This document shows positions 1 through 64,000 of a stretch of DNA of 64,000 nucleotides, piece after piece (the first letter of the stretch is position 1; each line of letters begins with the position of its first letter). The position numbers and the translations under genes are program-made. The notes under the pieces were generated by a model that was not told the DNA's origin, searched no databases, and worked only from the letters and a program-made list of their open reading frames with translations. The DNA is from Oscillospiraceae bacterium (lineage in GTDB: Bacteria; Bacillota; Clostridia; Oscillospirales; Acutalibacteraceae): contig SVOC01000015.1 in NCBI GenBank assembly GCA_015066625.1, forward strand, positions 1-64,000. Direction: 5' to 3'.

Positions 1-3
1 AAA

Positions 4-402
4 TTATCTCTTTGAGAACTGGGGAGCGCGACGAGCGCCTTTGAGACCGTATTTCTTTCTTTCTTTCATTCTGGGGTCTCTGGTGAGGAAGCCTGCCTTC
101 TTGAGTGCGGGACGAAGGTTTTCGTCGTACTGAAGAAGTGCACGTGCGATACCGTGACGGATAGCACCTGCCTGGCCTGTTACACCGCCGCCGCCTACAC
201 GGCAGATGATGTCAAACTTCTCAGCTGTGTCTGTAAGAGCGAGAGGCTGACGAACGATGAGTTTGAGTGTTTCAAGACCGAAGTAATCATCGATTTCTCT
301 GTCGTTGATGATGATTTTGCCGGTACCTGCATATACACGAACACGTGCTACTGAGCTCTTTCTGCGGCCTGTGCCGTAGAAATAAGGATTTGATTCGTAC
401 AT
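4..402 (-). CDS. rpsI: 30S ribosomal protein S9
   Basis: Small-subunit ribosomal protein S9 (uS9), 132 residues, the usual length. It has the family N-terminal [12 protein letters not shown] block, the central [19 protein letters not shown] segment and the basic C-terminal tail ending FSKR that reaches the P site in known ribosomes. It starts with ATG behind GGGAGG and follows rplM by 19 bases on the same strand, the standard L13-S9 operon order. The stop codon lies at positions 4-6, so the gene is complete. Confidence 0.98.
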
Positions 403-421
403 TATTTATAGCCTCCCTTTC

Positions 422-850
422 TTAAAATTCCCAAGCTTCGGGCTTCTGAGCTGCATGAGCATGGTCTGCGCCCTTAACTACGCGAAGTCTGGTGAGAGCC
501 TTGCGGCCGATAACTGTGTCGGGGATCATACCCTTAACAGCGAGTGTCATAGCGAAATCGGGTTTTGTTTTCATAAGGTTGCTGTACTTAACCTCTTTAA
601 GATGGCCGATGTAGCCTGAATGATGATAGTACATCTTCTGGTCAAGCTTCTTGCCTGTGAGAACTGCTTTCTCTGCATTGATGATGATTACGTGATCACC
701 GCAGTCAGCGTTGGGTGTGAACATAGCCTTGTGCTTGCCTCTGAGAAGCTTAGCTGCTTCAACAGCAACTTTACCCATGGGCTTGCCTGCTGCATCGATC
801 ACATACCACTTACGGACGATATCGCCCGCTTTAGGCATATAAGTAGACAT
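422..850 (-). CDS. rplM: 50S ribosomal protein L13
   Basis: Large-subunit protein uL13, 142 residues, the usual bacterial length. The family features are visible: WYVIDAAGKPMGKVA near residues 15-30, the GDHVIIINAEK block near 50-60, and YYHHSGYIGHLK near 74-86. It is the first gene of the L13-S9 operon, with GGAGGAAATGTT just before the ATG. A promoter-like pair lies about 40-65 bases upstream. I could not match the short leader to a known L13 autoregulatory RNA. Confidence 0.98.
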   Translation of the reverse strand: MSTYMPKAGDIVRKWYVIDAAGKPMGKVAVEAAKLLRGKHKAMFTPNADCGDHVIIINAEKAVLTGKKLDQKMYYHHSGYIGHLKEVKYSNLMKTKPDFAMTLAVKGMIPDTVIGRKALTRLRVVKGADHAHAAQKPEAWEF

Positions 851-886
851 AACATTTCCTCCAAATTAATTTTTTCGTGCCTGCAT

Positions 887-915
887 ATATTATCATAAGG
901 TCAACAACTTGTCAA
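887..915 (-). promoter_or_regulatory. Promoter of rplM-rpsI
   Basis: Read on the minus strand, a perfect TTGACA (-35, positions 910-915) is followed after 17 bases by TAATAT (-10, 887-892). Transcription would start near position 880 and give a leader of about 30 bases before the L13 start. Confidence 0.6.
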
Positions 916-1032
916 TAGCTTTTTTTGAATTTTTTAATTTACATTTCGCAAGCTCGTTTTTTCTCGTTTTTTCTCTTGTTTTCATAGCAAATGCTCACTT
1001 TTAATTTACGGAAAATTTTTTGTGAAAATGAA

Positions 1033-1067
1033 AAAAGGACGGAATTTTGCACAAAAACCGTCCTTTT
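1033..1067 (-). terminator. Terminator of the GH130 gene
   Basis: A 10-bp inverted repeat (AAAAGGACGG / CCGTCCTTTT) with a 15-base loop. Read on the minus strand it is followed by a T-run. It sits 26 bases after the GH130 stop codon and separates that gene from the ribosomal operon. Confidence 0.75.
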
Positions 1068-1092
1068 GATTTGTTAAAAACGCAGATTTATT

Positions 1093-2043
1093 TTATTTGA
1101 TAAGGTCGTTCTTCTTGATGAAATCAACGGTTTCGTCGACCGTTGTGAATGCCATTGCAACGGTGGTATCCGCAGCGCCGTAATAAATTGCGATTCTGCC
1201 TGTTTGGGCATCGGCAAGTGCGGCACAGGGGAACACAACATTGGGGACATCGCCCACGCATTCGTAAAGCTCGTGAGGTGCAAGAAGGAAGCAATCTGCC
1301 CTGTGGAGCACCTTCCAGGGCTCGTCTTTATCAAGAATTGCGGCACCCATTGCATAGGTGAAGCCGTTGCAGCTTGTAAGCACACCGTGGTAGAACATAA
1401 GCCAGCCTTCGTCGGTTTCAATGGGTGTGGGTCCTGCACCGACCTTGGTCATTTCCCAGTTCTTTTCGGGCTTCATAACAAATCTGTGCTTGCCCCAGTA
1501 TGTTAAATCCTTGCTGTGGCTGAGGAAAATGTCGCCGTAGGGAGTGTGACCTCTGTCGCAGGGTCTGATGAGAAGAAGAAATTCGTCATTAACCTTTCTG
1601 GGGAAAAGGACACCGTTACGGGCAACGGGGTAACAGGCGTCTTCAAGCTGAGTCCATTCCTTGAAATCCGTTGTGTATGCAATGCCGATGGTTGTGCCGT
1701 GGGGGGTGAGGTTAACCCAGGAGAGGTAGTATTTGCCGTCAATTTCGCAAAGTCTGGGGTCATAGCCTCTGAAAATAACCTTTTCTTCAAGCTCCCAGTT
1801 GATTGCATCTTTACTGTAACCCACAACAAGCGTATGGTCACGGCTCATAACGTCAACTCTGAATACACCTGCAAAGCCTTCGCCGTAGGGCACAACCGCA
1901 GAGTTGAAAATGCTGTTTGCCATATAGAGATTATCCCTTGTGATAACGGGGTTGCCGCTGTAACGCCATACGGGGTATCTGTAACCCTCGGGTTTATCCT
2001 GCCAAGGGATGTTGGGAATGTTTGCACCGATTATTTTTGCCAT
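1093..2043 (-). CDS. GH130 beta-mannoside phosphorylase/hydrolase family protein
   Basis: A cytoplasmic glycoside hydrolase family 130 enzyme, 316 residues with no signal peptide. Family members phosphorolyse (some hydrolyse) beta-mannosides and release mannose 1-phosphate. The five-bladed propeller motifs are visible: GYDPRLCE around residue 95 (the Asp of xDPR is the family's proton donor), PRKVNDEFLLLIRP near 150-160, GAGPTPIETDEGWLMFYHG near 205-225 and YYGAADT near 290. Phosphate-binding residues cannot be assigned by eye, so substrate and phosphorylase versus hydrolase mode stay open. The start has AGGAAAACTC before ATG. It has its own terminator and no sugar transporter beside it; manA at 28-29 kb could handle released mannose. 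Confidence 0.88.
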   Translation of the reverse strand: MAKIIGANIPNIPWQDKPEGYRYPVWRYSGNPVITRDNLYMANSIFNSAVVPYGEGFAGVFRVDVMSRDHTLVVGYSKDAINWELEEKVIFRGYDPRLCEIDGKYYLSWVNLTPHGTTIGIAYTTDFKEWTQLEDACYPVARNGVLFPRKVNDEFLLLIRPCDRGHTPYGDIFLSHSKDLTYWGKHRFVMKPEKNWEMTKVGAGPTPIETDEGWLMFYHGVLTSCNGFTYAMGAAILDKDEPWKVLHRADCFLLAPHELYECVGDVPNVVFPCAALADAQTGRIAIYYGAADTTVAMAFTTVDETVDFIKKNDLIK

Positions 2044-2102
2044 AATGAGTTTTCCTTTACATTAATATTATGTTTTTATGATAGCAAATAAATCGTGATA
2101 TA

Positions 2103-2777
2103 TCAACCCTTATTTTGCCTTGCGGACATTCTTTTCCAGCTTATGAAGCCGTAGAGGTCGTTGACGAGAAAAACAACAAAACAAATTATGACGGAAATAT
2201 AGGAAATATCGCTCAATGCGGCAAGAATCCAGAGGATAATCAGCACAATATCGTTTGCGGCATAGGCAAGGGCATAATATGCACTGCGCCTGAAAGTAAG
2301 ATAGACGGCAATGAAGCTTGTTGTAACCGAAATGGTGCTCGGAATTATATTTGCGGTGCTGAAATATTCAAGAATGAAATAGAAAACGGCGGTAACGGCG
2401 GCGGTGAGAATGAGCATAAAGATTATTTCTTTTCTGCTGATTTTATTTACTCTGACTTCCGATTTTTTGCCTTTATAGGGATTTCTCAGCCACGATACGA
2501 GGGCGAATACCGCCATAGGGCCCGTCATTCCCAGATAGGTTATCATTTCGCCGTAATAGTTGAATGTGTAGGAAATGATTCCGTAAAGGATGCTGAAAAT
2601 TATCATCAGTGCCTGGGAAATCGGGTTGCCCTTTGCGGCAAAAATCAGGGAGGTTACGCCGATAAGGGATGCGGTAAGGGTGAGGTAACCTGATTTATCA
2701 AAAATAAAGAATGATATAAGAATCAACGCAACGGATGAGCACCACAGACCGATTTCAAATTTTGAAAAGTATTTCAT
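2103..2777 (-). CDS. pnuC: PnuC-family nicotinamide mononucleotide/vitamin transporter
   Basis: Integral membrane protein of 224 residues with about seven hydrophobic segments, of the PnuC/PnuT/PnuX facilitator family. Members move nicotinamide riboside, thiamine, riboflavin or deoxynucleosides, trapped inside the cell by phosphorylation. Family signs are the SLIGVTSLIFAAKGNP stretch near residue 40 and the C-terminal LVNDLYGFISWKRM. Sequence alone does not tell which substrate is carried. The leader of about 110 bases contains mutually exclusive hairpins and a U-tract, so ligand-controlled expression is plausible. The ATG has a GGAGGT ribosome site four bases upstream. Confidence 0.88.
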   Translation of the reverse strand: MKYFSKFEIGLWCSSVALILISFFIFDKSGYLTLTASLIGVTSLIFAAKGNPISQALMIIFSILYGIISYTFNYYGEMITYLGMTGPMAVFALVSWLRNPYKGKKSEVRVNKISRKEIIFMLILTAAVTAVFYFILEYFSTANIIPSTISVTTSFIAVYLTFRRSAYYALAYAANDIVLIILWILAALSDISYISVIICFVVFLVNDLYGFISWKRMSARQNKG

Positions 2778-2791
2778 AAGACCTCCAAACG

Positions 2792-2869
2792 AAAAAGCAT
2801 CCGCAGACGTATCTTCAAAGACCTAACAATACGTCGGCGAATGCCTTGCATTCTTCTACCCGGTGGCAG
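2792..2869 (-). promoter_or_regulatory. Structured pnuC leader: candidate riboswitch/attenuator
   Basis: Minus-strand leader RNA. In transcription order it has a 5-bp hairpin CUGCC/GGUAG (2856-2869), a perfect 6-bp hairpin GAAUGC-AAG-GCAUUC (2839-2853), then a long hairpin (2797-2844) in which GCAUUCGC pairs with GCGGAUGC and GACGUAU with AUACGUC, followed by UUUUU (2792-2796). The GCAUUC segment is used by both the second and third hairpins, so they exclude each other: an antiterminator/terminator arrangement. It matches none of the TPP, FMN, preQ1, ZTP, T-box or NAD+-II consensus sequences I can recall. Confidence 0.55.
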
Positions 2870-2892
2870 TAAGTATTTATTTATTGTATGGG

Positions 2893-2921
2893 ATTATATC
2901 ATTTTACGATTGGTAAATCAA
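2893..2921 (-). promoter_or_regulatory. Promoter of pnuC
   Basis: On the minus strand TTGATT (2916-2921), a 17-base spacer and a perfect TATAAT (2893-2898). The start of transcription would fall near 2886, giving a leader of about 110 bases that begins just before the structured region. The promoter lies immediately after the stop codon of the upstream gene. Confidence 0.75.
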
Positions 2922-2924
2922 GGG

Positions 2925-3416
2925 CTATTTACAGATTTCAGAATTAATTCTTATGACGTATAATTTCTGAAGCCATTCGGGTTGTAAATCAACCTTGGAT
3001 TCAAGTTTCTCAAGTGTTCTTTTGCCGATTCTTCTGTCAGACACAGCAAACATCCTGACAACAGGGTTTGTGTGGCAAATTGAGCTTTCAATCGGCAATT
3101 CTCTGTATAATTTAAGAGCTTCGCAGAAATCCTCATCGTCATATTCCGTCTTTTCTTCAACGGGAACAGAGCCTTTTTCCTGCCAGAAATTGCGCCAGGC
3201 ATCCTGCTTGTCTGTTCCTTTGTTTCTGAATGCAACGGTTTCCCACGAAAAACGTTTGAATGTTTTCCCGTCAATACGGATTTCAAAAATTTTGCAGTTA
3301 TCCATATTGGGGTAGGTTGTGCACGAATAGGTGATTCTGCCTTTCAGCGAGTCGGCAAGCATTTCCTGTTCAAGATATTTTCTCATTCCGCTCCACGAAC
3401 CTAAAATTTTGCTCAT
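2925..3416 (-). CDS. SF0329-family protein of unknown function
   Basis: A soluble 163-residue protein that I place in the SF0329 family (named after a Shigella protein). Family features are ADSLKGRITYSCTTY near residues 22-36, EIRIDGKTFKRFS near 46-60, and the C-terminal HTNPVVRMFAVSDRRIGKRTL near 115-135. Biochemical role is unknown. It begins three bases after the end of the secreted GH51 gene upstream on the same strand, so it is probably cotranscribed with it, but a functional link is not obvious. Confidence 0.7.
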   Translation of the reverse strand: MSKILGSWSGMRKYLEQEMLADSLKGRITYSCTTYPNMDNCKIFEIRIDGKTFKRFSWETVAFRNKGTDKQDAWRNFWQEKGSVPVEEKTEYDDEDFCEALKLYRELPIESSICHTNPVVRMFAVSDRRIGKRTLEKLESKVDLQPEWLQKLYVIRINSEICK

Positions 3417-3419
3417 ATT

Positions 3420-6140
3420 TTATCTCCTTTCAAGCCTTATACAGGTTACGGAGTAGGCAGGCACGGTGTAATTGAAGTTCTCTGCAAAGCCTTCAACCGT
3501 GAATTCTTTCATTATGCAATCCTCTTTTGCACCGAGAATATTATCGTTTGTAAGGCTGTTGCCTGCAACCTGATGAACGGTTGCTGTTGATTTGATGTCT
3601 GCATTTGTATCAACTGCAACAACTCTTGATGAGTCCGTCACGTTTACTATTTTAATGATGATATCGCCGCTTTCGTCGGTGCTGACAACGTGATAAGCCT
3701 CGGCTTCTGCTTCTGATGCAAAATCGTGGCTTGCATAAAGTTCGCCGTCAAGGTAGCACTCAACGTATGTGCCCTCAACAACAATTTTTATTTCGTACGT
3801 TCTGCCCGTTTCGATTGTGCAGGGTTTTACGGTATCAAGGATTTTCGTCTTTGCACCGTTTTCAATCTGTTGCAGGCATGAAACCGTGTTGCCCCAGCCG
3901 CCAAGATTCCAGAAATAACAGTTATTTGCATCCTTTACAGCAAAGGGAATGATGAAGCCTTCGTCGCCGTCAAGCTTCGTTGCTTCAACTGTGTAGGTGT
4001 AGTTGTTCCAATCCTCACAGCCGAAATATGCAACCATGCCCGTTTCGGTGTAGGGCATCCAGGTGTTTGTCTGCACAAGCTTGCCGTCCTGAATTTCAAA
4101 ATCGTTGCTGTCGTAAATATTATCCCAGTTCCACCAGAAATTCAGCGGAGTTGAGAATTTATCAGAGCCCAGGGTTTTGCCGCTTTCGCTTGAAACGATT
4201 TTAACATTATCAAACTCTGCGGAAGTATACCAGGTGCCGATACCCACTCTGCCGCTTAAGGGCTTCTGCTCGATTTTTGCACCGTCAAGGTTTGATTTCA
4301 GCAGCTTTGTGCCTGCGTTGACAGAGAAAAGCTTCTGCATATAGTAGCTGATTGAGCCCGTTACCTGATGATTGTTGAACCAGATAAGGTCGGGTGACCA
4401 GTGGGTTGCGGTAAGATTGCCGAAAAGGGGAGCATATGCCGCCATACGCACAATATCGCCGTTGCGTTCAAGACCCGTCATATATGCCGCCTCCGCAAGT
4501 GCGGCTTTGAGTGTGTTCGATTTAGCGGCATATTCACCGAGAAATACCTGCAGACCTCCGCCGTAGAGGGTATCGGTCATTGTGTCAACGGTGCGGGTAT
4601 AATTCTTTTCGTCGTAGTAATCCGTGTTTTTTAAAAACCATTCGGGCTGATTGTAGTAATGCTGGTCCGTTGCGCCTGCAAAATCGGCGGCATTATCGGA
4701 TTCTCCAAGCTGATTCTTTGCGTATTCATAGGATTTAAGATAGTTTTCGCCGTGGGTGCCGTCGGATGCACCTGAGGAGTAAATAAGTTCAATGCCTTCG
4801 TAGAGCCCGGGATTTTCCGCCTTTGCTTCGTTGAATGAATCAAGGAATGCCTGATATCTTTCAAAGTAGACTTCGCCTTCCTGCTCGTTGCCGATGCAGA
4901 TGTATTTCAGCTCAAAGGGTTCGGGGTGACCGAGAGAAGCTCTTACCTTGCCCCATGTGGTGTTTTCGTCACCGCGGCAGAATTCGATAAGGTCGTGCAT
5001 ATCCTGAACATACTGTCTGAATTCGTCGCTGTCCATATCAACGCCGCCCTTGCCTCTCATCTGGCAGTAAATACCGCAGTTGATAACGGGAACACCTACT
5101 GCGCCGATATCCTCCGCAAGCTGAAAATATTCATAAAAGCCAAGACCGTAGGTCATAAAGCAGGGATAGGGGTCATCGGTTGCGGCAATGTTTGTCCAGA
5201 GGTTAATGCCCTGCTTTCTTGCGGCAATGTTGCCGTAAGTGCCGTTGAATTCAAGAGGTAAGCCGTCACTGCCCGTGCCGATGGAATTCTTCCAGTTGTA
5301 TAATGTTTCGTAATCATATCCCTCAATTATGCAGCCGCCGGGAAATCGCAGAAATTTAGGTTCAAGTGCTTCAAGCATTTCACCAAGGTCTTTTCTCATT
5401 CCGTTTTCTCTGCTCTTGAAGGTATCCTCGGGAAAAAGAGAAACCATATCAAGCATAACGCTGCCTTTATCCGTCAGCACACGGAGCGTTGCATTTTCAA
5501 AATCCGTAGTATTGCAGTCAAGGGTCAGCTTGCATTTCTGCCAGCGGTCGCTTATATTTTCAATTATTCCTTCGCCTGCAACGGTGTTGCCCGAGCAGAG
5601 CTGAACATAAATTTTACCCGTATAACCGTCAATGCCCTTTGCATAAACGAAAAAGTTATATTTCTTGCCGTTTTCGATTGACATTCCGTCAAGGAAGCCG
5701 ACGTTCTCAATGCCTGCAGGGGAATTGCCCGTATTTGTAAGTGCGAGGTAATGGGGATTGTTTTCGTTAAGGCCGTTTTCATTTTTAACCTCTGCGGCGG
5801 CACCGTTTACCGTATTCCAGCCGTAAAGGGCATCGTTTACCGCAAGGTCGGTGAATTCAAATGAACGGTTTACAACCATTTCGGCATATAGCCCGCCGTC
5901 AGCCGCAAAGTTGATATCCTCAAAGAAAATACCGAAAAGCAGGTCGCTGATATCGTGGATTTCATCCTCAACATCAACCGTCAGAGTATAGTCCGCATTT
6001 TCCGTGCTGTATGCGGTAACCGTGTTTGCATCGGGTCTTTGGGTGTGGGGTTCGCCCGATACACCGCCTGTCAGGGTCATAATTGCCGTTATAATGAACG
6101 CAAATGCCTTTTTTAATGCCTGAATAATGGTGAATTTCAT
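3420..6140 (-). CDS. Secreted GH51 alpha-L-arabinofuranosidase with accessory modules
   Basis: A 906-residue protein with an N-terminal signal peptide (about residues 1-29, KK then a hydrophobic stretch ending VSGE). It should release arabinofuranosyl side chains from arabinan or arabinoxylan outside the cell. A CBM4/9-like beta-sandwich insert covers about 105-240 and the GH51 catalytic barrel about 250-600. The likely acid/base is Glu419 in CIGNEQEGE and the nucleophile Glu536 in FLGEYAAKS. A LamG/3-keto-disaccharide-hydrolase-like sandwich (about 631-830) sits inside the C-terminal domain. No LPXTG motif or anchor was seen. It is divergent from the PHP gene, with promoters in the shared 240-base gap. 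Confidence 0.93.
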   Translation of the reverse strand: MKFTIIQALKKAFAFIITAIMTLTGGVSGEPHTQRPDANTVTAYSTENADYTLTVDVEDEIHDISDLLFGIFFEDINFAADGGLYAEMVVNRSFEFTDLAVNDALYGWNTVNGAAAEVKNENGLNENNPHYLALTNTGNSPAGIENVGFLDGMSIENGKKYNFFVYAKGIDGYTGKIYVQLCSGNTVAGEGIIENISDRWQKCKLTLDCNTTDFENATLRVLTDKGSVMLDMVSLFPEDTFKSRENGMRKDLGEMLEALEPKFLRFPGGCIIEGYDYETLYNWKNSIGTGSDGLPLEFNGTYGNIAARKQGINLWTNIAATDDPYPCFMTYGLGFYEYFQLAEDIGAVGVPVINCGIYCQMRGKGGVDMDSDEFRQYVQDMHDLIEFCRGDENTTWGKVRASLGHPEPFELKYICIGNEQEGEVYFERYQAFLDSFNEAKAENPGLYEGIELIYSSGASDGTHGENYLKSYEYAKNQLGESDNAADFAGATDQHYYNQPEWFLKNTDYYDEKNYTRTVDTMTDTLYGGGLQVFLGEYAAKSNTLKAALAEAAYMTGLERNGDIVRMAAYAPLFGNLTATHWSPDLIWFNNHQVTGSISYYMQKLFSVNAGTKLLKSNLDGAKIEQKPLSGRVGIGTWYTSAEFDNVKIVSSESGKTLGSDKFSTPLNFWWNWDNIYDSNDFEIQDGKLVQTNTWMPYTETGMVAYFGCEDWNNYTYTVEATKLDGDEGFIIPFAVKDANNCYFWNLGGWGNTVSCLQQIENGAKTKILDTVKPCTIETGRTYEIKIVVEGTYVECYLDGELYASHDFASEAEAEAYHVVSTDESGDIIIKIVNVTDSSRVVAVDTNADIKSTATVHQVAGNSLTNDNILGAKEDCIMKEFTVEGFAENFNYTVPAYSVTCIRLERR

Positions 6141-6182
6141 TGCATATCCTCTTTTCGGAAATTAATTGATTGTTTGTTTCGC

Positions 6183-6205
6183 AGGGACAGCCCTTACGGC
6201 TATCC
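6183..6205 (-). other. Small hairpin in the leader of the secreted GH51 gene
   Basis: AGGGACAGCC and GGCTATCCT form an imperfect hairpin with a five-base loop just after the predicted transcription start. It is not followed by a U-run, so it is not a terminator; it may only stabilise the transcript. Confidence 0.3.
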
Positions 6206-6220
6206 TTGACCGATATTTTA

Positions 6221-6249
6221 ATGATATCCAAATAAAGAATGTTCGTCAA
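6221..6249 (-). promoter_or_regulatory. Promoter of the secreted GH51 gene
   Basis: On the minus strand TTGACG (6244-6249), 17-base spacer, TATCAT (6221-6226). It drives leftward transcription into the signal-peptide GH51 gene. Confidence 0.6.
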
Positions 6250-6328
6250 TACTTTAAAATTTCATTGGTTATTTTCACTAACATACAGAGGGATTTTTTG
6301 TTGTATCAGCCGAAAAAAATTTGTCCCT

Positions 6329-6357
6329 TTGACTTTGATGCGTTAAAGTGATAACAT
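6329..6357 (+). promoter_or_regulatory. Promoter of the PHP-domain gene
   Basis: TTGACT (6329-6334), 17-base spacer, TAACAT (6352-6357), followed by an AGGGAGG ribosome site before the ATG at 6382. Confidence 0.6.
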
Positions 6358-6381
6358 ATAAACATTAAGGGAGGTTTTATT

Positions 6382-7857
6382 ATGCTTAGAAAACTGACAG
6401 CACTTTTACTCGCAGCGATTATGATTCTGCCCGTTGCGGGCGTAACCGCCTCGGCAGATGAAACGGCAGAAAAGAATTATACCATTGATGACCCTTATGC
6501 AAGGGTTGATTGGGATGAATGGCAGGCTTACAAAACACAGCTTCACTGCCACACAACTGCCAGCGACGGCTTCCTGACAATCAAGGAATTCGTCAAAGAG
6601 CACTACGACCTTAATTACGACATTGTTGCTCTGACAGACCACGGTACACTTAACCGCGGCTGGAATGTTGCACCTGATGTTGTGCCTCTTATGCGTCTTA
6701 TAAAGAAAGAACGCACCAAAAATGCACCCATTATTCCTCTCAGCGATGAAGAATACAATGCGTATTTAAACGGCACCGCCGCTTCGGACAAAAGAACACA
6801 CACAAACGGTATGCTTGATGTACCTCTGGGCAATGAGCTCAATATGGCTACTCCCGTTGCAGACTGCCACCTGACAGGTTATTATGCGGAATACGGTCAG
6901 GGTCTTGCAGGTGTTTTCGGCGATTATGAAACACCGTCAAAGGGCGTTAAGGAGGCAGGCGGAATTTCGATGCTTTCCCACGTGGGCGAGTATGTTTACC
7001 CCGATAAGGACAGCGCAAATTACGTGGGTCAGCCCGTTGACGATTACTACGCAACAAAGTTCGCAAAGGTTTTTCTTGATAACAAAGGTTCAAGCCTCGG
7101 TATGGGAATAAACAGCGCAACGGATGCACACACACGCTGTGACAGAATACTCTATGACCAGATTCTGCAGAAAACCATTCCCAACGGCGTTGTGCCCTGG
7201 TGCAATACCTTTGCGGATTCACACGACTGGAATGCTGTCAATGATGCATACACAATGTCACTTATGCCCGAGCTTACAAACGATGCTTTCCGTTCCTGCC
7301 TTGAAAACGGCGAATACTTCTCGATTTCCCATTATTCAAACGGCGTTGAGCTTAACGGAATGCCCGAAATGCCCGGCTTTGACGAGCAGAAGGTTTATGA
7401 TACAAAGAGCTTTCTTCTTGACAATACTCCCATGGTGACAAGAGTTACCGTTAATCAGGATGAGGATACAATTACAATCGAAGGCACAAACTTTGATGAA
7501 ATCACCTGGGTTTCAGACTGCAATGTTATCCGCCGTGAAAGCAATATCACAAGCGGTACAGCTACCCTTGACCTTCATGCCGATGACCTTCTCGATGAAC
7601 CTTATCTCTATGTAAGATTTTATATCACCGGCGATAACGGCATCTGCTATTCACAGCCCTTCGTGCTTAATGTTGAGGGCGAAGAATTTGCACCCGTTGA
7701 GGTTAAAAAGGTTTATGACCTGCCCTGGTTCCTCAGACTTCTCGTTACCGTAATCGACCTTGCAGTTTTCAGACTTAACCCCGTTATCTGGATTTTCAAG
7801 TATTTTGCACTGGGCTATAACCCCATCACTTTTGACCGCTTAATCAATCCGTTCTAA
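6382..7857 (+). CDS. Secreted PHP-domain phosphoesterase-like protein
   Basis: A 491-residue protein with a signal peptide (1-25, cleavage likely after ASA). A PHP metal-dependent hydrolase domain follows: LHCHTTASDG near 54-63 supplies His55 and His57, and ALTDHG near 83-88 supplies Asp86 and His87; further metal ligands such as SHVGEY and DAHTRCD appear downstream. The fold suits phosphoester hydrolysis, but the substrate is unknown. The last 45 residues hold a hydrophobic segment (FLRLLVTVIDLAVF, then PVIWIFKYFALGY) that could tether it to the membrane. It lies 12 bases upstream of the cytoplasmic GH51 gene and is probably cotranscribed. Confidence 0.82.
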   Translation: MLRKLTALLLAAIMILPVAGVTASADETAEKNYTIDDPYARVDWDEWQAYKTQLHCHTTASDGFLTIKEFVKEHYDLNYDIVALTDHGTLNRGWNVAPDVVPLMRLIKKERTKNAPIIPLSDEEYNAYLNGTAASDKRTHTNGMLDVPLGNELNMATPVADCHLTGYYAEYGQGLAGVFGDYETPSKGVKEAGGISMLSHVGEYVYPDKDSANYVGQPVDDYYATKFAKVFLDNKGSSLGMGINSATDAHTRCDRILYDQILQKTIPNGVVPWCNTFADSHDWNAVNDAYTMSLMPELTNDAFRSCLENGEYFSISHYSNGVELNGMPEMPGFDEQKVYDTKSFLLDNTPMVTRVTVNQDEDTITIEGTNFDEITWVSDCNVIRRESNITSGTATLDLHADDLLDEPYLYVRFYITGDNGICYSQPFVLNVEGEEFAPVEVKKVYDLPWFLRLLVTVIDLAVFRLNPVIWIFKYFALGYNPITFDRLINPF

Positions 7858-7866
7858 TTGAGGTAA

Positions 7867-9360
<1,494 letters not shown>

Positions 9361-9368
9361 AAAAATAA

Positions 9369-9405
9369 CGGAGGCGACTTCTTTGTGAAGTGCCTCCGTG
9401 TTTTT
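9369..9405. terminator. Bidirectional terminator between abfA and GDPD
   Basis: CGGAGGC-GACTTC / GTGAAGT-GCCTCCG inverted repeat with a short loop, flanked by A-rich sequence on the left and T-rich on the right. It lies between two convergent genes and can serve both. Confidence 0.85.
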
Positions 9406-10423
9406 ATTTGCATTCCGCTATTGCTTCAAATGCCATCTGAGGGTAATCGGTCATGATGCAGTCTGCGTTGTTTTCGGTGAGATACTTAACCGCTTCGGCA
9501 TCGTTTATTGTCCAGTACTGAACCGCGATGTCATATTTGTGTGCGTAGTTGATTACCTGTTTTGTGCCCAGGTTAATAATTCCCTTTGCGGCACTGTTGC
9601 CGTAAGGAATCTGCAGTGCAACGTAGGAGGGGTCAAGGTCGTCGAGATCCCAGCCCATACGACAGAATACATAGAAGCCTAATACTTCAAGAATGTTTGC
9701 CGAGCGTGAAATATCGGGGTAGGTTTCTTCCATATATTTTGAAACATCCTGCTCGTCCGATGCCCATATAACTCTGTCCTGCAAATCTCTTTCGGTGATA
9801 ATGGTGTAGAGTCTGTCGGCTGCTCTTTCGCCTTCTTCGCCTTCACCCTTGTTTTCGATTATGTATCTGTATTCTCTGCCGCCACTGTTGGCTTCAATAT
9901 AATCAATGATATCATCGCATTTTGCAACTCTCAGGTTATAAGGGATATCGTCGCCCCGCAGACCTCTGTAGGGATATTCACCGTCAATGCTGAAGTTTTC
10001 TCCCATATTGAGCACCTGAGCTTCTTCAAAAGTAAGGTCCGATGCATAAACATCCTCATAGCCGAAATATTCAACCGCATTTGTTGTGCTGTCGTATGTA
10101 AGGTCGTGAAGAACGATAAGCTCGCCGTCTTTGGTAATCTGAACATCAAACTCAAAGGTATCAACGCCCAGAGTGTTGTTTTCATCAATAACCTTTTCAA
10201 ATGCCATAAGAGTATTCTGGGGAGCAATTCCCGCACCCGAGCGGTGTGCCGATACATCGGGGTCCATATATTCGGTGATGTAGGGGTTTGTTGCGTCGGG
10301 GTTTTCTTTGACTTCAACCCAGGGCATATCGGGCAGACACATTGTTGATACAACGGGTATAACCATAGTGAGCGCAATCAGAGTGCGGATAATACCCTTC
10401 ACAACCATAAAAATCTGTAACAT
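9404..10423 (-). CDS. Membrane-anchored glycerophosphodiester phosphodiesterase
   Basis: A GDPD-fold enzyme of about 339 residues that would hydrolyse glycerophosphodiesters to glycerol 3-phosphate and an alcohol. The N-terminus (about residues 5-28) is one hydrophobic anchor, so the catalytic domain is extracytoplasmic. Catalytic features are SAHRSGAGIAPQNT (the family usually has HRG), FEFDVQITKDG and VLHDLTYD, followed by the C-terminal NNADCIMTDYP. I chose the internal ATG at 10423 because GGAGGGAAAAGAG precedes it; a longer in-frame ATG at 10456 has no ribosome site. It could act on teichoic-acid or lipid headgroups. Confidence 0.88.
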   Translation of the reverse strand: MLQIFMVVKGIIRTLIALTMVIPVVSTMCLPDMPWVEVKENPDATNPYITEYMDPDVSAHRSGAGIAPQNTLMAFEKVIDENNTLGVDTFEFDVQITKDGELIVLHDLTYDSTTNAVEYFGYEDVYASDLTFEEAQVLNMGENFSIDGEYPYRGLRGDDIPYNLRVAKCDDIIDYIEANSGGREYRYIIENKGEGEEGERAADRLYTIITERDLQDRVIWASDEQDVSKYMEETYPDISRSANILEVLGFYVFCRMGWDLDDLDPSYVALQIPYGNSAAKGIINLGTKQVINYAHKYDIAVQYWTINDAEAVKYLTENNADCIMTDYPQMAFEAIAECK

Positions 10424-10654
10424 TCTCTTTTCCCTCCGTAATAACAATGCATTCATTATACATTTTCAGATAGAGAGTTTCAACAATAAAATTCTTAAAG
10501 TTTTTCTAAATTTTGGGCATCGGTTACAATTCGGAAACAAAAGCTTTACAAATTAGTTAACAATTATTATAAAACGGCACTTGATTTTACGCATAAAATC
10601 GTATATTCTATTATTAACAAACCTGTGTGTGCACAGTGTTTCGGAGGAGAATAT

Positions 10655-11569
10655 ATGAAAAGAATTATTTCAGTTATCTTTGCGGTTGCACTTATTGCAA
10701 GCTTCACCGCCTGCAAGCCGCTGCCCGAAGGAAGTTTCAAAGAAGAAAATACATCAAGCGCATACGGCGCTGACAGCAACGGAGAAACCGCATCTCCCGA
10801 GCTTGAAGAATTCCTGAATTCTTTCGATTCAACAGATCCTGCTCAGTTTGAACAGCAGTTTGAGCAGATGCTTGAGGAAGAAGTTGAAATTCCCGAAATG
10901 GAATTCGGTAATGAGCTTATTGACGACAGTGATTCAAGCAAGGTTGAGGTTGACCTTAACGACGAAGGCAGACCCGACCACAGCGACCTTGACCTTAACT
11001 TTACCGATATTTTCAACAACGATGAATACACAATCGATGTTGTTCTTATGACCAAAACTGCCGAAGAAGAAGTGAGAGTCCCCGTTGTTGCAATGCGTAA
11101 CGGCAAGCAGGCATATTTTGAAGTGGTTGCACCCGTTCAGGGTAAGGGGTCAATGCGCGTCAATATGCTTATCACGGAAGACGGCAAGCTTTATTTCATT
11201 CTTCCTGCAATGAAGGCATATATGCCCATGCCCGGCGAAGCTATGAACGATGTCTTTAATTCGGAATTTGTTACCGAGGATACCTCTGCAAGCGGAACCT
11301 ACATTGAAAGCCGTGAGGTTGTTATTGACGGTAAGACTTACACCTGCGATATCTATCAGGACGGCGACACAATCACTAAGAATTATTATAATAACGAAGA
11401 ACTCAAACGAATTGAAAACATCTCGGGAGAGAACGGCGAAAATATTGTTATTATGGAAATCAACGAAATCTCCAAGAAGAGCGATAAATCAAAGTTCAAG
11501 CTTCCCAAGTATTTTGACCTTTCAACGGTTATGAAATCTTCAAGCTTCAATATTGACTCAATGTATTGA
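10655..11569 (+). CDS. Putative lipoprotein of unknown function
   Basis: A 304-residue secreted lipoprotein. The signal peptide MKRIISVIFAVALIA ends in a lipobox (SFTAC), so the mature protein begins with a lipidated cysteine at about residue 20. An acidic Glu/Asp/Ser-rich linker (about 25-110) follows, then a beta-rich domain (about 125-290) with no motif I recognise; its architecture recalls LolA/LppX-like lipoproteins. The start at 10655 was chosen for its GGAGGAG site; an upstream ATG at 10625 would spoil the signal peptide. Confidence 0.75.
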   Translation: MKRIISVIFAVALIASFTACKPLPEGSFKEENTSSAYGADSNGETASPELEEFLNSFDSTDPAQFEQQFEQMLEEEVEIPEMEFGNELIDDSDSSKVEVDLNDEGRPDHSDLDLNFTDIFNNDEYTIDVVLMTKTAEEEVRVPVVAMRNGKQAYFEVVAPVQGKGSMRVNMLITEDGKLYFILPAMKAYMPMPGEAMNDVFNSEFVTEDTSASGTYIESREVVIDGKTYTCDIYQDGDTITKNYYNNEELKRIENISGENGENIVIMEINEISKKSDKSKFKLPKYFDLSTVMKSSSFNIDSMY

Positions 11570-11574
11570 TAATT

Positions 11575-12306
11575 ATGAAAAAGTGCGCTTTGATTACGGG
11601 TGCATCCGGCGGAATAGGCAGTGCGGCGGCATTAAGGCTTGCCGCTGACGGTTACAGTATTGCCGCCTGCTGGCACTCAGACGAAGAAGGAATTTCCGCT
11701 CTTGCAAAAAAGCTTGACGGAATTTCTGCGGAATACAGACTTTATAAGGTCGATGTTTCCGATTACGAAAAAATCAAAGAAGTTTTTGCAGACGCCGCCG
11801 AAAATTTCGGGGGCGTTTCTGTGCTTGTCAATAACGCAGGTATGGCTCAGCAAAAGCTTTTCACCGATATCACTCAGCAGGAGTTTGACCTGATAACCGC
11901 AGTGAACTTCAAAGGAGTTTTCAACTGCTGTCAGTGTGCGGTGCCTTTTATGGTAAACCGAAAAGAAGGTAAAATAATCAACATCTCATCAATGTGGGGT
12001 GTTTACGGCGCATCCTGCGAAACCGTATATTCCGCAACGAAGGCGGCGGTTATCGGGCTTACAAAATCCCTTGCCCGTGAGCTTGCACCCAGCAATGTTC
12101 AGGTCAACTGCATCGCACCCGGTGCAATCAATACAAAAATGAACAACAGTCTTTCTGCGGAAGACAAAGCGGCATTCGCCGCCGAAATCCCTATGGGCAG
12201 GTTCGGAACACCCGAAGAGATTGCGGGAGTTGTTTCGTTCCTTGCAAGCAAAGACTCGGATTATGTTACCGCACAGGTTATTACTGCCGACGGCGGACTG
12301 ACTTAA
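11575..12306 (+). CDS. SDR-family oxidoreductase (FabG-like)
   Basis: A classical short-chain dehydrogenase of about 243 residues. It shows the Rossmann motif TGASGGIG near residues 8-15, NNAG near 86, a catalytic Ser in NISSMWG and the YSATK Tyr-Lys pair near 150, and ends with the usual ADGGLT tail. It could be a 3-oxoacyl-ACP reductase or a dehydrogenase of other alcohols; it is not in a fatty-acid cluster, so the substrate is open. It starts three bases after the stop codon of the lipoprotein gene, so the two may be cotranscribed. Confidence 0.85.
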   Translation: MKKCALITGASGGIGSAAALRLAADGYSIAACWHSDEEGISALAKKLDGISAEYRLYKVDVSDYEKIKEVFADAAENFGGVSVLVNNAGMAQQKLFTDITQQEFDLITAVNFKGVFNCCQCAVPFMVNRKEGKIINISSMWGVYGASCETVYSATKAAVIGLTKSLARELAPSNVQVNCIAPGAINTKMNNSLSAEDKAAFAAEIPMGRFGTPEEIAGVVSFLASKDSDYVTAQVITADGGLT

Positions 12307-12425
12307 TGGTCAATATGACGAAAAAACAGTGTTCTTTTTAGTCATAGTTCACTATTGATTTAATAAAGGTAATGTGTTAAAATTTAATATATATTATAAT
12401 GTAAATTTTGTTTGGAGGAAGGAAT

Positions 12426-13295
12426 ATGGCAAAGTGTCCGAAATGCGGTCGTAAGCTTACTCTTTTTGATTGGAAACCCAACTGCCCTGATTGCGGTGTT
12501 AACCTTGTTTACTACGGAATGGAAGAAAGACTGATGGATGAGGCTGACCACGCAGAAGCAGAGCACGCCCGTCTTCAGAAGAGAATAGACAGACTCAAAG
12601 CATCGTTTGTAGGCTCAAAGCTTGCAATCGTAAGAATTGTTCTTTCTGTTCTTCCCATTGCGGCACTTCTGCTGCCTCTGGCTTCAATCAGCTTTAACGG
12701 TCCTTACATAGAAGCAACAACAACCTCAATCAACGCAATCGAGATTTATAACCTTGTTTCATCTCTCGATTTTGACGCACTGTTCACAATGATCGGCTCA
12801 GGTGTTGTAGGTTCAAGCTTCATCGGCTATGCAGGCGCACTTGTCGGAATTCTTCTTTCACTTGTATTTGTAATTCTCAGCCTTGTGCTTCTTACCCTTG
12901 CCTGCTCACCCAAGGGCTGCGTAAGAAACCTTATTATGAACTCACTTGCAATTGTTGCAGCGGTTGTTTCAATCGTAATGTTCACACAGTTTGCAAACGG
13001 CATCACAGCAGTGTTCCCCGATTTTGTGACAGACGCATCAATCGGTTTCGGCATTTTCGTTTATATCGGTATGCTTGCACTTCTTCTCGGTCTTAACATT
13101 TACCTTACAATCAACAAGATTGAAGTTAAGTATAAGCAGTGCTACGTTGGCGGTATCCCCGCAGAAGAGTATTTCGAGCTTGTTGAAAAAGGCACGGACA
13201 AAGAAACTCTTCACAAGATGATGGCTGAAGCTCTTGCCGAAAAAGCAGAGGAAAAAGAAAAAGCCAAAGAAACAAAAGAAAAAGTTAACGCATAA
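12426..13295 (+). CDS. Zinc-ribbon membrane protein of unknown function
   Basis: A 289-residue protein starting with a zinc ribbon (CPKCG at residues 4-8, CPDCG about 20 residues later). A charged helix (45-60) follows, then four hydrophobic segments between about 65 and 230, and a Lys/Glu/Ala-rich C-terminal helix (EKAEEKEKAKETKEK). Such ribbon-plus-membrane proteins are common and uncharacterised in Clostridia. The ATG at 12426 was chosen because GGAGGAAGG precedes it. A terminator follows directly. Confidence 0.8.
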   Translation: MAKCPKCGRKLTLFDWKPNCPDCGVNLVYYGMEERLMDEADHAEAEHARLQKRIDRLKASFVGSKLAIVRIVLSVLPIAALLLPLASISFNGPYIEATTTSINAIEIYNLVSSLDFDALFTMIGSGVVGSSFIGYAGALVGILLSLVFVILSLVLLTLACSPKGCVRNLIMNSLAIVAAVVSIVMFTQFANGITAVFPDFVTDASIGFGIFVYIGMLALLLGLNIYLTINKIEVKYKQCYVGGIPAEEYFELVEKGTDKETLHKMMAEALAEKAEEKEKAKETKEKVNA

Positions 13296-13300
13296 ATTAA

Positions 13301-13328
13301 AGGCACCGTCAGATGACGGTGCCTTTTT
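13301..13328 (+). terminator. Terminator of the zinc-ribbon gene
   Basis: AGGCACCGTC-AGAT-GACGGTGCCT, a perfect 10-bp stem with a four-base loop followed by a T-run: a textbook rho-independent terminator. Confidence 0.93.
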
Positions 13329-13434
13329 TCAGTGAAAAGTTAAAAGTGAAGAGTGAAAAGTTTCGGATAGGCTCTGCCTATGACCGATTGTATCGTGTCA
13401 AAGCGACTCTTGATTGCGAATTCCGAATCTGAAA
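13329..13434. repeat. Intergenic repeat-like sequence
   Basis: Short internally repetitive sequence (AGTGAAAAGTTAAAAGTGAA, then GAGTGAAAAG) followed by GATTGCGAATTCCGAATCTG-like palindromic text. It resembles dispersed intergenic repeats seen in clostridial genomes. No ORF or promoter was seen. Copies elsewhere in the genome cannot be checked here. Confidence 0.3.
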
Positions 13435-14142
13435 TTATGAATTAATATAGTATTCCTTCATCGTGTCAAGGCAAAGGCAGGCAAGCCTGCCGCCGAAAAC
13501 CGCACCGCAGTCGATGTTGATGTTGTTGCACATACGGTAAACCGTTGGTGATCCGTGAATTGTTATTGTGGGTGTGTGGCCCGACACAACAAAGGTGTTT
13601 TCATCCGTAAAAAAACTGCGGTTATAGCTTGTTCTGTCAAAGGCAAGAAAGGCGTAATTCAGGCTGTCGAGAGGCTTGCTTTCGTCGAAATCCGAACCCA
13701 GGGTGCTGTGAACGAGAACGAATTTTTTGTTGCCGATTTTAAGAGCCTCATAGGGAGCAAATTCTTCCATATATTCAATAAGGTCCTGCCTTTCTTCATT
13801 GGGCAGGGCTTTAAATTTTGCCAGGGTAATGTGGCCGCCGTTATTTTGCCACACATACATTTTGTTAATGATTTCCGTGGTAATCTGCGATGCGTAGTTT
13901 TCTTCGGTCACATCAACCGCAAGGGCTTTCAGCACATCAAGCGCCATCAGCTCGTGGTTGCCGAAGATGGGGTATACATTGTGGCGCATTGCCATATCCT
14001 GAAGAATTCTGACAGGCTCGGGTCCTCGGTCAATTACATCACCCAGAATATAAAGCTCATCCTCATCACTGAAATTTATTTTTTCAAGCATGGCCCTGTA
14101 TTTATCGTATTCGCCGTGAATATCGCTCATAACGTAAATCAT
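13435..14142 (-). CDS. Metallophosphoesterase (PPP/Ap4A-hydrolase-like)
   Basis: A 235-residue calcineurin-type phosphoesterase. The metal-binding motifs are SDIHGEYDKY near 7-15, GDVIDRGPEP near 34-43, and FGNHELMAL near 59-67, with later histidines in VHSTLG and VSGHTP. This is the PPP-like arrangement seen in bacterial Ser/Thr phosphatases and symmetrical Ap4A hydrolases. It is cytoplasmic and starts with ATG after AAGGAGAATTTTT. The partner gene downstream of it on the strand is not evident. Confidence 0.9.
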   Translation of the reverse strand: MIYVMSDIHGEYDKYRAMLEKINFSDEDELYILGDVIDRGPEPVRILQDMAMRHNVYPIFGNHELMALDVLKALAVDVTEENYASQITTEIINKMYVWQNNGGHITLAKFKALPNEERQDLIEYMEEFAPYEALKIGNKKFVLVHSTLGSDFDESKPLDSLNYAFLAFDRTSYNRSFFTDENTFVVSGHTPTITIHGSPTVYRMCNNINIDCGAVFGGRLACLCLDTMKEYYINS

Positions 14143-14168
14143 AAAAATTCTCCTTGATTGATATACGG

Positions 14169-14447
14169 TTAATCCGGGTCGTGAGTATTTGTTTTCTTTT
14201 TGAATAATCTCAAAAGACCGGATTCATATTTCTTATCAAATCGCTTGAATATGAAATGGAGGATAATCTGTACAATAATACATATTATAAAGTATCCGCC
14301 CACCGTTGCCAAATAGTATTGCCACGGAAGGTCGTACATAAGACCCGCCGCAACAAAAATTGCAGGGAGCAGGAGAATTTCCGCCAGTTCCCAAATCACA
14401 TAAATGATTGTTAAGATTATTTCAAAAAACTTCAAAAGACCTTTCAT
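14169..14447 (-). CDS. Small two-helix membrane protein
   Basis: A 92-residue protein with two or three hydrophobic segments (about 5-35 and 45-70) and a basic, polar tail (FKRFDKKYESG, then FKKKTNTHDPD). The family is not recognised. The ATG at 14447 follows AAAGGAGAACAA; a longer reading start at 14519 lacks a ribosome site and runs into repeat sequence. It precedes the phosphatase gene by 26 bases and may be cotranscribed with it. Confidence 0.6.
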   Translation of the reverse strand: MKGLLKFFEIILTIIYVIWELAEILLLPAIFVAAGLMYDLPWQYYLATVGGYFIICIIVQIILHFIFKRFDKKYESGLLRLFKKKTNTHDPD

Positions 14448-14460
14448 TTGTTCTCCTTTG

Positions 14461-14588
14461 CCGAGATAATAGATAAGAGATAATAAAGAATAAATAATGA
14501 TACAAACAGTGCCCGGCATTCTGCGTTCACTATTATCCGTTATCCATTCAATATTATCTCTTATCTTAGCCTCGCAAGAGGCACTGTT
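14461..14588. repeat. Composite inverted-repeat intergenic element
   Basis: GATAAGAGATAATA (14472-14485) recurs inverted at 14552-14565, and AACAGTGCC (14505-14513) recurs inverted at 14580-14588, so two inverted repeats interleave between the small membrane protein and the tRNA cluster. It is AT-rich with no good ORF. It could be a dispersed palindromic repeat. Confidence 0.4.
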
Positions 14589-14663
14589 TGGCTGGGACGG
14601 CTGGATTCGAACCAGCGGATGCGGGAGTCAAAGTCCCGTGCCTTACCGCTTGGCGACGCCCCA
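14589..14663 (-). tRNA. tRNA-Gln (UUG)
   Basis: Full cloverleaf on the minus strand. The acceptor TGGGGCG pairs with CGTCCCA, the anticodon loop CTTTGAC gives UUG, the T-loop is GGTTCGAATCC, and the CCA end is encoded. It is the last gene of the four-tRNA cluster. Confidence 0.95.
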
Positions 14664-14717
14664 ATGTGGTGATATTAAAATACGCAAAGCACTCGGCTTT
14701 GCGTAGAGGTTGTTAAA

Positions 14718-14795
14718 TGGGGTGGCTGATGGGATTCGAACCCACGACCTCCAGGGCCACAACCTGGCACTCTAACCAACTGAGCTACAGCCACC
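14718..14795 (-). tRNA. tRNA-His (GUG)
   Basis: Minus-strand cloverleaf. The anticodon stem CCAGG/CCTGG encloses TTGTGGC, giving GUG. The extra 5' G opposite C73 typical of tRNA-His is encoded at 14795, and CCA is encoded. Confidence 0.95.
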
Positions 14796-14828
14796 ATTTA
14801 TAAACTGCGGCGGTTAAGCCGCAGTTCT

Positions 14829-14905
<77 letters not shown>

Positions 14906-14915
14906 ATATCTGAAT

Positions 14916-14989
14916 TGGAGCGGGTGATGGGAATCGAACCCACACAACCAGCTTGGAAGGCTGGGATTCTACCATTGAACTACACCCGC
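14916..14989 (-). tRNA. tRNA-Gly (UCC)
   Basis: Minus-strand cloverleaf. The acceptor GCGGGTG pairs with CACCCGC, the anticodon loop CTTCCAA gives UCC, and CCA is encoded. It is the first tRNA after the cluster promoter. Confidence 0.95.
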
Positions 14990-15006
14990 AATTCGGAACG
15001 TCAGCT

Positions 15007-15035
15007 ATTTTAACATATGCAAACCGAAAAGTCAA
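15007..15035 (-). promoter_or_regulatory. Promoter of the tRNA cluster
   Basis: On the minus strand TTGACT (15030-15035), 17-base spacer, TAAAAT (15007-15012), 17 bases before the mature 5' end of tRNA-Gly. It is likely to drive the Gly-Arg-His-Gln transcript. Confidence 0.7.
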
Positions 15036-15067
15036 TATGAAAAGAGAAATTTTTTGTTTTACACAAA

Positions 15068-15094
15068 AAAGGGCAGCTTTTCACACTGCCCTTT
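15068..15094 (-). terminator. Terminator of the XRE regulator gene
   Basis: AAAGGGCAG / CTGCCCTTT stem with a nine-base loop, followed on the minus strand by a T-run. It lies just after the stop codon of the regulator gene. Confidence 0.8.
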
Positions 15095-15099
15095 GAGCT

Positions 15100-15606
15100 T
15101 TATGCAAGGCTTATGGTAACTTTTTCGCCGTTTTCGCCGTCTACCGAAAGTATTTCTCCCACAAGACCCGTGCGTATTGCGTTATCAACCGCATTTGCCT
15201 GCTGACCCGTAAGACCGCCGAAAATACCGCTGAGGTTAAGCCCGAAGCGAACTATTGTAAGAGGGAACTTAACTGTTGTGACCTTTCCGTTATACTCCCT
15301 TGTTATAAGCAGTTTTGTTGCTTTTTTGCCCGAAAATTCGGGCTCTTCATAAACGGGTTCGGAGTCGGTCGAGGGTTCGCAGGGTACGGGTTCTTCTTTT
15401 TCTTCCGGCTTACTTACACCGAGAAGCTCATCTACCGTAATTCCGAAAATATTTGCAATATCGGGCAGAAGTGTGATATCGGGGCAGGAAAGATTATTTT
15501 CCCATTTTGAAACCGCCTGAGGTGATACACCAAGCTTTGCCGCAAGGTCCTCCTGAGTCATTGAAAGAAGCTTTCTTTTTTCTGTGATTGTTTTACCGAG
15601 GTTCAT
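15100..15606 (-). CDS. XRE-family transcriptional regulator with C-terminal sensor-like domain
   Basis: A 168-residue protein. Residues about 5-60 form a Cro/C1-type helix-turn-helix (MTQEDLAAKLGVSPQAVSKW, then ITVDELLG). A proline/glutamate-rich linker (about 62-90) joins it to a C-terminal domain (VKFPLTIVRFGLNLSG, then EILSVDGENGEKVTISLA) that I do not recognise. The ATG at 15606 is chosen for the AAGGAGGAG site. Its upstream region carries four GGTTGA-type half-sites, so self-regulation is likely. Confidence 0.85.
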   Translation of the reverse strand: MNLGKTITEKRKLLSMTQEDLAAKLGVSPQAVSKWENNLSCPDITLLPDIANIFGITVDELLGVSKPEEKEEPVPCEPSTDSEPVYEEPEFSGKKATKLLITREYNGKVTTVKFPLTIVRFGLNLSGIFGGLTGQQANAVDNAIRTGLVGEILSVDGENGEKVTISLA

Positions 15607-15689
15607 AAAACTCCTCCTTGTTATTTGTTGCGGAACGCTCTCGCTGACTTCATTGTTGCGGATTTTCACCGCAAAAGCAACAAACGAAA

Positions 15690-15741
15690 GGTTGATTTGG
15701 CTAAACTGTCGGTTGAATATGCAAAATCAACCGTTGGTTGA
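15690..15741. promoter_or_regulatory. GGTTGA half-site array (candidate operator of the XRE regulator)
   Basis: GGTTGA occurs at 15690, 15711 and 15736, and its complement TCAACC at 15727; the last two form the 15-bp palindrome TCAACC-GTT-GGTTGA (15727-15741). The array lies upstream of the XRE gene on one side and the DUF5685 gene on the other, so one protein could regulate both. Confidence 0.45.
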
Positions 15742-15864
15742 CACAAATATATCACACAAAAAGTAATGTTGCAAGCGGCAGTGCCTGAAAAATTTACAAT
15801 ATGTTAACCGATTTTGCGGCGGAATAATATAAAATATAATCGAATAGTAATGCGGAGGTGCGGT

Positions 15865-16728
15865 TTGCTCGGTTATGTAAAGGCTTTCAAGCCCGAAATG
15901 AAGATAAAGGATTATGAGCTTTACAGGGGCATTTATTGCTCTCTGTGCCGTGCGCTTGGCAGGCTTTATTCACCCTTGGCACAGCTTTTTCTAAGCTATG
16001 ATTTTGCTTTTGCCGCCGTACTCCGTCTTGCGGCAGGGGATGAAAACTGTGCTTTTTCTCCCAAACGCTGCCCCTATAATCCTGCAAAAAAATGTATGAT
16101 TTGCGGCAGTAAAAAAGAGCTTGATTTCTGCGCCCACGCGGTGATTATCACCGTGTTTTACAAGATTAAAGATAATCTGCACGACGGCGGTGTAAAATCA
16201 AAAATCCTTGCGGCGCTGCTTTATCCCCTTGTGAGCCTTATGCATAAAAAAGCGGCGAAGCTTGCACCCGAGGTTGAAGAAATCATAAGCAAATCAATGG
16301 CTTTGCAGACCGAAACCGAAAAGAAAAAGGACGTGTGCCTTGACGAAGCGGCACATCCTTCTGCGGATGCATTGGGCAGAATAATGGCACTGGGTTTTGA
16401 GAGCGAAAAGGGAGAAATTCTTTACCGCCTTGGATATATGATTGGCAGAACGGTGTATATTATTGATGCGGCGGATGACCTTGAAGCCGATATAAAAAAC
16501 GGCAGCTTCAATCCCTTCAAAGAGGAATACGGCGATATAAAAAATTCTGCTGTCCGTGAAGCTTTTGTAATGAGGGTCAGAGAGATATTCAATCTCACTC
16601 AGAGCAGTGCATTGGATGCGCTGGATACACTTGAAAAGAAAAGATTTGAAGATATACTTGAAAATATTGTTCTTGACGGTCTTGAAGCGAGTGTTTCAAA
16701 AGTGCTTGGAAAATACGAGGTGATATAA
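15865..16728 (+). CDS. DUF5685-family protein
   Basis: About 287 residues, matching the uncharacterised DUF5685 family, whose members begin M(F/L)GYV. That decides the start: TTG at 15865 gives MLGYVKAFKPEM and has GGAGGT five bases upstream. An in-frame ATG at 15850 overlaps this ribosome site. Conserved cysteines stand in GIYCSLCRAL near residue 30 and CPYNPAKKCMICG near 73-85. Helical segments and an acidic stretch (IDAADDLEADI) follow. It overlaps the next gene by one base; DUF5685 next to a J-protein is a recurring arrangement as far as I recall. Confidence 0.8.
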   Translation: MLGYVKAFKPEMKIKDYELYRGIYCSLCRALGRLYSPLAQLFLSYDFAFAAVLRLAAGDENCAFSPKRCPYNPAKKCMICGSKKELDFCAHAVIITVFYKIKDNLHDGGVKSKILAALLYPLVSLMHKKAAKLAPEVEEIISKSMALQTETEKKKDVCLDEAAHPSADALGRIMALGFESEKGEILYRLGYMIGRTVYIIDAADDLEADIKNGSFNPFKEEYGDIKNSAVREAFVMRVREIFNLTQSSALDALDTLEKKRFEDILENIVLDGLEASVSKVLGKYEVI

Positions 16729-17300
16729 TGAGAAATCCTTATGAAGTTCTCGGTGTACCCGAGGGTGCATCAAGCGAGCAGATTAACGCCGCTTACAAAG
16801 AAAAGCTGAGAATTTATCAGAGCTCGGGTCAGAGTCATATGATTGATAAACTTAATGCGGCATACGATTATCTTATTATGAACGCAGGTGAGCCTTCGGG
16901 CTATTCCTCATATAACGGCTATACCTACCGAAACACGGATTATTCCGATATCAGAGCAAAAATCAATTCGGGCAGGCTTGACGATGCTCAGCTTCTGCTT
17001 GACGGTGTGCCCGAAAACGCAAGGGATGCACAGTGGTATTATCTCAAAGGCACCATTCAGCAGAAAAGAGGCTGGCTTGAAGAAGCGGCAAAGAATTTTG
17101 CAACCGCAAGCAACCTTGACCCTTCAAACAATACCTATAAAATGGCTTACAATAAAATCAGTTCCAACCGTTCAGGCGGTTACAGAACGGAACGCAGAAG
17201 AGAAAAATCGGGCTGCTCGGGCTGTGATATGTGCACGGGTTTGCTGTGTGCAGACTGCTGCTGCGAATGCTTCGGCGGCGATTTGATTCCCTGTTGTTGA
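16728..17300 (+). CDS. DnaJ-like protein lacking the HPD motif, Cys-rich C-terminus
   Basis: 190 residues. The N-terminus (PYEVLGVPEGASSEQINAAY) is clearly a J-domain, but where HPD should follow helix II it reads RIYQSSGQS, so it should not stimulate Hsp70 ATPase in the usual way. Residues about 85-140 look like a TPR-type helical repeat (DDAQLLLDGVPENARDAQW, then KRGWLEEAAKNFATAS). The C-terminus is packed with cysteines (SGCSGCDMC, then CADCCCECFGGD, ending CC), possibly metal-binding or a membrane palmitoyl-like tail. It is translationally coupled to the DUF5685 gene. Confidence 0.8.
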   Translation: MRNPYEVLGVPEGASSEQINAAYKEKLRIYQSSGQSHMIDKLNAAYDYLIMNAGEPSGYSSYNGYTYRNTDYSDIRAKINSGRLDDAQLLLDGVPENARDAQWYYLKGTIQQKRGWLEEAAKNFATASNLDPSNNTYKMAYNKISSNRSGGYRTERRREKSGCSGCDMCTGLLCADCCCECFGGDLIPCC

Positions 17301-17329
17301 TAAGTTTAATCCGAGTCTGAGGAGAAAAA

Positions 17330-17863
17330 ATGAAACAAAGTTCAAAATGTGCCATCGGAGGCATTGTTGCGGCATTATCACTCGTAATGATGATTTCTGT
17401 TGCGGTTATTCCTTTCCTGACGTACGCTTTGCCTGCAGCGGCAGGTGTGCTGATAATATTCATTGTTGTTGAAATTGATAAACGCTGGGCGTTCGGTGTG
17501 TATGCAACGGTTGCCATTCTGGGGATGATACTTGTTCCCGAAAAAGAGGTTGCGGTTATGTACCTTGCCCTTTTCGGTTATTACCCCATACTGAAAGCGC
17601 TGATAGAAGAAAAGCTCCCCATAGTGCCCGAATGGATAGTAAAGCTCCTGCTTTTCCTTTCAACAATGGCAGGCTCATATTTCCTGATGATTAAGTTTAT
17701 GGGTGTCACCATTGACGAAACCGAGGAATTCGGCGTTATGGCATATCCCTTGCTTCTGGGAATGGGTGCGTTTGCGTTCATAATGTATGATATCGCACTT
17801 ACAAAGCTGGTCACACTTTACATAATGAAATGGCAAAGACTCTTTAAAAGATATTTTAAATAA
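17330..17863 (+). CDS. Integral membrane protein of unknown function
   Basis: A 177-residue protein with about five hydrophobic segments, starting MKQSSKCAIGGIVAALSLV. The overall pattern resembles small substrate-binding components of transporters, but no diagnostic motif is present. The start has a TGAGGAGAA ribosome site. It follows the J-protein by 29 bases and ends with a terminator, making it the last gene of this set. Confidence 0.7.
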   Translation: MKQSSKCAIGGIVAALSLVMMISVAVIPFLTYALPAAAGVLIIFIVVEIDKRWAFGVYATVAILGMILVPEKEVAVMYLALFGYYPILKALIEEKLPIVPEWIVKLLLFLSTMAGSYFLMIKFMGVTIDETEEFGVMAYPLLLGMGAFAFIMYDIALTKLVTLYIMKWQRLFKRYFK

Positions 17864-17896
17864 TATTGCATTTTTATAAGATATCATTTATAATAT

Positions 17897-17928
17897 AACC
17901 GCTGAAAAATTTTCGGCGGTTATTTTTG
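17897..17928 (+). terminator. Terminator after the DUF5685/J-protein set
   Basis: AACCGCTGAAAA / TTTTCGGCGGTT stem followed by a T-run. Confidence 0.85.
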
Positions 17929-17947
17929 TTTTACAGAGGTAAAAATT

Positions 17948-19198
17948 ATGAAGGATTTCGTTAATATCGGTATAATCGGTCTCAGCGGCAGAGGCTCGGG
18001 AATGCTTAAAGAGCTTCTTGACTGCGAAGGCGTAAGAGTTCCCGCAGTGTGCGATAAATATGAGGACAGAGCACAGCACGGCTTTGAAATCGTAAAAGAA
18101 AAAACAGGCACGGAGCCTCAGGTTTATCTTGACTATAAAGAGCTTCTCGCAAGAGATGATATAGATGCAATTTACTGTGCAACAACATGGATTACTCATT
18201 CAAGAATTGCAATTGATGCCATGAAAGCAGGCAAGCACGTTGCAATGGAAGTAGGCGGTGCCGCAAGCATCGAAGAATGCTGGCAGCTTGTACGCACAAG
18301 TGAAGAAACAGGCAAATTCTGTATGCTTCTTGAAAACTGCTGTTATGACAGAAACGAAATGGCAATTTTCAATATGGTGAAGCAGGGCATTTTCGGCGAA
18401 ATCATTCATCTCACAGGCGGTTATCAGCACGACCTTCGTGACGAAATCAGCCTCGGCAGAGAAAACAGACACGGCAGACTCTTTAACTTCCAGCACCGTA
18501 ACGGCGAGCTTTATCCCACACATCAGCTCGGCCCCATCCAGAAGGTGCTCGGTATCAACAGAGGCAACCGTTTTGTATCCCTTGTTTCAATGGCAAGCAA
18601 ATCCAGAGGTCTTAACGAGTGGATTAAGGAGAATAAGGGCGAGGATTACGATCTTGCGGATTATCCCTTCAATCAGGGCGATATCGTAACAACAATGCTT
18701 AAGTGTGCAAACGGCGAAACCGTTGTGCTCACTCACGACTGCTCACTGCCCAGAAACTATTCAAGAGCTTACAGAGTTCAGGGCACAAAGGGTCTTTATA
18801 TGGAAGACGGCGACTCAATTTATATTGAGGGCAGAACAAAGAACGAAGACGGCAGCTGGATGCATCCTTCAGAGGATTTTGAGCCTTACCGTGATGAATA
18901 CGAGCATCCTCTGTGGAAGAAATATCAGACGGAAGGCGTTCACGGCGGTCACGGCGGTATGGACTTCCTTGTTCTCAGTGCATTCGTTGAGAGCGTAAGG
19001 CTTGACGCCGCACCTCCCATCGACGTTTACGATACAGCGGTTATGATGGCTGTAACCTGCCTTTCGGAGCAGTCAATCGCTCTGGGCAGCGCACCCGTCG
19101 CCTTCCCCGATTTCACAAACGGTATGTGGATTGACAGAGAGCCTTACAGACGCGGCATTTTCTGTCTTGAAGAAGTTTGCAACGATTTTTTTGAGTAA
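17948..19198 (+). CDS. Gfo/Idh/MocA oxidoreductase, GH109-like
   Basis: 416 residues. The N-terminal Rossmann domain has IGIIGLSGRGSGM at 7-19. Features typical of GH109 follow: ECWQLVRTSEETGKFCMLLEN near 110-130 continuing CCYDRNEMAIFNM, then GGYQHDLRD near 157-165 and THQLGPI near 191-197. In GH109 this fold cleaves alpha-N-acetylgalactosaminides using NAD(H) through an oxidation-elimination route. A non-glycosidic dehydrogenase remains possible. No signal peptide is present. It heads a compact three-gene set with a sugar kinase and a GH4 enzyme. Confidence 0.82.
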   Translation: MKDFVNIGIIGLSGRGSGMLKELLDCEGVRVPAVCDKYEDRAQHGFEIVKEKTGTEPQVYLDYKELLARDDIDAIYCATTWITHSRIAIDAMKAGKHVAMEVGGAASIEECWQLVRTSEETGKFCMLLENCCYDRNEMAIFNMVKQGIFGEIIHLTGGYQHDLRDEISLGRENRHGRLFNFQHRNGELYPTHQLGPIQKVLGINRGNRFVSLVSMASKSRGLNEWIKENKGEDYDLADYPFNQGDIVTTMLKCANGETVVLTHDCSLPRNYSRAYRVQGTKGLYMEDGDSIYIEGRTKNEDGSWMHPSEDFEPYRDEYEHPLWKKYQTEGVHGGHGGMDFLVLSAFVESVRLDAAPPIDVYDTAVMMAVTCLSEQSIALGSAPVAFPDFTNGMWIDREPYRRGIFCLEEVCNDFFE

Positions 19199-19216
19199 TT
19201 CACAAGGAGAGTCACT

Positions 19217-20155
19217 ATGAAGTATTATATCGGCGTTGACGGCGGCGGCACCAAAACCGCATTTGCTCTTTTTGACGAAAACAAAAATATGCTTGAAACC
19301 GTAACGGGTGCAGGCAGTAACCACGAAAATCTTGACACCTCTTTTGACGGTGCAAGCGATATTATTATGGCAGGCCTTAATGCTCTTTGCGAAAAGGCAG
19401 ATATTGCTCTTGCAGATGTAAGCTTTACCCTTATGGGACTTGCAGGTATCGACCACGAATATCAGTACGATATTATGTGTGATATGCTCCGCAAAAAGGG
19501 TCTTGCAAACTTTGAAGTTTTCAACGACGGCTTTATAGTTGTAAAGGCCGGCGCAAGCGGCAAAAGCGCAATCGGCTACAACTGCGGCACAGGCGTTTGC
19601 TGCAACGGTATCGGCATTGACGGCAAAAGACTTCAACTTGCAGGTCTGGGCGATTTTTCAGGCGATATTTCAGGCGGCGGCAACATTGTTATTGAAGCTT
19701 TCAGACTTGTCTATAATGAGCTTTTCCTGGGTCTTGAAAAAACACTTATCACCGATATGGTAAAAAATGAATACGGCTTTAAGGCAAGGGAAGAATTCCT
19801 GGGCCTTATTGAAAAAATCGAAGGCGAAGACGGCGGCGATTACATAAGAACAATGGTTGGCTTCTTCTTTGAGGCAGTCAAGCAGGGTGATAAGCCTGCC
19901 ATCGGATACTGTGACAGAATGGCAACAAGAGGTGCACAGCTTATTGCGGCGCTTTCAAATCAGCTTGATTTCGGCGGCGAAGAAATTGAAGTTGTTCTTT
20001 CAGGCTCAATCAATGTAAAGCTTGATAACAAATATTATCTTGACAGCCTGCTTTCAAAGGCAGAAGCCTTAAGCGGCAAAAAGCTTAAGTTCATCAAGCT
20101 TGAAGCAATGCCCGTAACGGGATGCATCAACTGGATTATGCAAGATTATGCTTAA
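19217..20155 (+). CDS. BadF/BadG-type sugar kinase (N-acetylglucosamine kinase-like)
   Basis: A 312-residue ASKHA-fold ATPase. It starts with GVDGGGTKTAFALFD (phosphate-1 loop, residues 5-19), and further motifs are NDGFIVVKAG near 106-116, YNCGTGVCCNG near 123-133 and LSGSINVK near 258. Family members phosphorylate N-acetylhexosamines, so it may act on the sugar released by the neighbouring GH109-like enzyme and feed the GH4 enzyme or glycolysis. It lies 18 bases after the first gene and 15 before the GH4 gene. Confidence 0.85.
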   Translation: MKYYIGVDGGGTKTAFALFDENKNMLETVTGAGSNHENLDTSFDGASDIIMAGLNALCEKADIALADVSFTLMGLAGIDHEYQYDIMCDMLRKKGLANFEVFNDGFIVVKAGASGKSAIGYNCGTGVCCNGIGIDGKRLQLAGLGDFSGDISGGGNIVIEAFRLVYNELFLGLEKTLITDMVKNEYGFKAREEFLGLIEKIEGEDGGDYIRTMVGFFFEAVKQGDKPAIGYCDRMATRGAQLIAALSNQLDFGGEEIEVVLSGSINVKLDNKYYLDSLLSKAEALSGKKLKFIKLEAMPVTGCINWIMQDYA

Positions 20156-20170
20156 AAGGAGATACAGATT

Positions 20171-21454
20171 ATGAGAGAAATCAGTGTAGCAGTTATCGGA
20201 TCGGGCAGCACATATTGCCCCGAGCTTGTTGACGGTTTCCTTAAAGCTAAGGACAGCCTCAAACTCAAAAAGATTTCATTTATGGATATTGACGAGAGAA
20301 AAAGAACGATTGTCGGTAACCTTTGCGTAAGAATGCTTAACAACGTAGGCTGTGACTGTGAGGTTGTTTTCACAGACGACCTTGATACAGCGCTTCAGGG
20401 CGCGGATTTTGTTGTTACACAGATCCGTGTAGGCAAGCTTCCCTGCCGTCACCTTGACGAAAGCATCCCCAAGAAGTATGACCTTATCGGTCAGGAAACA
20501 ACAGGTATCGGCGGCTTCTTCAAGGCACAGAGAACAATACCCGTTATCAAGAATATCTGTGACAGAATCGAAGCTATCTGCCCCGATGCATGGCTTATCA
20601 ACTTCACAAATCCCTCGGGCATCATCACCGAGTTCATTCTTAACCACACAAACGTAAAGAACATCGGCCTTTGCAATGTTCCCATCGATATGCTTGACGA
20701 TGTTAAGGAAATTACGGGCGAAGACAGCGAGATTACATATGTAGGTCTTAACCACCTGAGCTGGATTACCTCCGTTAAGAAGAACGGCGAGGAGCTTCTT
20801 CCCGGTCTTATCGAAAGCGGATTTTCACCCAAGGTTATGGCAAATATTAAGGATGACGGCTTCTCAATCGACTGCCTTAAGACTGTTCAGGGTCTGCCCT
20901 CATCATACCTTCAGTATTACTACTGCCGCGAGGCAAAGCTTGCTCATCAGAGAGAGGATGAGAAGACAAGAGCTCAGGTATGTATGGAAATTGAAGAGCA
21001 GCTTCTTGAAATGTATCAGAATACCGAAATCGTTACAAAGCCTGCACTTCTCGATAAGAGAGGCGGCCACAAGTATTCGCTTGCAGCGGTTTCACTCATT
21101 GATTCAATTGCAAACGACAAGAAGGATGTTCATGTTGTAAACATCAAAAATAACGGCACACTTCCCTTTATGGCAGATGACGATATCGTTGAAATTGCAG
21201 CAGTTATCGGTGCAGACGGCGCAACGCCCGTACCCGTAACAGAGAAAATCAACGACCACGTTATCGGTCTTATGAGAGTAGTCAAGACATACGAAAAGTA
21301 TGCAGTCAAAGCCGCAATCACAGGTGACGACGACTATGCAATCAAGGGTCTGCTTGTTCATCCCCTTGTAGGTGATTACGAAAAGACCGTTAAGTGCTTC
21401 AACGAGCTTAAAGAAGCACACAAGGAATTCCTTCCCCAGTATTTTAATAAATGA
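20171..21454 (+). CDS. GH4 6-phospho-glycosidase
   Basis: A glycoside hydrolase family 4 enzyme, 427 residues. It uses NAD+ and Mn2+ to cleave 6-phospho-glycosides (6-phospho-beta-glucosides or alpha forms) by transient oxidation at C3. Motifs are the NAD-binding GSGSTY at 10-15, QIRVGKL near 84-90, INFTNPSG near 143-150, GLCNVP with metal ligand Cys168 and GLNHLSW with metal ligand His195. It is soluble and of usual length. Its substrate must be a phosphosugar, yet no PTS gene is nearby; the adjacent kinase may supply it. Confidence 0.93.
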   Translation: MREISVAVIGSGSTYCPELVDGFLKAKDSLKLKKISFMDIDERKRTIVGNLCVRMLNNVGCDCEVVFTDDLDTALQGADFVVTQIRVGKLPCRHLDESIPKKYDLIGQETTGIGGFFKAQRTIPVIKNICDRIEAICPDAWLINFTNPSGIITEFILNHTNVKNIGLCNVPIDMLDDVKEITGEDSEITYVGLNHLSWITSVKKNGEELLPGLIESGFSPKVMANIKDDGFSIDCLKTVQGLPSSYLQYYYCREAKLAHQREDEKTRAQVCMEIEEQLLEMYQNTEIVTKPALLDKRGGHKYSLAAVSLIDSIANDKKDVHVVNIKNNGTLPFMADDDIVEIAAVIGADGATPVPVTEKINDHVIGLMRVVKTYEKYAVKAAITGDDDYAIKGLLVHPLVGDYEKTVKCFNELKEAHKEFLPQYFNK

Positions 21455-21500
21455 GGATGGGGCTGTCTCGTTAAGCGAAGACTAAAAAAAGAATAACAAG

Positions 21501-21545
21501 AAGCGGTTTGCATTGGTAATTACACCTTTGCAAACCGCTTTTAAT
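21501..21545 (+). terminator. Terminator after the GH109-like/kinase/GH4 set
   Basis: AAGCGGTTTGCA / TGCAAACCGCTT, a perfect 12-bp stem with a 16-base loop and T-rich flank. It lies between convergent genes. Confidence 0.8.
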
Positions 21546-21574
21546 ATTGCTTTTTAATCTTATTGAAACAGTAG

Positions 21575-22507
21575 TCAAATCTGACCTTTCAGAATCCCTT
21601 TGATGCGTGTCTTTACATACCTGAAAGCCGAAAAGAAGGCTTCTGCCGCTTTGTTGTTAAGCAGTGCGGATAAAAAAGACTTTTTCTTGGGATAAAGTGT
21701 TTTCAGCAGTGTGCACTGCCAGAGGTAAAGACCTTCCTCCATAGCTTTTCTTGTTGAAAAGTGGAGCAGCGAGCAATCGGTGAATTGCTTGCCGTTTTTA
21801 TCCGTAACATCCAGCCAGCCTTTTTCAAGGTCAATTTTGTCGATTTTATATTTTGAGGGCAGGAAAATACATTTACCTTTTCCCGGCTTTTCGTTGGCGA
21901 TAAAGTCATTTATTGACATAGTAATGTCAAATATTTGGTCATCCCTGAGTTTGCCGTTACACAGAATGGGAGTATATGTACTGAGCAAAGCATCGCTTTT
22001 AAGCCTTTCTGCAATGCTGATGCACTCATTATACATCTTTTGTGTTTTATCGCTCTTTCTTATAAAGAAATAGCCGGGATTGAAATGAGGTGCATCGGTT
22101 TTGCCGTTAAGCTCGGGAACAATATCCAGAAGTCGCTGCTTTGTTTCGGGTGTTTTAAACCAGCAGTCAATTCCGCCGTCGTTCCAGCCGAAGCAGGAAA
22201 AATCGGATTCCCTTGCAAGCAAATTCCAAAAGAAATCAAGGTTATGATATATAAGGCAGTCGGGCTCAATGAATATGGTTTCGTCATAAGGCGACTCAAC
22301 AAGCAGAGAAAACTTATCTCTGTAATCCTTGTGAGCTTTTTTCAGCACAACAACATGGTCAAATTCTGCCGTGTATTCATTTTCGCCGTCGCAGAGAATT
22401 GCCATGGGAACATCGGGATTGTGCAGGCGGAAGGAATGAAGCATATTTACCGCCATTTTATAATACTTTTTGTTGCCTGTTGCCAGTGTTATAAAGCCTC
22501 GTGTCAT
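21575..22507 (-). CDS. Glycosyltransferase-like protein (GT-A fold)
   Basis: A 310-residue protein, probably a nucleotide-sugar-dependent glycosyltransferase of the GT8/GT-A kind. It begins GFITLATGNKKYYKMAVNML. FIEPDCLIYHN near 97-107 stands where the metal-binding DxD would be, and NPGYFFIRK near 143-151 resembles the acceptor-site loop. There is no signal peptide, and the C-terminus is basic (YVKTRIKGILKGQI). It is the last gene of a minus-strand run; the Gfo/Idh gene upstream ends at its first base. Confidence 0.68.
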   Translation of the reverse strand: MTRGFITLATGNKKYYKMAVNMLHSFRLHNPDVPMAILCDGENEYTAEFDHVVVLKKAHKDYRDKFSLLVESPYDETIFIEPDCLIYHNLDFFWNLLARESDFSCFGWNDGGIDCWFKTPETKQRLLDIVPELNGKTDAPHFNPGYFFIRKSDKTQKMYNECISIAERLKSDALLSTYTPILCNGKLRDDQIFDITMSINDFIANEKPGKGKCIFLPSKYKIDKIDLEKGWLDVTDKNGKQFTDCSLLHFSTRKAMEEGLYLWQCTLLKTLYPKKKSFLSALLNNKAAEAFFSAFRYVKTRIKGILKGQI

Positions 22508-23490
22508 TATTTCACCTGCTTTGGGAATTCAATTCCCGAAATATTTCTTATTTCTTTCATCGCCTTGCTTACCTGAAGTGCACGCAGTGACATTACCTCA
22601 TAGTAAGGGCTTCCGGGGTTTGAGATGAATTCTTCAAATCCCTTTGCTTCGTAGCCCATAAGGGTTTCTTTGGGCACATCGCCGATGATTTCGGTAACTT
22701 TACCGTTGTTTTCAATAAGCTTCATATTGGTAAGCTTTGAAATTGATTCAATAGTAATCGTTCCCTTATCACCGAATATCTGTGAGCCTAATCTGTCCTG
22801 CCCCAGCTTTGAGTATGTAAGATTGACTAATTTATCGGGGTAAAGGAATGCCGAATTTCCGCTGCCGTCAGCGCCGCTTTCCATAAAGTGAGAGCAGGCG
22901 GTTATTTTTTCGGGCGCACCGAAAAGGTCAAGGGCAGGGTAAACGCAGTAAATACCCAGGTCCATAAGGCAGCCCGTTGCAAGGGCGGGGTTGAAGATAT
23001 TGGGTAGCTTGCCCTCAAGATATGCGGGATACTTTGAAGAAAGCTGTGAAAAATCAAAGTGAACGCTTGTGATTCTGCCGATTTTTGTTACCGCATCACG
23101 AAGCAAATCCCTTGCAGGGTTGAACATATACATAATCGCTTCGGCATATATAACCCCTTTGGCTTTTGCAAGAGCCTGCAATTCCCGAAGCTCCTCGGGG
23201 TCAACGGTAACGGGCTTTTCGCATATTACGTGCTTGCCGTTTTCAATAAGAATTTTTGACTGCTCATAGTGAAGACGGTTGGGGCTTGCAACATAAGCTG
23301 CTTCGAAATCAGCCTTTGCAAACTCACTGAAATCGGTGTATACCTTATTAATTCCGTTTTCAGCCGCAAACCTGCCGCCGTTTTCCTGAGTTCTGGAATA
23401 AACCGCAGAGAAATCCGCACCGCAAAGCTGCCTTGCGCCGTCAATGAAGGATTTCGCAATCCAGCCCGTGCCTACAACTCCGTAGCGCAT
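22507..23490 (-). CDS. Gfo/Idh/MocA-family oxidoreductase
   Basis: A 327-residue NAD(P)-dependent dehydrogenase. The Rossmann motif GVVGTGWIAKSF is at 4-15, VICEKPVTV near 92-100 contains the family EKP motif, and the second domain starts with GRITSVHFDFSQ. The substrate is probably a sugar or inositol derivative. It overlaps the glycosyltransferase gene downstream by one base and follows the GNAT gene by three bases, so it belongs to one operon. Confidence 0.88.
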   Translation of the reverse strand: MRYGVVGTGWIAKSFIDGARQLCGADFSAVYSRTQENGGRFAAENGINKVYTDFSEFAKADFEAAYVASPNRLHYEQSKILIENGKHVICEKPVTVDPEELRELQALAKAKGVIYAEAIMYMFNPARDLLRDAVTKIGRITSVHFDFSQLSSKYPAYLEGKLPNIFNPALATGCLMDLGIYCVYPALDLFGAPEKITACSHFMESGADGSGNSAFLYPDKLVNLTYSKLGQDRLGSQIFGDKGTITIESISKLTNMKLIENNGKVTEIIGDVPKETLMGYEAKGFEEFISNPGSPYYEVMSLRALQVSKAMKEIRNISGIEFPKQVK

Positions 23491-23493
23491 AAA

Positions 23494-24054
23494 TCAAAGC
23501 TCCTTTGCCATAACGGTGCCGCTTTTCTTCATTGTGAGAAGAATTCTGAAACCGTTTTTCTTATAGAACTTGATACCTCTCACATTGCTTGTACCAACGA
23601 TAAGCATAATGCTTTTTGCACCCTTTGCCTTCATATGGCTTGTAAGGGTTGAAATCATATTGGAGCCGTTGCCGTTACCTCTGAAGGGCTCGTTGATATC
23701 GATGTGAAGGTGTGAGGGATATTTAAGCGAAAACACGCCGTGAGCCGCAATTTCAATAATGGCATCCATATAGTTAGCTCTGCCCGTTTCACGGACCTTT
23801 TTAAGATAGGGCTTGATTTTCTTCAGATATTTCCAATAGTTAATCGCACCGAAAACATAGCCCTGAGCAACATCGTTCTCGTCAACAAGAACAAATACGT
23901 TTTCGGGCTCCTGCTCAATGTAATAGTTGCAGAAGGTGTAAAGAATAAAATCGCGGGTATTGGGGTCTGTGAGTGAACCTTCGGGACCCGTATTAAGGCA
24001 TACCTGCTGAACATCCTTGTAATACTTGGGCTCGTAGCTCTTAATAGTAACCAT
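23494..24054 (-). CDS. GNAT-family N-acetyltransferase
   Basis: A 186-residue GCN5-related acetyltransferase. The acetyl-CoA loop is at PFRGNGNGSNMI near 123-134, followed by the C-terminal strand-helix VGTSNVRGIKFYKKNGF typical of the fold. It resembles acetyltransferases found next to glycosidases, but the acceptor is unknown. It lies between the GH78 gene (three bases away) and the Gfo/Idh gene (three bases away). Confidence 0.85.
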   Translation of the reverse strand: MVTIKSYEPKYYKDVQQVCLNTGPEGSLTDPNTRDFILYTFCNYYIEQEPENVFVLVDENDVAQGYVFGAINYWKYLKKIKPYLKKVRETGRANYMDAIIEIAAHGVFSLKYPSHLHIDINEPFRGNGNGSNMISTLTSHMKAKGAKSIMLIVGTSNVRGIKFYKKNGFRILLTMKKSGTVMAKEL

Positions 24055-24057
24055 AAA

Positions 24058-26217
24058 TCAAACCTCCACGCTGAATTCTCTTTCGCCGCTGAACGGTGTC
24101 TTTTCACCGTTATGCTCAAAAACAGCCTTGATTTTCGGGTCTGCAAAAACCCTGACGGTTGCGGTGCTGCCCGATTTTTCGTATTCAACGCTGATTTTGC
24201 CGTTTTCTGTTGTGATGTGACCCTTTGCACGGTCAAGCCCATCAACAAAACGGGGATTGATGATAACGCTTTCGTATGCTGCACCGCCCTCGGGCTGACG
24301 GATACCGAGAAGATACATAAACAGATATTTCGTGACCGCGCCGAACATGGGATGGTTTCGTGAATCTCTGCCATACCAGTTTTCCCATATTGTTGTGGCG
24401 CCGCTGTTTTTCATAAACGCAAAAGATGCTTTATTCTCGTTTGAAAGCAGGTCAAAAGCAAGCTGATTTTCATTTATTTCGAAAAGATAACCGATAAGTG
24501 CTTCCGTTGCAATAATGCCCGTGTCAAACATACCAAGCTCTTTATATTTGCGTACCATGTTTTTCTTGCCCTGCTCGTTGCCCATACCTACCCTGAATGC
24601 AAGGCAGGATGCACCGTTCACATCGCCGCAATAGCTGTGACTCCACGGGCTGAAATAAGCAACATCAACAGCTCTTCTGGTTTTTGCATCACGCTCATAA
24701 AGGTGTGCAACCTCGCTCTGTCTGCCCAGAATTTCAGCCGCTTCAATAACCTGCTGAATAAATCTGATATAAAGAATGGTGTTGATATATGTTTCGGGAA
24801 CAACGATGGGGTCGGGTGTGCACCAATCTCCGAGGCACCAGCCGTCTTTTTCTTCACGGCACACAAGTCCGTTTTCACTTCTGCTTTCAAGATAATCAAG
24901 GAAGTGGAGCATTTTCGGGAAAAACTCATTGAGTAATTCCTTATCGCCATACATTTTATAGAATTTATAGGGTACTTCGATAATTGCACCGCCCCAGCCC
25001 GAAGGACCGCCGCCGCCGCCCATAAGGGGTGCGGTGTGCTGAATATGACCTGTCTTTTTGCACTGACAGTCTGCAATATCATAAAGCCATTTGCGGTAGA
25101 ATTCTCGGCTGTCAAGAAGCATCATAGCCGTTTCGCCGCAAAGCTGACCGTCGCCTGTGTAGCCCAGTCTTTCTCTGTGAGGGCAGTCGGAGGGAATGCC
25201 GCAGTGCATATTGCCAAGCTGAGTTCTTATGTAAGCATCGTAAAGCCAATTGAGCACCTCGTTGCTGCACTCGAATGAGGAAGTAACGGGGCAGTCGGAA
25301 TGAACAACATCAACCCTTACGGGCTCAACATCCGCCGTAACCCTGAAATAGCGGAAGCCGTGCCAGGTGAAATGGGGAATGTATTCACGGTCCGTGCCGT
25401 CGGCAATGAATTCGTCGGTCTGATAATCCTTATCAAAATTGAACTGTATGCCGTACCAGTCACGCTTTTCGTGAATTTCTTCCGCATAGCTTACTCTGAA
25501 CTTTTTGCCCTTTTCGGCACACTTGAATACCGCATAGCCTACGGTGTTTTCACCGATATCATAAAGCTTTGTTTCGCCCTCATCCTCAATAAGAACGGGC
25601 TTTAATGTTCTGATAACCTTATCCGCAGGTGAAAACTGAATGTAATATTCGCTGACCGGTGCGGGGATAACCTTGCTTTCAGCAAAACCCTCGTCGGTTA
25701 CGGGATAAAGGGTGTAATCCTGCTTTTCGCCGTAATAAAGGTTGTTGAAGGTAACAAAGCCCCTGTGAGCAAGGGTTGTTTCATCGCTGATAACATTGCC
25801 GCTTGCCTTTTCGATTATGTAGCAAAGCTTGGGTGTGCCGAATACCACATTACCCTCTGCCATACGCACATTCTGGTTGTAATAGCCGTTACCCAGAATA
25901 ACCTCAAGGCTGTTTTCGCCTTCGGCAAGGTAATCGGAAATATCATATTTCATACAGTATGTCCTGTATGAAAGCTCATCATCAAGAGGGAAGGTAAGCT
26001 CACGGAGATTACGCTCGTTATAGCAGGTGGTGTTGGGTACAAGCAAATCGTCGCTGACCTTTCTGCCGTTGATATAAAGCTTGAAAAAACCCAGACCGCA
26101 GATTGTTATTTCAGCTTTTTCGCCCTTTTCGGCAACAAAGCTTTTGCGGAAAACGGGGGAGTCACTGCCTGTGCATTCAATCCATTTTGCGTTTTTGAAA
26201 ATCTGCTCACTTGTCAT
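24058..26217 (-). CDS. GH78 alpha-L-rhamnosidase
   Basis: A cytoplasmic GH78 enzyme, about 719 residues, that removes terminal alpha-L-rhamnose. N-terminal beta domains (CGLGFFKLYINGRKVSDD near residue 40) are followed by the (alpha/alpha)6 barrel. Its acidic cluster lies in SDCPHRERLGYTGDGQ near 345-360, with another Glu in ATTIWENWYG near 625, and a C-terminal beta domain ends the protein. The ATG at 26217 overlaps the stop of the ABC-F gene (ATGA), which argues against the longer reading from 26265. No signal peptide is present. Confidence 0.92.
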   Translation of the reverse strand: MTSEQIFKNAKWIECTGSDSPVFRKSFVAEKGEKAEITICGLGFFKLYINGRKVSDDLLVPNTTCYNERNLRELTFPLDDELSYRTYCMKYDISDYLAEGENSLEVILGNGYYNQNVRMAEGNVVFGTPKLCYIIEKASGNVISDETTLAHRGFVTFNNLYYGEKQDYTLYPVTDEGFAESKVIPAPVSEYYIQFSPADKVIRTLKPVLIEDEGETKLYDIGENTVGYAVFKCAEKGKKFRVSYAEEIHEKRDWYGIQFNFDKDYQTDEFIADGTDREYIPHFTWHGFRYFRVTADVEPVRVDVVHSDCPVTSSFECSNEVLNWLYDAYIRTQLGNMHCGIPSDCPHRERLGYTGDGQLCGETAMMLLDSREFYRKWLYDIADCQCKKTGHIQHTAPLMGGGGGPSGWGGAIIEVPYKFYKMYGDKELLNEFFPKMLHFLDYLESRSENGLVCREEKDGWCLGDWCTPDPIVVPETYINTILYIRFIQQVIEAAEILGRQSEVAHLYERDAKTRRAVDVAYFSPWSHSYCGDVNGASCLAFRVGMGNEQGKKNMVRKYKELGMFDTGIIATEALIGYLFEINENQLAFDLLSNENKASFAFMKNSGATTIWENWYGRDSRNHPMFGAVTKYLFMYLLGIRQPEGGAAYESVIINPRFVDGLDRAKGHITTENGKISVEYEKSGSTATVRVFADPKIKAVFEHNGEKTPFSGEREFSVEV

Positions 26218-28130
26218 ATGTCCACCTCTGAAAGCTCTGCAAGCCTTGCACTCATGTGCTCCCATTCATCCATAGCGGCAATCTGAGTGTCCGTAAGCTC
26301 TTTAAGCTGATTTGTAAATTTTAATACTTTTTCATAATCTGCGGAAACCTCGGGGTCTGAAAGCAGACCGTTAAGCTCGGCAATTTCGTTGTCAAGGCGG
26401 TCAATTTCTTCTTCAGCACGCTTGATTTTGCCCTTGAGTTTATTGATTTCGCTGTCACGCTCTTTGCGAAGCTTATATAAATTAACCTTCTGCTCGACTT
26501 TCTTCGGCTTTTCCTTTGCCTGAGCCAGGGCGATGCCTGCATATGCATCATAATCGCCGTCGAATTTTTCAAAGCCGCTTTCGGTCATTCTGTAAATTTT
26601 GGTTGAAAGCTTGTTGATAAAATATCTGTCGTGTGAAACCGCAATAATCGTGCCGTCAAAATCGCTGAGTGCGGCTTCAAGCACCTCTCTCGACGGAATA
26701 TCAAGGTGGTTTGTGGGCTCGTCAAGAAGAAGCACGTTTGCACCCGAAAGCATAAGCTTTAAAAGGCAAAGCTTTGCCTTTTCGCCGCCGCTTAAGGTAT
26801 CAACACTCTTGAATACGTCATCCCCTCTGAAAAGGAAAAGGGCAAGATAACTGCGCACGGTTTTTTCGGTGAAAAGACGGTGCTCATCCCATATCTCGTC
26901 AATAACGGTTTTGCCGCCTTTAAGGCTTTCAAGGCTTTGGTCGAAATAGCCGATTTTAACATTTGCACCGAAATTGAAGGAGCCGTCATCGGCAGACTGC
27001 TGACGTGTGAGAATACGCAGCAGAGTGGTTTTGCCGCAGCCGTTTGTACCAAGCACAAACACACGGTCGTTCTTATAAACCTGCATATCCGCATTGCAGA
27101 AAAGTCTTTTTGAGCCGAATGCCTTTGAGAGGGAGCTTACATTAAGCACATCGTTGCCCGTTTCGCAGGCGGGAGTGAATTTCATACGCATTGCGGAAAG
27201 GGGAGGGTCGGGAACGATAAGCTCCGCCTTCTTCTTTTCAAGCATTTTGCGCTTGCTTTCTGCGGTGATGAAGTTTCTCTCTCTTGCAAATGAACGCTGC
27301 TGCTCAATAATGCCTTCAATACGCTTGATTTCCGCCATCTGGTTTTCGTACTGCCGTCTTTCGCTTTCAAGGCGTTCCTCTTTCAGTTTCAGATAAGCGG
27401 AGTAATTGCCCTTTGTGCAGTAGCTTTTTTTATTGGTGATTTCAACGGTTTTGTTTGTAACTCTGTCAAGAAAATATCTGTCGTGAGAGATAACGATGAT
27501 TGTGCCCTTGAAGGCTGAAAGATAATTTTCAAGCCATTCTGTGCCTGCAATATCAAGGTGGTTTGTAGGCTCGTCAAGAAGAAGCAAATCAGAGCCGCTT
27601 AAAAGAAGCTTGCACATACTCAGCTTTGACCTCTGACCGCCGCTGAGCTTATCGCAGGTAAGGTAAAAATCATCCTCTGAAAAACCAAGACCCATAAGTG
27701 CAGAGCGTGTGCGGCTTCTGAAGGTCAGACCGTCCTGCTCCTGAAACTGTTCGTTAAGGCGGTGCTGCATTTCAATAAGCTTATCCTGACCGCCTTCGTT
27801 TGCATCTATGGCGGCTGCAATATCTTCAAGCTCACGCTCCGTTTCCATAAGATGCTCAAAGACGCTGAGTGCCTCGTCATAAACAGTACGCACTGAGCCG
27901 TGGCAGGCATGCTGTTCAAGATAACCTACCTTAACATTTCTGCCAACGAAGGCACCGCCCTCCGTAGGCTCAATTTCGCCGGTGATAACCTTGAAAAGGG
28001 TAGTCTTACCCGTTCCGTTTGCGCCGATGAGACCAACGAATTCACCGGGGTTGACGTCAAACGAAACATTTTCAAACAGCACCTTGCCGCCGAAATCAAC
28101 TTTTAAATTCTGAACACTGACTGTTGCCAT
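26214..28130 (-). CDS. ABC-F family ATPase (YdiF/Uup-like)
   Basis: A soluble 638-residue protein with two ABC domains and no membrane segment. It has Walker A GANGTGKTT near 37-45 and GTNGCGKTT near 352-360, signatures LSGGQRSKL and LSGGEKAKL, Walker B LLLDEPTNHLD twice, and a charged inter-domain linker. A C-terminal coiled coil (about 545-620) is also present. ABC-F proteins act on the ribosome, either as translation factors or as antibiotic-protection proteins; which kind cannot be told here. It follows manA without a gap and overlaps the rhamnosidase gene. Confidence 0.93.
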   Translation of the reverse strand: MATVSVQNLKVDFGGKVLFENVSFDVNPGEFVGLIGANGTGKTTLFKVITGEIEPTEGGAFVGRNVKVGYLEQHACHGSVRTVYDEALSVFEHLMETERELEDIAAAIDANEGGQDKLIEMQHRLNEQFQEQDGLTFRSRTRSALMGLGFSEDDFYLTCDKLSGGQRSKLSMCKLLLSGSDLLLLDEPTNHLDIAGTEWLENYLSAFKGTIIVISHDRYFLDRVTNKTVEITNKKSYCTKGNYSAYLKLKEERLESERRQYENQMAEIKRIEGIIEQQRSFARERNFITAESKRKMLEKKKAELIVPDPPLSAMRMKFTPACETGNDVLNVSSLSKAFGSKRLFCNADMQVYKNDRVFVLGTNGCGKTTLLRILTRQQSADDGSFNFGANVKIGYFDQSLESLKGGKTVIDEIWDEHRLFTEKTVRSYLALFLFRGDDVFKSVDTLSGGEKAKLCLLKLMLSGANVLLLDEPTNHLDIPSREVLEAALSDFDGTIIAVSHDRYFINKLSTKIYRMTESGFEKFDGDYDAYAGIALAQAKEKPKKVEQKVNLYKLRKERDSEINKLKGKIKRAEEEIDRLDNEIAELNGLLSDPEVSADYEKVLKFTNQLKELTDTQIAAMDEWEHMSARLAELSEVDI

Positions 28131-29087
28131 TTAGATTCTCGTTTCAATAATTTCAAATTCACCCGTAAGAGTGTAGCTGCCTGCATTTGCAGGGATAAAG
28201 ATACTGTCGCCCTTTGTGAGTTCAAGGGTTTCGCCGCAGCATAGGAGCTTGCCGCTGCCTGCCATAATCAGCAGGGATACAAATGAGTTTTCGTCGGCAC
28301 TGCCCGAAAAGCTGCCCTTTGTTTCAAGCTTCCATACCTTAAAGAGAGGGCAATCCGCAAGAAGTCTGCGCTCATCGGTATCAAGTGCGGGGTTTGAAAA
28401 ATCGGGCTGTGAATACTTTTCGAGCTTTGTGACAGCTGCACCGTCTTCAACATGAAGCTCACGGGGCTTGCCGTCTGCACCCACACGGTTATAGTCGTAA
28501 ATTCTGTAAGTGGTGTTTGAGCTTTCCTGCACCTCTGCAAGCATAATACCCTTGCAGATGGCGTGGAGTGTGCCCGAATCAATAAAGAAGAAATCACCCT
28601 TCTTAACCTTAACATTCTCAACATAATCCGTCAGGGTATTGTTTGCGATAGCCGCTTTGAATTCTTCGGGTGAAAGCTTATCCTTAAAGCCGAGGATAAG
28701 GCTTGCATCCTCTTCGCAGTCGATGATATACCAGCATTCGGTCTTGCTCTGACCCTTTCCCGTAAGCTCACAGTATTCCTTTGTGGGATGCACCTGCACG
28801 GAAAGGTTATCCATTGCATCGATGAATTTTATGAGAATGGGGAAATCTTCAAAGTTCTTTGCATTGCTGCCGCAGAGTTCAGGATTTTCCTTAACAACAT
28901 CGGCAAAGGTTCTACCTGCGAAAATGCCGTTTGCAACGCTGCTTGAGCCTGCCTCGTGGCAGGAGAGCATCCAGCCCTCAGCCGCATTATTCTTTTCGGT
29001 TTTTACTCCGTATTCTTCAATAAGCTTTCTGCCGCCCCAGATTGTTTCGGATACATAGGGAAGCAGCTTTATGGGATATAAATTCAT
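28131..29087 (-). CDS. manA: Mannose-6-phosphate isomerase, class I
   Basis: A 318-residue zinc-dependent cupin enzyme interconverting mannose 6-phosphate and fructose 6-phosphate. It has the type I signatures SETIWGGRKL near 12-21, VQVHPTKEYCE near 91-101, the TECWYII loop and SGTLHAIC near 165-172. The ATG at 29087 is preceded by GGAGGTATTACAT. It is the first gene of the manA/ABC-F/GH78 run and could process mannose from the GH130 enzyme or supply GDP-sugar precursors. Confidence 0.93.
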   Translation of the reverse strand: MNLYPIKLLPYVSETIWGGRKLIEEYGVKTEKNNAAEGWMLSCHEAGSSSVANGIFAGRTFADVVKENPELCGSNAKNFEDFPILIKFIDAMDNLSVQVHPTKEYCELTGKGQSKTECWYIIDCEEDASLILGFKDKLSPEEFKAAIANNTLTDYVENVKVKKGDFFFIDSGTLHAICKGIMLAEVQESSNTTYRIYDYNRVGADGKPRELHVEDGAAVTKLEKYSQPDFSNPALDTDERRLLADCPLFKVWKLETKGSFSGSADENSFVSLLIMAGSGKLLCCGETLELTKGDSIFIPANAGSYTLTGEFEIIETRI

Positions 29088-29186
29088 ATGTAATACCTCC
29101 AAGGATGTTTTTTAAAAGTATATTTGTATTATTTTATCATATTTGTCCAATAATTTCTATAAAATATTTAAGGGAGGACGGAAATT

Positions 29187-29468
29187 ATGGAAAAACATTT
29201 TAATTCTGCAAAAATATTTTATTATGAGTTTATCAGAAAGCCCGAAAAACCTGCTCAGGATGCAATTTTGCTTCAAATCAGGGATACCTCACAGCGCCTC
29301 GAAAGCGCATACAGCCGCTTTGAAAACGAAAGCAACGAGGATTTGCTGGATTCAATAATCTATGAAATCCAATCCCTTAAAGCCCTTTACCGCTATCTTC
29401 TGAAACTTGCCAGAGAAAAGGGGATTGAGTGCACGGGAGTTTCGGTTTTCAGCGGGGAGGTAATCTGA
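29187..29468 (+). CDS. yaaL: DUF2508 (YaaL-like) protein
   Basis: A 93-residue helical protein of the DUF2508/YaaL family. In Bacillus yaaL lies just upstream of bofA, and here too the next gene is a BofA-like protein with no gap, which supports both calls. The role is unknown. It starts with ATG behind a GGGAGGACGG site. Confidence 0.75.
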   Translation: MEKHFNSAKIFYYEFIRKPEKPAQDAILLQIRDTSQRLESAYSRFENESNEDLLDSIIYEIQSLKALYRYLLKLAREKGIECTGVSVFSGEVI

Positions 29469-29720
29469 TTGAACGGATTTTTCATCGGCAGTGCAATAGT
29501 AGCCGCACTGTGCGTAATGTGGTGGACGGTGAAAAGCGAAAAGGGGGCAACAAGCTTTGCACTGTCTGCCCTGCAGGGCATTGCGGCAATGTTTGCCGTA
29601 AACCTGACGGGTCTTGTGACGGGAGTTACCCTTGCAGCCAATTGGTATACCGTCGCAACCTACATAGTCTTAGGGCTGCCGGGGGTTATCTCAACCCTCC
29701 TGATAAACCTTATACTCTGA
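29469..29720 (+). CDS. bofA: Pro-sigma-K processing inhibitor BofA family protein
   Basis: An 83-residue membrane protein starting with TTG (29469) after GGGGAGGTAATC. It has two or three hydrophobic segments and the family pattern NLTGLVTGVTLAANWYTVA, then LGLPGV. In Bacillus, BofA keeps the SpoIVFB protease inactive during sporulation. This suggests a sporulating lineage, although BofA-like proteins also occur in non-sporulating Clostridia. Its 3' end overlaps the convergent GH78 gene by 11 bases. Confidence 0.82.
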   Translation: MNGFFIGSAIVAALCVMWWTVKSEKGATSFALSALQGIAAMFAVNLTGLVTGVTLAANWYTVATYIVLGLPGVISTLLINLIL

Positions 29721-31947
29721 ATTCGTATATGCCGCCCGTATGGGTTTCATGTATTTTGTCTCCGAGAATTATTTCAGCCGTTGTGCCCTCGGGCACTTCA
29801 ATCAGAATATCATAGCCGCCCTGAGTTTTGTTCCATTCAACACGGAGCATACCTTGGGGTGTTTTTATTTTTGCCTTAACGAAGTCAAGACCGAAATTCA
29901 GAACGGGCTTTAGCGTTACGGTTTTGTAGCCGTCTTTGATGTTTCTCACGCCTGCAAGATGAGTGAAGAAAAATTCGTCGTAGGTGGCAAGAAAATAATG
30001 GTTGAGAGAGCGTGTGAGAGGCTCCCAGCTTTCCCGGGCGGAGTCGGTATCGCTTTCAAGCCACAGTCCCCAGGAGGGGTAGGTTTTCTGCGTGAGCACC
30101 TTATATGCTTCTTCGGTGTAGCCGTAATTGCACAGCACGGGCAGGATGAATCTTGTGCCCGTGCAGCCCGTGTCAAGGTGATATCCTTTTGAAATAACAT
30201 CCTCGGCAAGGTGCTTTGCAACCTCTTTGTCATCCTTTGCAAAGCCGAAGGCAAGGGGCAGAAGGTTTGAGGTCTGCCTGTATTTTGTGCGTTTGCCCTT
30301 GGGATTCCATACGGATGTTTCGTATATATTTTCTTCTTGCTTATAGAATTTTTTCTGAAATTCCTCAATAATTCTGCCGTATGCCTGCGAATATGTTTCT
30401 TCATCATCCTTATATTCCTCGAAAAGCGAAGCAAGAACCCTGATTTTATCAAGCATTTCGGCAACAAAGGCGGTGCAGCAGATTTCAGCACCCTCCGAGG
30501 GGTCGCAGATAACATCCAAATCAGCATCGCCTGCAGGCGCAACCCAATCCGAAAGACCTCTTGTGCCCCATACCAAGCCCTTTTCTTCCATTTCGGCAAT
30601 ATTTGAAAGGGCGTATGCTTTAAGAGTGGGGTAGATTTCCTTTGCGTAGTCATACATATCGCAGTAGTCAATAAGTGCCTTCACGCCGAACACAAAAATG
30701 CTGTTCCACACGGGTGAATTTTCGATTGACCAGTTAACGGAAGGCGCAATCACGGGCACACTGCCGTATTCGTCAAAGCAATCCTTCATAATATCGATGA
30801 AAGATGCAAGGTATGTGCTCATATCGAAGTTGAACATCATCATATGAAGGGCACAGTTTGCATCGCCCAGCCAGCCGTTTTTCTCCCATACGGGGGTATC
30901 CGTAGGCTTGAACTGGAAGTTGTTGAGCATTGTGTTCACTGCTATTCTGTGAAGTCTGTTCACATTTTCATCTGAGCAGATGAATTCGGATATTATTTCA
31001 ACATCGTTTGCGATTCTGTAAATTTCAACATCATCAACATCAAGGGAGTCAACGCCCTCAACCTGAATGTACTTGAAGCCCTTGTAGCTGAACTTGGGTT
31101 CGTATTCAAAAGGCTCGCCGCCGCTGATAAAGCAGTCGTGCTGAATGTAATTCAGAGGGAACCAATCACCGTCACGGCCTTCATATTTGCCGATTTTGCG
31201 CACGTGACCGTCATCGGTAAGCCTTTCGTTATATGTGATATAAACCTCTTTGCCGTAAGGCGCGTCAAGCCTGATTTTTGCCCAGCCGGTTACCATTTCG
31301 GGTGCGGTGATAACAAATGTGCCGTCGGACAGACGCTCAATTTTTCCGGGTGCAAAGGTTTTGATTTTTCTTATAGGCGGCATATACTGCTCCTTCAGTG
31401 TGCCCTCGGGTGCATCGGCGGCAACCGCATTTTTCCAGGTGAAATCCCTGCGCCGTGCATCACAGGTTTCGCCGTAATAAATACTGTTTGCCGTTACGGG
31501 GCCGTCAAGAGTGACAAGCCAGCTTTCGTTGGTTGAGATTGTTTCGGCAGTGCCGTCGTCATATTCGATAACGATATCCGCAATAAGCTTGGGCGATGAC
31601 CTCCAGGAAGCCGCTTCCCAGTGCCAGATATGGACTGTTTCGTTGAAAAAGCCGTTGCCCATTTCGGCGGTAACCGTGTTTTTGCCCGATTTCAGCAAAG
31701 CAGTAATGTCAAATCTGCGGTAAAGCACTGTTTTGCTGTACTGAGTGTGTGCAGGGTTAAGCAGAGTATCATCGGGCAGAGTGCCGTTGATTTTAAGCTC
31801 GAAAAATCCGAGGCCGCAAATAAAGATATCCGCACGGGCAATGCTTTTGTTAACCTCAAAATCTTTTCTGAATATGGGAGCAAGCCTTTCTTCAATGCTT
31901 GTTCCCGAGCCTATCCATTTGCCTGACCATTCACGGGTCTTATGCAT
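29710..31947 (-). CDS. GH78-family alpha-L-rhamnosidase
   Basis: About 745 residues, cytoplasmic, a divergent paralogue of the rhamnosidase at 24-26 kb (shared ICGLGFFELKING near residue 40). The catalytic-barrel acid cluster reads PTDTPVWEKNGWLGDA near 360-375, instead of the CPHRERLGYTGD form of the paralogue, and a later ARESWEPLTRS carries the second Glu. The ATG at 31947 has a weak AGGGG site; a longer in-frame start at 32007 lacks one. Different active-site wording suggests a different aglycone or linkage. Confidence 0.88.
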   Translation of the reverse strand: MHKTREWSGKWIGSGTSIEERLAPIFRKDFEVNKSIARADIFICGLGFFELKINGTLPDDTLLNPAHTQYSKTVLYRRFDITALLKSGKNTVTAEMGNGFFNETVHIWHWEAASWRSSPKLIADIVIEYDDGTAETISTNESWLVTLDGPVTANSIYYGETCDARRRDFTWKNAVAADAPEGTLKEQYMPPIRKIKTFAPGKIERLSDGTFVITAPEMVTGWAKIRLDAPYGKEVYITYNERLTDDGHVRKIGKYEGRDGDWFPLNYIQHDCFISGGEPFEYEPKFSYKGFKYIQVEGVDSLDVDDVEIYRIANDVEIISEFICSDENVNRLHRIAVNTMLNNFQFKPTDTPVWEKNGWLGDANCALHMMMFNFDMSTYLASFIDIMKDCFDEYGSVPVIAPSVNWSIENSPVWNSIFVFGVKALIDYCDMYDYAKEIYPTLKAYALSNIAEMEEKGLVWGTRGLSDWVAPAGDADLDVICDPSEGAEICCTAFVAEMLDKIRVLASLFEEYKDDEETYSQAYGRIIEEFQKKFYKQEENIYETSVWNPKGKRTKYRQTSNLLPLAFGFAKDDKEVAKHLAEDVISKGYHLDTGCTGTRFILPVLCNYGYTEEAYKVLTQKTYPSWGLWLESDTDSARESWEPLTRSLNHYFLATYDEFFFTHLAGVRNIKDGYKTVTLKPVLNFGLDFVKAKIKTPQGMLRVEWNKTQGGYDILIEVPEGTTAEIILGDKIHETHTGGIYEFRV

Positions 31948-32060
31948 AAAATTACCCCTATCTGTAATTCTTGATGAAGTGTTTGCAGAATACAACCGCG
32001 TAACCAACTGCCCCTCTGCTGTCTATACTATTATAATTATATCATCCATATTAAATAAAT

Positions 32061-32086
32061 CAAGCGGAAGAACCGCTCTTCCGCTT
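32061..32086. other. Strong hairpin upstream of the second GH78 gene
   Basis: CAAGCGGAAG-AACCGCT-CTTCCGCTTG is a 10-bp stem without a clear U-run on either side. It may be part of the region separating the tRNA-Gln gene from the GH78 gene. Confidence 0.35.
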
Positions 32087-32125
32087 GGTTTTATGTGTTT
32101 TGCTTATGCCTTGCGGGTATAAAAG

Positions 32126-32157
32126 AAAAAATCCTGCTCCGAAGAACAGGATTTTTT
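32126..32157 (-). terminator. Terminator of tRNA-Gln (CUG)
   Basis: AAAAAATCCTG / CAGGATTTTTT stem followed on the minus strand by T residues, directly after the encoded CCA end of the tRNA. Confidence 0.85.
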
Positions 32158-32231
32158 TGGCTGGGGAATAGGGATTCGAACCCCAACAAACAGAGTCAGA
32201 GTCTGTCGTGCTACCGTTACACTATTCCCCA
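32158..32231 (-). tRNA. tRNA-Gln (CUG)
   Basis: Minus-strand cloverleaf. The acceptor TGGGGAA pairs with TTCCCCA, the anticodon stem ACAGA/TCTGT encloses CTCTGAC giving CUG, and CCA is encoded. It is the second tRNA-Gln isoacceptor in the window. Confidence 0.95.
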
Positions 32232-32263
32232 ATGTAACTCGTAACTGTGGGCTACGGGTATAT

Positions 32264-32291
32264 ATTATACACGCTTTAAAGGAAATGTCAA
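32264..32291 (-). promoter_or_regulatory. Promoter of tRNA-Gln (CUG)
   Basis: On the minus strand TTGACA (32286-32291), 16-base spacer, TATAAT (32264-32269), about 30 bases before the mature tRNA. Confidence 0.7.
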
Positions 32292-32337
32292 CACTTTTTT
32301 CAGAAAAATTTTACTTTTTTTCAGCGGATGTTTGGTA

Positions 32338-32366
32338 TTGTAAAAGTTTTCTTTTTGTATTAAAAT
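32338..32366 (+). promoter_or_regulatory. Promoter of the rightward polymer-transferase gene
   Basis: TTGTAA (32338-32343), 17-base spacer, TAAAAT (32361-32366), about 30 bases before the ATG at 32397. Confidence 0.5.
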
Positions 32367-32396
32367 ATACATTATAATATTGAAGGACGTGTATTG

Positions 32397-33515
32397 ATGA
32401 AATCACTTCTCAAAAGAATAATAAATCCCCGTGTCAGGCGGAGCATGCTTGTGTTTCTCAACCGTATGTGGTGTTTTTTCTGCCGATGTCTGCCCCTTCG
32501 CAATGTTGTGCTTTTTTACACAATCCGTGCAGACGGCACTCTTGCGGATAACGAAAAGGCGGTTTACGATTCACTTGACTGCAAAAAGGTTATTTTTGCA
32601 CATAAGCTGCCCCATTCGCTGAAGATAAAGCCTCTTGCCTATTTTTATCTGCTCACAAGCCGTGTTATCGTTACGGACGATTATGTGCGGTATATGAGTG
32701 CGGCGAAGCTTCGCAAGGGTCAGAGTCTTATTCAGATATGGCATGCCTGCGGTGCGTTCAAGAAGTTTGGTCTTGATGCACCCTCAAACCGCAGTGAGGC
32801 AGAGGAAAAATCACTTCACTCTCAGTATAGTGCGGTTATCGTCACATCCGAAAAGTGCAGGAAGTATTACGCAGGTGCATTCGGCATAAGCGAGGATATC
32901 TGCCTGCCTCTGGGTCTTCCCAGAACGGACAGACTTTTCACCGATAAAGAGAAAATGTGTGAAAATTTGCTGAAAAAGCATCCCGAACTTGCCGGTAAAA
33001 ACATTTATCTTTATTGCCCCACATTCCGTGAGAACAACGGCGAAAGGATAGAGTATGACCCGAAGATTGATTGGTCTGCACTGAGTAACTCATTGACAGA
33101 GAATGAAATTTTGGTTATCAGACGGCACCCCGTTATGGATTACAGCCTGACGGATAAGGATTACCACAACATCCTTGACCTGTCGGAGGACTCAACCCTT
33201 GAACTTACGGCGGCAAGTGATGTTATTATAACCGATTATTCCTCGGTTATTTATGATGCCTGCCTGCTTTCTGTGCCCTCGGTGTTATATTGCCCCGATT
33301 ATAAGGATTATGAAAGGGGATTTTATCTTGAATTCCCCGGGGATTTACCGGGCGAGCTTGTTACGGAAAGCGGAAAACTTCTTGAAGCCGTAAGGAATAC
33401 AAAAGAAAATCCGCCCGCCGATAAAATCAAGAAATTCATCGGTGAGCAGATGGAAGCCTGCGACGGAAAATCGTCGGAAAGGGTAGCGGCACTTATTGAG
33501 AAATGCCTGAAATAA
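32397..33515 (+). CDS. CDP-glycerol glycerophosphotransferase family protein
   Basis: A 372-residue TagB/TagF/TarL-type transferase that would add glycerol- or ribitol-phosphate from a CDP-polyol to a wall polymer or its linkage unit. Motifs are IQIWHACGAFKKFG near 118-131, YLYCPTFREN near 203-212, IRRHPVMD near 243-250 and ITDYSSVIYD near 282-291 (the CDP-binding block). There is no signal peptide; the basic N-terminus suggests peripheral membrane binding. ATG at 32397 follows AAGGACGT. Its 3' end overlaps the convergent paralogue by 23 bases. Confidence 0.9.
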   Translation: MKSLLKRIINPRVRRSMLVFLNRMWCFFCRCLPLRNVVLFYTIRADGTLADNEKAVYDSLDCKKVIFAHKLPHSLKIKPLAYFYLLTSRVIVTDDYVRYMSAAKLRKGQSLIQIWHACGAFKKFGLDAPSNRSEAEEKSLHSQYSAVIVTSEKCRKYYAGAFGISEDICLPLGLPRTDRLFTDKEKMCENLLKKHPELAGKNIYLYCPTFRENNGERIEYDPKIDWSALSNSLTENEILVIRRHPVMDYSLTDKDYHNILDLSEDSTLELTAASDVIITDYSSVIYDACLLSVPSVLYCPDYKDYERGFYLEFPGDLPGELVTESGKLLEAVRNTKENPPADKIKKFIGEQMEACDGKSSERVAALIEKCLK

Positions 33516-34632
33516 CCCTTTCATATATTCTTTTTGTGTTATTGCAATCAACAAAATCAAAGTTAAAATCTCTGAATCGGCGGAGCTTTTCACCGTCGTT
33601 TCGGGGATTTTTTATTGCGTCAACAACTTCGCCGAAATCCCTTGCAACCCTGCCGGGCACATAGGATTCGTAATCGTAATAGAATGAACGCTCTTTTTCG
33701 TATTCTTCAAGGTCAAAGGCAAAGAAAATACAAGGCTTATCCAAGAGTGCGAAATCCATACACACCGAAGAATAATCGGTAATAAGCAGGTTACAGATGA
33801 GTGTCAGTTCATTTATGTCACCGTCTGTAACGTCAACCGTGCCCTCTGCGGAATCAGCGGAGTGAATCTGAGGATGAAGCTTTACAAGCAGCATATATTC
33901 ATCACCCAGTTCACGGCGGAAAAGCTCAATATCAATGTTGTTGACAATGTTTTTATCTGTTTCGGGGTCGTCACGGAAGGTGGGTGCATAAAGAATCAGC
34001 TTTTTACCCGTGCATTCGGGATGAGCTTTATCAAATTCGCTGCGGATTGCATTTGTATCTTTTTTTGCGAGCAGGGTATCGATTCTCGGTGCGCCCAGTG
34101 GAAGCACCTTGCTCTCGTCAACGCCGAAAGCCTCGGCATAAACGGGCACAACATTTTTTGAGGTGCAGATTACATATGTAAGATTCTGTGAGCATTTTTC
34201 TTCACGGAGCCGCACATCATCCGTCAGCGGTGCGGAAAGACCGAATTTCTTGAATGCTCCCTCTGCGTGCCAGAGCTGGGTCACAACAGCTTTTTTGCTG
34301 AATTTCAGTGATGCCATGGGCATAAAATTATCGTTGAGAAAAACATATTTTGATGTGGCAAGTGCCTTTGCCTTCACGGTGAAAAATCCCGCCGCTTTAA
34401 GGCAGGATGAGGCAAGGGCTTTGATGCCTGAGGTGTCGAGCCTTAAATCCCTTGTGGATATTGTAATTATTTCATAGCTGCCTTTTGCTTCGATATATGA
34501 GCGCAGAATTCCCAGCGAATCCTTGTCACCGCCGTTGTGAGGGGCAACAAAAGCTATTCTGTTTTCTTTAACGGGCAAAATTCTGCACAGATTGAAGAAA
34601 AGTGCATACAGCCAATAAAAAAGCTTTTTCAA
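33493..34632 (-). CDS. CDP-glycerol/CDP-ribitol polymer transferase family protein
   Basis: A 379-residue TagF/TarL-like transferase with a short hydrophobic N-terminus. It has TQLWHAEGAFKKFGL near 135-149, ILYAPTFRDD near 218-227, VKLHPQ near 255 and ITDYSSVCMDFALLDKP near 290-306. As the last gene of the minus-strand tarIJ cluster it is the best candidate to polymerise ribitol phosphate. It is paralogous to the convergent gene at 32.4-33.5 kb. Confidence 0.9.
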   Translation of the reverse strand: MKKLFYWLYALFFNLCRILPVKENRIAFVAPHNGGDKDSLGILRSYIEAKGSYEIITISTRDLRLDTSGIKALASSCLKAAGFFTVKAKALATSKYVFLNDNFMPMASLKFSKKAVVTQLWHAEGAFKKFGLSAPLTDDVRLREEKCSQNLTYVICTSKNVVPVYAEAFGVDESKVLPLGAPRIDTLLAKKDTNAIRSEFDKAHPECTGKKLILYAPTFRDDPETDKNIVNNIDIELFRRELGDEYMLLVKLHPQIHSADSAEGTVDVTDGDINELTLICNLLITDYSSVCMDFALLDKPCIFFAFDLEEYEKERSFYYDYESYVPGRVARDFGEVVDAIKNPRNDGEKLRRFRDFNFDFVDCNNTKRIYERVISGISQ

Positions 34633-34644
34633 GATGATTCTCCG

Positions 34645-35856
34645 TTACTTTTTTATTTTCAAAAGGATTTTTGCACCGAGAACAATAAGAAAATCGGGCA
34701 GAAATCCTGTTTTTGACGAATTTTTCAGTAATGCGATTACTTTGAAAAGCCTGCTGTCAAGCCTTTCGTTGCCCTTGAATTTAAGGGCGATTCTGCCTTT
34801 TGCGTTCTTTTTGGAATCCGTAATTTCAAAAAGGGGCATTGACTGGGCATAAACCGAATTCATAAAGGCTTCGTCGGGATTTTTTGCAACAACGCTGATA
34901 ACGGGATTTTCTGCTATTTCGTTCTTGCTGAAAATCAGATTGCCCATATCTTTAACGAGGAGTGCACACTTTTTCTTTGTGTCACTGCTCATTTTTGTTT
35001 CAAGAAAAGCAATTCTTTCCCTGATGCAGATAAGAGAATCATCACCGTCTGAAATCCATAAAAGGCGGTAAAATTCATTTATCAGCGCAGAATAATTCTT
35101 ATAAAGAATTTCTTGCAGATAATCCTGTTTTTCAGCCTCGGTGCCGTCAAAATTCTTTTGGGCGCAGTCGTAAATCATATCCATTGATTTTGCGAAATCC
35201 GAAAGAAGCTGAGGATTTACCTTGTGAGTTACCGAGTCTGAATGCCTGCGGTATCTGAAAACCGCATTTTCAACGCCTGTGATTTCAGGCTTTGCTGTGT
35301 GGATAAACTCCATAAAGAATGCGCCGTCTTCGCTGTAACCCATTGCAGGGAAACGTACACCGCTTTCTTTGAGGGTTTTTGCACGGTAGCATTTGTTGCT
35401 GACGATGAAATTCCACAGCAGCCGTCTGTCGTAACAGCCGATGTGTTTATCCTTAACAAGGGAGTCAACAACGGGGTTGCTTTTGCAGTCAGTGCCGAAG
35501 CTTTCAACCCTGCAAACAGCAATATCCGCCTGCGTTTCATCAAGGGCACTGCATAATTCACTGAGAGCGTTTTCGCTGAGCAAATCGTCACTGTCCAGAA
35601 AGAGAATATACTCTCCCTCAGCGCAGTCGATGCCTTTGTTTCTTGCGGCGGATACACCTGCATTCTCCTGATAAACAGGCAGAATACAAGGGTGCTTCTC
35701 TGCATAATCCTTTATTATTTTGCCTGTACCGTCTGTTGAGCCGTCGTCAACAACAACAATCTGTATGTCACGGAGAGATTGGCTCAGCAGACAGTCAAGA
35801 GTTTCGCTTATGAAATTTTCGCTGTTATATGCGGGTACGATAACAGAAATTTTCAT
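34645..35856 (-). CDS. GT2-family glycosyltransferase
   Basis: 403 residues with an N-terminal GT-A domain: ISVIVPAYNSENFI at 3-16, VVVDDGSTDGTG near 34-45, ARNKGIDCAEG near 70-80 and LFLDSDDL near 85-92 (DxD metal site). A roughly 200-residue C-terminal region without recognised motif follows and ends in a basic stretch (GAKILLKIKK). It probably adds a sugar to the wall polymer. It starts one base after the tarJ stop and lies 12 bases before the polymer transferase. Confidence 0.9.
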   Translation of the reverse strand: MKISVIVPAYNSENFISETLDCLLSQSLRDIQIVVVDDGSTDGTGKIIKDYAEKHPCILPVYQENAGVSAARNKGIDCAEGEYILFLDSDDLLSENALSELCSALDETQADIAVCRVESFGTDCKSNPVVDSLVKDKHIGCYDRRLLWNFIVSNKCYRAKTLKESGVRFPAMGYSEDGAFFMEFIHTAKPEITGVENAVFRYRRHSDSVTHKVNPQLLSDFAKSMDMIYDCAQKNFDGTEAEKQDYLQEILYKNYSALINEFYRLLWISDGDDSLICIRERIAFLETKMSSDTKKKCALLVKDMGNLIFSKNEIAENPVISVVAKNPDEAFMNSVYAQSMPLFEITDSKKNAKGRIALKFKGNERLDSRLFKVIALLKNSSKTGFLPDFLIVLGAKILLKIKK

Positions 35857-35857
35857 T

Positions 35858-36880
35858 TTATTTATCCCACTTTAAAACGGTTTTGCCGAAATGACGGCTG
35901 ATATCCTGAGCAAATGCGCCGTGAATATCCGATACCGTTCTGATGTTGATTACACTGCCGATAATGTTTTCAAGGTAAGCGGCAATGTGAGGATTCTCAG
36001 AAAGAAGATCCATTGTGCGCTGAAAATCTTCAACGCCGCTGCGGCTTGAACCGAAAAGTGAAAGACCCTTTTCAAGCACCATTCTTGTGTTGATATCAAC
36101 AAATCTTTCGCTTACGCCCATAAGACCGATTGAGCCTTCGGGGTTAATCATATCAATAATCTGTGCAATGGCAAAGCGTGAGCCTTCGCCGCCTACACAT
36201 TCAAATGCGTGGTCAATTTTAAGCCCCTCGGGCACGTGGTCAACGTGATATGCACCGTCTGCAAATGAGAAATAGGCAAGCTTATCGTAGACCGTGCCGA
36301 AAACATAGAGCTTTGTATCGGGGTAAAGGGCTTTGAGAACAAGTGCGGTTATGAAGCCCACGTTTCCGTCGCCCCAGATGCCGATTGAATCCTTTCTTCT
36401 GTGGGCAAATTTTTCAAAGCGTGCCACGGCGTGAACGCAGACGCTGATAAGCTCGCTGAAGGAAGCAACCCTCAGGTCAACATTTTCGGGCACACGCACA
36501 AGATGGTCTGCAGGCATATCGATATAATCCCTGAGAAAGCCGTCGTATCCGCTGGAACAGAAGTGACTTGAGGGCAGATAATTTTCTGCAACAATGTCGT
36601 CCCTTTCCGTAGGAATATTGGGCACGGGGACTACAACTTCACCAACTTTGAAATTGCCTGTGGGGTCATAAACAACCTTTGCAACGCATTCGTGGATAAG
36701 TGCCATGGGCAGCTTTGCCTTAAGGGCTTCACGGCTTCTGTTGCCAAGGTAATAGCGCTGGTCCGCCTTGCAGATTGAAAGGTAAAGAGGACGGAGGATA
36801 ACACTGTCCTTTATATCGGGCTGCGTGCAGGCAACCTCAATCATACCGGGGGCGATTAATCTGTAAACTGAATTAATCAT
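35858..36880 (-). CDS. tarJ: TarJ-like ribulose-5-phosphate reductase
   Basis: A 340-residue medium-chain dehydrogenase. TarJ reduces D-ribulose 5-phosphate to D-ribitol 5-phosphate with NADPH, for CDP-ribitol synthesis. Features are LSICKADQRYYLG near 33-45, the ALIHECVAKV zinc-region near 62-71 and the nucleotide-binding IGIWGDGNVGFITAL near 167-181. It overlaps the cytidylyltransferase gene by 8 bases, the usual tarI-tarJ coupling, which is the main reason for choosing TarJ over a generic alcohol dehydrogenase. Confidence 0.87.
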   Translation of the reverse strand: MINSVYRLIAPGMIEVACTQPDIKDSVILRPLYLSICKADQRYYLGNRSREALKAKLPMALIHECVAKVVYDPTGNFKVGEVVVPVPNIPTERDDIVAENYLPSSHFCSSGYDGFLRDYIDMPADHLVRVPENVDLRVASFSELISVCVHAVARFEKFAHRRKDSIGIWGDGNVGFITALVLKALYPDTKLYVFGTVYDKLAYFSFADGAYHVDHVPEGLKIDHAFECVGGEGSRFAIAQIIDMINPEGSIGLMGVSERFVDINTRMVLEKGLSLFGSSRSGVEDFQRTMDLLSENPHIAAYLENIIGSVINIRTVSDIHGAFAQDISRHFGKTVLKWDK

Positions 36881-37589
36881 CTGAATCCTTGCCTTTCAGG
36901 AGGGTGTGAGCAACCTTCAAATCATAGGGATAGGTGATTTTGATGTTGAAAACTTCACCCTCAACCATATAAACATCTTTGCTTTTGATTGAGAAAATCT
37001 TGCAGGCATCCGTAAGAATTGCCTTTTCGTCTTCCGTAAGAGAAGCAAGCACACGCTCAAGCTCTTTAAGACGGAATGACTGGGGAGTCTGACCCTGGAA
37101 CATTCTTGTTCTGTCGGGGATTGAGGTAATCATTTTGCCGTCGGCGCTTTCAACGATGGTATCCGTTGCGGGGATTACCGTATCGCAGGCACCGTATTTG
37201 ATTGCGGCATCAACGTTTTCTTCAATAATTCTGTGAGTAAGGAAGGGGCGCACCGCATCATGGGTAACGATAACGGTTTCTTCGTCTGTTTCGTAGTTTT
37301 CTTCGATATATGAAATGGCGTTTTCAAGAGTGCCGTTTCTTGTGGCACCGCCTGCAATAACGGTTACCTTTTTGCCTTCGGGCAGGTGCTTTTTAATCAG
37401 CGTGTTTGTATGTGCAACCCAGGCTTTGGGGCAGAGAACAAGAATTTCGTCAATTCTGTCGCTGATAAAAAACTTTTCGATTGTGTGGATGATAACGGGT
37501 TTTGTACCCAGCTCAAGATACTGCTTAGGAGTATCGGAATTGCCCATACGGCTGCCGATACCGCCTGCAAAAACCGCAGCAAAAACCAT
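36873..37589 (-). CDS. tarI: TarI-type D-ribitol-5-phosphate cytidylyltransferase
   Basis: A 238-residue IspD/TarI-fold nucleotidyltransferase forming CDP-ribitol from CTP and ribitol 5-phosphate. It shows FAGGIGSRMGNSDTPKQYLE near 7-26, VIAGGATRNGTLENAI near 80-95, THDAVRPFLTHR near 114-125 and the C-terminal ITYPYDLKVA. IspD shares the fold, but the immediate tarJ neighbour favours TarI. It starts 22 bases after the exporter ATPase gene. Confidence 0.88.
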   Translation of the reverse strand: MVFAAVFAGGIGSRMGNSDTPKQYLELGTKPVIIHTIEKFFISDRIDEILVLCPKAWVAHTNTLIKKHLPEGKKVTVIAGGATRNGTLENAISYIEENYETDEETVIVTHDAVRPFLTHRIIEENVDAAIKYGACDTVIPATDTIVESADGKMITSIPDRTRMFQGQTPQSFRLKELERVLASLTEDEKAILTDACKIFSIKSKDVYMVEGEVFNIKITYPYDLKVAHTLLKGKDSDD

Positions 37590-37611
37590 ATTTACCGACC
37601 CTTTCCTTATA

Positions 37612-38352
37612 TTATTTTTTAATCATTTCGTTATATTTTGCGCAAATTTCCTTTGCGTCGCCCTGTGCAATAAGCTTGCCCTTTTCAAGAATGATCGCCT
37701 TGTTGCAGATGTTGAGCACCTGGTCAACACTGTGGGAAACGAAAAGCACGGTAATGCCCTTATCGAACATTGAGCGTATTTTGGCTTCACTCTTTTTTCT
37801 GAATTTGGCGTCGCCTACGGAGAGAACCTCGTCAAGAATAAGAATTTCGGGTTCAACTGCCGTTGCGATTGCAAAGCCAAGCCTTGCGCGCATACCCGAT
37901 GAATAGTTTTTCACGGGAACGTTGATAAAATCGCCAAGCTCTGAAAATTCAACGATTTGGTCATATTTTTCTTCAATGAACTTTCTTGAATAGCCCATTG
38001 TTGCGCCGTAAAGAAAGATGTTTTCTTTACCCGAATAGTTCATATCAAAGCCAGCACCCAGTTCAAGCATGGGGGCAATGACACCGTTGACGGAAACACT
38101 GCCTTTGGTGGGCTTGAGCACACCTGCAATGACCTTCAGCAGAGTGGATTTGCCTGCGCCGTTAAAGCCCAGTACGCCTACTCTGTCGCCCTTTTCGACG
38201 GTGAACGAAATATCGTTCAGTGCCCAGAATTCGGTGAAATGGAGCTTCCTTGTAACAAGCTTGATAAAGTATTCTTTAAGATTATCAACCTTTTCCTGAT
38301 TAAGGTTGAACATCATACTCATATTGCTTACCGTAATAGCGGGTTTAGCCAT
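37612..38352 (-). CDS. Wall-polymer ABC exporter, ATP-binding subunit (TagH-like)
   Basis: A 246-residue ABC ATPase. It has LGFNGAGKSTLLKVIAGVL near 60-78 (Walker A), YSSGMRARLGFA near 149-160 (signature) and LILDEVLSVGD near 170-180 (Walker B), with the NGVIAPMLELGAGF segment typical of the Wzt/TagH/RfbE export class. It lacks the C-terminal carbohydrate-binding domain of Wzt, so export need not depend on a terminal cap. The permease gene is 15 bases upstream in the run. Confidence 0.92.
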   Translation of the reverse strand: MAKPAITVSNMSMMFNLNQEKVDNLKEYFIKLVTRKLHFTEFWALNDISFTVEKGDRVGVLGFNGAGKSTLLKVIAGVLKPTKGSVSVNGVIAPMLELGAGFDMNYSGKENIFLYGATMGYSRKFIEEKYDQIVEFSELGDFINVPVKNYSSGMRARLGFAIATAVEPEILILDEVLSVGDAKFRKKSEAKIRSMFDKGITVLFVSHSVDQVLNICNKAIILEKGKLIAQGDAKEICAKYNEMIKK

Positions 38353-38367
38353 AAGAAACTCCTTTCA

Positions 38368-39177
38368 TTAAATGTGGAGAATGAACTTATCCTGCTTTTT
38401 GTAGAACATCCACAGACCAGCAACAACGCAAAGCAGGCTGAATGCAAGGGAGTAAAGCAGGTGGTTGATGTTGAACATCTCACCGAAAAGCACGCAGCTT
38501 CTGAACATTTCGGTAATGGAATAAAGGGGATTTGCCATAAGTGCCATCTTGATGACTTTGCTTGAAATGTTAAGCTGATCAACCTTGTAGAATATGGGAG
38601 TCATATAGAAAAGGAGCATACAGAATACCTCATAAAGATATTCGACATCCTTAAAAAAGACTTCCATTGTGCAGAGGATAAGACCCACGCCAACGCAAAG
38701 CACAAGCAAAATTGCAATGGGCACAACCGCAAGGAAAATATAGGGTGTGATGTGGGGCTGCTCTGCGGAGAAGAAGTAGAAATAAATTATAAAGCAGGCA
38801 AGCACCAGCAAAGAAATCAGGAAGGTTACAAAATTCGCAATAACATTTGAAAGAGGGTAGATGTATTTGGGTACATAAACCTTTTTTATAACCGATGCAC
38901 TGAGTCTTATGGAGCGCATTGCCCTTTTTGTTGATTGGGTGAAAAATTCATAGATAAGCCGTCCGCAAAGCAGATAGATGGGGTAATTGACCATTGATGC
39001 ATCTTTTCTGCCGAAGATTCCTCCGAAAACAAGCACAAGAACGATTGTCGTCAGAAGAGGCTGCAAAAATGTCCAGAAAATACCGAGTACGGAGTTTCTG
39101 TACTGCAGTTTTATGTTCTTACGGACTATCTCATAGAGAAGATATCTGTATTTGTAGAAATTCTTAAGGTATTTCAT
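38368..39177 (-). CDS. Wall-polymer ABC exporter, permease (TagG-like)
   Basis: About 269 residues, an ABC-2 type permease with six hydrophobic segments. Features are LKLQYRNSVLG-like coupling helix text (KNIKLQYRNSVLG near 17-29), PLLTTIVLVLVFGG near 37-50 and LCTMEVFFKDVEYLYEV near 167-183. It would export the lipid-linked polymer together with the TagH-like ATPase. The start is uncertain: ATG at 39177 has AAGGA 11 bases upstream; an ATG at 39210 would overlap the glycosyltransferase gene. Confidence 0.9.
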   Translation of the reverse strand: MKYLKNFYKYRYLLYEIVRKNIKLQYRNSVLGIFWTFLQPLLTTIVLVLVFGGIFGRKDASMVNYPIYLLCGRLIYEFFTQSTKRAMRSIRLSASVIKKVYVPKYIYPLSNVIANFVTFLISLLVLACFIIYFYFFSAEQPHITPYIFLAVVPIAILLVLCVGVGLILCTMEVFFKDVEYLYEVFCMLLFYMTPIFYKVDQLNISSKVIKMALMANPLYSITEMFRSCVLFGEMFNINHLLYSLAFSLLCVVAGLWMFYKKQDKFILHI

Positions 39178-39191
39178 AATAAACCCATTCC

Positions 39192-39956
39192 TTATATTTT
39201 CAGACCCCATTTTGCAAAATAATTGAGCATGGAGTTAATCTGAACAAGTTTAAGCTTGAAATTCTTTTTGGATTCTCTGCCCCACTCGTGGTAAACCGTT
39301 GCCGACGGGCAATACACCGTTCTTGATTGGCGGTTTACGCTGCGGGTAAGGTCGCTGTCCTCAAAATACATAAAGTAACGCTTGTCAAAGCCGCCGATTT
39401 TTTTGAAAAGCTCTGTTCTTATGAACATAAAGCAGCCTGTTGCATTCTGAATGTCAAGGGGCTTTGAAAGGTCACAGTCAAGCATTGCGTATTCACGCAG
39501 AAGCTTTGAGGGCTCGCCATCGCCTCTCATTCTGCTTGCGACAAGATATCTCAGGCAGGGAGCCTTTTTGCCCAGAATCTGCAATCTTCCGTCGGGAAAG
39601 CGGATTTCGGGGGATGCCATACCGATATCTTCGTTTTCGTCAAGAAAAGCGGAAAGCTTTGAAATAACATCATCCCTTACGATAATGTCGGGGTTGATGA
39701 TAACGTGGTAATCGGAATCAAGCTTGTCCAGAATCAGATTATGGCCTGCACCGAAGCCGATGTTACCGCCGCTTTTAATTAGAGTAACCTGGGGGTAATT
39801 CTTTTCAATAAGCTCAACGGTTCCGTCGGTTGAGCCGTTGTCAACCACATAAAGGCGGAAGGGAGCCTGTGTGTATTTAAGAAGTGAGCTTACCGCATTG
39901 TCAATGGTGGCAATGTTGTTGTAAGTCACAATACAACCTGTTACGGTTTTGTTCAT
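39192..39956 (-). CDS. GT2 glycosyltransferase (rhamnosyltransferase-like)
   Basis: About 254 residues. It has GCIVTYNNIATI near 7-18, VVDNGSTDGTVE near 37-48, NIGFGAGHN near 63-71 and IINPDI near 87-92 as the DxD equivalent, then YFMYFEDSDLTRSVNR near 191-206. This matches the WbbL/RfbF class, often rhamnosyl- or linkage-sugar transferases. ATG at 39956 is favoured because GGAAAGGAATAT precedes it; the longer reading (to 40034) overlaps the upstream glycosyltransferase coding sequence. Confidence 0.88.
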   Translation of the reverse strand: MNKTVTGCIVTYNNIATIDNAVSSLLKYTQAPFRLYVVDNGSTDGTVELIEKNYPQVTLIKSGGNIGFGAGHNLILDKLDSDYHVIINPDIIVRDDVISKLSAFLDENEDIGMASPEIRFPDGRLQILGKKAPCLRYLVASRMRGDGEPSKLLREYAMLDCDLSKPLDIQNATGCFMFIRTELFKKIGGFDKRYFMYFEDSDLTRSVNRQSRTVYCPSATVYHEWGRESKKNFKLKLVQINSMLNYFAKWGLKI

Positions 39957-39991
39957 CTTGTTATATTCCTTTCCAAGGCACATTTTGGAAA

Positions 39992-40687
39992 CTACTTTAT
40001 TTTTGCCAGTGACGAAATCATTTTCAGACGCCATTTTATTTTCTGCACCGCAGTGGTTTTGCCGCCGGTTACGTTATCTCCGTGCCTGCGCCACAGAATA
40101 AGGGGCTTATTGAGAAGCACGGTTTTGTATCCCTTTTTGATTGCAGCAAGTGCAATCCACCAGTCGTGCATGGGCAGACCCTCGGGGAAGGGGAGCGTGT
40201 CCTGCATAACCTGTCTTGTGAATGCCATACAGCAGCCCACAAAGGTGTTGCGGATGAGATTGTGTTTAAAATCGGCGTTTGAGCCGTGAACGGCAAAGAA
40301 CGATGGCTCTGTAATGTTAAGGTCTGCGTCGGTGACGGCGGCATCGTGAAGCACAAGGTCAGCGCCCTTTGCGATTTCTGCCATAACGCAGCTTACCTTA
40401 TCGGGCTGCCACACATCGTCCTGGTCGCAGAGAAAAATAACATCGCCTGTGCAGGCTTCAAGGGCATTTTCAAAATTCCTGACAACGCCCTTGCCTTCGC
40501 CTTCAATATATTTCACTCTTTTGTCACGGGTTGCAATGTTCATTACCGCCTCGCGGGTAAGACCCTGAGGGTAATCGTCAGAAACGATTATTTCATCGTT
40601 TTCGCCAAGCTGAGGAAGGATGGATTCCAGCTGTTCGGCGATATATTGCTGACCTTTATAAGCCGCAAGTGCAACTGAAATTTTCAT
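39992..40687 (-). CDS. GT2 glycosyltransferase
   Basis: 231 residues starting ISVALAAYKGQQYIAEQL, with SDDYPQGLT near 36-44, FLCDQDDVWQPDKV near 85-98 and MHDWWIAL near 174-181. This is the RfbF-like class that transfers sugars such as rhamnose to surface glycans. It begins one base after the lysS stop codon, so it is almost certainly cotranscribed with lysS. Confidence 0.88.
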   Translation of the reverse strand: MKISVALAAYKGQQYIAEQLESILPQLGENDEIIVSDDYPQGLTREAVMNIATRDKRVKYIEGEGKGVVRNFENALEACTGDVIFLCDQDDVWQPDKVSCVMAEIAKGADLVLHDAAVTDADLNITEPSFFAVHGSNADFKHNLIRNTFVGCCMAFTRQVMQDTLPFPEGLPMHDWWIALAAIKKGYKTVLLNKPLILWRRHGDNVTGGKTTAVQKIKWRLKMISSLAKIK

Positions 40688-40688
40688 A

Positions 40689-42197
40689 TCAGTCGATTGA
40701 CTTCATTGTGGGGAAGAGAAGCACATCGCGGATTGCCTGTGAATCGGTAAGAAGCATACACATTCTGTCGATACCGAAGCCGATACCGCCTGTGGGGGGC
40801 ATACCGTATTCAAGTGCCATAAGGAAGTCTTCATCTGTGGTGTTTGCCTCATCGTCGCCCTGTGCAAGCTGAGCTTCCTGAGCCTTGAAGCGTTCTCTCT
40901 GGTCGATGGGGTCGTTAAGCTCAGAGTAAGCATTTGCCATTTCCCAGCCGTTCATAAAGAACTCAAAACGCTCAACATAATCGGGGTCTGAGGGCTTCTT
41001 CTTTGTGAGGGGAGAAATCTCAATGGGGTGGTCGATAACGAAGGTAGGCTGAATGAGATGCTCCTCTGCGTATTCTTCAAAGAACAGAGCAAGAATATCG
41101 CCCTTGCCGTGTCTCTTTTCGTATTCAACGTGATGCTTGTCTGCAACTGCTCTTGCATCTTCAAGAGTTTCGATTTCGTTCCAGTCAACGCCTGCGTATT
41201 TCTTGACTGCGTCAACCATTGAAATTCTTTCAAAAGGCTGACCGAGATCCATTTCAACACCGTTGTATGAAATCTTTGTTGTGCCCAGAACAGCCTGAGC
41301 AACGTGACGGTAGAGGTTTTCGGTAAGGTCCATCATACCGTTGTAGTCGGTGTAAGCCTGATAAAGCTCCATAAGGGTGAATTCAGGGTTGTGACGGGTG
41401 TCACAGCCTTCGTTTCTGAAAACTCTGCCGATTTCATAAACCTTTTCCATACCGCCTACGATAAGACGCTTGAGGTAAAGCTCAAGTGAAATACGGAGCT
41501 TGAAATCCTCGTTGAGAGCATTGTGGTGGGTTTCAAAGGGTCTTGCGGCGGCACCGCCTGCGTTTGAAACAAGCATAGGTGTTTCAACCTCAAGGAAGCC
41601 CTGTGAATCAAGGTGATTTCTGATTTCTCTGAGGATAAGCGAACGCTTTACGAAGGTATCTTTAACCTCGGGATTCATAATGAGATCAAGGTAACGTCTT
41701 CTGTAACGGGTGTCGGTATTTGTAAGACCGTGGAACTTCTCGGGGAGGGGGAGAAGTGATTTTGAAAGAAGGCGGAGTGCTTTTGCGTGAACGGAGATTT
41801 CACCTCTTCTTGTTCTGAAAACAAAGCCCTTTACTTCAACGATATCGCCGATATCCCACTTCTTGAATTCAGCAAAGGTTTCTTCGCCGATTTCGTCAAT
41901 CTTAACGTAAACCTGCATTCTGCCCGTAAGGTCTCTTACATCGATGAAGTTGGCCTTACCCATATCACGGCGGCTCATCATACGGCCGCAGATTGAAACG
42001 TCTGTATTTTCAAGCTCTTCGAAACGCTCAACTATTTCAGCGTTATGGATTGACTGCTCTGCAAGTGTAATCTGAAAGGGGTCATTGCCTGCAGCCTGGA
42101 GGGCTTCAAGCTTATCAACTCTGATTTGTCTGAGCTCGTTGGTGTCCTGAACCTGCTCTTCTTCGGGAGCAGCGTTGACAATCTTTTCTTCTGCCAT
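40689..42197 (-). CDS. lysS: Lysyl-tRNA synthetase, class II
   Basis: A 502-residue class II synthetase charging tRNA-Lys. An N-terminal OB-fold (CGRMMSRRDMGKANFIDVRD near 70-90) is followed by motif 2 (YEIGRVFRNEGCDTRHNPEF near 255-275) and motif 3 (GIGFGIDRMCMLL near 472-484). The charged N-terminal extension (about 1-30) is a common variant. Its upstream neighbour greA ends with a hairpin; the downstream glycosyltransferase follows directly. Confidence 0.97.
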   Translation of the reverse strand: MAEEKIVNAAPEEEQVQDTNELRQIRVDKLEALQAAGNDPFQITLAEQSIHNAEIVERFEELENTDVSICGRMMSRRDMGKANFIDVRDLTGRMQVYVKIDEIGEETFAEFKKWDIGDIVEVKGFVFRTRRGEISVHAKALRLLSKSLLPLPEKFHGLTNTDTRYRRRYLDLIMNPEVKDTFVKRSLILREIRNHLDSQGFLEVETPMLVSNAGGAAARPFETHHNALNEDFKLRISLELYLKRLIVGGMEKVYEIGRVFRNEGCDTRHNPEFTLMELYQAYTDYNGMMDLTENLYRHVAQAVLGTTKISYNGVEMDLGQPFERISMVDAVKKYAGVDWNEIETLEDARAVADKHHVEYEKRHGKGDILALFFEEYAEEHLIQPTFVIDHPIEISPLTKKKPSDPDYVERFEFFMNGWEMANAYSELNDPIDQRERFKAQEAQLAQGDDEANTTDEDFLMALEYGMPPTGGIGFGIDRMCMLLTDSQAIRDVLLFPTMKSID

Positions 42198-42218
42198 TTT
42201 AAATTTCCTTTCTCTTAG

Positions 42219-42250
42219 TAAAAGGCGACAGGAGGGAAAAATCCTATCGC
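42219..42250 (-). terminator. Terminator between greA and lysS
   Basis: On the minus strand GGCGATAGGA / TCCTGTCGCC stem with an 8-base loop followed by TTTTA. It should end part of the greA transcripts; read-through into lysS is likely because no separate lysS promoter was found. Confidence 0.7.
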
Positions 42251-42265
42251 CGCATATTTTAAGTT

Positions 42266-42751
42266 TTATTTTGAGATTGCGAGAATTTTAAGGTTGATAA
42301 CTGCGCCTGAGGGAGTCTGAACCTGAGCGATTTCGCCAACCTTTTTGCCGAGAAGTGCGGCACCCACGGGAGACATATCTGAAATAATGCCGTTTGTAAG
42401 GTCGCTCTTGCCGAGGATTTTGTATTCAACAAACTTTTCTTCATCGTCATCGTCAAGGTCCAGATCTTCAAGCTTAACCTTTGAGCCTACATTGATAGCT
42501 TCTGTTGAAAGCTCTTCTTCGTCAAGGATTGTTGCGTTGCGCAGCTCTGCTTCAAGCTTTGCGATTTCGGCTTCCATTTTAGCCTGTTCGTTCATCGCTT
42601 CATCGTATTCTGCATTTTCCGAAAGGTCGCCGTGTGAACGGGCTTCTTTGATTTTTTCTGCAATATCATCTCGACCCTCGGTTTTGAGAAGGTTGAGCTT
42701 TGCGCTCAGGCTGTTATAATCTTCACGGGTGAGAACTGTCTGTTTTGCCAT
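42266..42751 (-). CDS. greA: Transcription elongation factor GreA
   Basis: A 161-residue GreA that rescues backtracked RNA polymerase by stimulating transcript cleavage. It has an N-terminal coiled coil (about 8-75, with LSENAEYDEAMNEQAKME near 50-67, whose acidic tip residues are intact) and a C-terminal FKBP-like domain (SPVGAALLGKKVGEIAQVQTP). It starts with ATG behind AAAGGAGATATAC. It is commonly next to lysS in Firmicutes. Confidence 0.97.
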   Translation of the reverse strand: MAKQTVLTREDYNSLSAKLNLLKTEGRDDIAEKIKEARSHGDLSENAEYDEAMNEQAKMEAEIAKLEAELRNATILDEEELSTEAINVGSKVKLEDLDLDDDDEEKFVEYKILGKSDLTNGIISDMSPVGAALLGKKVGEIAQVQTPSGAVINLKILAISK

Positions 42752-42804
42752 TTTGTATATCTCCTTTAATCTGAAATACGTTTCAGGTTTTTATTATCCG
42801 CTAT

Positions 42805-42833
42805 ATTATAATATATATATATAATAATGTCAA
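42805..42833 (-). promoter_or_regulatory. Promoter of greA-lysS
   Basis: On the minus strand a perfect TTGACA (42828-42833), 17-base spacer and a perfect TATAAT (42805-42810). It lies just inside the left edge of the 165-bp inverted-repeat element, which is upstream of it. Confidence 0.85.
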
Positions 42834-42843
42834 GTTTTTATTG

Positions 42844-43004
42844 GAGTGAAAAGGCTTGAGCTGAATACGTCGTAAAGGTCGGATTTTCGACCCATCGAAG
42901 TGTTTTTTTTCTTCGTCATACGAGGTTATTTCAAAGGTTTTTTACGCAGTTGTGGCGAAAAGATGCCTTTCAAAACCGTATGAAGTTCAAGCCTTTTCAC
43001 TCTA
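42844..43004. repeat. MITE-like element with about 26-bp terminal inverted repeats
   Basis: The left end GAGTGAAAAGGCTTGA, continuing to CTGAATACG (from 42844), matches the reverse complement of the right end (to about 43002), with 16 perfect bases then 6 of 10. Weaker pairing continues inward (AAAGG, TTTTCG). Inside are two small hairpins: GGTCG-GATTTT-CGACC and CGAAG/CTTCG around an eight-T run. No ORF is present. It sits between the end of the gene at 43017 and the greA promoter. It could be a non-autonomous mobile element or a large structured RNA. Confidence 0.6.
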
Positions 43005-43016
43005 ATTACAAATTGG

Positions 43017-43919
43017 TTACAGCTTACCTGACGCAAAACATTCAAGACATTTTGCGGGGGTCTGATTTTTACATCTTTTGCAGCTTATATCCGTTTCGAG
43101 AAAAACGGAACTTTTGTATTCATTGCCGCCGCAAAGCTCCGTTACCGCACCCGTGAAATCAACAGAGTCAATGCTTTCGGGGATAAGTGTGCGGTGAGCA
43201 TCACTCAGATTTGTGCCGCTTCCTTTGAAATGAAGCTTGCCGAAGGTTTTGCTTTTATGGCTGAAAACCGCTGCTTTTTCCGCACAAGGGGAAAGCCTGC
43301 CGTCACAGCAGATAATTATATCGGGCTTTGACGAAGGCTCATAGCAGGAGCGGATAACCACCGATGCTCCGAAATCTCTGAATGCTTTTTCGCAGGGCGC
43401 GGCATACCTTTCGGGGTAGGCAGTGATGACTCTTATAAGGGCTGCAAAGGGCAGAATGCGGCAAAGCTCCGATGCCTGACGGGCACCGTAATCGCTGACG
43501 GTGATGCTGATTGAATCGGGAGGGATATCCGCATTTTTCAGAGTATCAACCGCCGTGTTGAAGGTCAGGACAGAGGTCATTGCGCAGGGCAGAAATCTTT
43601 GCAGCTTGCCTGCATCGGGCAGCGGGATGCTTCGGGGTGCAACAATCCGTGAAGCATATCTGCCGCACTTTTTCCCTACGGTTTCCCACATTGAGCGGGT
43701 CATACCCTCGGGCACATCCAGCGTATAAAAAGGCAGACCGTTTTCTGTGCTTACGGTCTGAATACGGGATTCGGTTACGGCTTTTTTCATTCTTGATTTT
43801 GCAAGTATCCCCTTGGGCGGAGAATTGACCCTTAAAACGACAAACACACCATCGCTCCTTTTAACACGGTTTTCTATAAACCTATGCAAAAGCCGGTGCG
43901 ATGATGTGTTGTTTTTCAT
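43017..43919 (-). CDS. Conserved-looking protein of unknown function with Cys-rich C-terminus
   Basis: A 300-residue cytoplasmic protein without signal peptide. Alternating strands and helices in the middle (ISITVSDYGARQASELCRIL near 138-157, then IIICCDGRLSPCAEKA near 205-220) suggest a Rossmann-like fold. The C-terminus has a possible metal-binding set, DISCKRCKNQTPAKCLECF. I do not recognise the family. Its ATG overlaps the pseudouridine synthase stop by four bases, so it is translationally coupled to that gene. Confidence 0.65.
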   Translation of the reverse strand: MKNNTSSHRLLHRFIENRVKRSDGVFVVLRVNSPPKGILAKSRMKKAVTESRIQTVSTENGLPFYTLDVPEGMTRSMWETVGKKCGRYASRIVAPRSIPLPDAGKLQRFLPCAMTSVLTFNTAVDTLKNADIPPDSISITVSDYGARQASELCRILPFAALIRVITAYPERYAAPCEKAFRDFGASVVIRSCYEPSSKPDIIICCDGRLSPCAEKAAVFSHKSKTFGKLHFKGSGTNLSDAHRTLIPESIDSVDFTGAVTELCGGNEYKSSVFLETDISCKRCKNQTPAKCLECFASGKL

Positions 43920-44641
43920 TCTTCGTCGATAAAAACAAGCTCAAGCTCTTCTTCGGTCAGCTCTCTGCAATCTCCCTCGGGGAGGGCTGCATCAAGCTTC
44001 AGTGAGCCTATCTGCAGTCTGCGGAGCTGCTCAACATTATTGCCCAGAGCGTGAAACATTCTTTTGACCTGATGATATTTGCCTTCCCTTATCTTGATTA
44101 TAGCGGCAGGCAGACCGTCAACGGTTACGGGCTTTACCTTTGCGGGCAGACACTCGGTGCCGTCGCCCAGAGTGATACCGCTTTCAAGCTTTGCCACGTC
44201 ATTTTCGTCAATGGGGAAGGATAAAACCGCCTGATATGTTTTGTAAACGTGGTGGGCAGGGCTCATAATTTTATGGGCAAATGCGCCGTCATCCGTGATT
44301 ATAAGCAGACCTGTTGTATCTCTGTCAAGTCTGCCGGCAGGGAAAAGACTGCGCCTTTTGAGGGATTCGGGGATAATATCGATAACCGTCTTTTTCTTGG
44401 GGTCCGTTGTTGCGCTGATGACGCCCTGAGGTTTATTGAGCATAATATAAACGTGCTCTTTTGCTGTAAAGTTATACCCCTTTACGGTTATATCGTCAAC
44501 ATCGGGGTCAACAAGCTCCTCTGCACGGAGAACAACCGCCGAATTCAGTGTAACCGCACCGTCTTTGATGAGCTTTCGCGCATCCCTGCGTGAAACGTTG
44601 CAGTTGAGGGCTATTAACTTGTCAAGACGCTTTAATCCCAT
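43916..44641 (-). CDS. RsuA/RluB-family pseudouridine synthase
   Basis: A 241-residue rRNA pseudouridine synthase. The N-terminal S4 RNA-binding domain (about 3-50, RLDKLIALNCNVSRRDARKL) precedes the catalytic domain with LNKPQGVISA near 68-77 and GRLDRDTTGLLIITDDG near 103-119 (catalytic Asp106). The short single-domain form resembles 16S U516 synthase RsuA, but RluB-type enzymes (23S) look alike. It starts with ATG at the end of the gap after gap. Confidence 0.93.
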   Translation of the reverse strand: MGLKRLDKLIALNCNVSRRDARKLIKDGAVTLNSAVVLRAEELVDPDVDDITVKGYNFTAKEHVYIMLNKPQGVISATTDPKKKTVIDIIPESLKRRSLFPAGRLDRDTTGLLIITDDGAFAHKIMSPAHHVYKTYQAVLSFPIDENDVAKLESGITLGDGTECLPAKVKPVTVDGLPAAIIKIREGKYHQVKRMFHALGNNVEQLRRLQIGSLKLDAALPEGDCRELTEEELELVFIDEE

Positions 44642-44653
44642 AATATCACCTAT

Positions 44654-44683
44654 GAAAAAGGGGTCGGAAACAACCGACCCCTT
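44654..44683 (-). terminator. Terminator of gap
   Basis: AAGGGGTCGG / CCGACCCCTT stem with a six-base loop and, on the minus strand, a T-run. It lies between gap and the pseudouridine synthase gene. Confidence 0.88.
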
Positions 44684-44699
44684 GAATATTTAGCTTAAA

Positions 44700-45716
44700 T
44701 TATGCAAGCTCTGCGAAGTACTTGATTGTACGAACCATCTGGCTTGTGTAGCTGTTCTCGTTGTCATACCAAGCAACAACCTGAACCTGATAGAGACCGT
44801 CTTCAATCTTTGTAACCATTGTCTGAGTTGCATCGAAGAGTGAGCCGTATGTGATACCGATGATATCGCTTGAAACGAGCTCTTCTTCTGTGTAGCCGAA
44901 TGAAGCTGATGAAGCAGCCTTCATAGCAGCGTTGATGCCTTCCTTAGTAACGTCGTTACCCTTAACAACTGCAACAAGGATAGTTGTTGAGCCGGTGGGA
45001 ACGGGAACTCTCTGTGCTGAGCCGATAAGCTTGCCGTTGAGCTCGGGGATAACAAGACCGATAGCCTTAGCAGCGCCTGTTGAGTTGGGAACGATGTTAG
45101 CAGCAGCTGCTCTTGCTCTGCGGAGGTCGCCCTTTCTGTGAGGACCGTCGAGAACCATCTGATCGCCTGTGTAAGCGTGAACGGTTGTCATGATACCGCT
45201 CTGGATGGGAGCATAATCGTTGAGAGCCTTAGCCATGGGAGCAAGGCAGTTTGTTGTGCATGATGCAGCTGAGATGATGTTGTCTTCAGCAGTGAGTGTG
45301 CCTTCGTTTACGCTGTAAACGATTGTGGGAAGGTCGTTGCCTGCAGGAGCAGAAATAACAACTTTCTTTGCACCTGCATCGATGTGAGCCTGGCTCTTAG
45401 CCTTTGAGGTGTAGAAACCTGTGCACTCAAGAACAACGTCAACGCCGATTTCGCCCCAGGGGAGCTCAGCTGCGTTAGCCTTTGCATAGATTTTGATTTC
45501 TTTACCGTCAACAGTGATGCTGTCTTCGCCTGCAACTACTGTATCAGCAAGAGCGTATCTGCCCTGAGCTGAGTCGTACTTGAGAAGATGAGCGAGCATA
45601 GCGGGGTTTGTAAGGTCGTTGATAGCAACGATTTCGTAGCCTTCTGCACCGAACATCTGACGGAAAGCAAGACGGCCGATACGACCGAAACCGTTAATTG
45701 CAACTTTAACTGCCAT
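44700..45716 (-). CDS. gap: Glyceraldehyde-3-phosphate dehydrogenase
   Basis: A 338-residue glycolytic GAPDH. It has [12 protein letters not shown] near 8-19, INDLTN near 32-37 (Asp34 indicates NAD+ preference), the active-site [10 protein letters not shown] with Cys153, and HAYTGDQ near 179 with the catalytic His. Its codon use is strongly biased, as expected for a highly expressed gene. It is monocistronic: own promoter and terminator. Confidence 0.98.
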
Positions 45717-45760
45717 AGTGAATTACCTCCAAAAAATTATTTAAAAAATTGACCGTATTT

Positions 45761-45789
45761 ATTTTATACATTTTCTGCGAAATATGCAA
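45761..45789 (-). promoter_or_regulatory. Promoter of gap
   Basis: On the minus strand TTGCAT (45784-45789), 17-base spacer, TAAAAT (45761-45766), followed by a 40-base leader and GGAGGTAATT before the ATG. Confidence 0.6.
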
Positions 45790-45893
45790 CAGTTTTTTTG
45801 ATGATTTCCGTCTTTTTTGAAAGATTTGGTAATGTGAACAAAATTATTGAAATCTTGGGCAAAAACTGTGCAAAACTGACCGATAAAAAAGGG

Positions 45894-46376
45894 CTATTTA
45901 TGATATTTTCCGCCGCTTGAAATCATAAAAGCGCGGTAAATCTGTTCAAGAAGCATAACCCTTGCAAGCTGATGGGGAAAGGTCATGGGACTCATTGACA
46001 GCCTGTATTTTGCCCTGCTTTTGACTGCGGAAGAAAGTCCGTGAGAGCCGCCGATAATGAAACAAAGGGTGCCGAAGCCCGAAACGGCACACTTCTCAAT
46101 CTCCTTTGAAAAGCTTTCGGAGCTCATTTCCTTACCCTCAATGCACAGGGCAAAAACTCCGTCAGACGGTGAGATTTTTGAAAGAATTCTTTCGCCTTCG
46201 TCGCTGAGCGCCGCCTCAATCTGTGCTTCGTTGGGGCTTTCGGGTAGCCTTGCGGGAGTGAGCTCGGTAATCCTTAATTTGCAGAATGCGCCCAGCCTTT
46301 TTTCGTACTCTGCACAAGCATTTTTCAAGTAATCTTCTTTAAGTTTGCCTACGCAGATTATATTGATATTAATCAT
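45894..46376 (-). CDS. rlmH: 23S rRNA (pseudouridine1915-N3)-methyltransferase RlmH
   Basis: A 160-residue SPOUT methyltransferase acting on helix 69 of 23S rRNA. It shows INIICVGKLKEDYLKNA near 3-19, LCFIIGGSHGLS near 100-111 and the C-terminal LLEQIYRAFMISSGGKYHK that holds the knot and substrate residues. The start at 46376 gives the standard family length and has AAGGAAAAGT upstream; an upstream in-frame ATG at 46424 overlaps the YycJ coding sequence. Confidence 0.95.
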   Translation of the reverse strand: MININIICVGKLKEDYLKNACAEYEKRLGAFCKLRITELTPARLPESPNEAQIEAALSDEGERILSKISPSDGVFALCIEGKEMSSESFSKEIEKCAVSGFGTLCFIIGGSHGLSSAVKSRAKYRLSMSPMTFPHQLARVMLLEQIYRAFMISSGGKYHK

Positions 46377-46389
46377 ACTTTTCCTTTCA

Positions 46390-47175
46390 TTACAATGAGA
46401 TAACGGGGTTATAATCGCCTGCAACGGTCAGTATGTAATCCAGATTTTCCGCTGCGCCCGCCATTCTCATTGCAGCCCTTGTGGTTTCGTATGCAAGGGC
46501 AGGTATGTTGTTTTCCTTGCTGAGATGTCCCAGCACAAAACGGGTTGTGCCCGATTCCATAAGCTTCACCGCCGCCGCGGCACAGCTTTCGTTTGAAAGA
46601 TGCCCTCTGTCGGAGAGAATTCTCTCTTTCAGGAAGAAGGGATAAGGTCCGTTTCGGAGCATACCGATATCGTGATTTGATTCAAGAAGTATAAGGTCAC
46701 AGCCGTGAATTGCGTCCATTACGGTATCGGTCATTTTGCCTATATCCGTAGCAACCGCAAGCCGCTTGCCGTCGTGAGTGACAACGGTGTAGCCCGTGCT
46801 TTCAGCGGTGTCGTGAGGGGTTCTGAATGGCCTGATGAATATGCCGCCGGATTCCGTTCCGCTGTAGGGAATAACCTCGGTTTTCATTTTGGCGGTGATT
46901 GTTCCTGCGTCCTCCATACCCTCAAGAGTGCCTTGTGAGGCGTAGACCTTCACCCCGTGCCTTTCCGCAAAAACACGGACACCGTTGATGTGGTCCGCGT
47001 GGTCGTGAGTGACGAAAATTGCGGTGATTGAGCAGGGGTCAACACCGATATCTTTGAGTGCATCGGCAGTCTTTTTTGCGCTGACTCCCACATCGATGAG
47101 TATGCCGCCCTGAGGTGAGCCGATGTAGGTGCAGTTGCCGCTGCTTGATGAAAATAATGAACAGAACCTTGCCAT
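46390..47175 (-). CDS. yycJ: YycJ/WalJ-type metallo-beta-lactamase-fold hydrolase
   Basis: A 261-residue MBL-fold enzyme; YycJ/WalJ proteins are double-strand DNA exonucleases linked to repair and wall homeostasis. It begins FCSLFSSSSGNCTYIG. Metal ligands are in VTHDHADHINGV near 55-66, FRTPHDTAES near 116-125, ATDIGKMT near 141-148 and LGHLSKENN near 213-221. Its place between murA and rlmH matches the YycJ neighbourhood of other Firmicutes. Confidence 0.9.
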   Translation of the reverse strand: MARFCSLFSSSSGNCTYIGSPQGGILIDVGVSAKKTADALKDIGVDPCSITAIFVTHDHADHINGVRVFAERHGVKVYASQGTLEGMEDAGTITAKMKTEVIPYSGTESGGIFIRPFRTPHDTAESTGYTVVTHDGKRLAVATDIGKMTDTVMDAIHGCDLILLESNHDIGMLRNGPYPFFLKERILSDRGHLSNESCAAAAVKLMESGTTRFVLGHLSKENNIPALAYETTRAAMRMAGAAENLDYILTVAGDYNPVISL

Positions 47176-47194
47176 ATTTATCCTTTCAAATCAA

Positions 47195-47224
47195 CAGGGC
47201 TGCTCTGAAAATAGAACAGCCCTT
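47195..47224 (-). terminator. Hairpin after murA
   Basis: AGGGCTGCTCT / AGAACAGCCCT stem with a loop of about six bases. The minus-strand side lacks a strong U-run, so termination may be partial and yycJ could be read through from murA. Confidence 0.55.
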
Positions 47225-47246
47225 ATATATAATACAATTATATTCC

Positions 47247-48539
47247 TCAGCCTGCATTTGTCAGACTGTCGGGTTCGGGGCAGTAAACTCGTTTGATATC
47301 GCCGCCCAGACCTTTGAATTTATCGGCTACATTTTCATAGCCTCTGTCAATGTGAAGAATATCTTCAATTTCGGTAATTCCGTTTGCCGCAAGGCCTGCA
47401 ATAATCATTGCCGCACCTGCACGAAGGTCGTCTGCCCTGACGGGAGCGCCGTGGAGCTGCTCAACGCCCTGAATAACCGCAAGCTGACCGTCTGCCTTGA
47501 TATCCGCACCCATACGGTTAAGCTGCTCCGCATAACGGAAACGGTTTGACCATATGCTTTCCGAAATAATGCTTGTGCCCTCGGCAAGGGCAAGAAGCAC
47601 CGCCATCTGAGGCTGCATATCCGTGGGGAAGCCGGGATGGGGCATAGTCTTAACTGTGCATTTGCCGGGACGCTTATCGAGAGAAACTCTCACCGCATCG
47701 TCAAATTCTTCAACCGTTGCACCGCATTCGATAAGCTTTGTGGAAATCGATTCAAGGTGCTTGGGAATAATGTTTTTGATAAGCACGTCGCCCTTTGTAG
47801 CGGCGGCGGCAACCATAAATGTGCCTGCCTCAATCTGGTCGGGGATGATTGAGTATGTGCAGCCGTGAAGCTGCTCAACGCCTCTGACCTTGATAACATC
47901 GGTGCCTGCACCTCTGATATCCGCACCCATTGAGTTAAGGAAGTTTGCAAGGTCAACAATATGAGGCTCTCTTGCGGCATTTTCAATAACCGTAAGACCC
48001 TCTGCCTTTACAGCGGCGAGAAGTACGTTTACCGTTGCGCCTACGGAAACCATATCAAGATAAATGGGACTGCCGATAAGCTTTTCAGCTTCAGCCTCTA
48101 CGGTTGCGTTATCTTCAACAGATACCTTTGCGCCCAGAAGCTCAAAGCCCTTTATGTGCTGGTCGATGGGTCTTGCGCCCAGATAACAGCCGCCGGGCAT
48201 TGCGACTCTTGCTCTTGAAAATCTGCCTAAAAGTGCGCCGATAAAATAATATGAGGCACGCAGATGCTTTGTCATATCGTGTGAAATTACATATGAGTTT
48301 ACGTGGCGTGAATCTATTTCAATTGTGCTTTTGTTAATCAGTCTTACTTTTGCGCCGATGTGCTTGAGAATTTTCATCATATAGCTTACGTCACTGAGTG
48401 AAACGGGAAGATTCTCAATAACACAGATATCCTGGGAGAGAATTGCGGCAGGAATAATCGCAAGTGCGGCATTCTTGGCTCCGCTGATTTCAACTTCACC
48501 TCGAAGGGGGACACCGCCGTTGATTACGAATTTCTCCAA
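47247..48539 (-). CDS. murA: UDP-N-acetylglucosamine 1-carboxyvinyltransferase
   Basis: The first committed enzyme of peptidoglycan synthesis, adding enolpyruvate from PEP to UDP-GlcNAc. It has 430 residues. SGAKNAALAIIPA near 19-31 contains the catalytic Lys22-Asn23, and AMPGGCYLGARPID near 113-126 carries Cys118, the residue alkylated by fosfomycin; it is Cys, so the enzyme is predicted sensitive. Translation starts with TTG at 48539 behind AGAAGGG; no in-frame ATG fits. Confidence 0.97.
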   Translation of the reverse strand: MEKFVINGGVPLRGEVEISGAKNAALAIIPAAILSQDICVIENLPVSLSDVSYMMKILKHIGAKVRLINKSTIEIDSRHVNSYVISHDMTKHLRASYYFIGALLGRFSRARVAMPGGCYLGARPIDQHIKGFELLGAKVSVEDNATVEAEAEKLIGSPIYLDMVSVGATVNVLLAAVKAEGLTVIENAAREPHIVDLANFLNSMGADIRGAGTDVIKVRGVEQLHGCTYSIIPDQIEAGTFMVAAAATKGDVLIKNIIPKHLESISTKLIECGATVEEFDDAVRVSLDKRPGKCTVKTMPHPGFPTDMQPQMAVLLALAEGTSIISESIWSNRFRYAEQLNRMGADIKADGQLAVIQGVEQLHGAPVRADDLRAGAAMIIAGLAANGITEIEDILHIDRGYENVADKFKGLGGDIKRVYCPEPDSLTNAG

Positions 48540-49207
48540 GACATTTACCCTTCTTTCGTTGTTTGATTCTATATAAAAAATTGAGATAATGTTTAAAAAC
48601 CCAAAACATTATAACACCTAAATTGCGGTTTGAAAAGACCCTAAACACAAAATATAGCGAAAAATTTGAAAAAATTTTGTCGGAAAACGGATTTTTTGTT
48701 CTTTTTCGGAAATTTTTATGCGTGGTACGGCTCGTCTGCATTTAGTATGGCTGAAAATTATTTGTCTATATACTGATGACGGCGCAAAATTAAAAAGGCA
48801 GAATAGACAAAAAATGCAGGTTTTTTTGTCGAATTCAAACAATGATGTTTTTAAACAAAAACCTCTTTGTAATTTTTGACCAAAAAGGCACGGAATCATT
48901 GAATATCAACACTTTTCGGTGTAAAACTGACCAAAACCGAGTCTTTGGCAAACGGAAAAAATTGAACAAAAAGACAATGGATTTGTCACTATAAACAAAG
49001 GCGGTTTTACTCCTTTGCACTTCAAAAATTTGGTAAAAATCCATAAAAACCGCCCGAAATTCACAATAAATTCAAAAAAATCTTGAAAAAAACAAAATAT
49101 TTCTATTGCAAAACGGCGGCTTATTGTGTAAAATGTAGATGTCCCAATGGTCATTTTGTATAAAAAGTTTAATGAAGTCAAAACAAATCGAATGAGGGGT
49201 AATAATT
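48540..49207. other. AT-rich intergenic region between murA and the CdaR-like gene
   Basis: 668 bases with no convincing ORF; short reading frames here are low-complexity Phe/Lys translations without ribosome sites. Visible signals are a TATAAT-like murA promoter near 48610, repeated GACAAAAA/GACCAAAA words (for example near 48813, 48880, 48930 and 48968), and an inverted pair GGCGGTTTTA / AAAAACCGCC (about 49001-49056). The promoter of the plus-strand regulator is at the right end. I could not match the region to tmRNA, RNase P, SRP or 6S RNA. Confidence 0.5.
49106..49134 (+). promoter_or_regulatory. Promoter of the CdaR-like/ftsEX locus
   Basis: TTGCAA (49106-49111), 17-base spacer, TAAAAT (49129-49134), followed by a leader of about 65 bases and GAGGGG before the ATG at 49208. 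Confidence 0.6.
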
Positions 49208-50290
49208 ATGTCTAACAGAATTTTTCAGGGTCTTGTTCATCAGATGCGAGATGCAGTGGGAAGGACTCTGGGCGTAATTGACGAAACAGGCACAATAATT
49301 GCTTGCAGCGACCTTAGCAAAATCGGAGAGGTTATTTCAACCGCAAACGATGTTTTCGGTGATAACGAGCTTCACTACATTAACGGATATACTTTCTGCA
49401 ATTTCGGCACACATATTCAGACCGAGTACGCTGTTTTTGTTGACGGCACAGATGAACTTGCAGGCAGATTTGCGGCTGTTTGCTGTGTTTCACTTGAAAA
49501 TCTCAAGCAGTATTACGAGGAAAAATTTGACAGGGGCAACTTTATAAAGAATGTTATTCTTGATAATATTCTTCCCGGTGATATCTACCTTAAATCAAGA
49601 GAGCTCCGTTTCAATGCAGAGGCAACAAGAGTTGTTCTTCTTATCAGAATCACCGACCATAACGATGCCGCAGTGTTTGATACGGTTCAGAATCTTTTCC
49701 CTGATAAGAGCAAGGATTTTGTTATCAACATCAACGAGCACGATATTGCAATCGTTAAGGAAGTACGTAGCAACATTGAAACAAAAGACCTTGAAAAGCT
49801 TGCACGCTCAATTTCCGATTCACTGAGCACCGAGCTTTATACTCATGTTCTTGTCGGTATCGGCACAACCATTGAAGGCATCAAGGACCTTGCCCGCTCA
49901 TTCAAGGAGGCACAGATTGCCCTTGAAGTAGGCAAAGTATTCGATACCGAAAAAACCATTGTCAGCTACGAAAATCTCGGTATAGCAAGACTTATCTATC
50001 AGCTTCCCTCAACACTTTGCGATATGTTCCTCAGAGAAGTGTTCAAGAGAGGCTCAATCGAAAGCCTTGACCACGAAACTCTGTTCACAATTCAGCGTTT
50101 CTTCGAAAATAACCTTAATGTTTCCGAAACTTCAAGAAAGCTGTTTGTTCACAGAAACACACTTGTTTACAGACTTGAAAAAATCAAGAAGCTTACGGGT
50201 CTTGACTTGCGCGAATTCGATGATGCTATCGTATTCAAAGTAGCGCTTATGGTCAAGAAGTATCTTGACGCAAAGCCCGTTAAGTATTAA
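49208..50290 (+). CDS. CdaR/PucR-type transcriptional regulator
   Basis: A 360-residue cytoplasmic regulator. The N-terminal domain (about 1-115: TLGVIDETGTIIACSDLSKI, then GYTFCNFGT) resembles the sugar-diacid or ligand-sensing domain of CdaR. A GGDEF-like middle domain (about 130-250) and a C-terminal PucR-type helix-turn-helix (NNLNVSETSRKLFVHRNTL near 303-321, then LEKIKKLTGLDL) follow. CdaR proteins control carbohydrate-acid genes, but here it stands 30 bases upstream of ftsE and may control the division/wall locus. Confidence 0.87.
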   Translation: MSNRIFQGLVHQMRDAVGRTLGVIDETGTIIACSDLSKIGEVISTANDVFGDNELHYINGYTFCNFGTHIQTEYAVFVDGTDELAGRFAAVCCVSLENLKQYYEEKFDRGNFIKNVILDNILPGDIYLKSRELRFNAEATRVVLLIRITDHNDAAVFDTVQNLFPDKSKDFVININEHDIAIVKEVRSNIETKDLEKLARSISDSLSTELYTHVLVGIGTTIEGIKDLARSFKEAQIALEVGKVFDTEKTIVSYENLGIARLIYQLPSTLCDMFLREVFKRGSIESLDHETLFTIQRFFENNLNVSETSRKLFVHRNTLVYRLEKIKKLTGLDLREFDDAIVFKVALMVKKYLDAKPVKY

Positions 50291-50320
50291 TTTTCCAAAA
50301 TAATCTGAAGGATTGATACT

Positions 50321-51133
50321 GTGATTCAATTTAAAAATGTCTCCAAAAAGTATGATAACGGAACTCATGCTTTAAAAGATATAAACCTTACCATCGAGAA
50401 GGGCGAGTTCGTTTTCGTCGTCGGTTCATCGGGCGCAGGTAAAAGTACCTTCCTGAAGCTGATGATGAGAGAAGAAGTGCCTTCGTCGGGAACGATTGTT
50501 GTTGACGATATCGATTTAACGAAGATAAAGAAGAGGGATATCCCCAAATTCCGCCGCAGACTGGGCATCGTATTCCAGGATTTCAGGCTTATCCCCAACA
50601 TGACGGTTTTTGATAATGTTGCATTCGCAATGCGTGTTATCGGCACCAAAGAAAAGAAAATCGGCAGAAGAGTACCTTATGTGCTCAGCCTTATGGGTCT
50701 GAACGAAAAGGCAAGAAATTTCCCACAGGAGCTTTCCGGCGGCGAGCAGCAGAGAGTTGCTCTTGCACGTGCTCTTGCAAATAATGCGGATATCATTATT
50801 GCGGACGAGCCCACAGGTAACGTCGACCCCCAGATGAGCTACGAAATCGTTGACCTTCTTATGCGTCTTAACGAGGCAGGCACAACGGTTATTATGGTTA
50901 CTCACGAGCACAGCCTTGTGCGCTGCTTTGATAAGCGTGTCATTATTCTTGACAGAGGTAATATTGTTTCCGACGGCGGATCACTTGTGAGAGAAGCGGC
51001 AACATCCCATATCAACCCCGTCAGCGAAATCGAGCATCAGTATGATGTTCCTCCCGAGGAGGACTATTCCGCATACACTCAGGGTACATCTGCTCAGGCG
51101 GAGGAATTTGCAGTTACGGGAGGTGCGGAATAA
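50321..51133 (+). CDS. ftsE: Cell division ATP-binding protein FtsE
   Basis: A 270-residue ABC ATPase of the FtsEX complex, which transmits cytoplasmic ATP hydrolysis to peptidoglycan hydrolases at the septum. It has VVGSSGAGKSTFLKL near 34-48 (Walker A), ELSGGEQQRVALARAL near 138-153 and IIIADEPTGNVDP near 159-171. It starts with GTG at 50321. It is about 40 residues longer than typical FtsE; the extra acidic C-terminal tail (EIEHQYDVPPEEDYSAYTQG) could contact other proteins. It overlaps ftsX by one base. Confidence 0.94.
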   Translation: MIQFKNVSKKYDNGTHALKDINLTIEKGEFVFVVGSSGAGKSTFLKLMMREEVPSSGTIVVDDIDLTKIKKRDIPKFRRRLGIVFQDFRLIPNMTVFDNVAFAMRVIGTKEKKIGRRVPYVLSLMGLNEKARNFPQELSGGEQQRVALARALANNADIIIADEPTGNVDPQMSYEIVDLLMRLNEAGTTVIMVTHEHSLVRCFDKRVIILDRGNIVSDGGSLVREAATSHINPVSEIEHQYDVPPEEDYSAYTQGTSAQAEEFAVTGGAE

Positions 51134-52047
51134 TGGGCAACTTAAGATATCTCACCAAGGAAGGCTTCCGCAACCTTAAGGTAAATAAGCTTATGTCGGT
51201 TGCCTCAGTAACCGTTCTTTTCAGCTGCCTTATGCTTATCGGCATAGCGTTTATGATTCTTGTTAATATTCAGTCGTTCATTTCGGGTATTGAAGCGGAA
51301 AACGTAATCATGGTTTACGCAGACCTTGATGCCAGCGACTACGAATATATGTCTCTGGGCAATGAGCTGAATGCTCTCGGTAATGTGACAAGCGTTGAAG
51401 CGGTTGAAAAAGAGGCGGCATACGAAGAAATTCTTGCGGAAATGGACGACAACCTGAGAATCTATCTCAGCGGTCTTGACGAGAATCCTCTCCCCGATGC
51501 TTACAGAGTAACGGTAACGGATATGTCGGGCTTCGAAAGCGTTGTTGACGAAATCAAAAAGCTTGACGGAATTGAGAGAGTTTATGAAAACAGCTCTCTT
51601 GCAAGACAGCTTGAAGGCATAAGGGATTCCGTAACCTACATAAGCCTGGGAATAATCGTTCTCCTTCTTATCGTTTCACTCTTTATTATTTCAAATACCA
51701 TTAAAGTAACAATGTTCAGCCGACGTCTTGAAATCAGTATTATGAAAAGTGTCGGTGCAACAAATTCCTTCATCCGCTGGCCCTTTATGGTTGAAGGTAT
51801 TATAATCGGCGTCATTGCAGGCGTTCTTGCAACGGGTGCCGTGTGGGCTGTTTATGAATTTGCCCTGACCTCCTTTACGTCGGTGCTTTCGGGCCTCGGC
51901 AGCGGAGCTCAGGTACGCTTCCTTGATTATGCGCTTTATCTTGTTGCGGCTTTTGTGGGTATCGGCATTTTCACAGGCATTTTCGGCAGTGCAACATCCA
52001 TAAGGAAATATCTTAAAGAAAGGAAGTTCGTAGAGCTTGAAGACTAA
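51133..52047 (+). CDS. ftsX: Cell division protein FtsX
   Basis: A 304-residue permease-like partner of FtsE with four transmembrane segments. The first is near 24-46, then an extracellular loop of about 120 residues (55-170) that would contact the hydrolase partner, and three segments between 172 and 295. The conserved RLEISIMKSVGATNSFIRWP stands near 196-215. It overlaps ftsE by one base, and the M23 gene begins within its last codons. Confidence 0.95.
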   Translation: MGNLRYLTKEGFRNLKVNKLMSVASVTVLFSCLMLIGIAFMILVNIQSFISGIEAENVIMVYADLDASDYEYMSLGNELNALGNVTSVEAVEKEAAYEEILAEMDDNLRIYLSGLDENPLPDAYRVTVTDMSGFESVVDEIKKLDGIERVYENSSLARQLEGIRDSVTYISLGIIVLLLIVSLFIISNTIKVTMFSRRLEISIMKSVGATNSFIRWPFMVEGIIIGVIAGVLATGAVWAVYEFALTSFTSVLSGLGSGAQVRFLDYALYLVAAFVGIGIFTGIFGSATSIRKYLKERKFVELED

Positions 52048-53383
52048 AATTCGTGTAAGCGGAAGAAAAAATTTTTTCTGCCTTGCTCTCGCGCTGATTT
52101 GTGTTTTCTCGGCAATGATTATGCCTCAGGCGTCTGCAAAGACTCTTGAAGAAATGAATGCCGAATACGAGCAGATTGAAAAAGATATTCAGGAAAATCA
52201 GGAAAAGCTTGACGAGGTGCAGGAGGATATCCGCACCAACGAGCAGAAGCTCGACAAGCTTAACACTCAGATAGATAAAATCAATGACCAGCTTGATATT
52301 CTCAACGACAGTATTGATATTCTTAATGACGATATTGATTCCCTGCAGTATGATATTACCGCAACAACAAATGATATAAACGAAATTACCATTCAGAAAG
52401 AAGAAATTCTGGCGCAGATTGACCACACACAGTCACTTATGGATGAAACCGAGGATATGCTCCTTGCAAGAATCCGTGAGAATTATATGGCGGGCGGCTC
52501 GGGTTCGACGGTTGAAATTCTTCTTATGAGTGACGATATTTCCTCATTCTTTGCAAGAAGAGAGCTTGTAACCCGCGTATCCGAAAATGATGCGGCGCTT
52601 GTTGCGGAGCTTTCGGATAAAATCGTTCAGCTCAATTCCCTTCAGGCGGAGCTTGACCAAAAGAAGGCAGACCTTGAAGTGAAAGAAACGGAGCTTAACA
52701 CTCAGATGGGCGACCTTACCGCAAAGCAGGATGACCTTCAGAGCAGTAAGGATGCTCAGCAGAGCAAGAAAAACGATGTTACCAAAAAGCAGAACGAAGT
52801 AAAATATCTTCTTGAAGACCTTGATAAGGACAGCGATGCTTACAAAGCCGCAATTAAACGTAAAGAAAAAGAGCGTGCGGCACTTGAAGCCGAAATCGAA
52901 GCGGCAATCAAGCAGAACGGCTCAACCGAGGGTGACAAACCCAAAGAAGAATTTAACAATGACGGCAAGATGCTGTGGCCCGTACCCGGTTCAACAAAAT
53001 TAACGGCAACCTACCCTTCATACAGCGACGGCAGTGCCCACTGGGGTATCGATATTGTAAGAACAGATGTCACAACAAAGGGCTCTCCCTTCCGTGCGGC
53101 TCAGGGCGGCAAGGTAATTACAGCGTATAACGACGGCAACTGGAACTATGGCTTCGGTAACTACTGCATCATTGACCACGGCGACGGTAAGCATACCCTT
53201 TATGCTCATGCCCAGAGACTTTATGTCAGTGAAGGCGATGTGGTTGAAAAGGGTGAACAGATTGGACTTATCGGTGATACGGGTAATACAACGGGACCTC
53301 ACCTTCATTTTGAAGTCAGAATCAAGCGTTCAGACGGAAGTGTTGACAGAGTTAATCCCTTGAACTACGTTTCTAAACCCTGA
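52037..53383 (+). CDS. Coiled-coil M23 peptidase (EnvC/PcsB-like hydrolase partner)
   Basis: A 448-residue secreted protein. The N-terminus has a basic, hydrophobic signal segment (LALALICVFSAMI, then PQASAK). A long coiled coil (about 38-290, with many Glu/Lys/Asp/Asn heptads such as IDKINDQLDILNDSIDIL) is followed by a LytM/M23 domain: AHWGIDIVR, then HTLYAHAQR and TGPHLHFEVR give the His-Asp-His zinc ligands. The start is TTG at 52037, overlapping ftsX by 11 bases. The architecture matches FtsEX-activated EnvC or PcsB-type proteins. Confidence 0.92.
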   Translation: MKTKIRVSGRKNFFCLALALICVFSAMIMPQASAKTLEEMNAEYEQIEKDIQENQEKLDEVQEDIRTNEQKLDKLNTQIDKINDQLDILNDSIDILNDDIDSLQYDITATTNDINEITIQKEEILAQIDHTQSLMDETEDMLLARIRENYMAGGSGSTVEILLMSDDISSFFARRELVTRVSENDAALVAELSDKIVQLNSLQAELDQKKADLEVKETELNTQMGDLTAKQDDLQSSKDAQQSKKNDVTKKQNEVKYLLEDLDKDSDAYKAAIKRKEKERAALEAEIEAAIKQNGSTEGDKPKEEFNNDGKMLWPVPGSTKLTATYPSYSDGSAHWGIDIVRTDVTTKGSPFRAAQGGKVITAYNDGNWNYGFGNYCIIDHGDGKHTLYAHAQRLYVSEGDVVEKGEQIGLIGDTGNTTGPHLHFEVRIKRSDGSVDRVNPLNYVSKP

Positions 53384-53424
53384 CGGAGGATTGCCTCAAT
53401 AAGCGAAAAATAAAATACACCTGA

Positions 53425-53449
53425 AAGGCGGCTTGATGCCGCCTTTTTT
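53425..53449 (+). terminator. Terminator after the M23 gene
   Basis: AAGGCGGC-TTGAT-GCCGCCTT perfect 8-bp stem followed by a T-run. It lies between the M23 and S41 genes, so the S41 gene is expressed by read-through or its own weak promoter. Confidence 0.85.
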
Positions 53450-53470
53450 GGAAAGAAAGGACGGCTGCAT

Positions 53471-54670
53471 ATGAATAAAAAAATATCTGTCGGTCTGTGT
53501 ATATCTCTTGTCATAATTTTTGTCACTCTCACCTTTGCGGTAACAATGGTTGCTTCAAAGCAGATTTTCAGCGGAATTATGAATAATATTTCCCAGCGAT
53601 CCCAGGCATATCAGTCCGTTGATGAAATAAGTCAGATTGTTTCAAACTATTTTTACGGCTCGGTAAGTGACCGTAATCAGCTCAACGGTGCTCTGTCCGA
53701 GGGCTATGTCAATGGCCTGGGTGACCCAAACAGCAGATACCTTGATGCAACCGAATATGCATCATACACGGGTATGATTGAAGGCGGCGTAACGGGTGCA
53801 GGTATTGAAACCGCATATAATTATCAGCAGGCACAGCTTGCCGTTACCTATGTCTACGAAGGCTCGCCCGCCGAAAAATCGGGTGTGCAGGCAGGGGATG
53901 TAATCACCGCAATCAACAATACCACCGTCACAATGAGTAACTTCGCCCAGCTTCAGAATATGCTTTACGGCAGCCTGCTTTCATCGGTTTCCGTTGAATA
54001 CGAAAGAGAAGGAGAAACAAAGGTAGCCGAGATTATGTCGGGCTTTTCCATCCCAAGCGTAAAGACCAATATTTACGGCAATGTGGGTTATATCAAAATC
54101 AGCGGATTCTATAAAAATACCGCCTCTGAATTCAAGGCGGCAATAGAAAAGCTTACGGAAGACGGTGCGGAAAGCATTGTTTTTGATGTGCGCGATGTTT
54201 CAAGCGGTACAATAGATTATTCGGCGCAGGTTATCGATGTTATCGTGCCTGCAATTTCGGATAACATTGCGGTTGCAAAGGATAAGGACGGCAATGTTTA
54301 TAAAAACAAGATTTACACTGCGGAAAACAGTAATTTTTCAATGCCCTTTGCCGTGCTAATAAACGGCGGTACAAGCGGACCTGCGGAACTTTTTGCCTGC
54401 GATATGCGTGATATCGCACAGGCTCACATCATCGGCACAACCACCGCAGGCAACGGCACAATGCAGGAACTTTTTGCCCTTGAAGACGGCGGCGCGGTGC
54501 TCCTCACCGTTGCGCTCGTTGAGCCCCGAGGCGGTGCGGAGGCGGTTTATGATAAGGTAGGTGTTGCACCTACCGTTGAGGTAACCCTTAACGCAGTCTA
54601 TAACGGCGGCATTCTTACCCTTGAGCAGGATAATCAGCTTTCAACAGCACTTAATATGCTGGCATCCTAA
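53471..54670 (+). CDS. S41/PDZ protein with replaced catalytic residues (predicted pseudo-protease)
   Basis: 399 residues with an N-terminal membrane anchor (about 6-30), a PDZ domain (about 100-195, GSPAEKSGVQAGDVITAINN) and an S41 tail-specific protease core. In CtpA/Tsp the catalytic Ser and Lys are 25 residues apart, in TASASE and GKGT. Here the aligned sites read TSGPAE, with Gly303 in place of Ser, and AGNGT, with Asn328 in place of Lys. It should therefore not cleave peptides and may be a scaffold or regulator. It follows the M23 gene by 87 bases. Confidence 0.88.
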   Translation: MNKKISVGLCISLVIIFVTLTFAVTMVASKQIFSGIMNNISQRSQAYQSVDEISQIVSNYFYGSVSDRNQLNGALSEGYVNGLGDPNSRYLDATEYASYTGMIEGGVTGAGIETAYNYQQAQLAVTYVYEGSPAEKSGVQAGDVITAINNTTVTMSNFAQLQNMLYGSLLSSVSVEYEREGETKVAEIMSGFSIPSVKTNIYGNVGYIKISGFYKNTASEFKAAIEKLTEDGAESIVFDVRDVSSGTIDYSAQVIDVIVPAISDNIAVAKDKDGNVYKNKIYTAENSNFSMPFAVLINGGTSGPAELFACDMRDIAQAHIIGTTTAGNGTMQELFALEDGGAVLLTVALVEPRGGAEAVYDKVGVAPTVEVTLNAVYNGGILTLEQDNQLSTALNMLAS

Positions 54671-55215
54671 AACTTACGGCGAAGCTCAGTTACCTTGCCA
54701 AGTACGGTAACGGGCAGATTTTCGATTTCATCCTCTGAAAAGAGCATAGGCTCAAATACGGGATTTTCAGGCACAAGCATAAGGCTTGTGCCTTTTTTAA
54801 TCACCCTTTTAACCGAAACATCGCTTGGGCCGATTACAACGGCGGCAATATCTCCGCTTCGTACCTCACTGCGTCGGCTGATGATTACCGTATCGTCAAG
54901 TATGAGGGTAGGCGCCATGGAGCCGTCATTGATTGTCAGGGCAAAGTAATCAACACCGCCCAGCTTTTCTTCGGCGGCATCTGCACTGATTCTTTCAAAG
55001 CCGGGTATGCGGTTTTTATCCGCAGGCTTTTCTATGCCCAGAAGAACTTCAACCGATACACCGAAAACTTTTGAAAGAAGCTGAAGACTGTTGCGGTCGG
55101 GGACTGTTCTGCCGTTTTCCCACTGGCTTACGGCGGTCTGATGAACGCAGCAAAGGTCTGCAAGCTGCTTTTGCGAAATCTTATTTTTAAGTCTTAATTC
55201 CTTTATTATATTCAT
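54667..55215 (-). CDS. XRE-HTH repressor with S24 (LexA-like) peptidase domain
   Basis: A 182-residue phage-repressor-like protein. The N-terminal HTH (about 5-60, ISQKQLADLCCVHQTAVSQW) is followed by an S24 domain: INDGSMAPTL with catalytic Ser99 and SVKRVIKK with Lys136, 37 residues apart as in LexA. I see no clear Ala-Gly self-cleavage site in the linker, so cleavage may be absent or at another bond. It starts with ATG after AAAGGAGAATATAA. It is divergent from the dual-HTH gene, and both promoters carry a CAATAGT-n-TCACT word. Confidence 0.9.
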   Translation of the reverse strand: MNIIKELRLKNKISQKQLADLCCVHQTAVSQWENGRTVPDRNSLQLLSKVFGVSVEVLLGIEKPADKNRIPGFERISADAAEEKLGGVDYFALTINDGSMAPTLILDDTVIISRRSEVRSGDIAAVVIGPSDVSVKRVIKKGTSLMLVPENPVFEPMLFSEDEIENLPVTVLGKVTELRRKF

Positions 55216-55254
55216 TTATATTCTCCTTTTGCCCCATACATAGACTATAAGTGT

Positions 55255-55283
55255 ATTATGAGTGAAACTATTGAGAATGTCAA
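55255..55283 (-). promoter_or_regulatory. Promoter of the S24 repressor gene
   Basis: On the minus strand TTGACA (55278-55283), 17-base spacer, CATAAT (55255-55260). The spacer contains CAATAGTTTCACT. Confidence 0.75.
55261..55273. promoter_or_regulatory. Operator-like site 1 (CAATAGTTTCACT)
   Basis: Reads CAATAGT-T-TCACT on the minus strand, between the -35 and -10 of the repressor promoter. It matches 12 of 13 bases with site 2 of the divergent promoter. Confidence 0.5.
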
Positions 55284-55311
55284 GCGAATTTATAAAAATT
55301 CCAAAAAAATC

Positions 55312-55340
55312 TTGACAAACAAACATTTGTTCATTATAAT
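55312..55340 (+). promoter_or_regulatory. Promoter of the dual-HTH gene
   Basis: Perfect TTGACA (55312-55317), 17-base spacer, perfect TATAAT (55335-55340). An additional ACAAA-CA-TTTGT inverted repeat lies in the spacer. Confidence 0.85.
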
Positions 55341-55356
55341 CAATAGTGTCACTATT
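55341..55356. promoter_or_regulatory. Operator-like site 2 (CAATAGTGTCACTATT)
   Basis: A near-perfect palindrome AATAGTG-T-CACTATT directly after the -10 box, covering the expected transcription start. It is the likely binding site for the S24 repressor. Confidence 0.55.
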
Positions 55357-55373
55357 AAAAACAGGAGGTACAA

Positions 55374-56009
55374 ATGAGAAAAAACCAAAAAACATCCGAT
55401 GTGAGAGAACAGTTTCCAAGCCGTGAGGAGATAAAAGCGGCTCAGCTCGCCTGCTGCGGAAGATGCTGCAATCAGTGCGAATCACCTGCGGAATACGCTT
55501 GGCGCAAACGGGATGTGGATATGGCGCTTTTGCTGGAAAAAGCCATAAAAAAAGAGCTTACCGAAACGGAGCGTGAAACCCTAACCGACCACTGGTTCAA
55601 CTGCGAAACCGTTTCGGGGATTGCGGAGAAAAGAGGGATAAATCCTTCGGCTGTGAACCGCACTCTTGACCGTGCCCGTGAAAAGCTTGAGAGGGTGCTG
55701 AGCTATGCGGTGTGCTATCAGCGTATGCAGAAAAGCGAAAATATTGTTCCTCTTGTGCTTGGCAGAGCGAGGGTCATTGCGGCGGCAAGAAGTGTGCCCG
55801 GCGGCACGTCGGGTGACAGAATTACCCGTCTGAGGCAGAGCCAGAATCTGACTCGCGAAATTCTTGCGCCTGCGCTTGATGTGAGCGTTAAAAGATTGGG
55901 TCAGCTTGAAGCGGATGCAGTGCCCGACGGGGATGAGCTCCGTGCACTCAGTGCTTTTTTTCAGGTAACGGCGGATTATATTCTGAAAGGAGAACTTAAT
56001 GAGCAGTAA
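55374..56009 (+). CDS. Putative DNA-binding protein: Cys cluster, sigma-like HTH and Cro-like HTH
   Basis: 211 residues. Near 26-36 there is a cysteine cluster (CCGRCCNQC). Residues about 55-105 resemble sigma-70 region 4 (TETERETLTDHWFNCETVSG, then INPSAVNRTLDRAREKLERV). Residues about 148-205 resemble a Cro/C1 HTH (RITRLRQSQNLTREILAPAL, then RALSAFFQVTADYILKGE). It might activate or repress an integrated element. The start has a GGAGGTACAA site. It overlaps the following small gene, and it is divergent from the S24 repressor. Confidence 0.75.
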   Translation: MRKNQKTSDVREQFPSREEIKAAQLACCGRCCNQCESPAEYAWRKRDVDMALLLEKAIKKELTETERETLTDHWFNCETVSGIAEKRGINPSAVNRTLDRAREKLERVLSYAVCYQRMQKSENIVPLVLGRARVIAAARSVPGGTSGDRITRLRQSQNLTREILAPALDVSVKRLGQLEADAVPDGDELRALSAFFQVTADYILKGELNEQ

Positions 56010-56250
56010 TACACTCAGGGAATTGGGCGTGGAATATGAGAAGGCGGCAGAGCAGATAAAGGAAATTATCGACAAAAAGCGGAAAAAATTAAGAGGTCTG
56101 AAAAACAGCGTGTGCTCAAACGAAGCGTATGAACTGAAAAGCGAACTGCATAAGCTTTACGCCCAGCACAGAGAAACTCAGGAAATTGCGGAATACCTGA
56201 AAAGCTATTATGAACCAAGCTCCCGAACCCGACAGATTTTTGATTATTAA
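55999..56250 (+). CDS. Small helical protein of unknown function
   Basis: An 83-residue protein, almost all helix and strongly charged (AAEQIKEIIDKKRKKLRGLK near 16-35, then YAQHRETQEIAEYLKSYYE). No family is recognised. The ATG lies inside the last codons of the dual-HTH gene, with AAAGGAGAA upstream, so translation is coupled. It probably works with that protein. It ends 70 bases before tRNA-Val. Confidence 0.65.
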   Translation: MSSNTLRELGVEYEKAAEQIKEIIDKKRKKLRGLKNSVCSNEAYELKSELHKLYAQHRETQEIAEYLKSYYEPSSRTRQIFDY

Positions 56251-56264
56251 ATTTATGAAACCCC

Positions 56265-56293
56265 TTGACAAAAGCGGTGGGGTTATATATAAT
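56265..56293 (+). promoter_or_regulatory. Promoter of tRNA-Val
   Basis: Perfect TTGACA (56265-56270), 17-base spacer, perfect TATAAT (56288-56293), 26 bases before the mature tRNA. Confidence 0.9.
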
Positions 56294-56319
56294 AACTCCT
56301 GCACTTCGGGTGCGGAGAA

Positions 56320-56395
56320 GGACGTTTAGCTCAGCTGGTAGAGCATTCGCTTGACGTGCGAAGGGTCAGCGGTTCGAGTCCGTTAACGTCCACCA
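56320..56395 (+). tRNA. tRNA-Val (GAC)
   Basis: Plus-strand cloverleaf. The acceptor GGACGTT pairs with AACGTCC, the anticodon stem TTCGC/GCGAA encloses TTGACGT giving GAC, and CCA is encoded. It stands alone with its own promoter and terminator. Confidence 0.95.
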
Positions 56396-56404
56396 CATTG
56401 GAGA

Positions 56405-56447
56405 AATCCGAACTTAATGCCAATCGGCAATGGGTTCGGATTTTTTA
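56405..56447 (+). terminator. Terminator of tRNA-Val
   Basis: AATCCGAAC / GTTCGGATT stem with a roughly 20-base loop, followed by a T-run. Confidence 0.85.
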
Positions 56448-56482
56448 TTTTTATCAGAGATATCAGTTTTTGAGGTTGTAAC

Positions 56483-56515
56483 AAAAAAGCAGGCGGGACT
56501 TTCCGTCTCGCCTGC
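56483..56515 (-). terminator. Terminator of the 50-residue ORF
   Basis: On the minus strand GCAGGCGAGAC / GTCCCGCCTGC stem with a GGAAA loop, followed by TTTTTT. It supports transcription of the small leftward ORF just upstream. Confidence 0.88.
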
Positions 56516-56526
56516 AGCTGTCTTAC

Positions 56527-56679
56527 TCATTCTTCAGCAGTCTGTTCATATTCCCTGAGTTCCCGCTGTCCTTCCTCGCTTTCAAAATATTCCTGCATTA
56601 TCGGAAGTAAGCACCGTGCAATTCTTTCAATCGCATAATCGGGAATTTCCATGCCGCTGTTTGATTTTTCTGACGTCAA
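56527..56679 (-). CDS. Small acidic protein resembling short proteins near recombinases
   Basis: A 50-residue ORF starting TTG (56679), or 41 residues from ATG at 56652. An AAAGGAG site is 12 bases before the TTG. The sequence ERIARCLLPIMQEYFESEEG, then QRELREYEQ, is helical and acidic. I recall similar short proteins beside site-specific recombinases of mobile elements in Clostridia, but could not check. A strong terminator follows, while the recombinase itself is absent. Confidence 0.5.
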   Translation of the reverse strand: MTSEKSNSGMEIPDYAIERIARCLLPIMQEYFESEEGQRELREYEQTAEE

Positions 56680-56699
56680 ATTGGTTTTGCGCTCCTTTC

Positions 56700-56873
56700 A
56701 TATAAAAGGAGATCTTTAAATTATGAAAAATACATTTTTCCTCGCATTTATATTTTAAACTCTTTCCAGGAAATTGTCAAACTTTTTTCACCGTTGCAAA
56801 TTGACTGATTTTTTACAACTTAAAATTCAGCTTTTGGAACAATAGAATTGCAAAATTGAGGTTACAGGTCAAA
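56700..56873. other. AT-rich intergenic stretch
   Basis: Between the two tiny ORFs. It contains poly-A/T-rich text with no ORF or promoter that I can support. Confidence 0.4.
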
Positions 56874-57014
56874 CTATACGCACCCCTCAATTACCGCACT
56901 CTGAGACCGTTGATACCGATCCGTTAATTTAATCGCTATGTACGTTCGAAATGGAATTTCAAATCCCGTTACAATTGTTTGCAACTGGTCATGTTGATTG
57001 GATGATAAATACAT
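56874..57014 (-). CDS. Orphan 46-residue ORF with full expression signals
   Basis: A 46-residue ORF (MYLSSNQHDQLQTIVTGFEI, ending SAVIEGCV) starting with ATG behind GGAGGTG with ideal spacing, and a TTGAGT-17-TATAAT promoter 20 bases before it. The protein matches no family I know. It may be a leader peptide, a small toxin/antitoxin-like gene or the 5' remnant of a deleted gene, because no terminator or downstream gene follows closely. Confidence 0.45.
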   Translation of the reverse strand: MYLSSNQHDQLQTIVTGFEIPFRTYIAIKLTDRYQRSQSAVIEGCV

Positions 57015-57033
57015 AATTGCACCTCCGATTTTT

Positions 57034-57062
57034 ATTATATCACACGACGATTTAAAACTCAA
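57034..57062 (-). promoter_or_regulatory. Promoter of the orphan 46-residue ORF
   Basis: On the minus strand TTGAGT (57057-57062), 17-base spacer, perfect TATAAT (57034-57039). Confidence 0.65.
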
Positions 57063-57206
57063 TAAAAGCTTCAATTTATAATCGCTATATTTATACGTGA
57101 CAAAAATCACGAAATGTTACGCAAGAAAATTCGAAATTTTCCAAGTTTCTACCTTTTGCACAAGTTGGACGGTTGCAAATTGTGTATTATTACGACATAA
57201 AATGAC

Positions 57207-57250
57207 AAAACCCTCATTGGAGTTGTGTATATAACTCCAATGAGGGTTTT
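57207..57250. terminator. Bidirectional terminator before the orphan ORF region
   Basis: AAAACCCTCATTGGAGTT / AACTCCAATGAGGGTTTT, an 18-bp perfect stem with an 8-base loop and T-runs on both sides. It ends the methyltransferase transcript on the minus strand. Confidence 0.92.
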
Positions 57251-57279
57251 TATTGCGTTTTATATTAATGTTACCAAAA

Positions 57280-58023
57280 TTACAATTTCTTTGCTTTGAC
57301 AATCAAAAAGTTAGGCTTGATATATTCCTTTACCCACGCAGGAACTTTTTCTATTACCCAATCTTCGGGTGTGGGTTCGCAAACTTCTTCGATAACAAAT
57401 CCTGCTTTGGCAAGTGCGTTTATAATATTGCTGAAGGTGCGGTGGTATTTTATTACGCCGTCAACATACCAATGAATTCTGCGTTCGCCGGGTTGGTTGT
57501 AGTTTGAAAAAGTATAAGAAACTTTTTCACCGTTTTCATTTTTGTTGAAATGACCGGCGCCGTTAACGGTTGAGGTTATAATCGGATGTTCCTGCGAAAA
57601 CAAAAGCTGACCGCCTGCATTGAGAACAGAATACATATCCTTTGCGAAAGCATCAAAATCTTCAACATAATGAAAAGCGAGAGAACTGTAAATGAAATCA
57701 AAGGTTTCATTAAGATTTGAAATGTCCGTCATACTCATATTGCAATACTCAATTTTGCTGTGTGCGGATTCTTCTTTTGCAACGGCAAGCATCTTTTCGG
57801 ATATATCAATGCCGACAACCTTTGCCGCACCTCTGCTGACAAAATCAATGCAGTTGTGACCGTAGCCGCAACCCAGATCAAGAACGGATTTGCCGTTCAA
57901 ATCGGGCAGAAGTCTACGCATTGCAGGCTGTTCGATTAAATCATTGGCGTTGCAATCGCTGTCACGCAGCGCTTTGTAGCCGCTGAAAAATGTTTCGTTG
58001 TCAAATATGTTTTGTCTGCTCAT
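57280..58023 (-). CDS. Class I SAM-dependent methyltransferase
   Basis: A 247-residue Rossmann methyltransferase. It has the SAM motif VLDLGCGYGHNCIDF near 45-59, VVGIDISEKML near 67-77, and the motif IV/V region FDFIYSSLAFHYVEDFDAF near 108-126. UbiE/Tam-like small-molecule methyltransferases look like this; the substrate is unknown. It follows the histidine phosphatase by 9 bases on the same strand. Confidence 0.88.
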   Translation of the reverse strand: MSRQNIFDNETFFSGYKALRDSDCNANDLIEQPAMRRLLPDLNGKSVLDLGCGYGHNCIDFVSRGAAKVVGIDISEKMLAVAKEESAHSKIEYCNMSMTDISNLNETFDFIYSSLAFHYVEDFDAFAKDMYSVLNAGGQLLFSQEHPIITSTVNGAGHFNKNENGEKVSYTFSNYNQPGERRIHWYVDGVIKYHRTFSNIINALAKAGFVIEEVCEPTPEDWVIEKVPAWVKEYIKPNFLIVKAKKL

Positions 58024-58032
58024 AATATCACC

Positions 58033-58635
58033 TTAAATTCCTTTGGTGTGCTCGTCATAATTCGCTTTGATAACACGTCTTTCTCTGTCTGTTAAACTCC
58101 ATATATGAACACCCGTATCGGCAGTATTGAAAAAATAAATGCAATCAATTGGCATATTGAAGAATGAACGGTAAAGCTGATTTATCATTCCGCCGTGCGA
58201 AACAACAGCAATGGTTTCGTCATTCTCAGCTTCATTCATAATTCTTGAAAGTGCATTTTCTGCCCTTTGTCTGAACTCGACCTGAGATTCCTGACCGTAA
58301 ACAGCTTTATCAATCGGCAGATCGGGAACTTCGGGATATTTTTCCCTGACTACTGCTCGGGGTAACCCTGCAAGAAGTCCGTTATTGAACTCCATCAAGT
58401 TCTCGTCAAAAATAATAGGAATTTCTGTTTTATCGGATAAATGCTGTGCTGTCTGTTTTGCTCTTGTCAAAGTGCTTGCGTATATTTTGGAAACATCATA
58501 ATTATCGGCAACATAATGTGCCATTGCTTCGGCTTGTCTGTGACCTCTTTCGGTTAATGCAAAATCTGCTCTGCCTTCGTGAACATCAAGCAAATCTGCT
58601 TCGGATTCACCATGGCGAATAATAAGAAATATCAT
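58033..58635 (-). CDS. Histidine phosphatase family protein
   Basis: About 200 residues with the phosphoglycerate-mutase-like fold. The catalytic LIIRHGESEADLLD begins at residue 4, a second Arg is in TLTRAKQTAQHL near 55-66, and VVSHGGMINQ near 148-157 supplies the second His. It resembles CobC/GpmB-like broad-range phosphatases. The ATG at 58635 is chosen for the AAAGGGG site; an upstream ATG at 58671 lacks one. Confidence 0.9.
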   Translation of the reverse strand: MIFLIIRHGESEADLLDVHEGRADFALTERGHRQAEAMAHYVADNYDVSKIYASTLTRAKQTAQHLSDKTEIPIIFDENLMEFNNGLLAGLPRAVVREKYPEVPDLPIDKAVYGQESQVEFRQRAENALSRIMNEAENDETIAVVSHGGMINQLYRSFFNMPIDCIYFFNTADTGVHIWSLTDRERRVIKANYDEHTKGI

Positions 58636-58694
58636 TGTATCAACCCCTTTAAATCTGTTTTTATTATACACTACTTATTTTCTGTATGCAACAT

Positions 58695-58719
58695 CACCCC
58701 AACCGATTCGGTTGAGGTG
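58695..58719. other. Hairpin between the AAA ATPase and the phosphatase gene
   Basis: CACCCCAACC-GATTC-GGTTGAGGTG hairpin with a T-run on the plus-strand side only. On the minus strand it lies between two genes and may act as a processing or partial termination site. Confidence 0.4.
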
Positions 58720-58725
58720 AGTTTT

Positions 58726-59604
58726 TTATTTCAGAAATTCGGAACGGTGCTGCTCAAAGAAGTCAAAATATGCTCTTACATTTTCAAGTTCTGTCCAATT
58801 GCAGGTTCTGACGGGAACGGAATCAAGGTTATAAATCCGTGCGTTTTTCATTGATAGGAATATCGGCGAATGGCTTGCGATAATGAACTGACAGCCGAAA
58901 AATCTTGCCGAATCATAAATGAAATTTGCAAGCTCTGTCTGAAGCTTTATTGACAGACTGTTTTCGGGCTCGTCGAGAAGATAAAGAGCATTTTCGCCTA
59001 TGCGGTCAACGAAAAACTTCATTGCGGTTTCGCCGCTTGAACACATATCGAGATTTTTGCCAACATTCTGTTTCACATATTTTGAAAGCGAATTCTTCTT
59101 CGCCGCCGCATCGTGAATTTCTTTCCATCGGTCATAATCGTCAAGACCTTTGAACCGTCTTTCTTCGGGATCAGACATTTTTGATTTCAGCTCAAAATAC
59201 GTTTCGGAAGCTTCTTCTCTGCGGGTATCAATTCCTTCATTGATGCTGCGCAAATCAAGAACATAATCGAAAACATCGTCGCTCGAAATATAACGGATTT
59301 CCTGCGGTCTTTTTTCAAGTTCACAGCGGCAGTAATTAACGTATTCGCCGAAAAACGGACTGTTATTGAATTCGGACTGACGGGCAGCGTGAAGTTTCTG
59401 AGCAATAACGTTCAGCAGAGTTGTTTTGCCCGAACCGTTACCGCCGTAAAAAATCGTTACGGGCGAAAAACTGATATGTTCCAATTCTTTGTCGGGAAAA
59501 ATCTTGAACGGGTACATAGTATTGAAACAGGTTCTGTTTTCGAATCTTATGAACTGGATTTCCGTATAGTCAGACGGCAGAGAAAATTTTTCAAGATAAA
59601 GCAT
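58726..59604 (-). CDS. AAA-family ATPase (ABC/SMC-like single domain)
   Basis: A 292-residue soluble ATPase. It has Walker A FYGGNGSGKTTLLNVIAQKL near 53-72, Walker B LYLLDEPENSLSIKLQ near 210-225 and the H-loop IIASHSPIFLSM near 246-257. A charged helical insert (about 120-180) replaces a long SMC coil. Such small ATPases occur in defence and repair contexts, but no partner nuclease or toxin is adjacent. It starts with ATG after AGGAGGAGCAAT. Confidence 0.85.
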   Translation of the reverse strand: MLYLEKFSLPSDYTEIQFIRFENRTCFNTMYPFKIFPDKELEHISFSPVTIFYGGNGSGKTTLLNVIAQKLHAARQSEFNNSPFFGEYVNYCRCELEKRPQEIRYISSDDVFDYVLDLRSINEGIDTRREEASETYFELKSKMSDPEERRFKGLDDYDRWKEIHDAAAKKNSLSKYVKQNVGKNLDMCSSGETAMKFFVDRIGENALYLLDEPENSLSIKLQTELANFIYDSARFFGCQFIIASHSPIFLSMKNARIYNLDSVPVRTCNWTELENVRAYFDFFEQHRSEFLK

Positions 59605-59678
59605 ATTGCTCCTCCTTTTGGGGTTATGCTTTGATTATACGCTCTTTACTGTGTCATAAAACGGACTTGTTGCCGAAA

Positions 59679-60230
59679 TTACAAGTATTTCTGCATATAA
59701 ACCAAGTTCTGATATGTGCCGTCTTTGAGTTTGCAGTAGTTGGGTTTGACTGCAACAACTTTAAAACCGAATTTTTCGTAAAGCGCTTTTGCTCTGTCGT
59801 TGCCCTCAATAAAATCAAGTTCAACGATTTCCGTGCCTTCGTGATTTCGGGCAGCTTCAATGAGTGCCTCAAACATTGCGGAGCCGATACCGAGATTCCA
59901 ATATTTTTTTGTTATGGATATGCCCAATCCCGCACGGTGGAAATTCTTACAATTGTTGAAGAAAGTGATATCACAGCATCCGACGGGTCTGCCGTCGATA
60001 TAGCACGCAATCACAAGGTTATTTTCAGATTCACGCTTACTGCGTATCCACTCTTGTTCTCTTTCAACAGAAACATTATCCCAATACTCGGCATAATGGG
60101 TCAGAAAATCTGTTTCGCCGCAAGCGATTTTGATGTTATCGAGCATTACTTCGGCATCTTCAATGCAAGGAGTTTTCAGAATCGCATTCTGACCGTTTTT
60201 AAGAATTATTTTCTTTTCATCAAATATCAT
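59679..60230 (-). CDS. GNAT-family N-acetyltransferase
   Basis: A 183-residue acetyltransferase. It shows ITKKYWNLGIGSAMFEALIE near 106-125 (acetyl-CoA loop) and NDRAKALYEKFGFKVVAVKP near 145-164. The ATG at 60230 lies one base after the exporter's stop codon with GAAAAAGATGGTGA upstream; the long open frame continuing to 60593 is antisense-frame shadow of the exporter gene. Being coupled to an ABC exporter, it might modify the exported or a toxic compound. Confidence 0.88.
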   Translation of the reverse strand: MIFDEKKIILKNGQNAILKTPCIEDAEVMLDNIKIACGETDFLTHYAEYWDNVSVEREQEWIRSKRESENNLVIACYIDGRPVGCCDITFFNNCKNFHRAGLGISITKKYWNLGIGSAMFEALIEAARNHEGTEIVELDFIEGNDRAKALYEKFGFKVVAVKPNYCKLKDGTYQNLVYMQKYL

Positions 60231-60231
60231 A

Positions 60232-62109
60232 TTATTCACCATCTTTTTCTGTGTTTTCGGCATAATACTGCGCCTGTGCGTTCCAGAGCTCGGAGTATTT
60301 GCCGTTTGGATTTTCAAGAAGTTCTTCGTGAGTGCCTTCCTGAATAACTTTGCCATTATCGAAAACAACAATTCTGCTGCAGAATCGGCAGGATGAAAGT
60401 CTGTGGGAGATGTAGACCGCTGTTTTGCCGCCGGCAATATCATTGAATCTTGAATAAATTTCGCTCTCGGCGATGGGGTCGAGTGCGGCGGTGGGTTCGT
60501 CGAGAATGACGAATGGTGCATCCTTATATAGTGCTCTCGCAATAGCGATTTTCTGTTCTTCACCGCCCGAAAGATCGATGCCGTCTTTTTCATAGAGTTT
60601 ATAGATTGATTGTTTCAGCTTTTTCGGGAATTCCTCAACTCTGTCTTTTACGCCTGCCATTTCAAGGCATTGCCACACTCTTTCTTCATCGTATTCATCG
60701 GAGCAGGCAACGTTTTCGCCCACGGGAAATGCAAGGAGCTTGAAATCCTGAAAAACGATTGCGAAAAGCTTTAAATATTCGGCATAGTCAAACTCACGGA
60801 TGTCAATTCCGTTGAGCGTGATTCTGCCTTCGGTGGGGTCATAAAGACGGCAGAGGAGCTTTATCATCGTTGACTTGCCGCTGCCGTTCATACCGACAAC
60901 CGCAAGCCTTTCGCCCGATTTTATCTTCATACTGAAATTCTTAAGAATCATCGGTTCGGTTTCGGGATAGGCAAATGAAACATTATGAAACTCAAAAACA
61001 GAGTTTGCAGGGTCGATACCGTCAACCGTTCTTGTGCCGTTCTCCATATCGGAAACGAGATTCAGATATTCAATTTCTTGCTTTAACTGAGCATTGTTTG
61101 CGTGCAGATATCCCGCATTGCCCGCAATATCCGTGCAAGCGGTGATGAGCTTTGTGATTGCGCCGTAATATTCAACAACCTTGCCTGCACCGAATGCGCC
61201 TGCAAGTGCTTTGAGTCCGACGAAAATATAAACAAGGCCGCCGAGCAGATTTGTTGAAATTGTGCTTACCTGACCGATGGTTGCCCATACTCTGAAAGTA
61301 TCCTTTCTCATCTTTGCGGTAGGGTTATAAATCTTTTCGGTGATTTCTTCGTTGATAAGTCCTTTTTCGTTGAAAATTCTGACATCCTTGCCGCTTTCGT
61401 TTTCGTTGAGATATTTCTGATTGTAGTATTCAAGAATCGGATTGAATTTCACAACTCTGTTAAAAATATTGAACTGTTTTTTCTCGCTCAGGCTGTGATA
61501 TTTAACCGAAAGTGCAATCATAACGGCGGAGAAAATAACAAGCGACATACCGAGCAGGGGAGAATCAACAAACGCCATAAATCCCGTAAGCTTTGCAGGA
61601 GATTTGCTGAAAACCATGCCCGAAATCATAACAATTGCAACGATAATCGAGAATACGCAGGATATCATTTCTGCCACACATTCGGCAACCCATGTCAGAC
61701 CGTTGCCATTATTTGCATTTTCTTCGATTTTGCCGCGAAGCTCCTGAACGGATGAGCTTTCCGCCTTTGCATAGTCGAGTTCAAGTGCCTTTCGGGAGAG
61801 AAGAGCAGAATGCTTTTCCCAACAGCTGTTGAGCATTATCAAGGCTTTTCGGTTGATTGTTCGGATGATAACGTCAATAACGAGTGTTGTGATTGTTGCG
61901 ATGAGAACGTATTTCAATATCTGCTCAAAGCCTTGCTTTTCGGTGAGTGCAGTGATGACAAGACCCGTGCAGTAAATCGTGATATAAGGCGTAACAGCAC
62001 GGAGAATTTTAACGATGAGATTTAATGAAAAATAGTTTTTGCCGAGATAGATTTTAACAAGCTTAAGACCTTGTCTGATTATTTCAAAATCTTCTTTGAA
62101 ACTCTTCAT
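60232..62109 (-). CDS. ABC exporter half-transporter B
   Basis: A 625-residue fused permease-ATPase with six transmembrane segments (about 25-330) and a C-terminal ABC domain. It has VVGMNGSGKSTMIKLL near 404-419, LSGGEEQKIAIARAL near 507-521 and FVILDEPTAALDP near 528-540, with the H-loop YISHRLSSCRF. It is coupled to the upstream half by an ATGA overlap (62106-62109), suggesting a heterodimer of the multidrug, lipid or peptide export type. All catalytic residues look intact. Confidence 0.93.
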   Translation of the reverse strand: MKSFKEDFEIIRQGLKLVKIYLGKNYFSLNLIVKILRAVTPYITIYCTGLVITALTEKQGFEQILKYVLIATITTLVIDVIIRTINRKALIMLNSCWEKHSALLSRKALELDYAKAESSSVQELRGKIEENANNGNGLTWVAECVAEMISCVFSIIVAIVMISGMVFSKSPAKLTGFMAFVDSPLLGMSLVIFSAVMIALSVKYHSLSEKKQFNIFNRVVKFNPILEYYNQKYLNENESGKDVRIFNEKGLINEEITEKIYNPTAKMRKDTFRVWATIGQVSTISTNLLGGLVYIFVGLKALAGAFGAGKVVEYYGAITKLITACTDIAGNAGYLHANNAQLKQEIEYLNLVSDMENGTRTVDGIDPANSVFEFHNVSFAYPETEPMILKNFSMKIKSGERLAVVGMNGSGKSTMIKLLCRLYDPTEGRITLNGIDIREFDYAEYLKLFAIVFQDFKLLAFPVGENVACSDEYDEERVWQCLEMAGVKDRVEEFPKKLKQSIYKLYEKDGIDLSGGEEQKIAIARALYKDAPFVILDEPTAALDPIAESEIYSRFNDIAGGKTAVYISHRLSSCRFCSRIVVFDNGKVIQEGTHEELLENPNGKYSELWNAQAQYYAENTEKDGE

Positions 62110-63914
62110 ATAATCGCCTCCTCTCTGTAATATCGGCTCTGTGTTTCAAACATTTCGGCGTATTTGCCGCCGAGTTCAAGAAGTTCCTCGTGTGTTCCCA
62201 CTTCGGCAATTTTTGCTTCGTCAAGAAGAATGATTCTGTCGCAGAAACGGGTTGACGAAAGTCTGTGGGATATGTAAATTGCGGTTTTATCTTTTGTAAG
62301 CTCGCTGTATTTGAGATACATATCGTTTTCTGCAATGGGGTCGAGTGCGGCTGTGGGTTCGTCAAGAATGATTATCGGAGCATCTTTATAAAGTGCTCTT
62401 GCAAGCAGAAGTCTCTGAAGCTCTCCGCCTGAAAAGGCAACAGCACCCTCGTGAACTTCACGGACAAGCAGAGTGTTTTCTTTCTGCGGCAGGCTTTCAA
62501 CCTTATCAAGTATGCCTGCAAGGCTCATACATTCACGGAGTCTTTTGCGGTCAATTTTGTTTTCTTCGCAGAGTGCGATATTCTTTGCGACAGTTGCAGG
62601 CAACAACGCACAATCCTGAAAGAGCGTTGAAAATAAACGATAGTATTCGTCACGGTTGAAAAGTCGGCTGTCGATGCCGTTAATGAGAATCTGACCCTCG
62701 TTCGGAATAAACAGACCGCAGATGAGTTTGACAAGTGTTGATTTGCCTGCGCCGTTAACGCCGACAATCGCAATTCTTTCGCCCTTGTTTATTCTGAGCG
62801 AAAGATTATCAACCGAAGGCTTTTCGGCTTCGTCATAAGAGAAAGTAAGATTCTTAAGTTCGATTTCGCAGGGCAAATCCTTGCCCGACGGCAGCTTTTC
62901 ACCTTTTTGGGTGTTCATTTTATCCTCGATATCAAGGAAACCTCTGAAATCGCTGACGTTGTGTGCACCGGAAATGATTTCCGAAATTGAGTCAACGAGC
63001 CTTGCAAGCCACTGACCGAATCCCGTTATCGCACCGAAATAGAGAGAAAAATCGCCGAGTGTCATCTCGGAATTGAGTTTGAGATAAATGAGATAGATAT
63101 ATGCACCAAGGCTTACGCCGAATTTGAAAACATCTTCAAGCATGCAGTTGATATAGTGACCGTTGTTTCGAAGGATGTTCCACCAATTTGCATCGTCAAG
63201 GTGCTTGTCGATTTTTCGCATAAGGAAGTCGGACATATTGTAAATGCGGACGTCCTTTGCGTTTGAAAAATCCTTTGAACGGTAGGTAACGTAGTGCAGA
63301 CGAAGAAAGATTTCGGCAACCTTGTCCTTCATTTTTTCTTTCCATTTGTTGAAAATCAGCCAGCCTGCCATGCTGATGCCGTAGCAGAGAATGAGAATGG
63401 GGATAAACCACGGATTGCATTCAACGATGATTGCCGTGAATGCCGAAAAGCCGAAAGCAGATGAAGCAACCGTTGCGTTAAGCTCAATAAATCTTGCAAC
63501 GCTTCCGTCCCAGCCGTGAATCGCATTCCACGCTTTTTCACGCAGAACACGGGTTTCGTTGTAGGTGTAGTTGTTATAGTCCATGCTCATAACTTTGTTG
63601 CAGACGAGTCTGTGGAGCATAATATCCCTTGCGAGCATTCGTCCCTGATGGCTTTTGTTATACATAACGTTATTCAGGTATCCGAACGCAATGAGCAGAA
63701 CAGAAAGAATACCGACTTTGAGCAGAAGCTCCGAAGCTGGTGTTTTGTTCTCAACGCAGTCGAGAACGATTTTCGGCAGATATGCCGCCACAACCGAGCT
63801 TACCGCACCCAGCGGAGTCAGACCGATTTGCATAATCACATAGGATTTATCAAAACTCCAATGCTCTTTCAGCATAAATTTTAAGTTGCTGAAATAATTA
63901 TATTTTTTCTTCAC
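62106..63914 (-). CDS. ABC exporter half-transporter A
   Basis: About 602 residues, permease plus ABC domain: VGVNGAGKSTLVKLICGLF near 387-405, FSGGELQRLLLARALYKDA near 490-508 and IIILDEPTAALDP near 509-521. The start is GTG at 63914 because GGAGGG stands seven bases upstream and the codon overlaps the stop of the gene entering from the right (GTGA). The longer open frame to 63965 has no site. It forms a probable heterodimer with the next gene. Confidence 0.92.
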   Translation of the reverse strand: MKKKYNYFSNLKFMLKEHWSFDKSYVIMQIGLTPLGAVSSVVAAYLPKIVLDCVENKTPASELLLKVGILSVLLIAFGYLNNVMYNKSHQGRMLARDIMLHRLVCNKVMSMDYNNYTYNETRVLREKAWNAIHGWDGSVARFIELNATVASSAFGFSAFTAIIVECNPWFIPILILCYGISMAGWLIFNKWKEKMKDKVAEIFLRLHYVTYRSKDFSNAKDVRIYNMSDFLMRKIDKHLDDANWWNILRNNGHYINCMLEDVFKFGVSLGAYIYLIYLKLNSEMTLGDFSLYFGAITGFGQWLARLVDSISEIISGAHNVSDFRGFLDIEDKMNTQKGEKLPSGKDLPCEIELKNLTFSYDEAEKPSVDNLSLRINKGERIAIVGVNGAGKSTLVKLICGLFIPNEGQILINGIDSRLFNRDEYYRLFSTLFQDCALLPATVAKNIALCEENKIDRKRLRECMSLAGILDKVESLPQKENTLLVREVHEGAVAFSGGELQRLLLARALYKDAPIIILDEPTAALDPIAENDMYLKYSELTKDKTAIYISHRLSSTRFCDRIILLDEAKIAEVGTHEELLELGGKYAEMFETQSRYYREEAII

Positions 63915-64000
63915 ACGCTTTCCCTCCTGATAAGTGAAAGAATTATTGAAACGGTAACAGCGCAAATGACAAGATAAATAAATGCGCCCGTTGATTCCCG
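63911..64000 (-). CDS. C-terminal fragment of a membrane protein (runs off the window)
   Basis: The last 29 codons of a gene whose start is beyond the right edge. They encode one hydrophobic helix (AFIYLVICAVTVSIILSLI) followed by a basic tail (RRESV), then TGA overlapping the GTG of exporter half A. This is typical for the end of a membrane protein, perhaps another transporter or permease subunit of the same operon. Family cannot be named. Confidence 0.6.
   Translation of the reverse strand, partial: RESTGAFIYLVICAVTVSIILSLIRRESV

Follow-up and report, generated by a model that had tools for sequence, protein, structure and literature searches.

What does an S41-fold protein do at the end of an ftsEX cluster once the residues that define its family as proteases are gone? 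The question was raised by a window of 64,000 nucleotides (contig SVOC01000015.1 of the Oscillospiraceae bacterium assembly GCA_015066625.1), in which genes follow the order ftsE-ftsX-M23-S41, with the S41-like gene last (Table 1). An initial annotation made from the DNA letters had linked the gene to FtsEX and an adjacent M23 hydrolase, and Pfam and NCBIfam assigned the neighbors accordingly, as FtsE, FtsX, and a coiled-coil M23 protein. The window M23 protein has H335, D339, H391, H422, and H424 all present, which we take to be its catalytic-type residues. In the 2.37-Mb genome (97.7% complete), PF03572 matched the S41-like gene and no other. PADLOC gave zero matches, leaving a defense-system reading unsupported.

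Table 1. Features of the S41-like gene and its cluster, in window positions.
Feature	Position	Strand	Basis
PucR-type regulator (HTH_30, GGDEF-like), upstream of cluster	49208..50290	+	Pfam
ftsE	50321..51133	+	NCBIfam TIGR02673, 290.2 bits (cutoff 264.85)
ftsX	51133..52047	+	NCBIfam NF038347, 254.6 bits (cutoff 225); Pfam FtsX_ECD
Coiled-coil M23 peptidoglycan hydrolase	52037..53383	+	PF01551, E 2.4e-26
GC-rich hairpin into T tract, between M23 and S41-like gene	53423..53449	+	RNA fold -19.6 kcal/mol, z -3.87
Predicted S41-fold pseudoprotease, 399 aa	53471..54670	+	ORF open from ATG 53471 to stop 54670; Pfam, HMMER, AlphaFold, Foldseek
Predicted long helix, residues 7-60, with Arg43	53489..53650	+	DSSP on AlphaFold model; pLDDT <50 at 33-45
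PDZ domain, residues 125-179	53843..54007	+	PF17820, E 2.8e-13
S41 core domain, residues 204-371	54080..54583	+	PF03572, E 6.5e-29, 101.1 bits (cutoff 24)
Degenerate DVRxNxGG motif, reads DVRDVSSG, residues 239-246	54185..54208	+	Column comparison with intact copies
Gly303 codon at catalytic Ser position	54377..54379	+	CtpB alignment, relatives
Asn328 codon at catalytic Lys position	54452..54454	+	CtpB alignment, relatives

In overall architecture the protein resembles the S41A CTPs, and CtpB of Bacillus subtilis in particular, with which it shares domain order, fold, N-terminal region, and PDZ and which was its top match by both Foldseek and HMMER. The AlphaFold model (pLDDT 83.6, pTM 0.78) found active-state CtpB first among PDB structures (4c2c; E 2.6e-29, TM 0.60/0.56), and the modeled fold is that of an S41A CTP; together with the Pfam PDZ and S41 matches, this upheld the initial view that PDZ domain and fold are kept. 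A CtpB_N-like match was weak (22.3 bits, below the Pfam cutoff of 27). The long N-terminal helix of the model is a putative membrane anchor that would continue into a stalk. The NCBIfam prc model (TIGR00225) separates this protein from its intact relatives: it scored 158.1 bits, under the cutoff of 218.6, whereas 5 of 5 intact relatives tried passed with 221-273.

The divergence from CtpB lies in the active site. HMMER aligned residues 41-386 with the solved B. subtilis protein (4c2h; E 1.2e-28), placing NGGTSGPAE on DKGSASASE and AGNGT on FGKGT. The catalytic residues given in the available text of PMC11021448 are Ser-309, Lys-334, and Gln-338 in CtpB and Ser-302, Lys-327, and Gln-331 in Pseudomonas aeruginosa CtpA, and the window equivalents, Gly303, Asn328, and Gln332, keep the same 25-residue spacing. 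Alignment and spacing together confirmed the annotated positions: where CtpB has Ser309 and Lys334, the window protein has Gly and Asn, its DVRxNxGG motif is broken as well, and the Ser-Lys dyad of S41A CTPs is missing. DVRxNxGG, which presumably lies near the oxyanion hole, is otherwise firmly kept in intact copies (Asn column 98%, Gly column 99%). Nine columns (137, 170, 243, 245, 255, 258, 303, 304, and 328) hold one residue in at least 80% of 104 intact copies and the same residue in fewer than 50% of 166 Gly-state copies; two of them (303 and 328) are the dyad, 304 adjoins it, and 243 and 245 fall inside DVRxNxGG. Two further dead groups preserve this motif better (N243 in 69% and 56%, G245 in 92% and 67%); in the group of the window, position 245 is most often Glu, so the loss of the motif is advanced mainly there. 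These sequence comparisons strongly support a predicted loss of catalysis in the window protein.

How widely this state is shared was followed through family, order, and class. In the family of the window (f1), 104 of 150 genomes had a match; besides the window's own there were 103, from which 91 loci were fetched, the 12 unfetched genomes matching just a part of the protein, at 38 bits or less. Both Ser and Lys were present at 30 of the 91 loci and neither at 51, with Lys but not Ser at 7, Ser but not Lys at 2, and a decayed gene at 1. The 58 copies without Ser had Gly in that column in 55 cases, Ala in 2, and Lys in 1, and 19 of 19 additional f1 loci (L221-L239) had Gly. We also ranked 80 named loci as best by similarity to the window protein, using a search pattern that allowed Gly or Ser; their records, titled Clostridia, Clostridiales, Oscillospiraceae, Ruminococcaceae, and similar, are of uncultured bacteria from gut and rumen. 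All 80 had Gly, which argues against a sequencing error or private decay in the window genome, and 78 had a residue other than Lys at the second position. The expectation that orthologues would share Gly and Asn thus held for the Gly but not for the Asn, which was found in 30 of the 80 in a column that drifts.

At the level of the order, 40 listed places and further loci yielded 100 S41 rows in 98 loci (L123-L220), duplicates, unlinked S41s, and fragments included, with 78 Ser, 11 Gly, 8 Cys, 1 Asp, 1 Asn, and 1 Lys (a fragment) in the Ser column. Outside f1, the Gly state occurred in families f9, f10, f15, and f22, and the Cys and Asn rows were from f22. Eight M23-linked f22 copies (L197, L199, L201, L202, L205, L206, L207, and L210) have Cys for the catalytic Ser and keep the Lys, a possible Cys/Lys dyad; DVRxNxGG is broken in 8 of 8. 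In a nonrandom class-level sample, the 30 best loci of 196 genomes, Ser and Lys were present in 25 of 25 copies from outside the order, 21 of them with an M23 match nearby; an active protease is therefore probably ancestral.

Of the genomes tried for S41 domains, 37 of 37 had a single one (29 of these genomes with a dead and 8 with an intact copy), and in none of the 29 dead-copy genomes did we find a second active S41 that might replace the dead one. Further S41 matches beside a dead copy were seen in family genomes G223 (two) and G091 (four matches). Family f9 has a dead copy directly before an intact one (L162, L146); this tandem, which at L162:3454-5816 follows ftsEX-M23, reads G/I or D/I in the first copy and S/K in the second. 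In f22, a single genome, G297, carries a dead copy (L216) and, apart from it, an intact one (L195). Reduction has gone further at seven of the 91 f1 loci (L112, L113, L116, L117, L118, L119, and L120), where dead copies in frames of 299-411 aa have lost the PDZ domain within the same cluster (four of the seven, compared with Pfam, matched S41 only), and at L121 the S41-like gene is broken by stops.

The dead copies of f1 do not trace to one event. On an FtsE+FtsX tree of 103 rows they fell into several groups, one nested beside the intact L063 and L088, for a minimum of 6 changes. Forcing them together on 58 of these rows (what remained after removing 9 that were long or outlying and thinning out 36; 5 changes) was 51.1 log-likelihood units worse, with a p-AU of 0.006, and a single loss in the family is therefore rejected on this reduced, quick tree, in which the constrained group was chosen after tree inspection and contains the Ser-bearing L062. 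A 200-row S41 tree built without the catalytic columns, and leaving out 18 named loci (fragments, duplicates, and unlinked S41s), four repeats, and all of L221-L319, required at least 8 changes, its deep forks being weak. L062, which lies inside the dead window group, keeps Ser and has Tyr at the Lys position and might be an intermediate or a reversal. A tie between the loss and loss of sporulation, the process in which CtpB acts (available text of PMC11021448), was not supported: SpoIVB (PF05580) was matched in 35 of 39 dead-copy genomes, 16 of 16 intact ones, and 7 of 9 gene-less ones, and Spo0A_C in 35 of 39, 15 of 16 (14 above cutoff), and 7 of 9, respectively.

Dead copies are under purifying selection, with a constraint much like that on the adjoining M23 gene. 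We computed dN/dS by the Nei-Gojobori method on stop-to-stop frames, with each row used in a single pair, repeated pairs discarded, and dS confined to 0.1-2. Values were 0.032-0.157 (median 0.085) in 34 pairs of dead copies, and the median was 0.094 in 5 intact pairs. Medians over 30 paired comparisons were 0.072 for S41, 0.0945 for M23, and 0.0675 for FtsX, with S41 below M23 in 21 of the 30. Such values are rough because dS exceeds 1 in many pairs, but they remain far from neutral. With nucleophile and base gone, a further motif broken, the Gly conserved, and the gene under selection, the designation as a pseudo-protease is well supported.

Among the 80 named loci, 77 had the order ftsX-M23-S41 and the remaining 3 M23-S41, and a homologue of the PucR-type regulator preceded ftsE in 66. 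Among the loci scored (some genomes twice), 158 of 160 with Gly, 80 of 82 with Ser, and 8 of 8 with Cys had a same-strand M23 gene no farther than 1.5 kb upstream. In f1, ftsX or M23 was in the fetched region at 84 of 91 loci (54 without Ser, 29 with Ser, and 1 decayed); five of the remaining 7 (4 without Ser) lie where a contig ends, and two, L061 and L122, appear not to be linked; the 7-kb region of the dead copy L061 matched neither ftsX nor M23. The S41-like gene thus shows the linkage to ftsEX and its hydrolase that we would ourselves expect of an FtsEX cofactor. The neighboring hydrolase has the residues H, D, H, H, and H beside 148 of 158 copies with Gly and 78 of 78 with Ser. Beside Gly-state S41s, its first His is Thr in 7 of 158 and Asn in 2, and its last His is Asp in 1, hinting that some M23 partners may be dead too.

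The linkage has limits. FtsX was matched in 19 (one weakly) of the 22 f1 genomes without a clear S41-like match, and 18 regions from gene-less f1 genomes had ftsE and ftsX in 18 and M23 directly after in 16, with no hidden S41 in any of the 18 at E up to 10. The gene after the cluster, compared with Pfam in 6 of these regions, belonged to other families in four and had no assignment in two. Because 16 of 18 regions keep ftsEX-M23 in the absence of the S41-like gene, the link proposed in the initial annotation stands as gene position but not as an obligatory one, and the partner would be accessory. Two gene-less regions (L371:2099-6399 and L372:2078-6357) have ftsEX followed by a run of three M23 genes, the first in L372 split over two frames. 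Given the seven dead copies without PDZ, moreover, presentation of M23 by that domain cannot be a general rule; M23 C termini, considered as a conserved PDZ ligand, gave no one clear pattern. Between intact and dead copies, column entropy dropped from 2.71 to 2.13 in the N-terminal region and less, from 2.36 to 2.20, in the PDZ, the dead set being biased to close relatives, and R43 occurred in 91%, 85%, and 89% of three dead groups against 36% and 16% of two intact groups (one group joins two tree groups).

Upstream of the S41-like gene, the hairpin of Table 1 is terminator- or attenuator-like and was absent from the output of a terminator scan. Similar hairpins lie 5' of the gene in 6 of 21 loci inspected by eye (L240, L241, L243, L244, L250, and L252), the L243 stem being changed with pairing still possible. 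The hairpin may uncouple expression of the S41-like gene from that of M23, and because it separates the two genes in the window, a matched supply of both proteins is doubtful. Farther downstream, at 55255-55340, back-to-back sigma-70 promoter matches (12/12 on the plus and 11/12 on the minus strand) are flanked by an HTH/S24-peptidase gene (54667-55215, minus strand) and a sigma-region-4/HTH gene (55374-56009, plus strand).

The reading that we favor, with moderate confidence, is that the window protein is an S41A CTP homologue whose catalysis was lost and which persists as a noncatalytic partner of the FtsEX-M23 peptidoglycan hydrolase module. From its sequence and setting we infer a role as scaffold or regulator toward M23. 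The protein would be anchored by its N-terminal helix, would dimerize, probably through the CtpB-like N-terminal region, and would bind FtsX, M23, or both via stalk and core, thereby positioning or tuning the hydrolase; contacts by stalk and core are favored because the PDZ is dispensable in some dead copies. It would be to FtsEX-M23 what SweDC is to FtsEX-CwlO of Bacillus and SteAB to FtsEX-RipC of Corynebacterium; it would be accessory, several related genera keeping ftsEX-M23 without an S41-like protein. Binding without cutting has a precedent in the available text of PMC11021448, where the dead CtpA S302A bound its adaptor LbcA about as the wild type did (KD 0.76 and 0.92 uM). A binding role would be the simplest account of a copy that is dead, selected, and syntenic.

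Other accounts fit parts of these data. The protein could be a peptide-binding sensor or holdase that takes C termini or unfolded ends into PDZ and tunnel without cutting them and so protects or sequesters envelope proteins, its FtsEX link being inherited gene order only. That dead copies largely keep PDZ and core positions is in its favor, as is a class-wide M23-S41 neighborhood, since position may then be inherited; we nevertheless consider it unlikely, because the seven PDZ-less dead copies still sit in the ftsE-ftsX-M23 cluster and the entropy drop is greater in the N-terminal region than in the PDZ, although the dead set is biased to close relatives. Improbable, too, is a decaying relic that lost catalysis along with its substrate and is heading for deletion without a current function. 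Every stage expected of such a course is present in the family (intact, dead, dead without PDZ, stop-broken in L121, and absent), but dN/dS of the dead copies is as low as that of the few intact pairs and of M23, and in a 60-row alignment G303, A305, and E306 are invariant and T301 is found in at least 90%.

We rate an active protease with a noncanonical nucleophile or base as highly improbable. Dead copies keep Gln332 (81%), Glu306 (100%), and Thr301 (98%), and Cys310 stands at 90% or more in the 60-row alignment; yet 301 is mostly Thr in intact copies too (65%), and DVRxNxGG is broken along with the dyad. An alternative catalytic pair, such as the Ser302 with another Lys raised in the initial annotation, appears unlikely as well, residue 302 being unconserved (Ser in only 42% of dead copies) and K4, at the N terminus, being the sole Lys invariant or nearly so in the 60 rows. 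A regulatory subunit of an active S41 protease, in a hetero-oligomer, would suit the f9 tandems and the two states of G297, but the window genome and 28 other dead-copy genomes have one PF03572 domain each, which excludes it for the window unless the partner does not belong to PF03572 or is encoded in the 2% of the genome that is missing; we give it almost no credence.

A noncatalytic partner of FtsEX-M23 would have relatives in kind elsewhere. The S41-like region of interphotoreceptor retinoid-binding protein (RBP3) matches the window protein (E 7.8e-9); RBP3 is a nonpeptidase use of the S41 fold, but it is eukaryotic and retinoid-binding and has neither a PDZ nor a cell-division link. Degenerate LytM factors of the EnvC/NlpD type are dead hydrolase homologues reused as activators in the FtsEX pathway; there the M23-like partner is dead, whereas in the window M23 keeps its residues and the S41 protein is dead. 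P. aeruginosa CtpA-LbcA and Escherichia coli Prc-NlpI are proteolytic CTPs that work with adaptors, and the window protein is without residues essential in CtpA, which degrades wall hydrolases and whose S302A and K327A changes abolished proteolysis in vivo (available text of PMC11021448). FtsEX does have clade-specific cofactors in Bacillus and Corynebacterium, the membrane proteins SweDC and SteAB of FtsEX-hydrolase complexes; the likeness proposed here would be functional, SweC and SweD being described in the available part of PMC6705773 by LysM-like and HTH parts and not as S41 proteins. Among the matches listed from open-licence literature, as titles and starts of abstracts, we found no earlier report of a dead S41 or CTP beside FtsEX-M23 and no clade-specific FtsEX cofactor in these Clostridia.

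Extended to one order of gut Clostridia, and here only tentatively, the comparison suggests that an ancestral FtsEX-linked CTP was repeatedly made into a noncatalytic subunit, nearly always by Ser to Gly and sometimes with later loss of the PDZ, which would define a class of pseudoprotease that controls a peptidoglycan hydrolase and is EnvC in mirror image. CTPs have been studied as proteases; here, catalysis was repeatedly lost and the gene is still selected beside an apparently active M23. This suggests a structural role separable from proteolysis, and the intact CTPs of the cluster may bind as well as cut. The natural series of intact, dead, dead without PDZ, and absent offers a way to probe the part of such a partner in the control of FtsEX-hydrolase modules.
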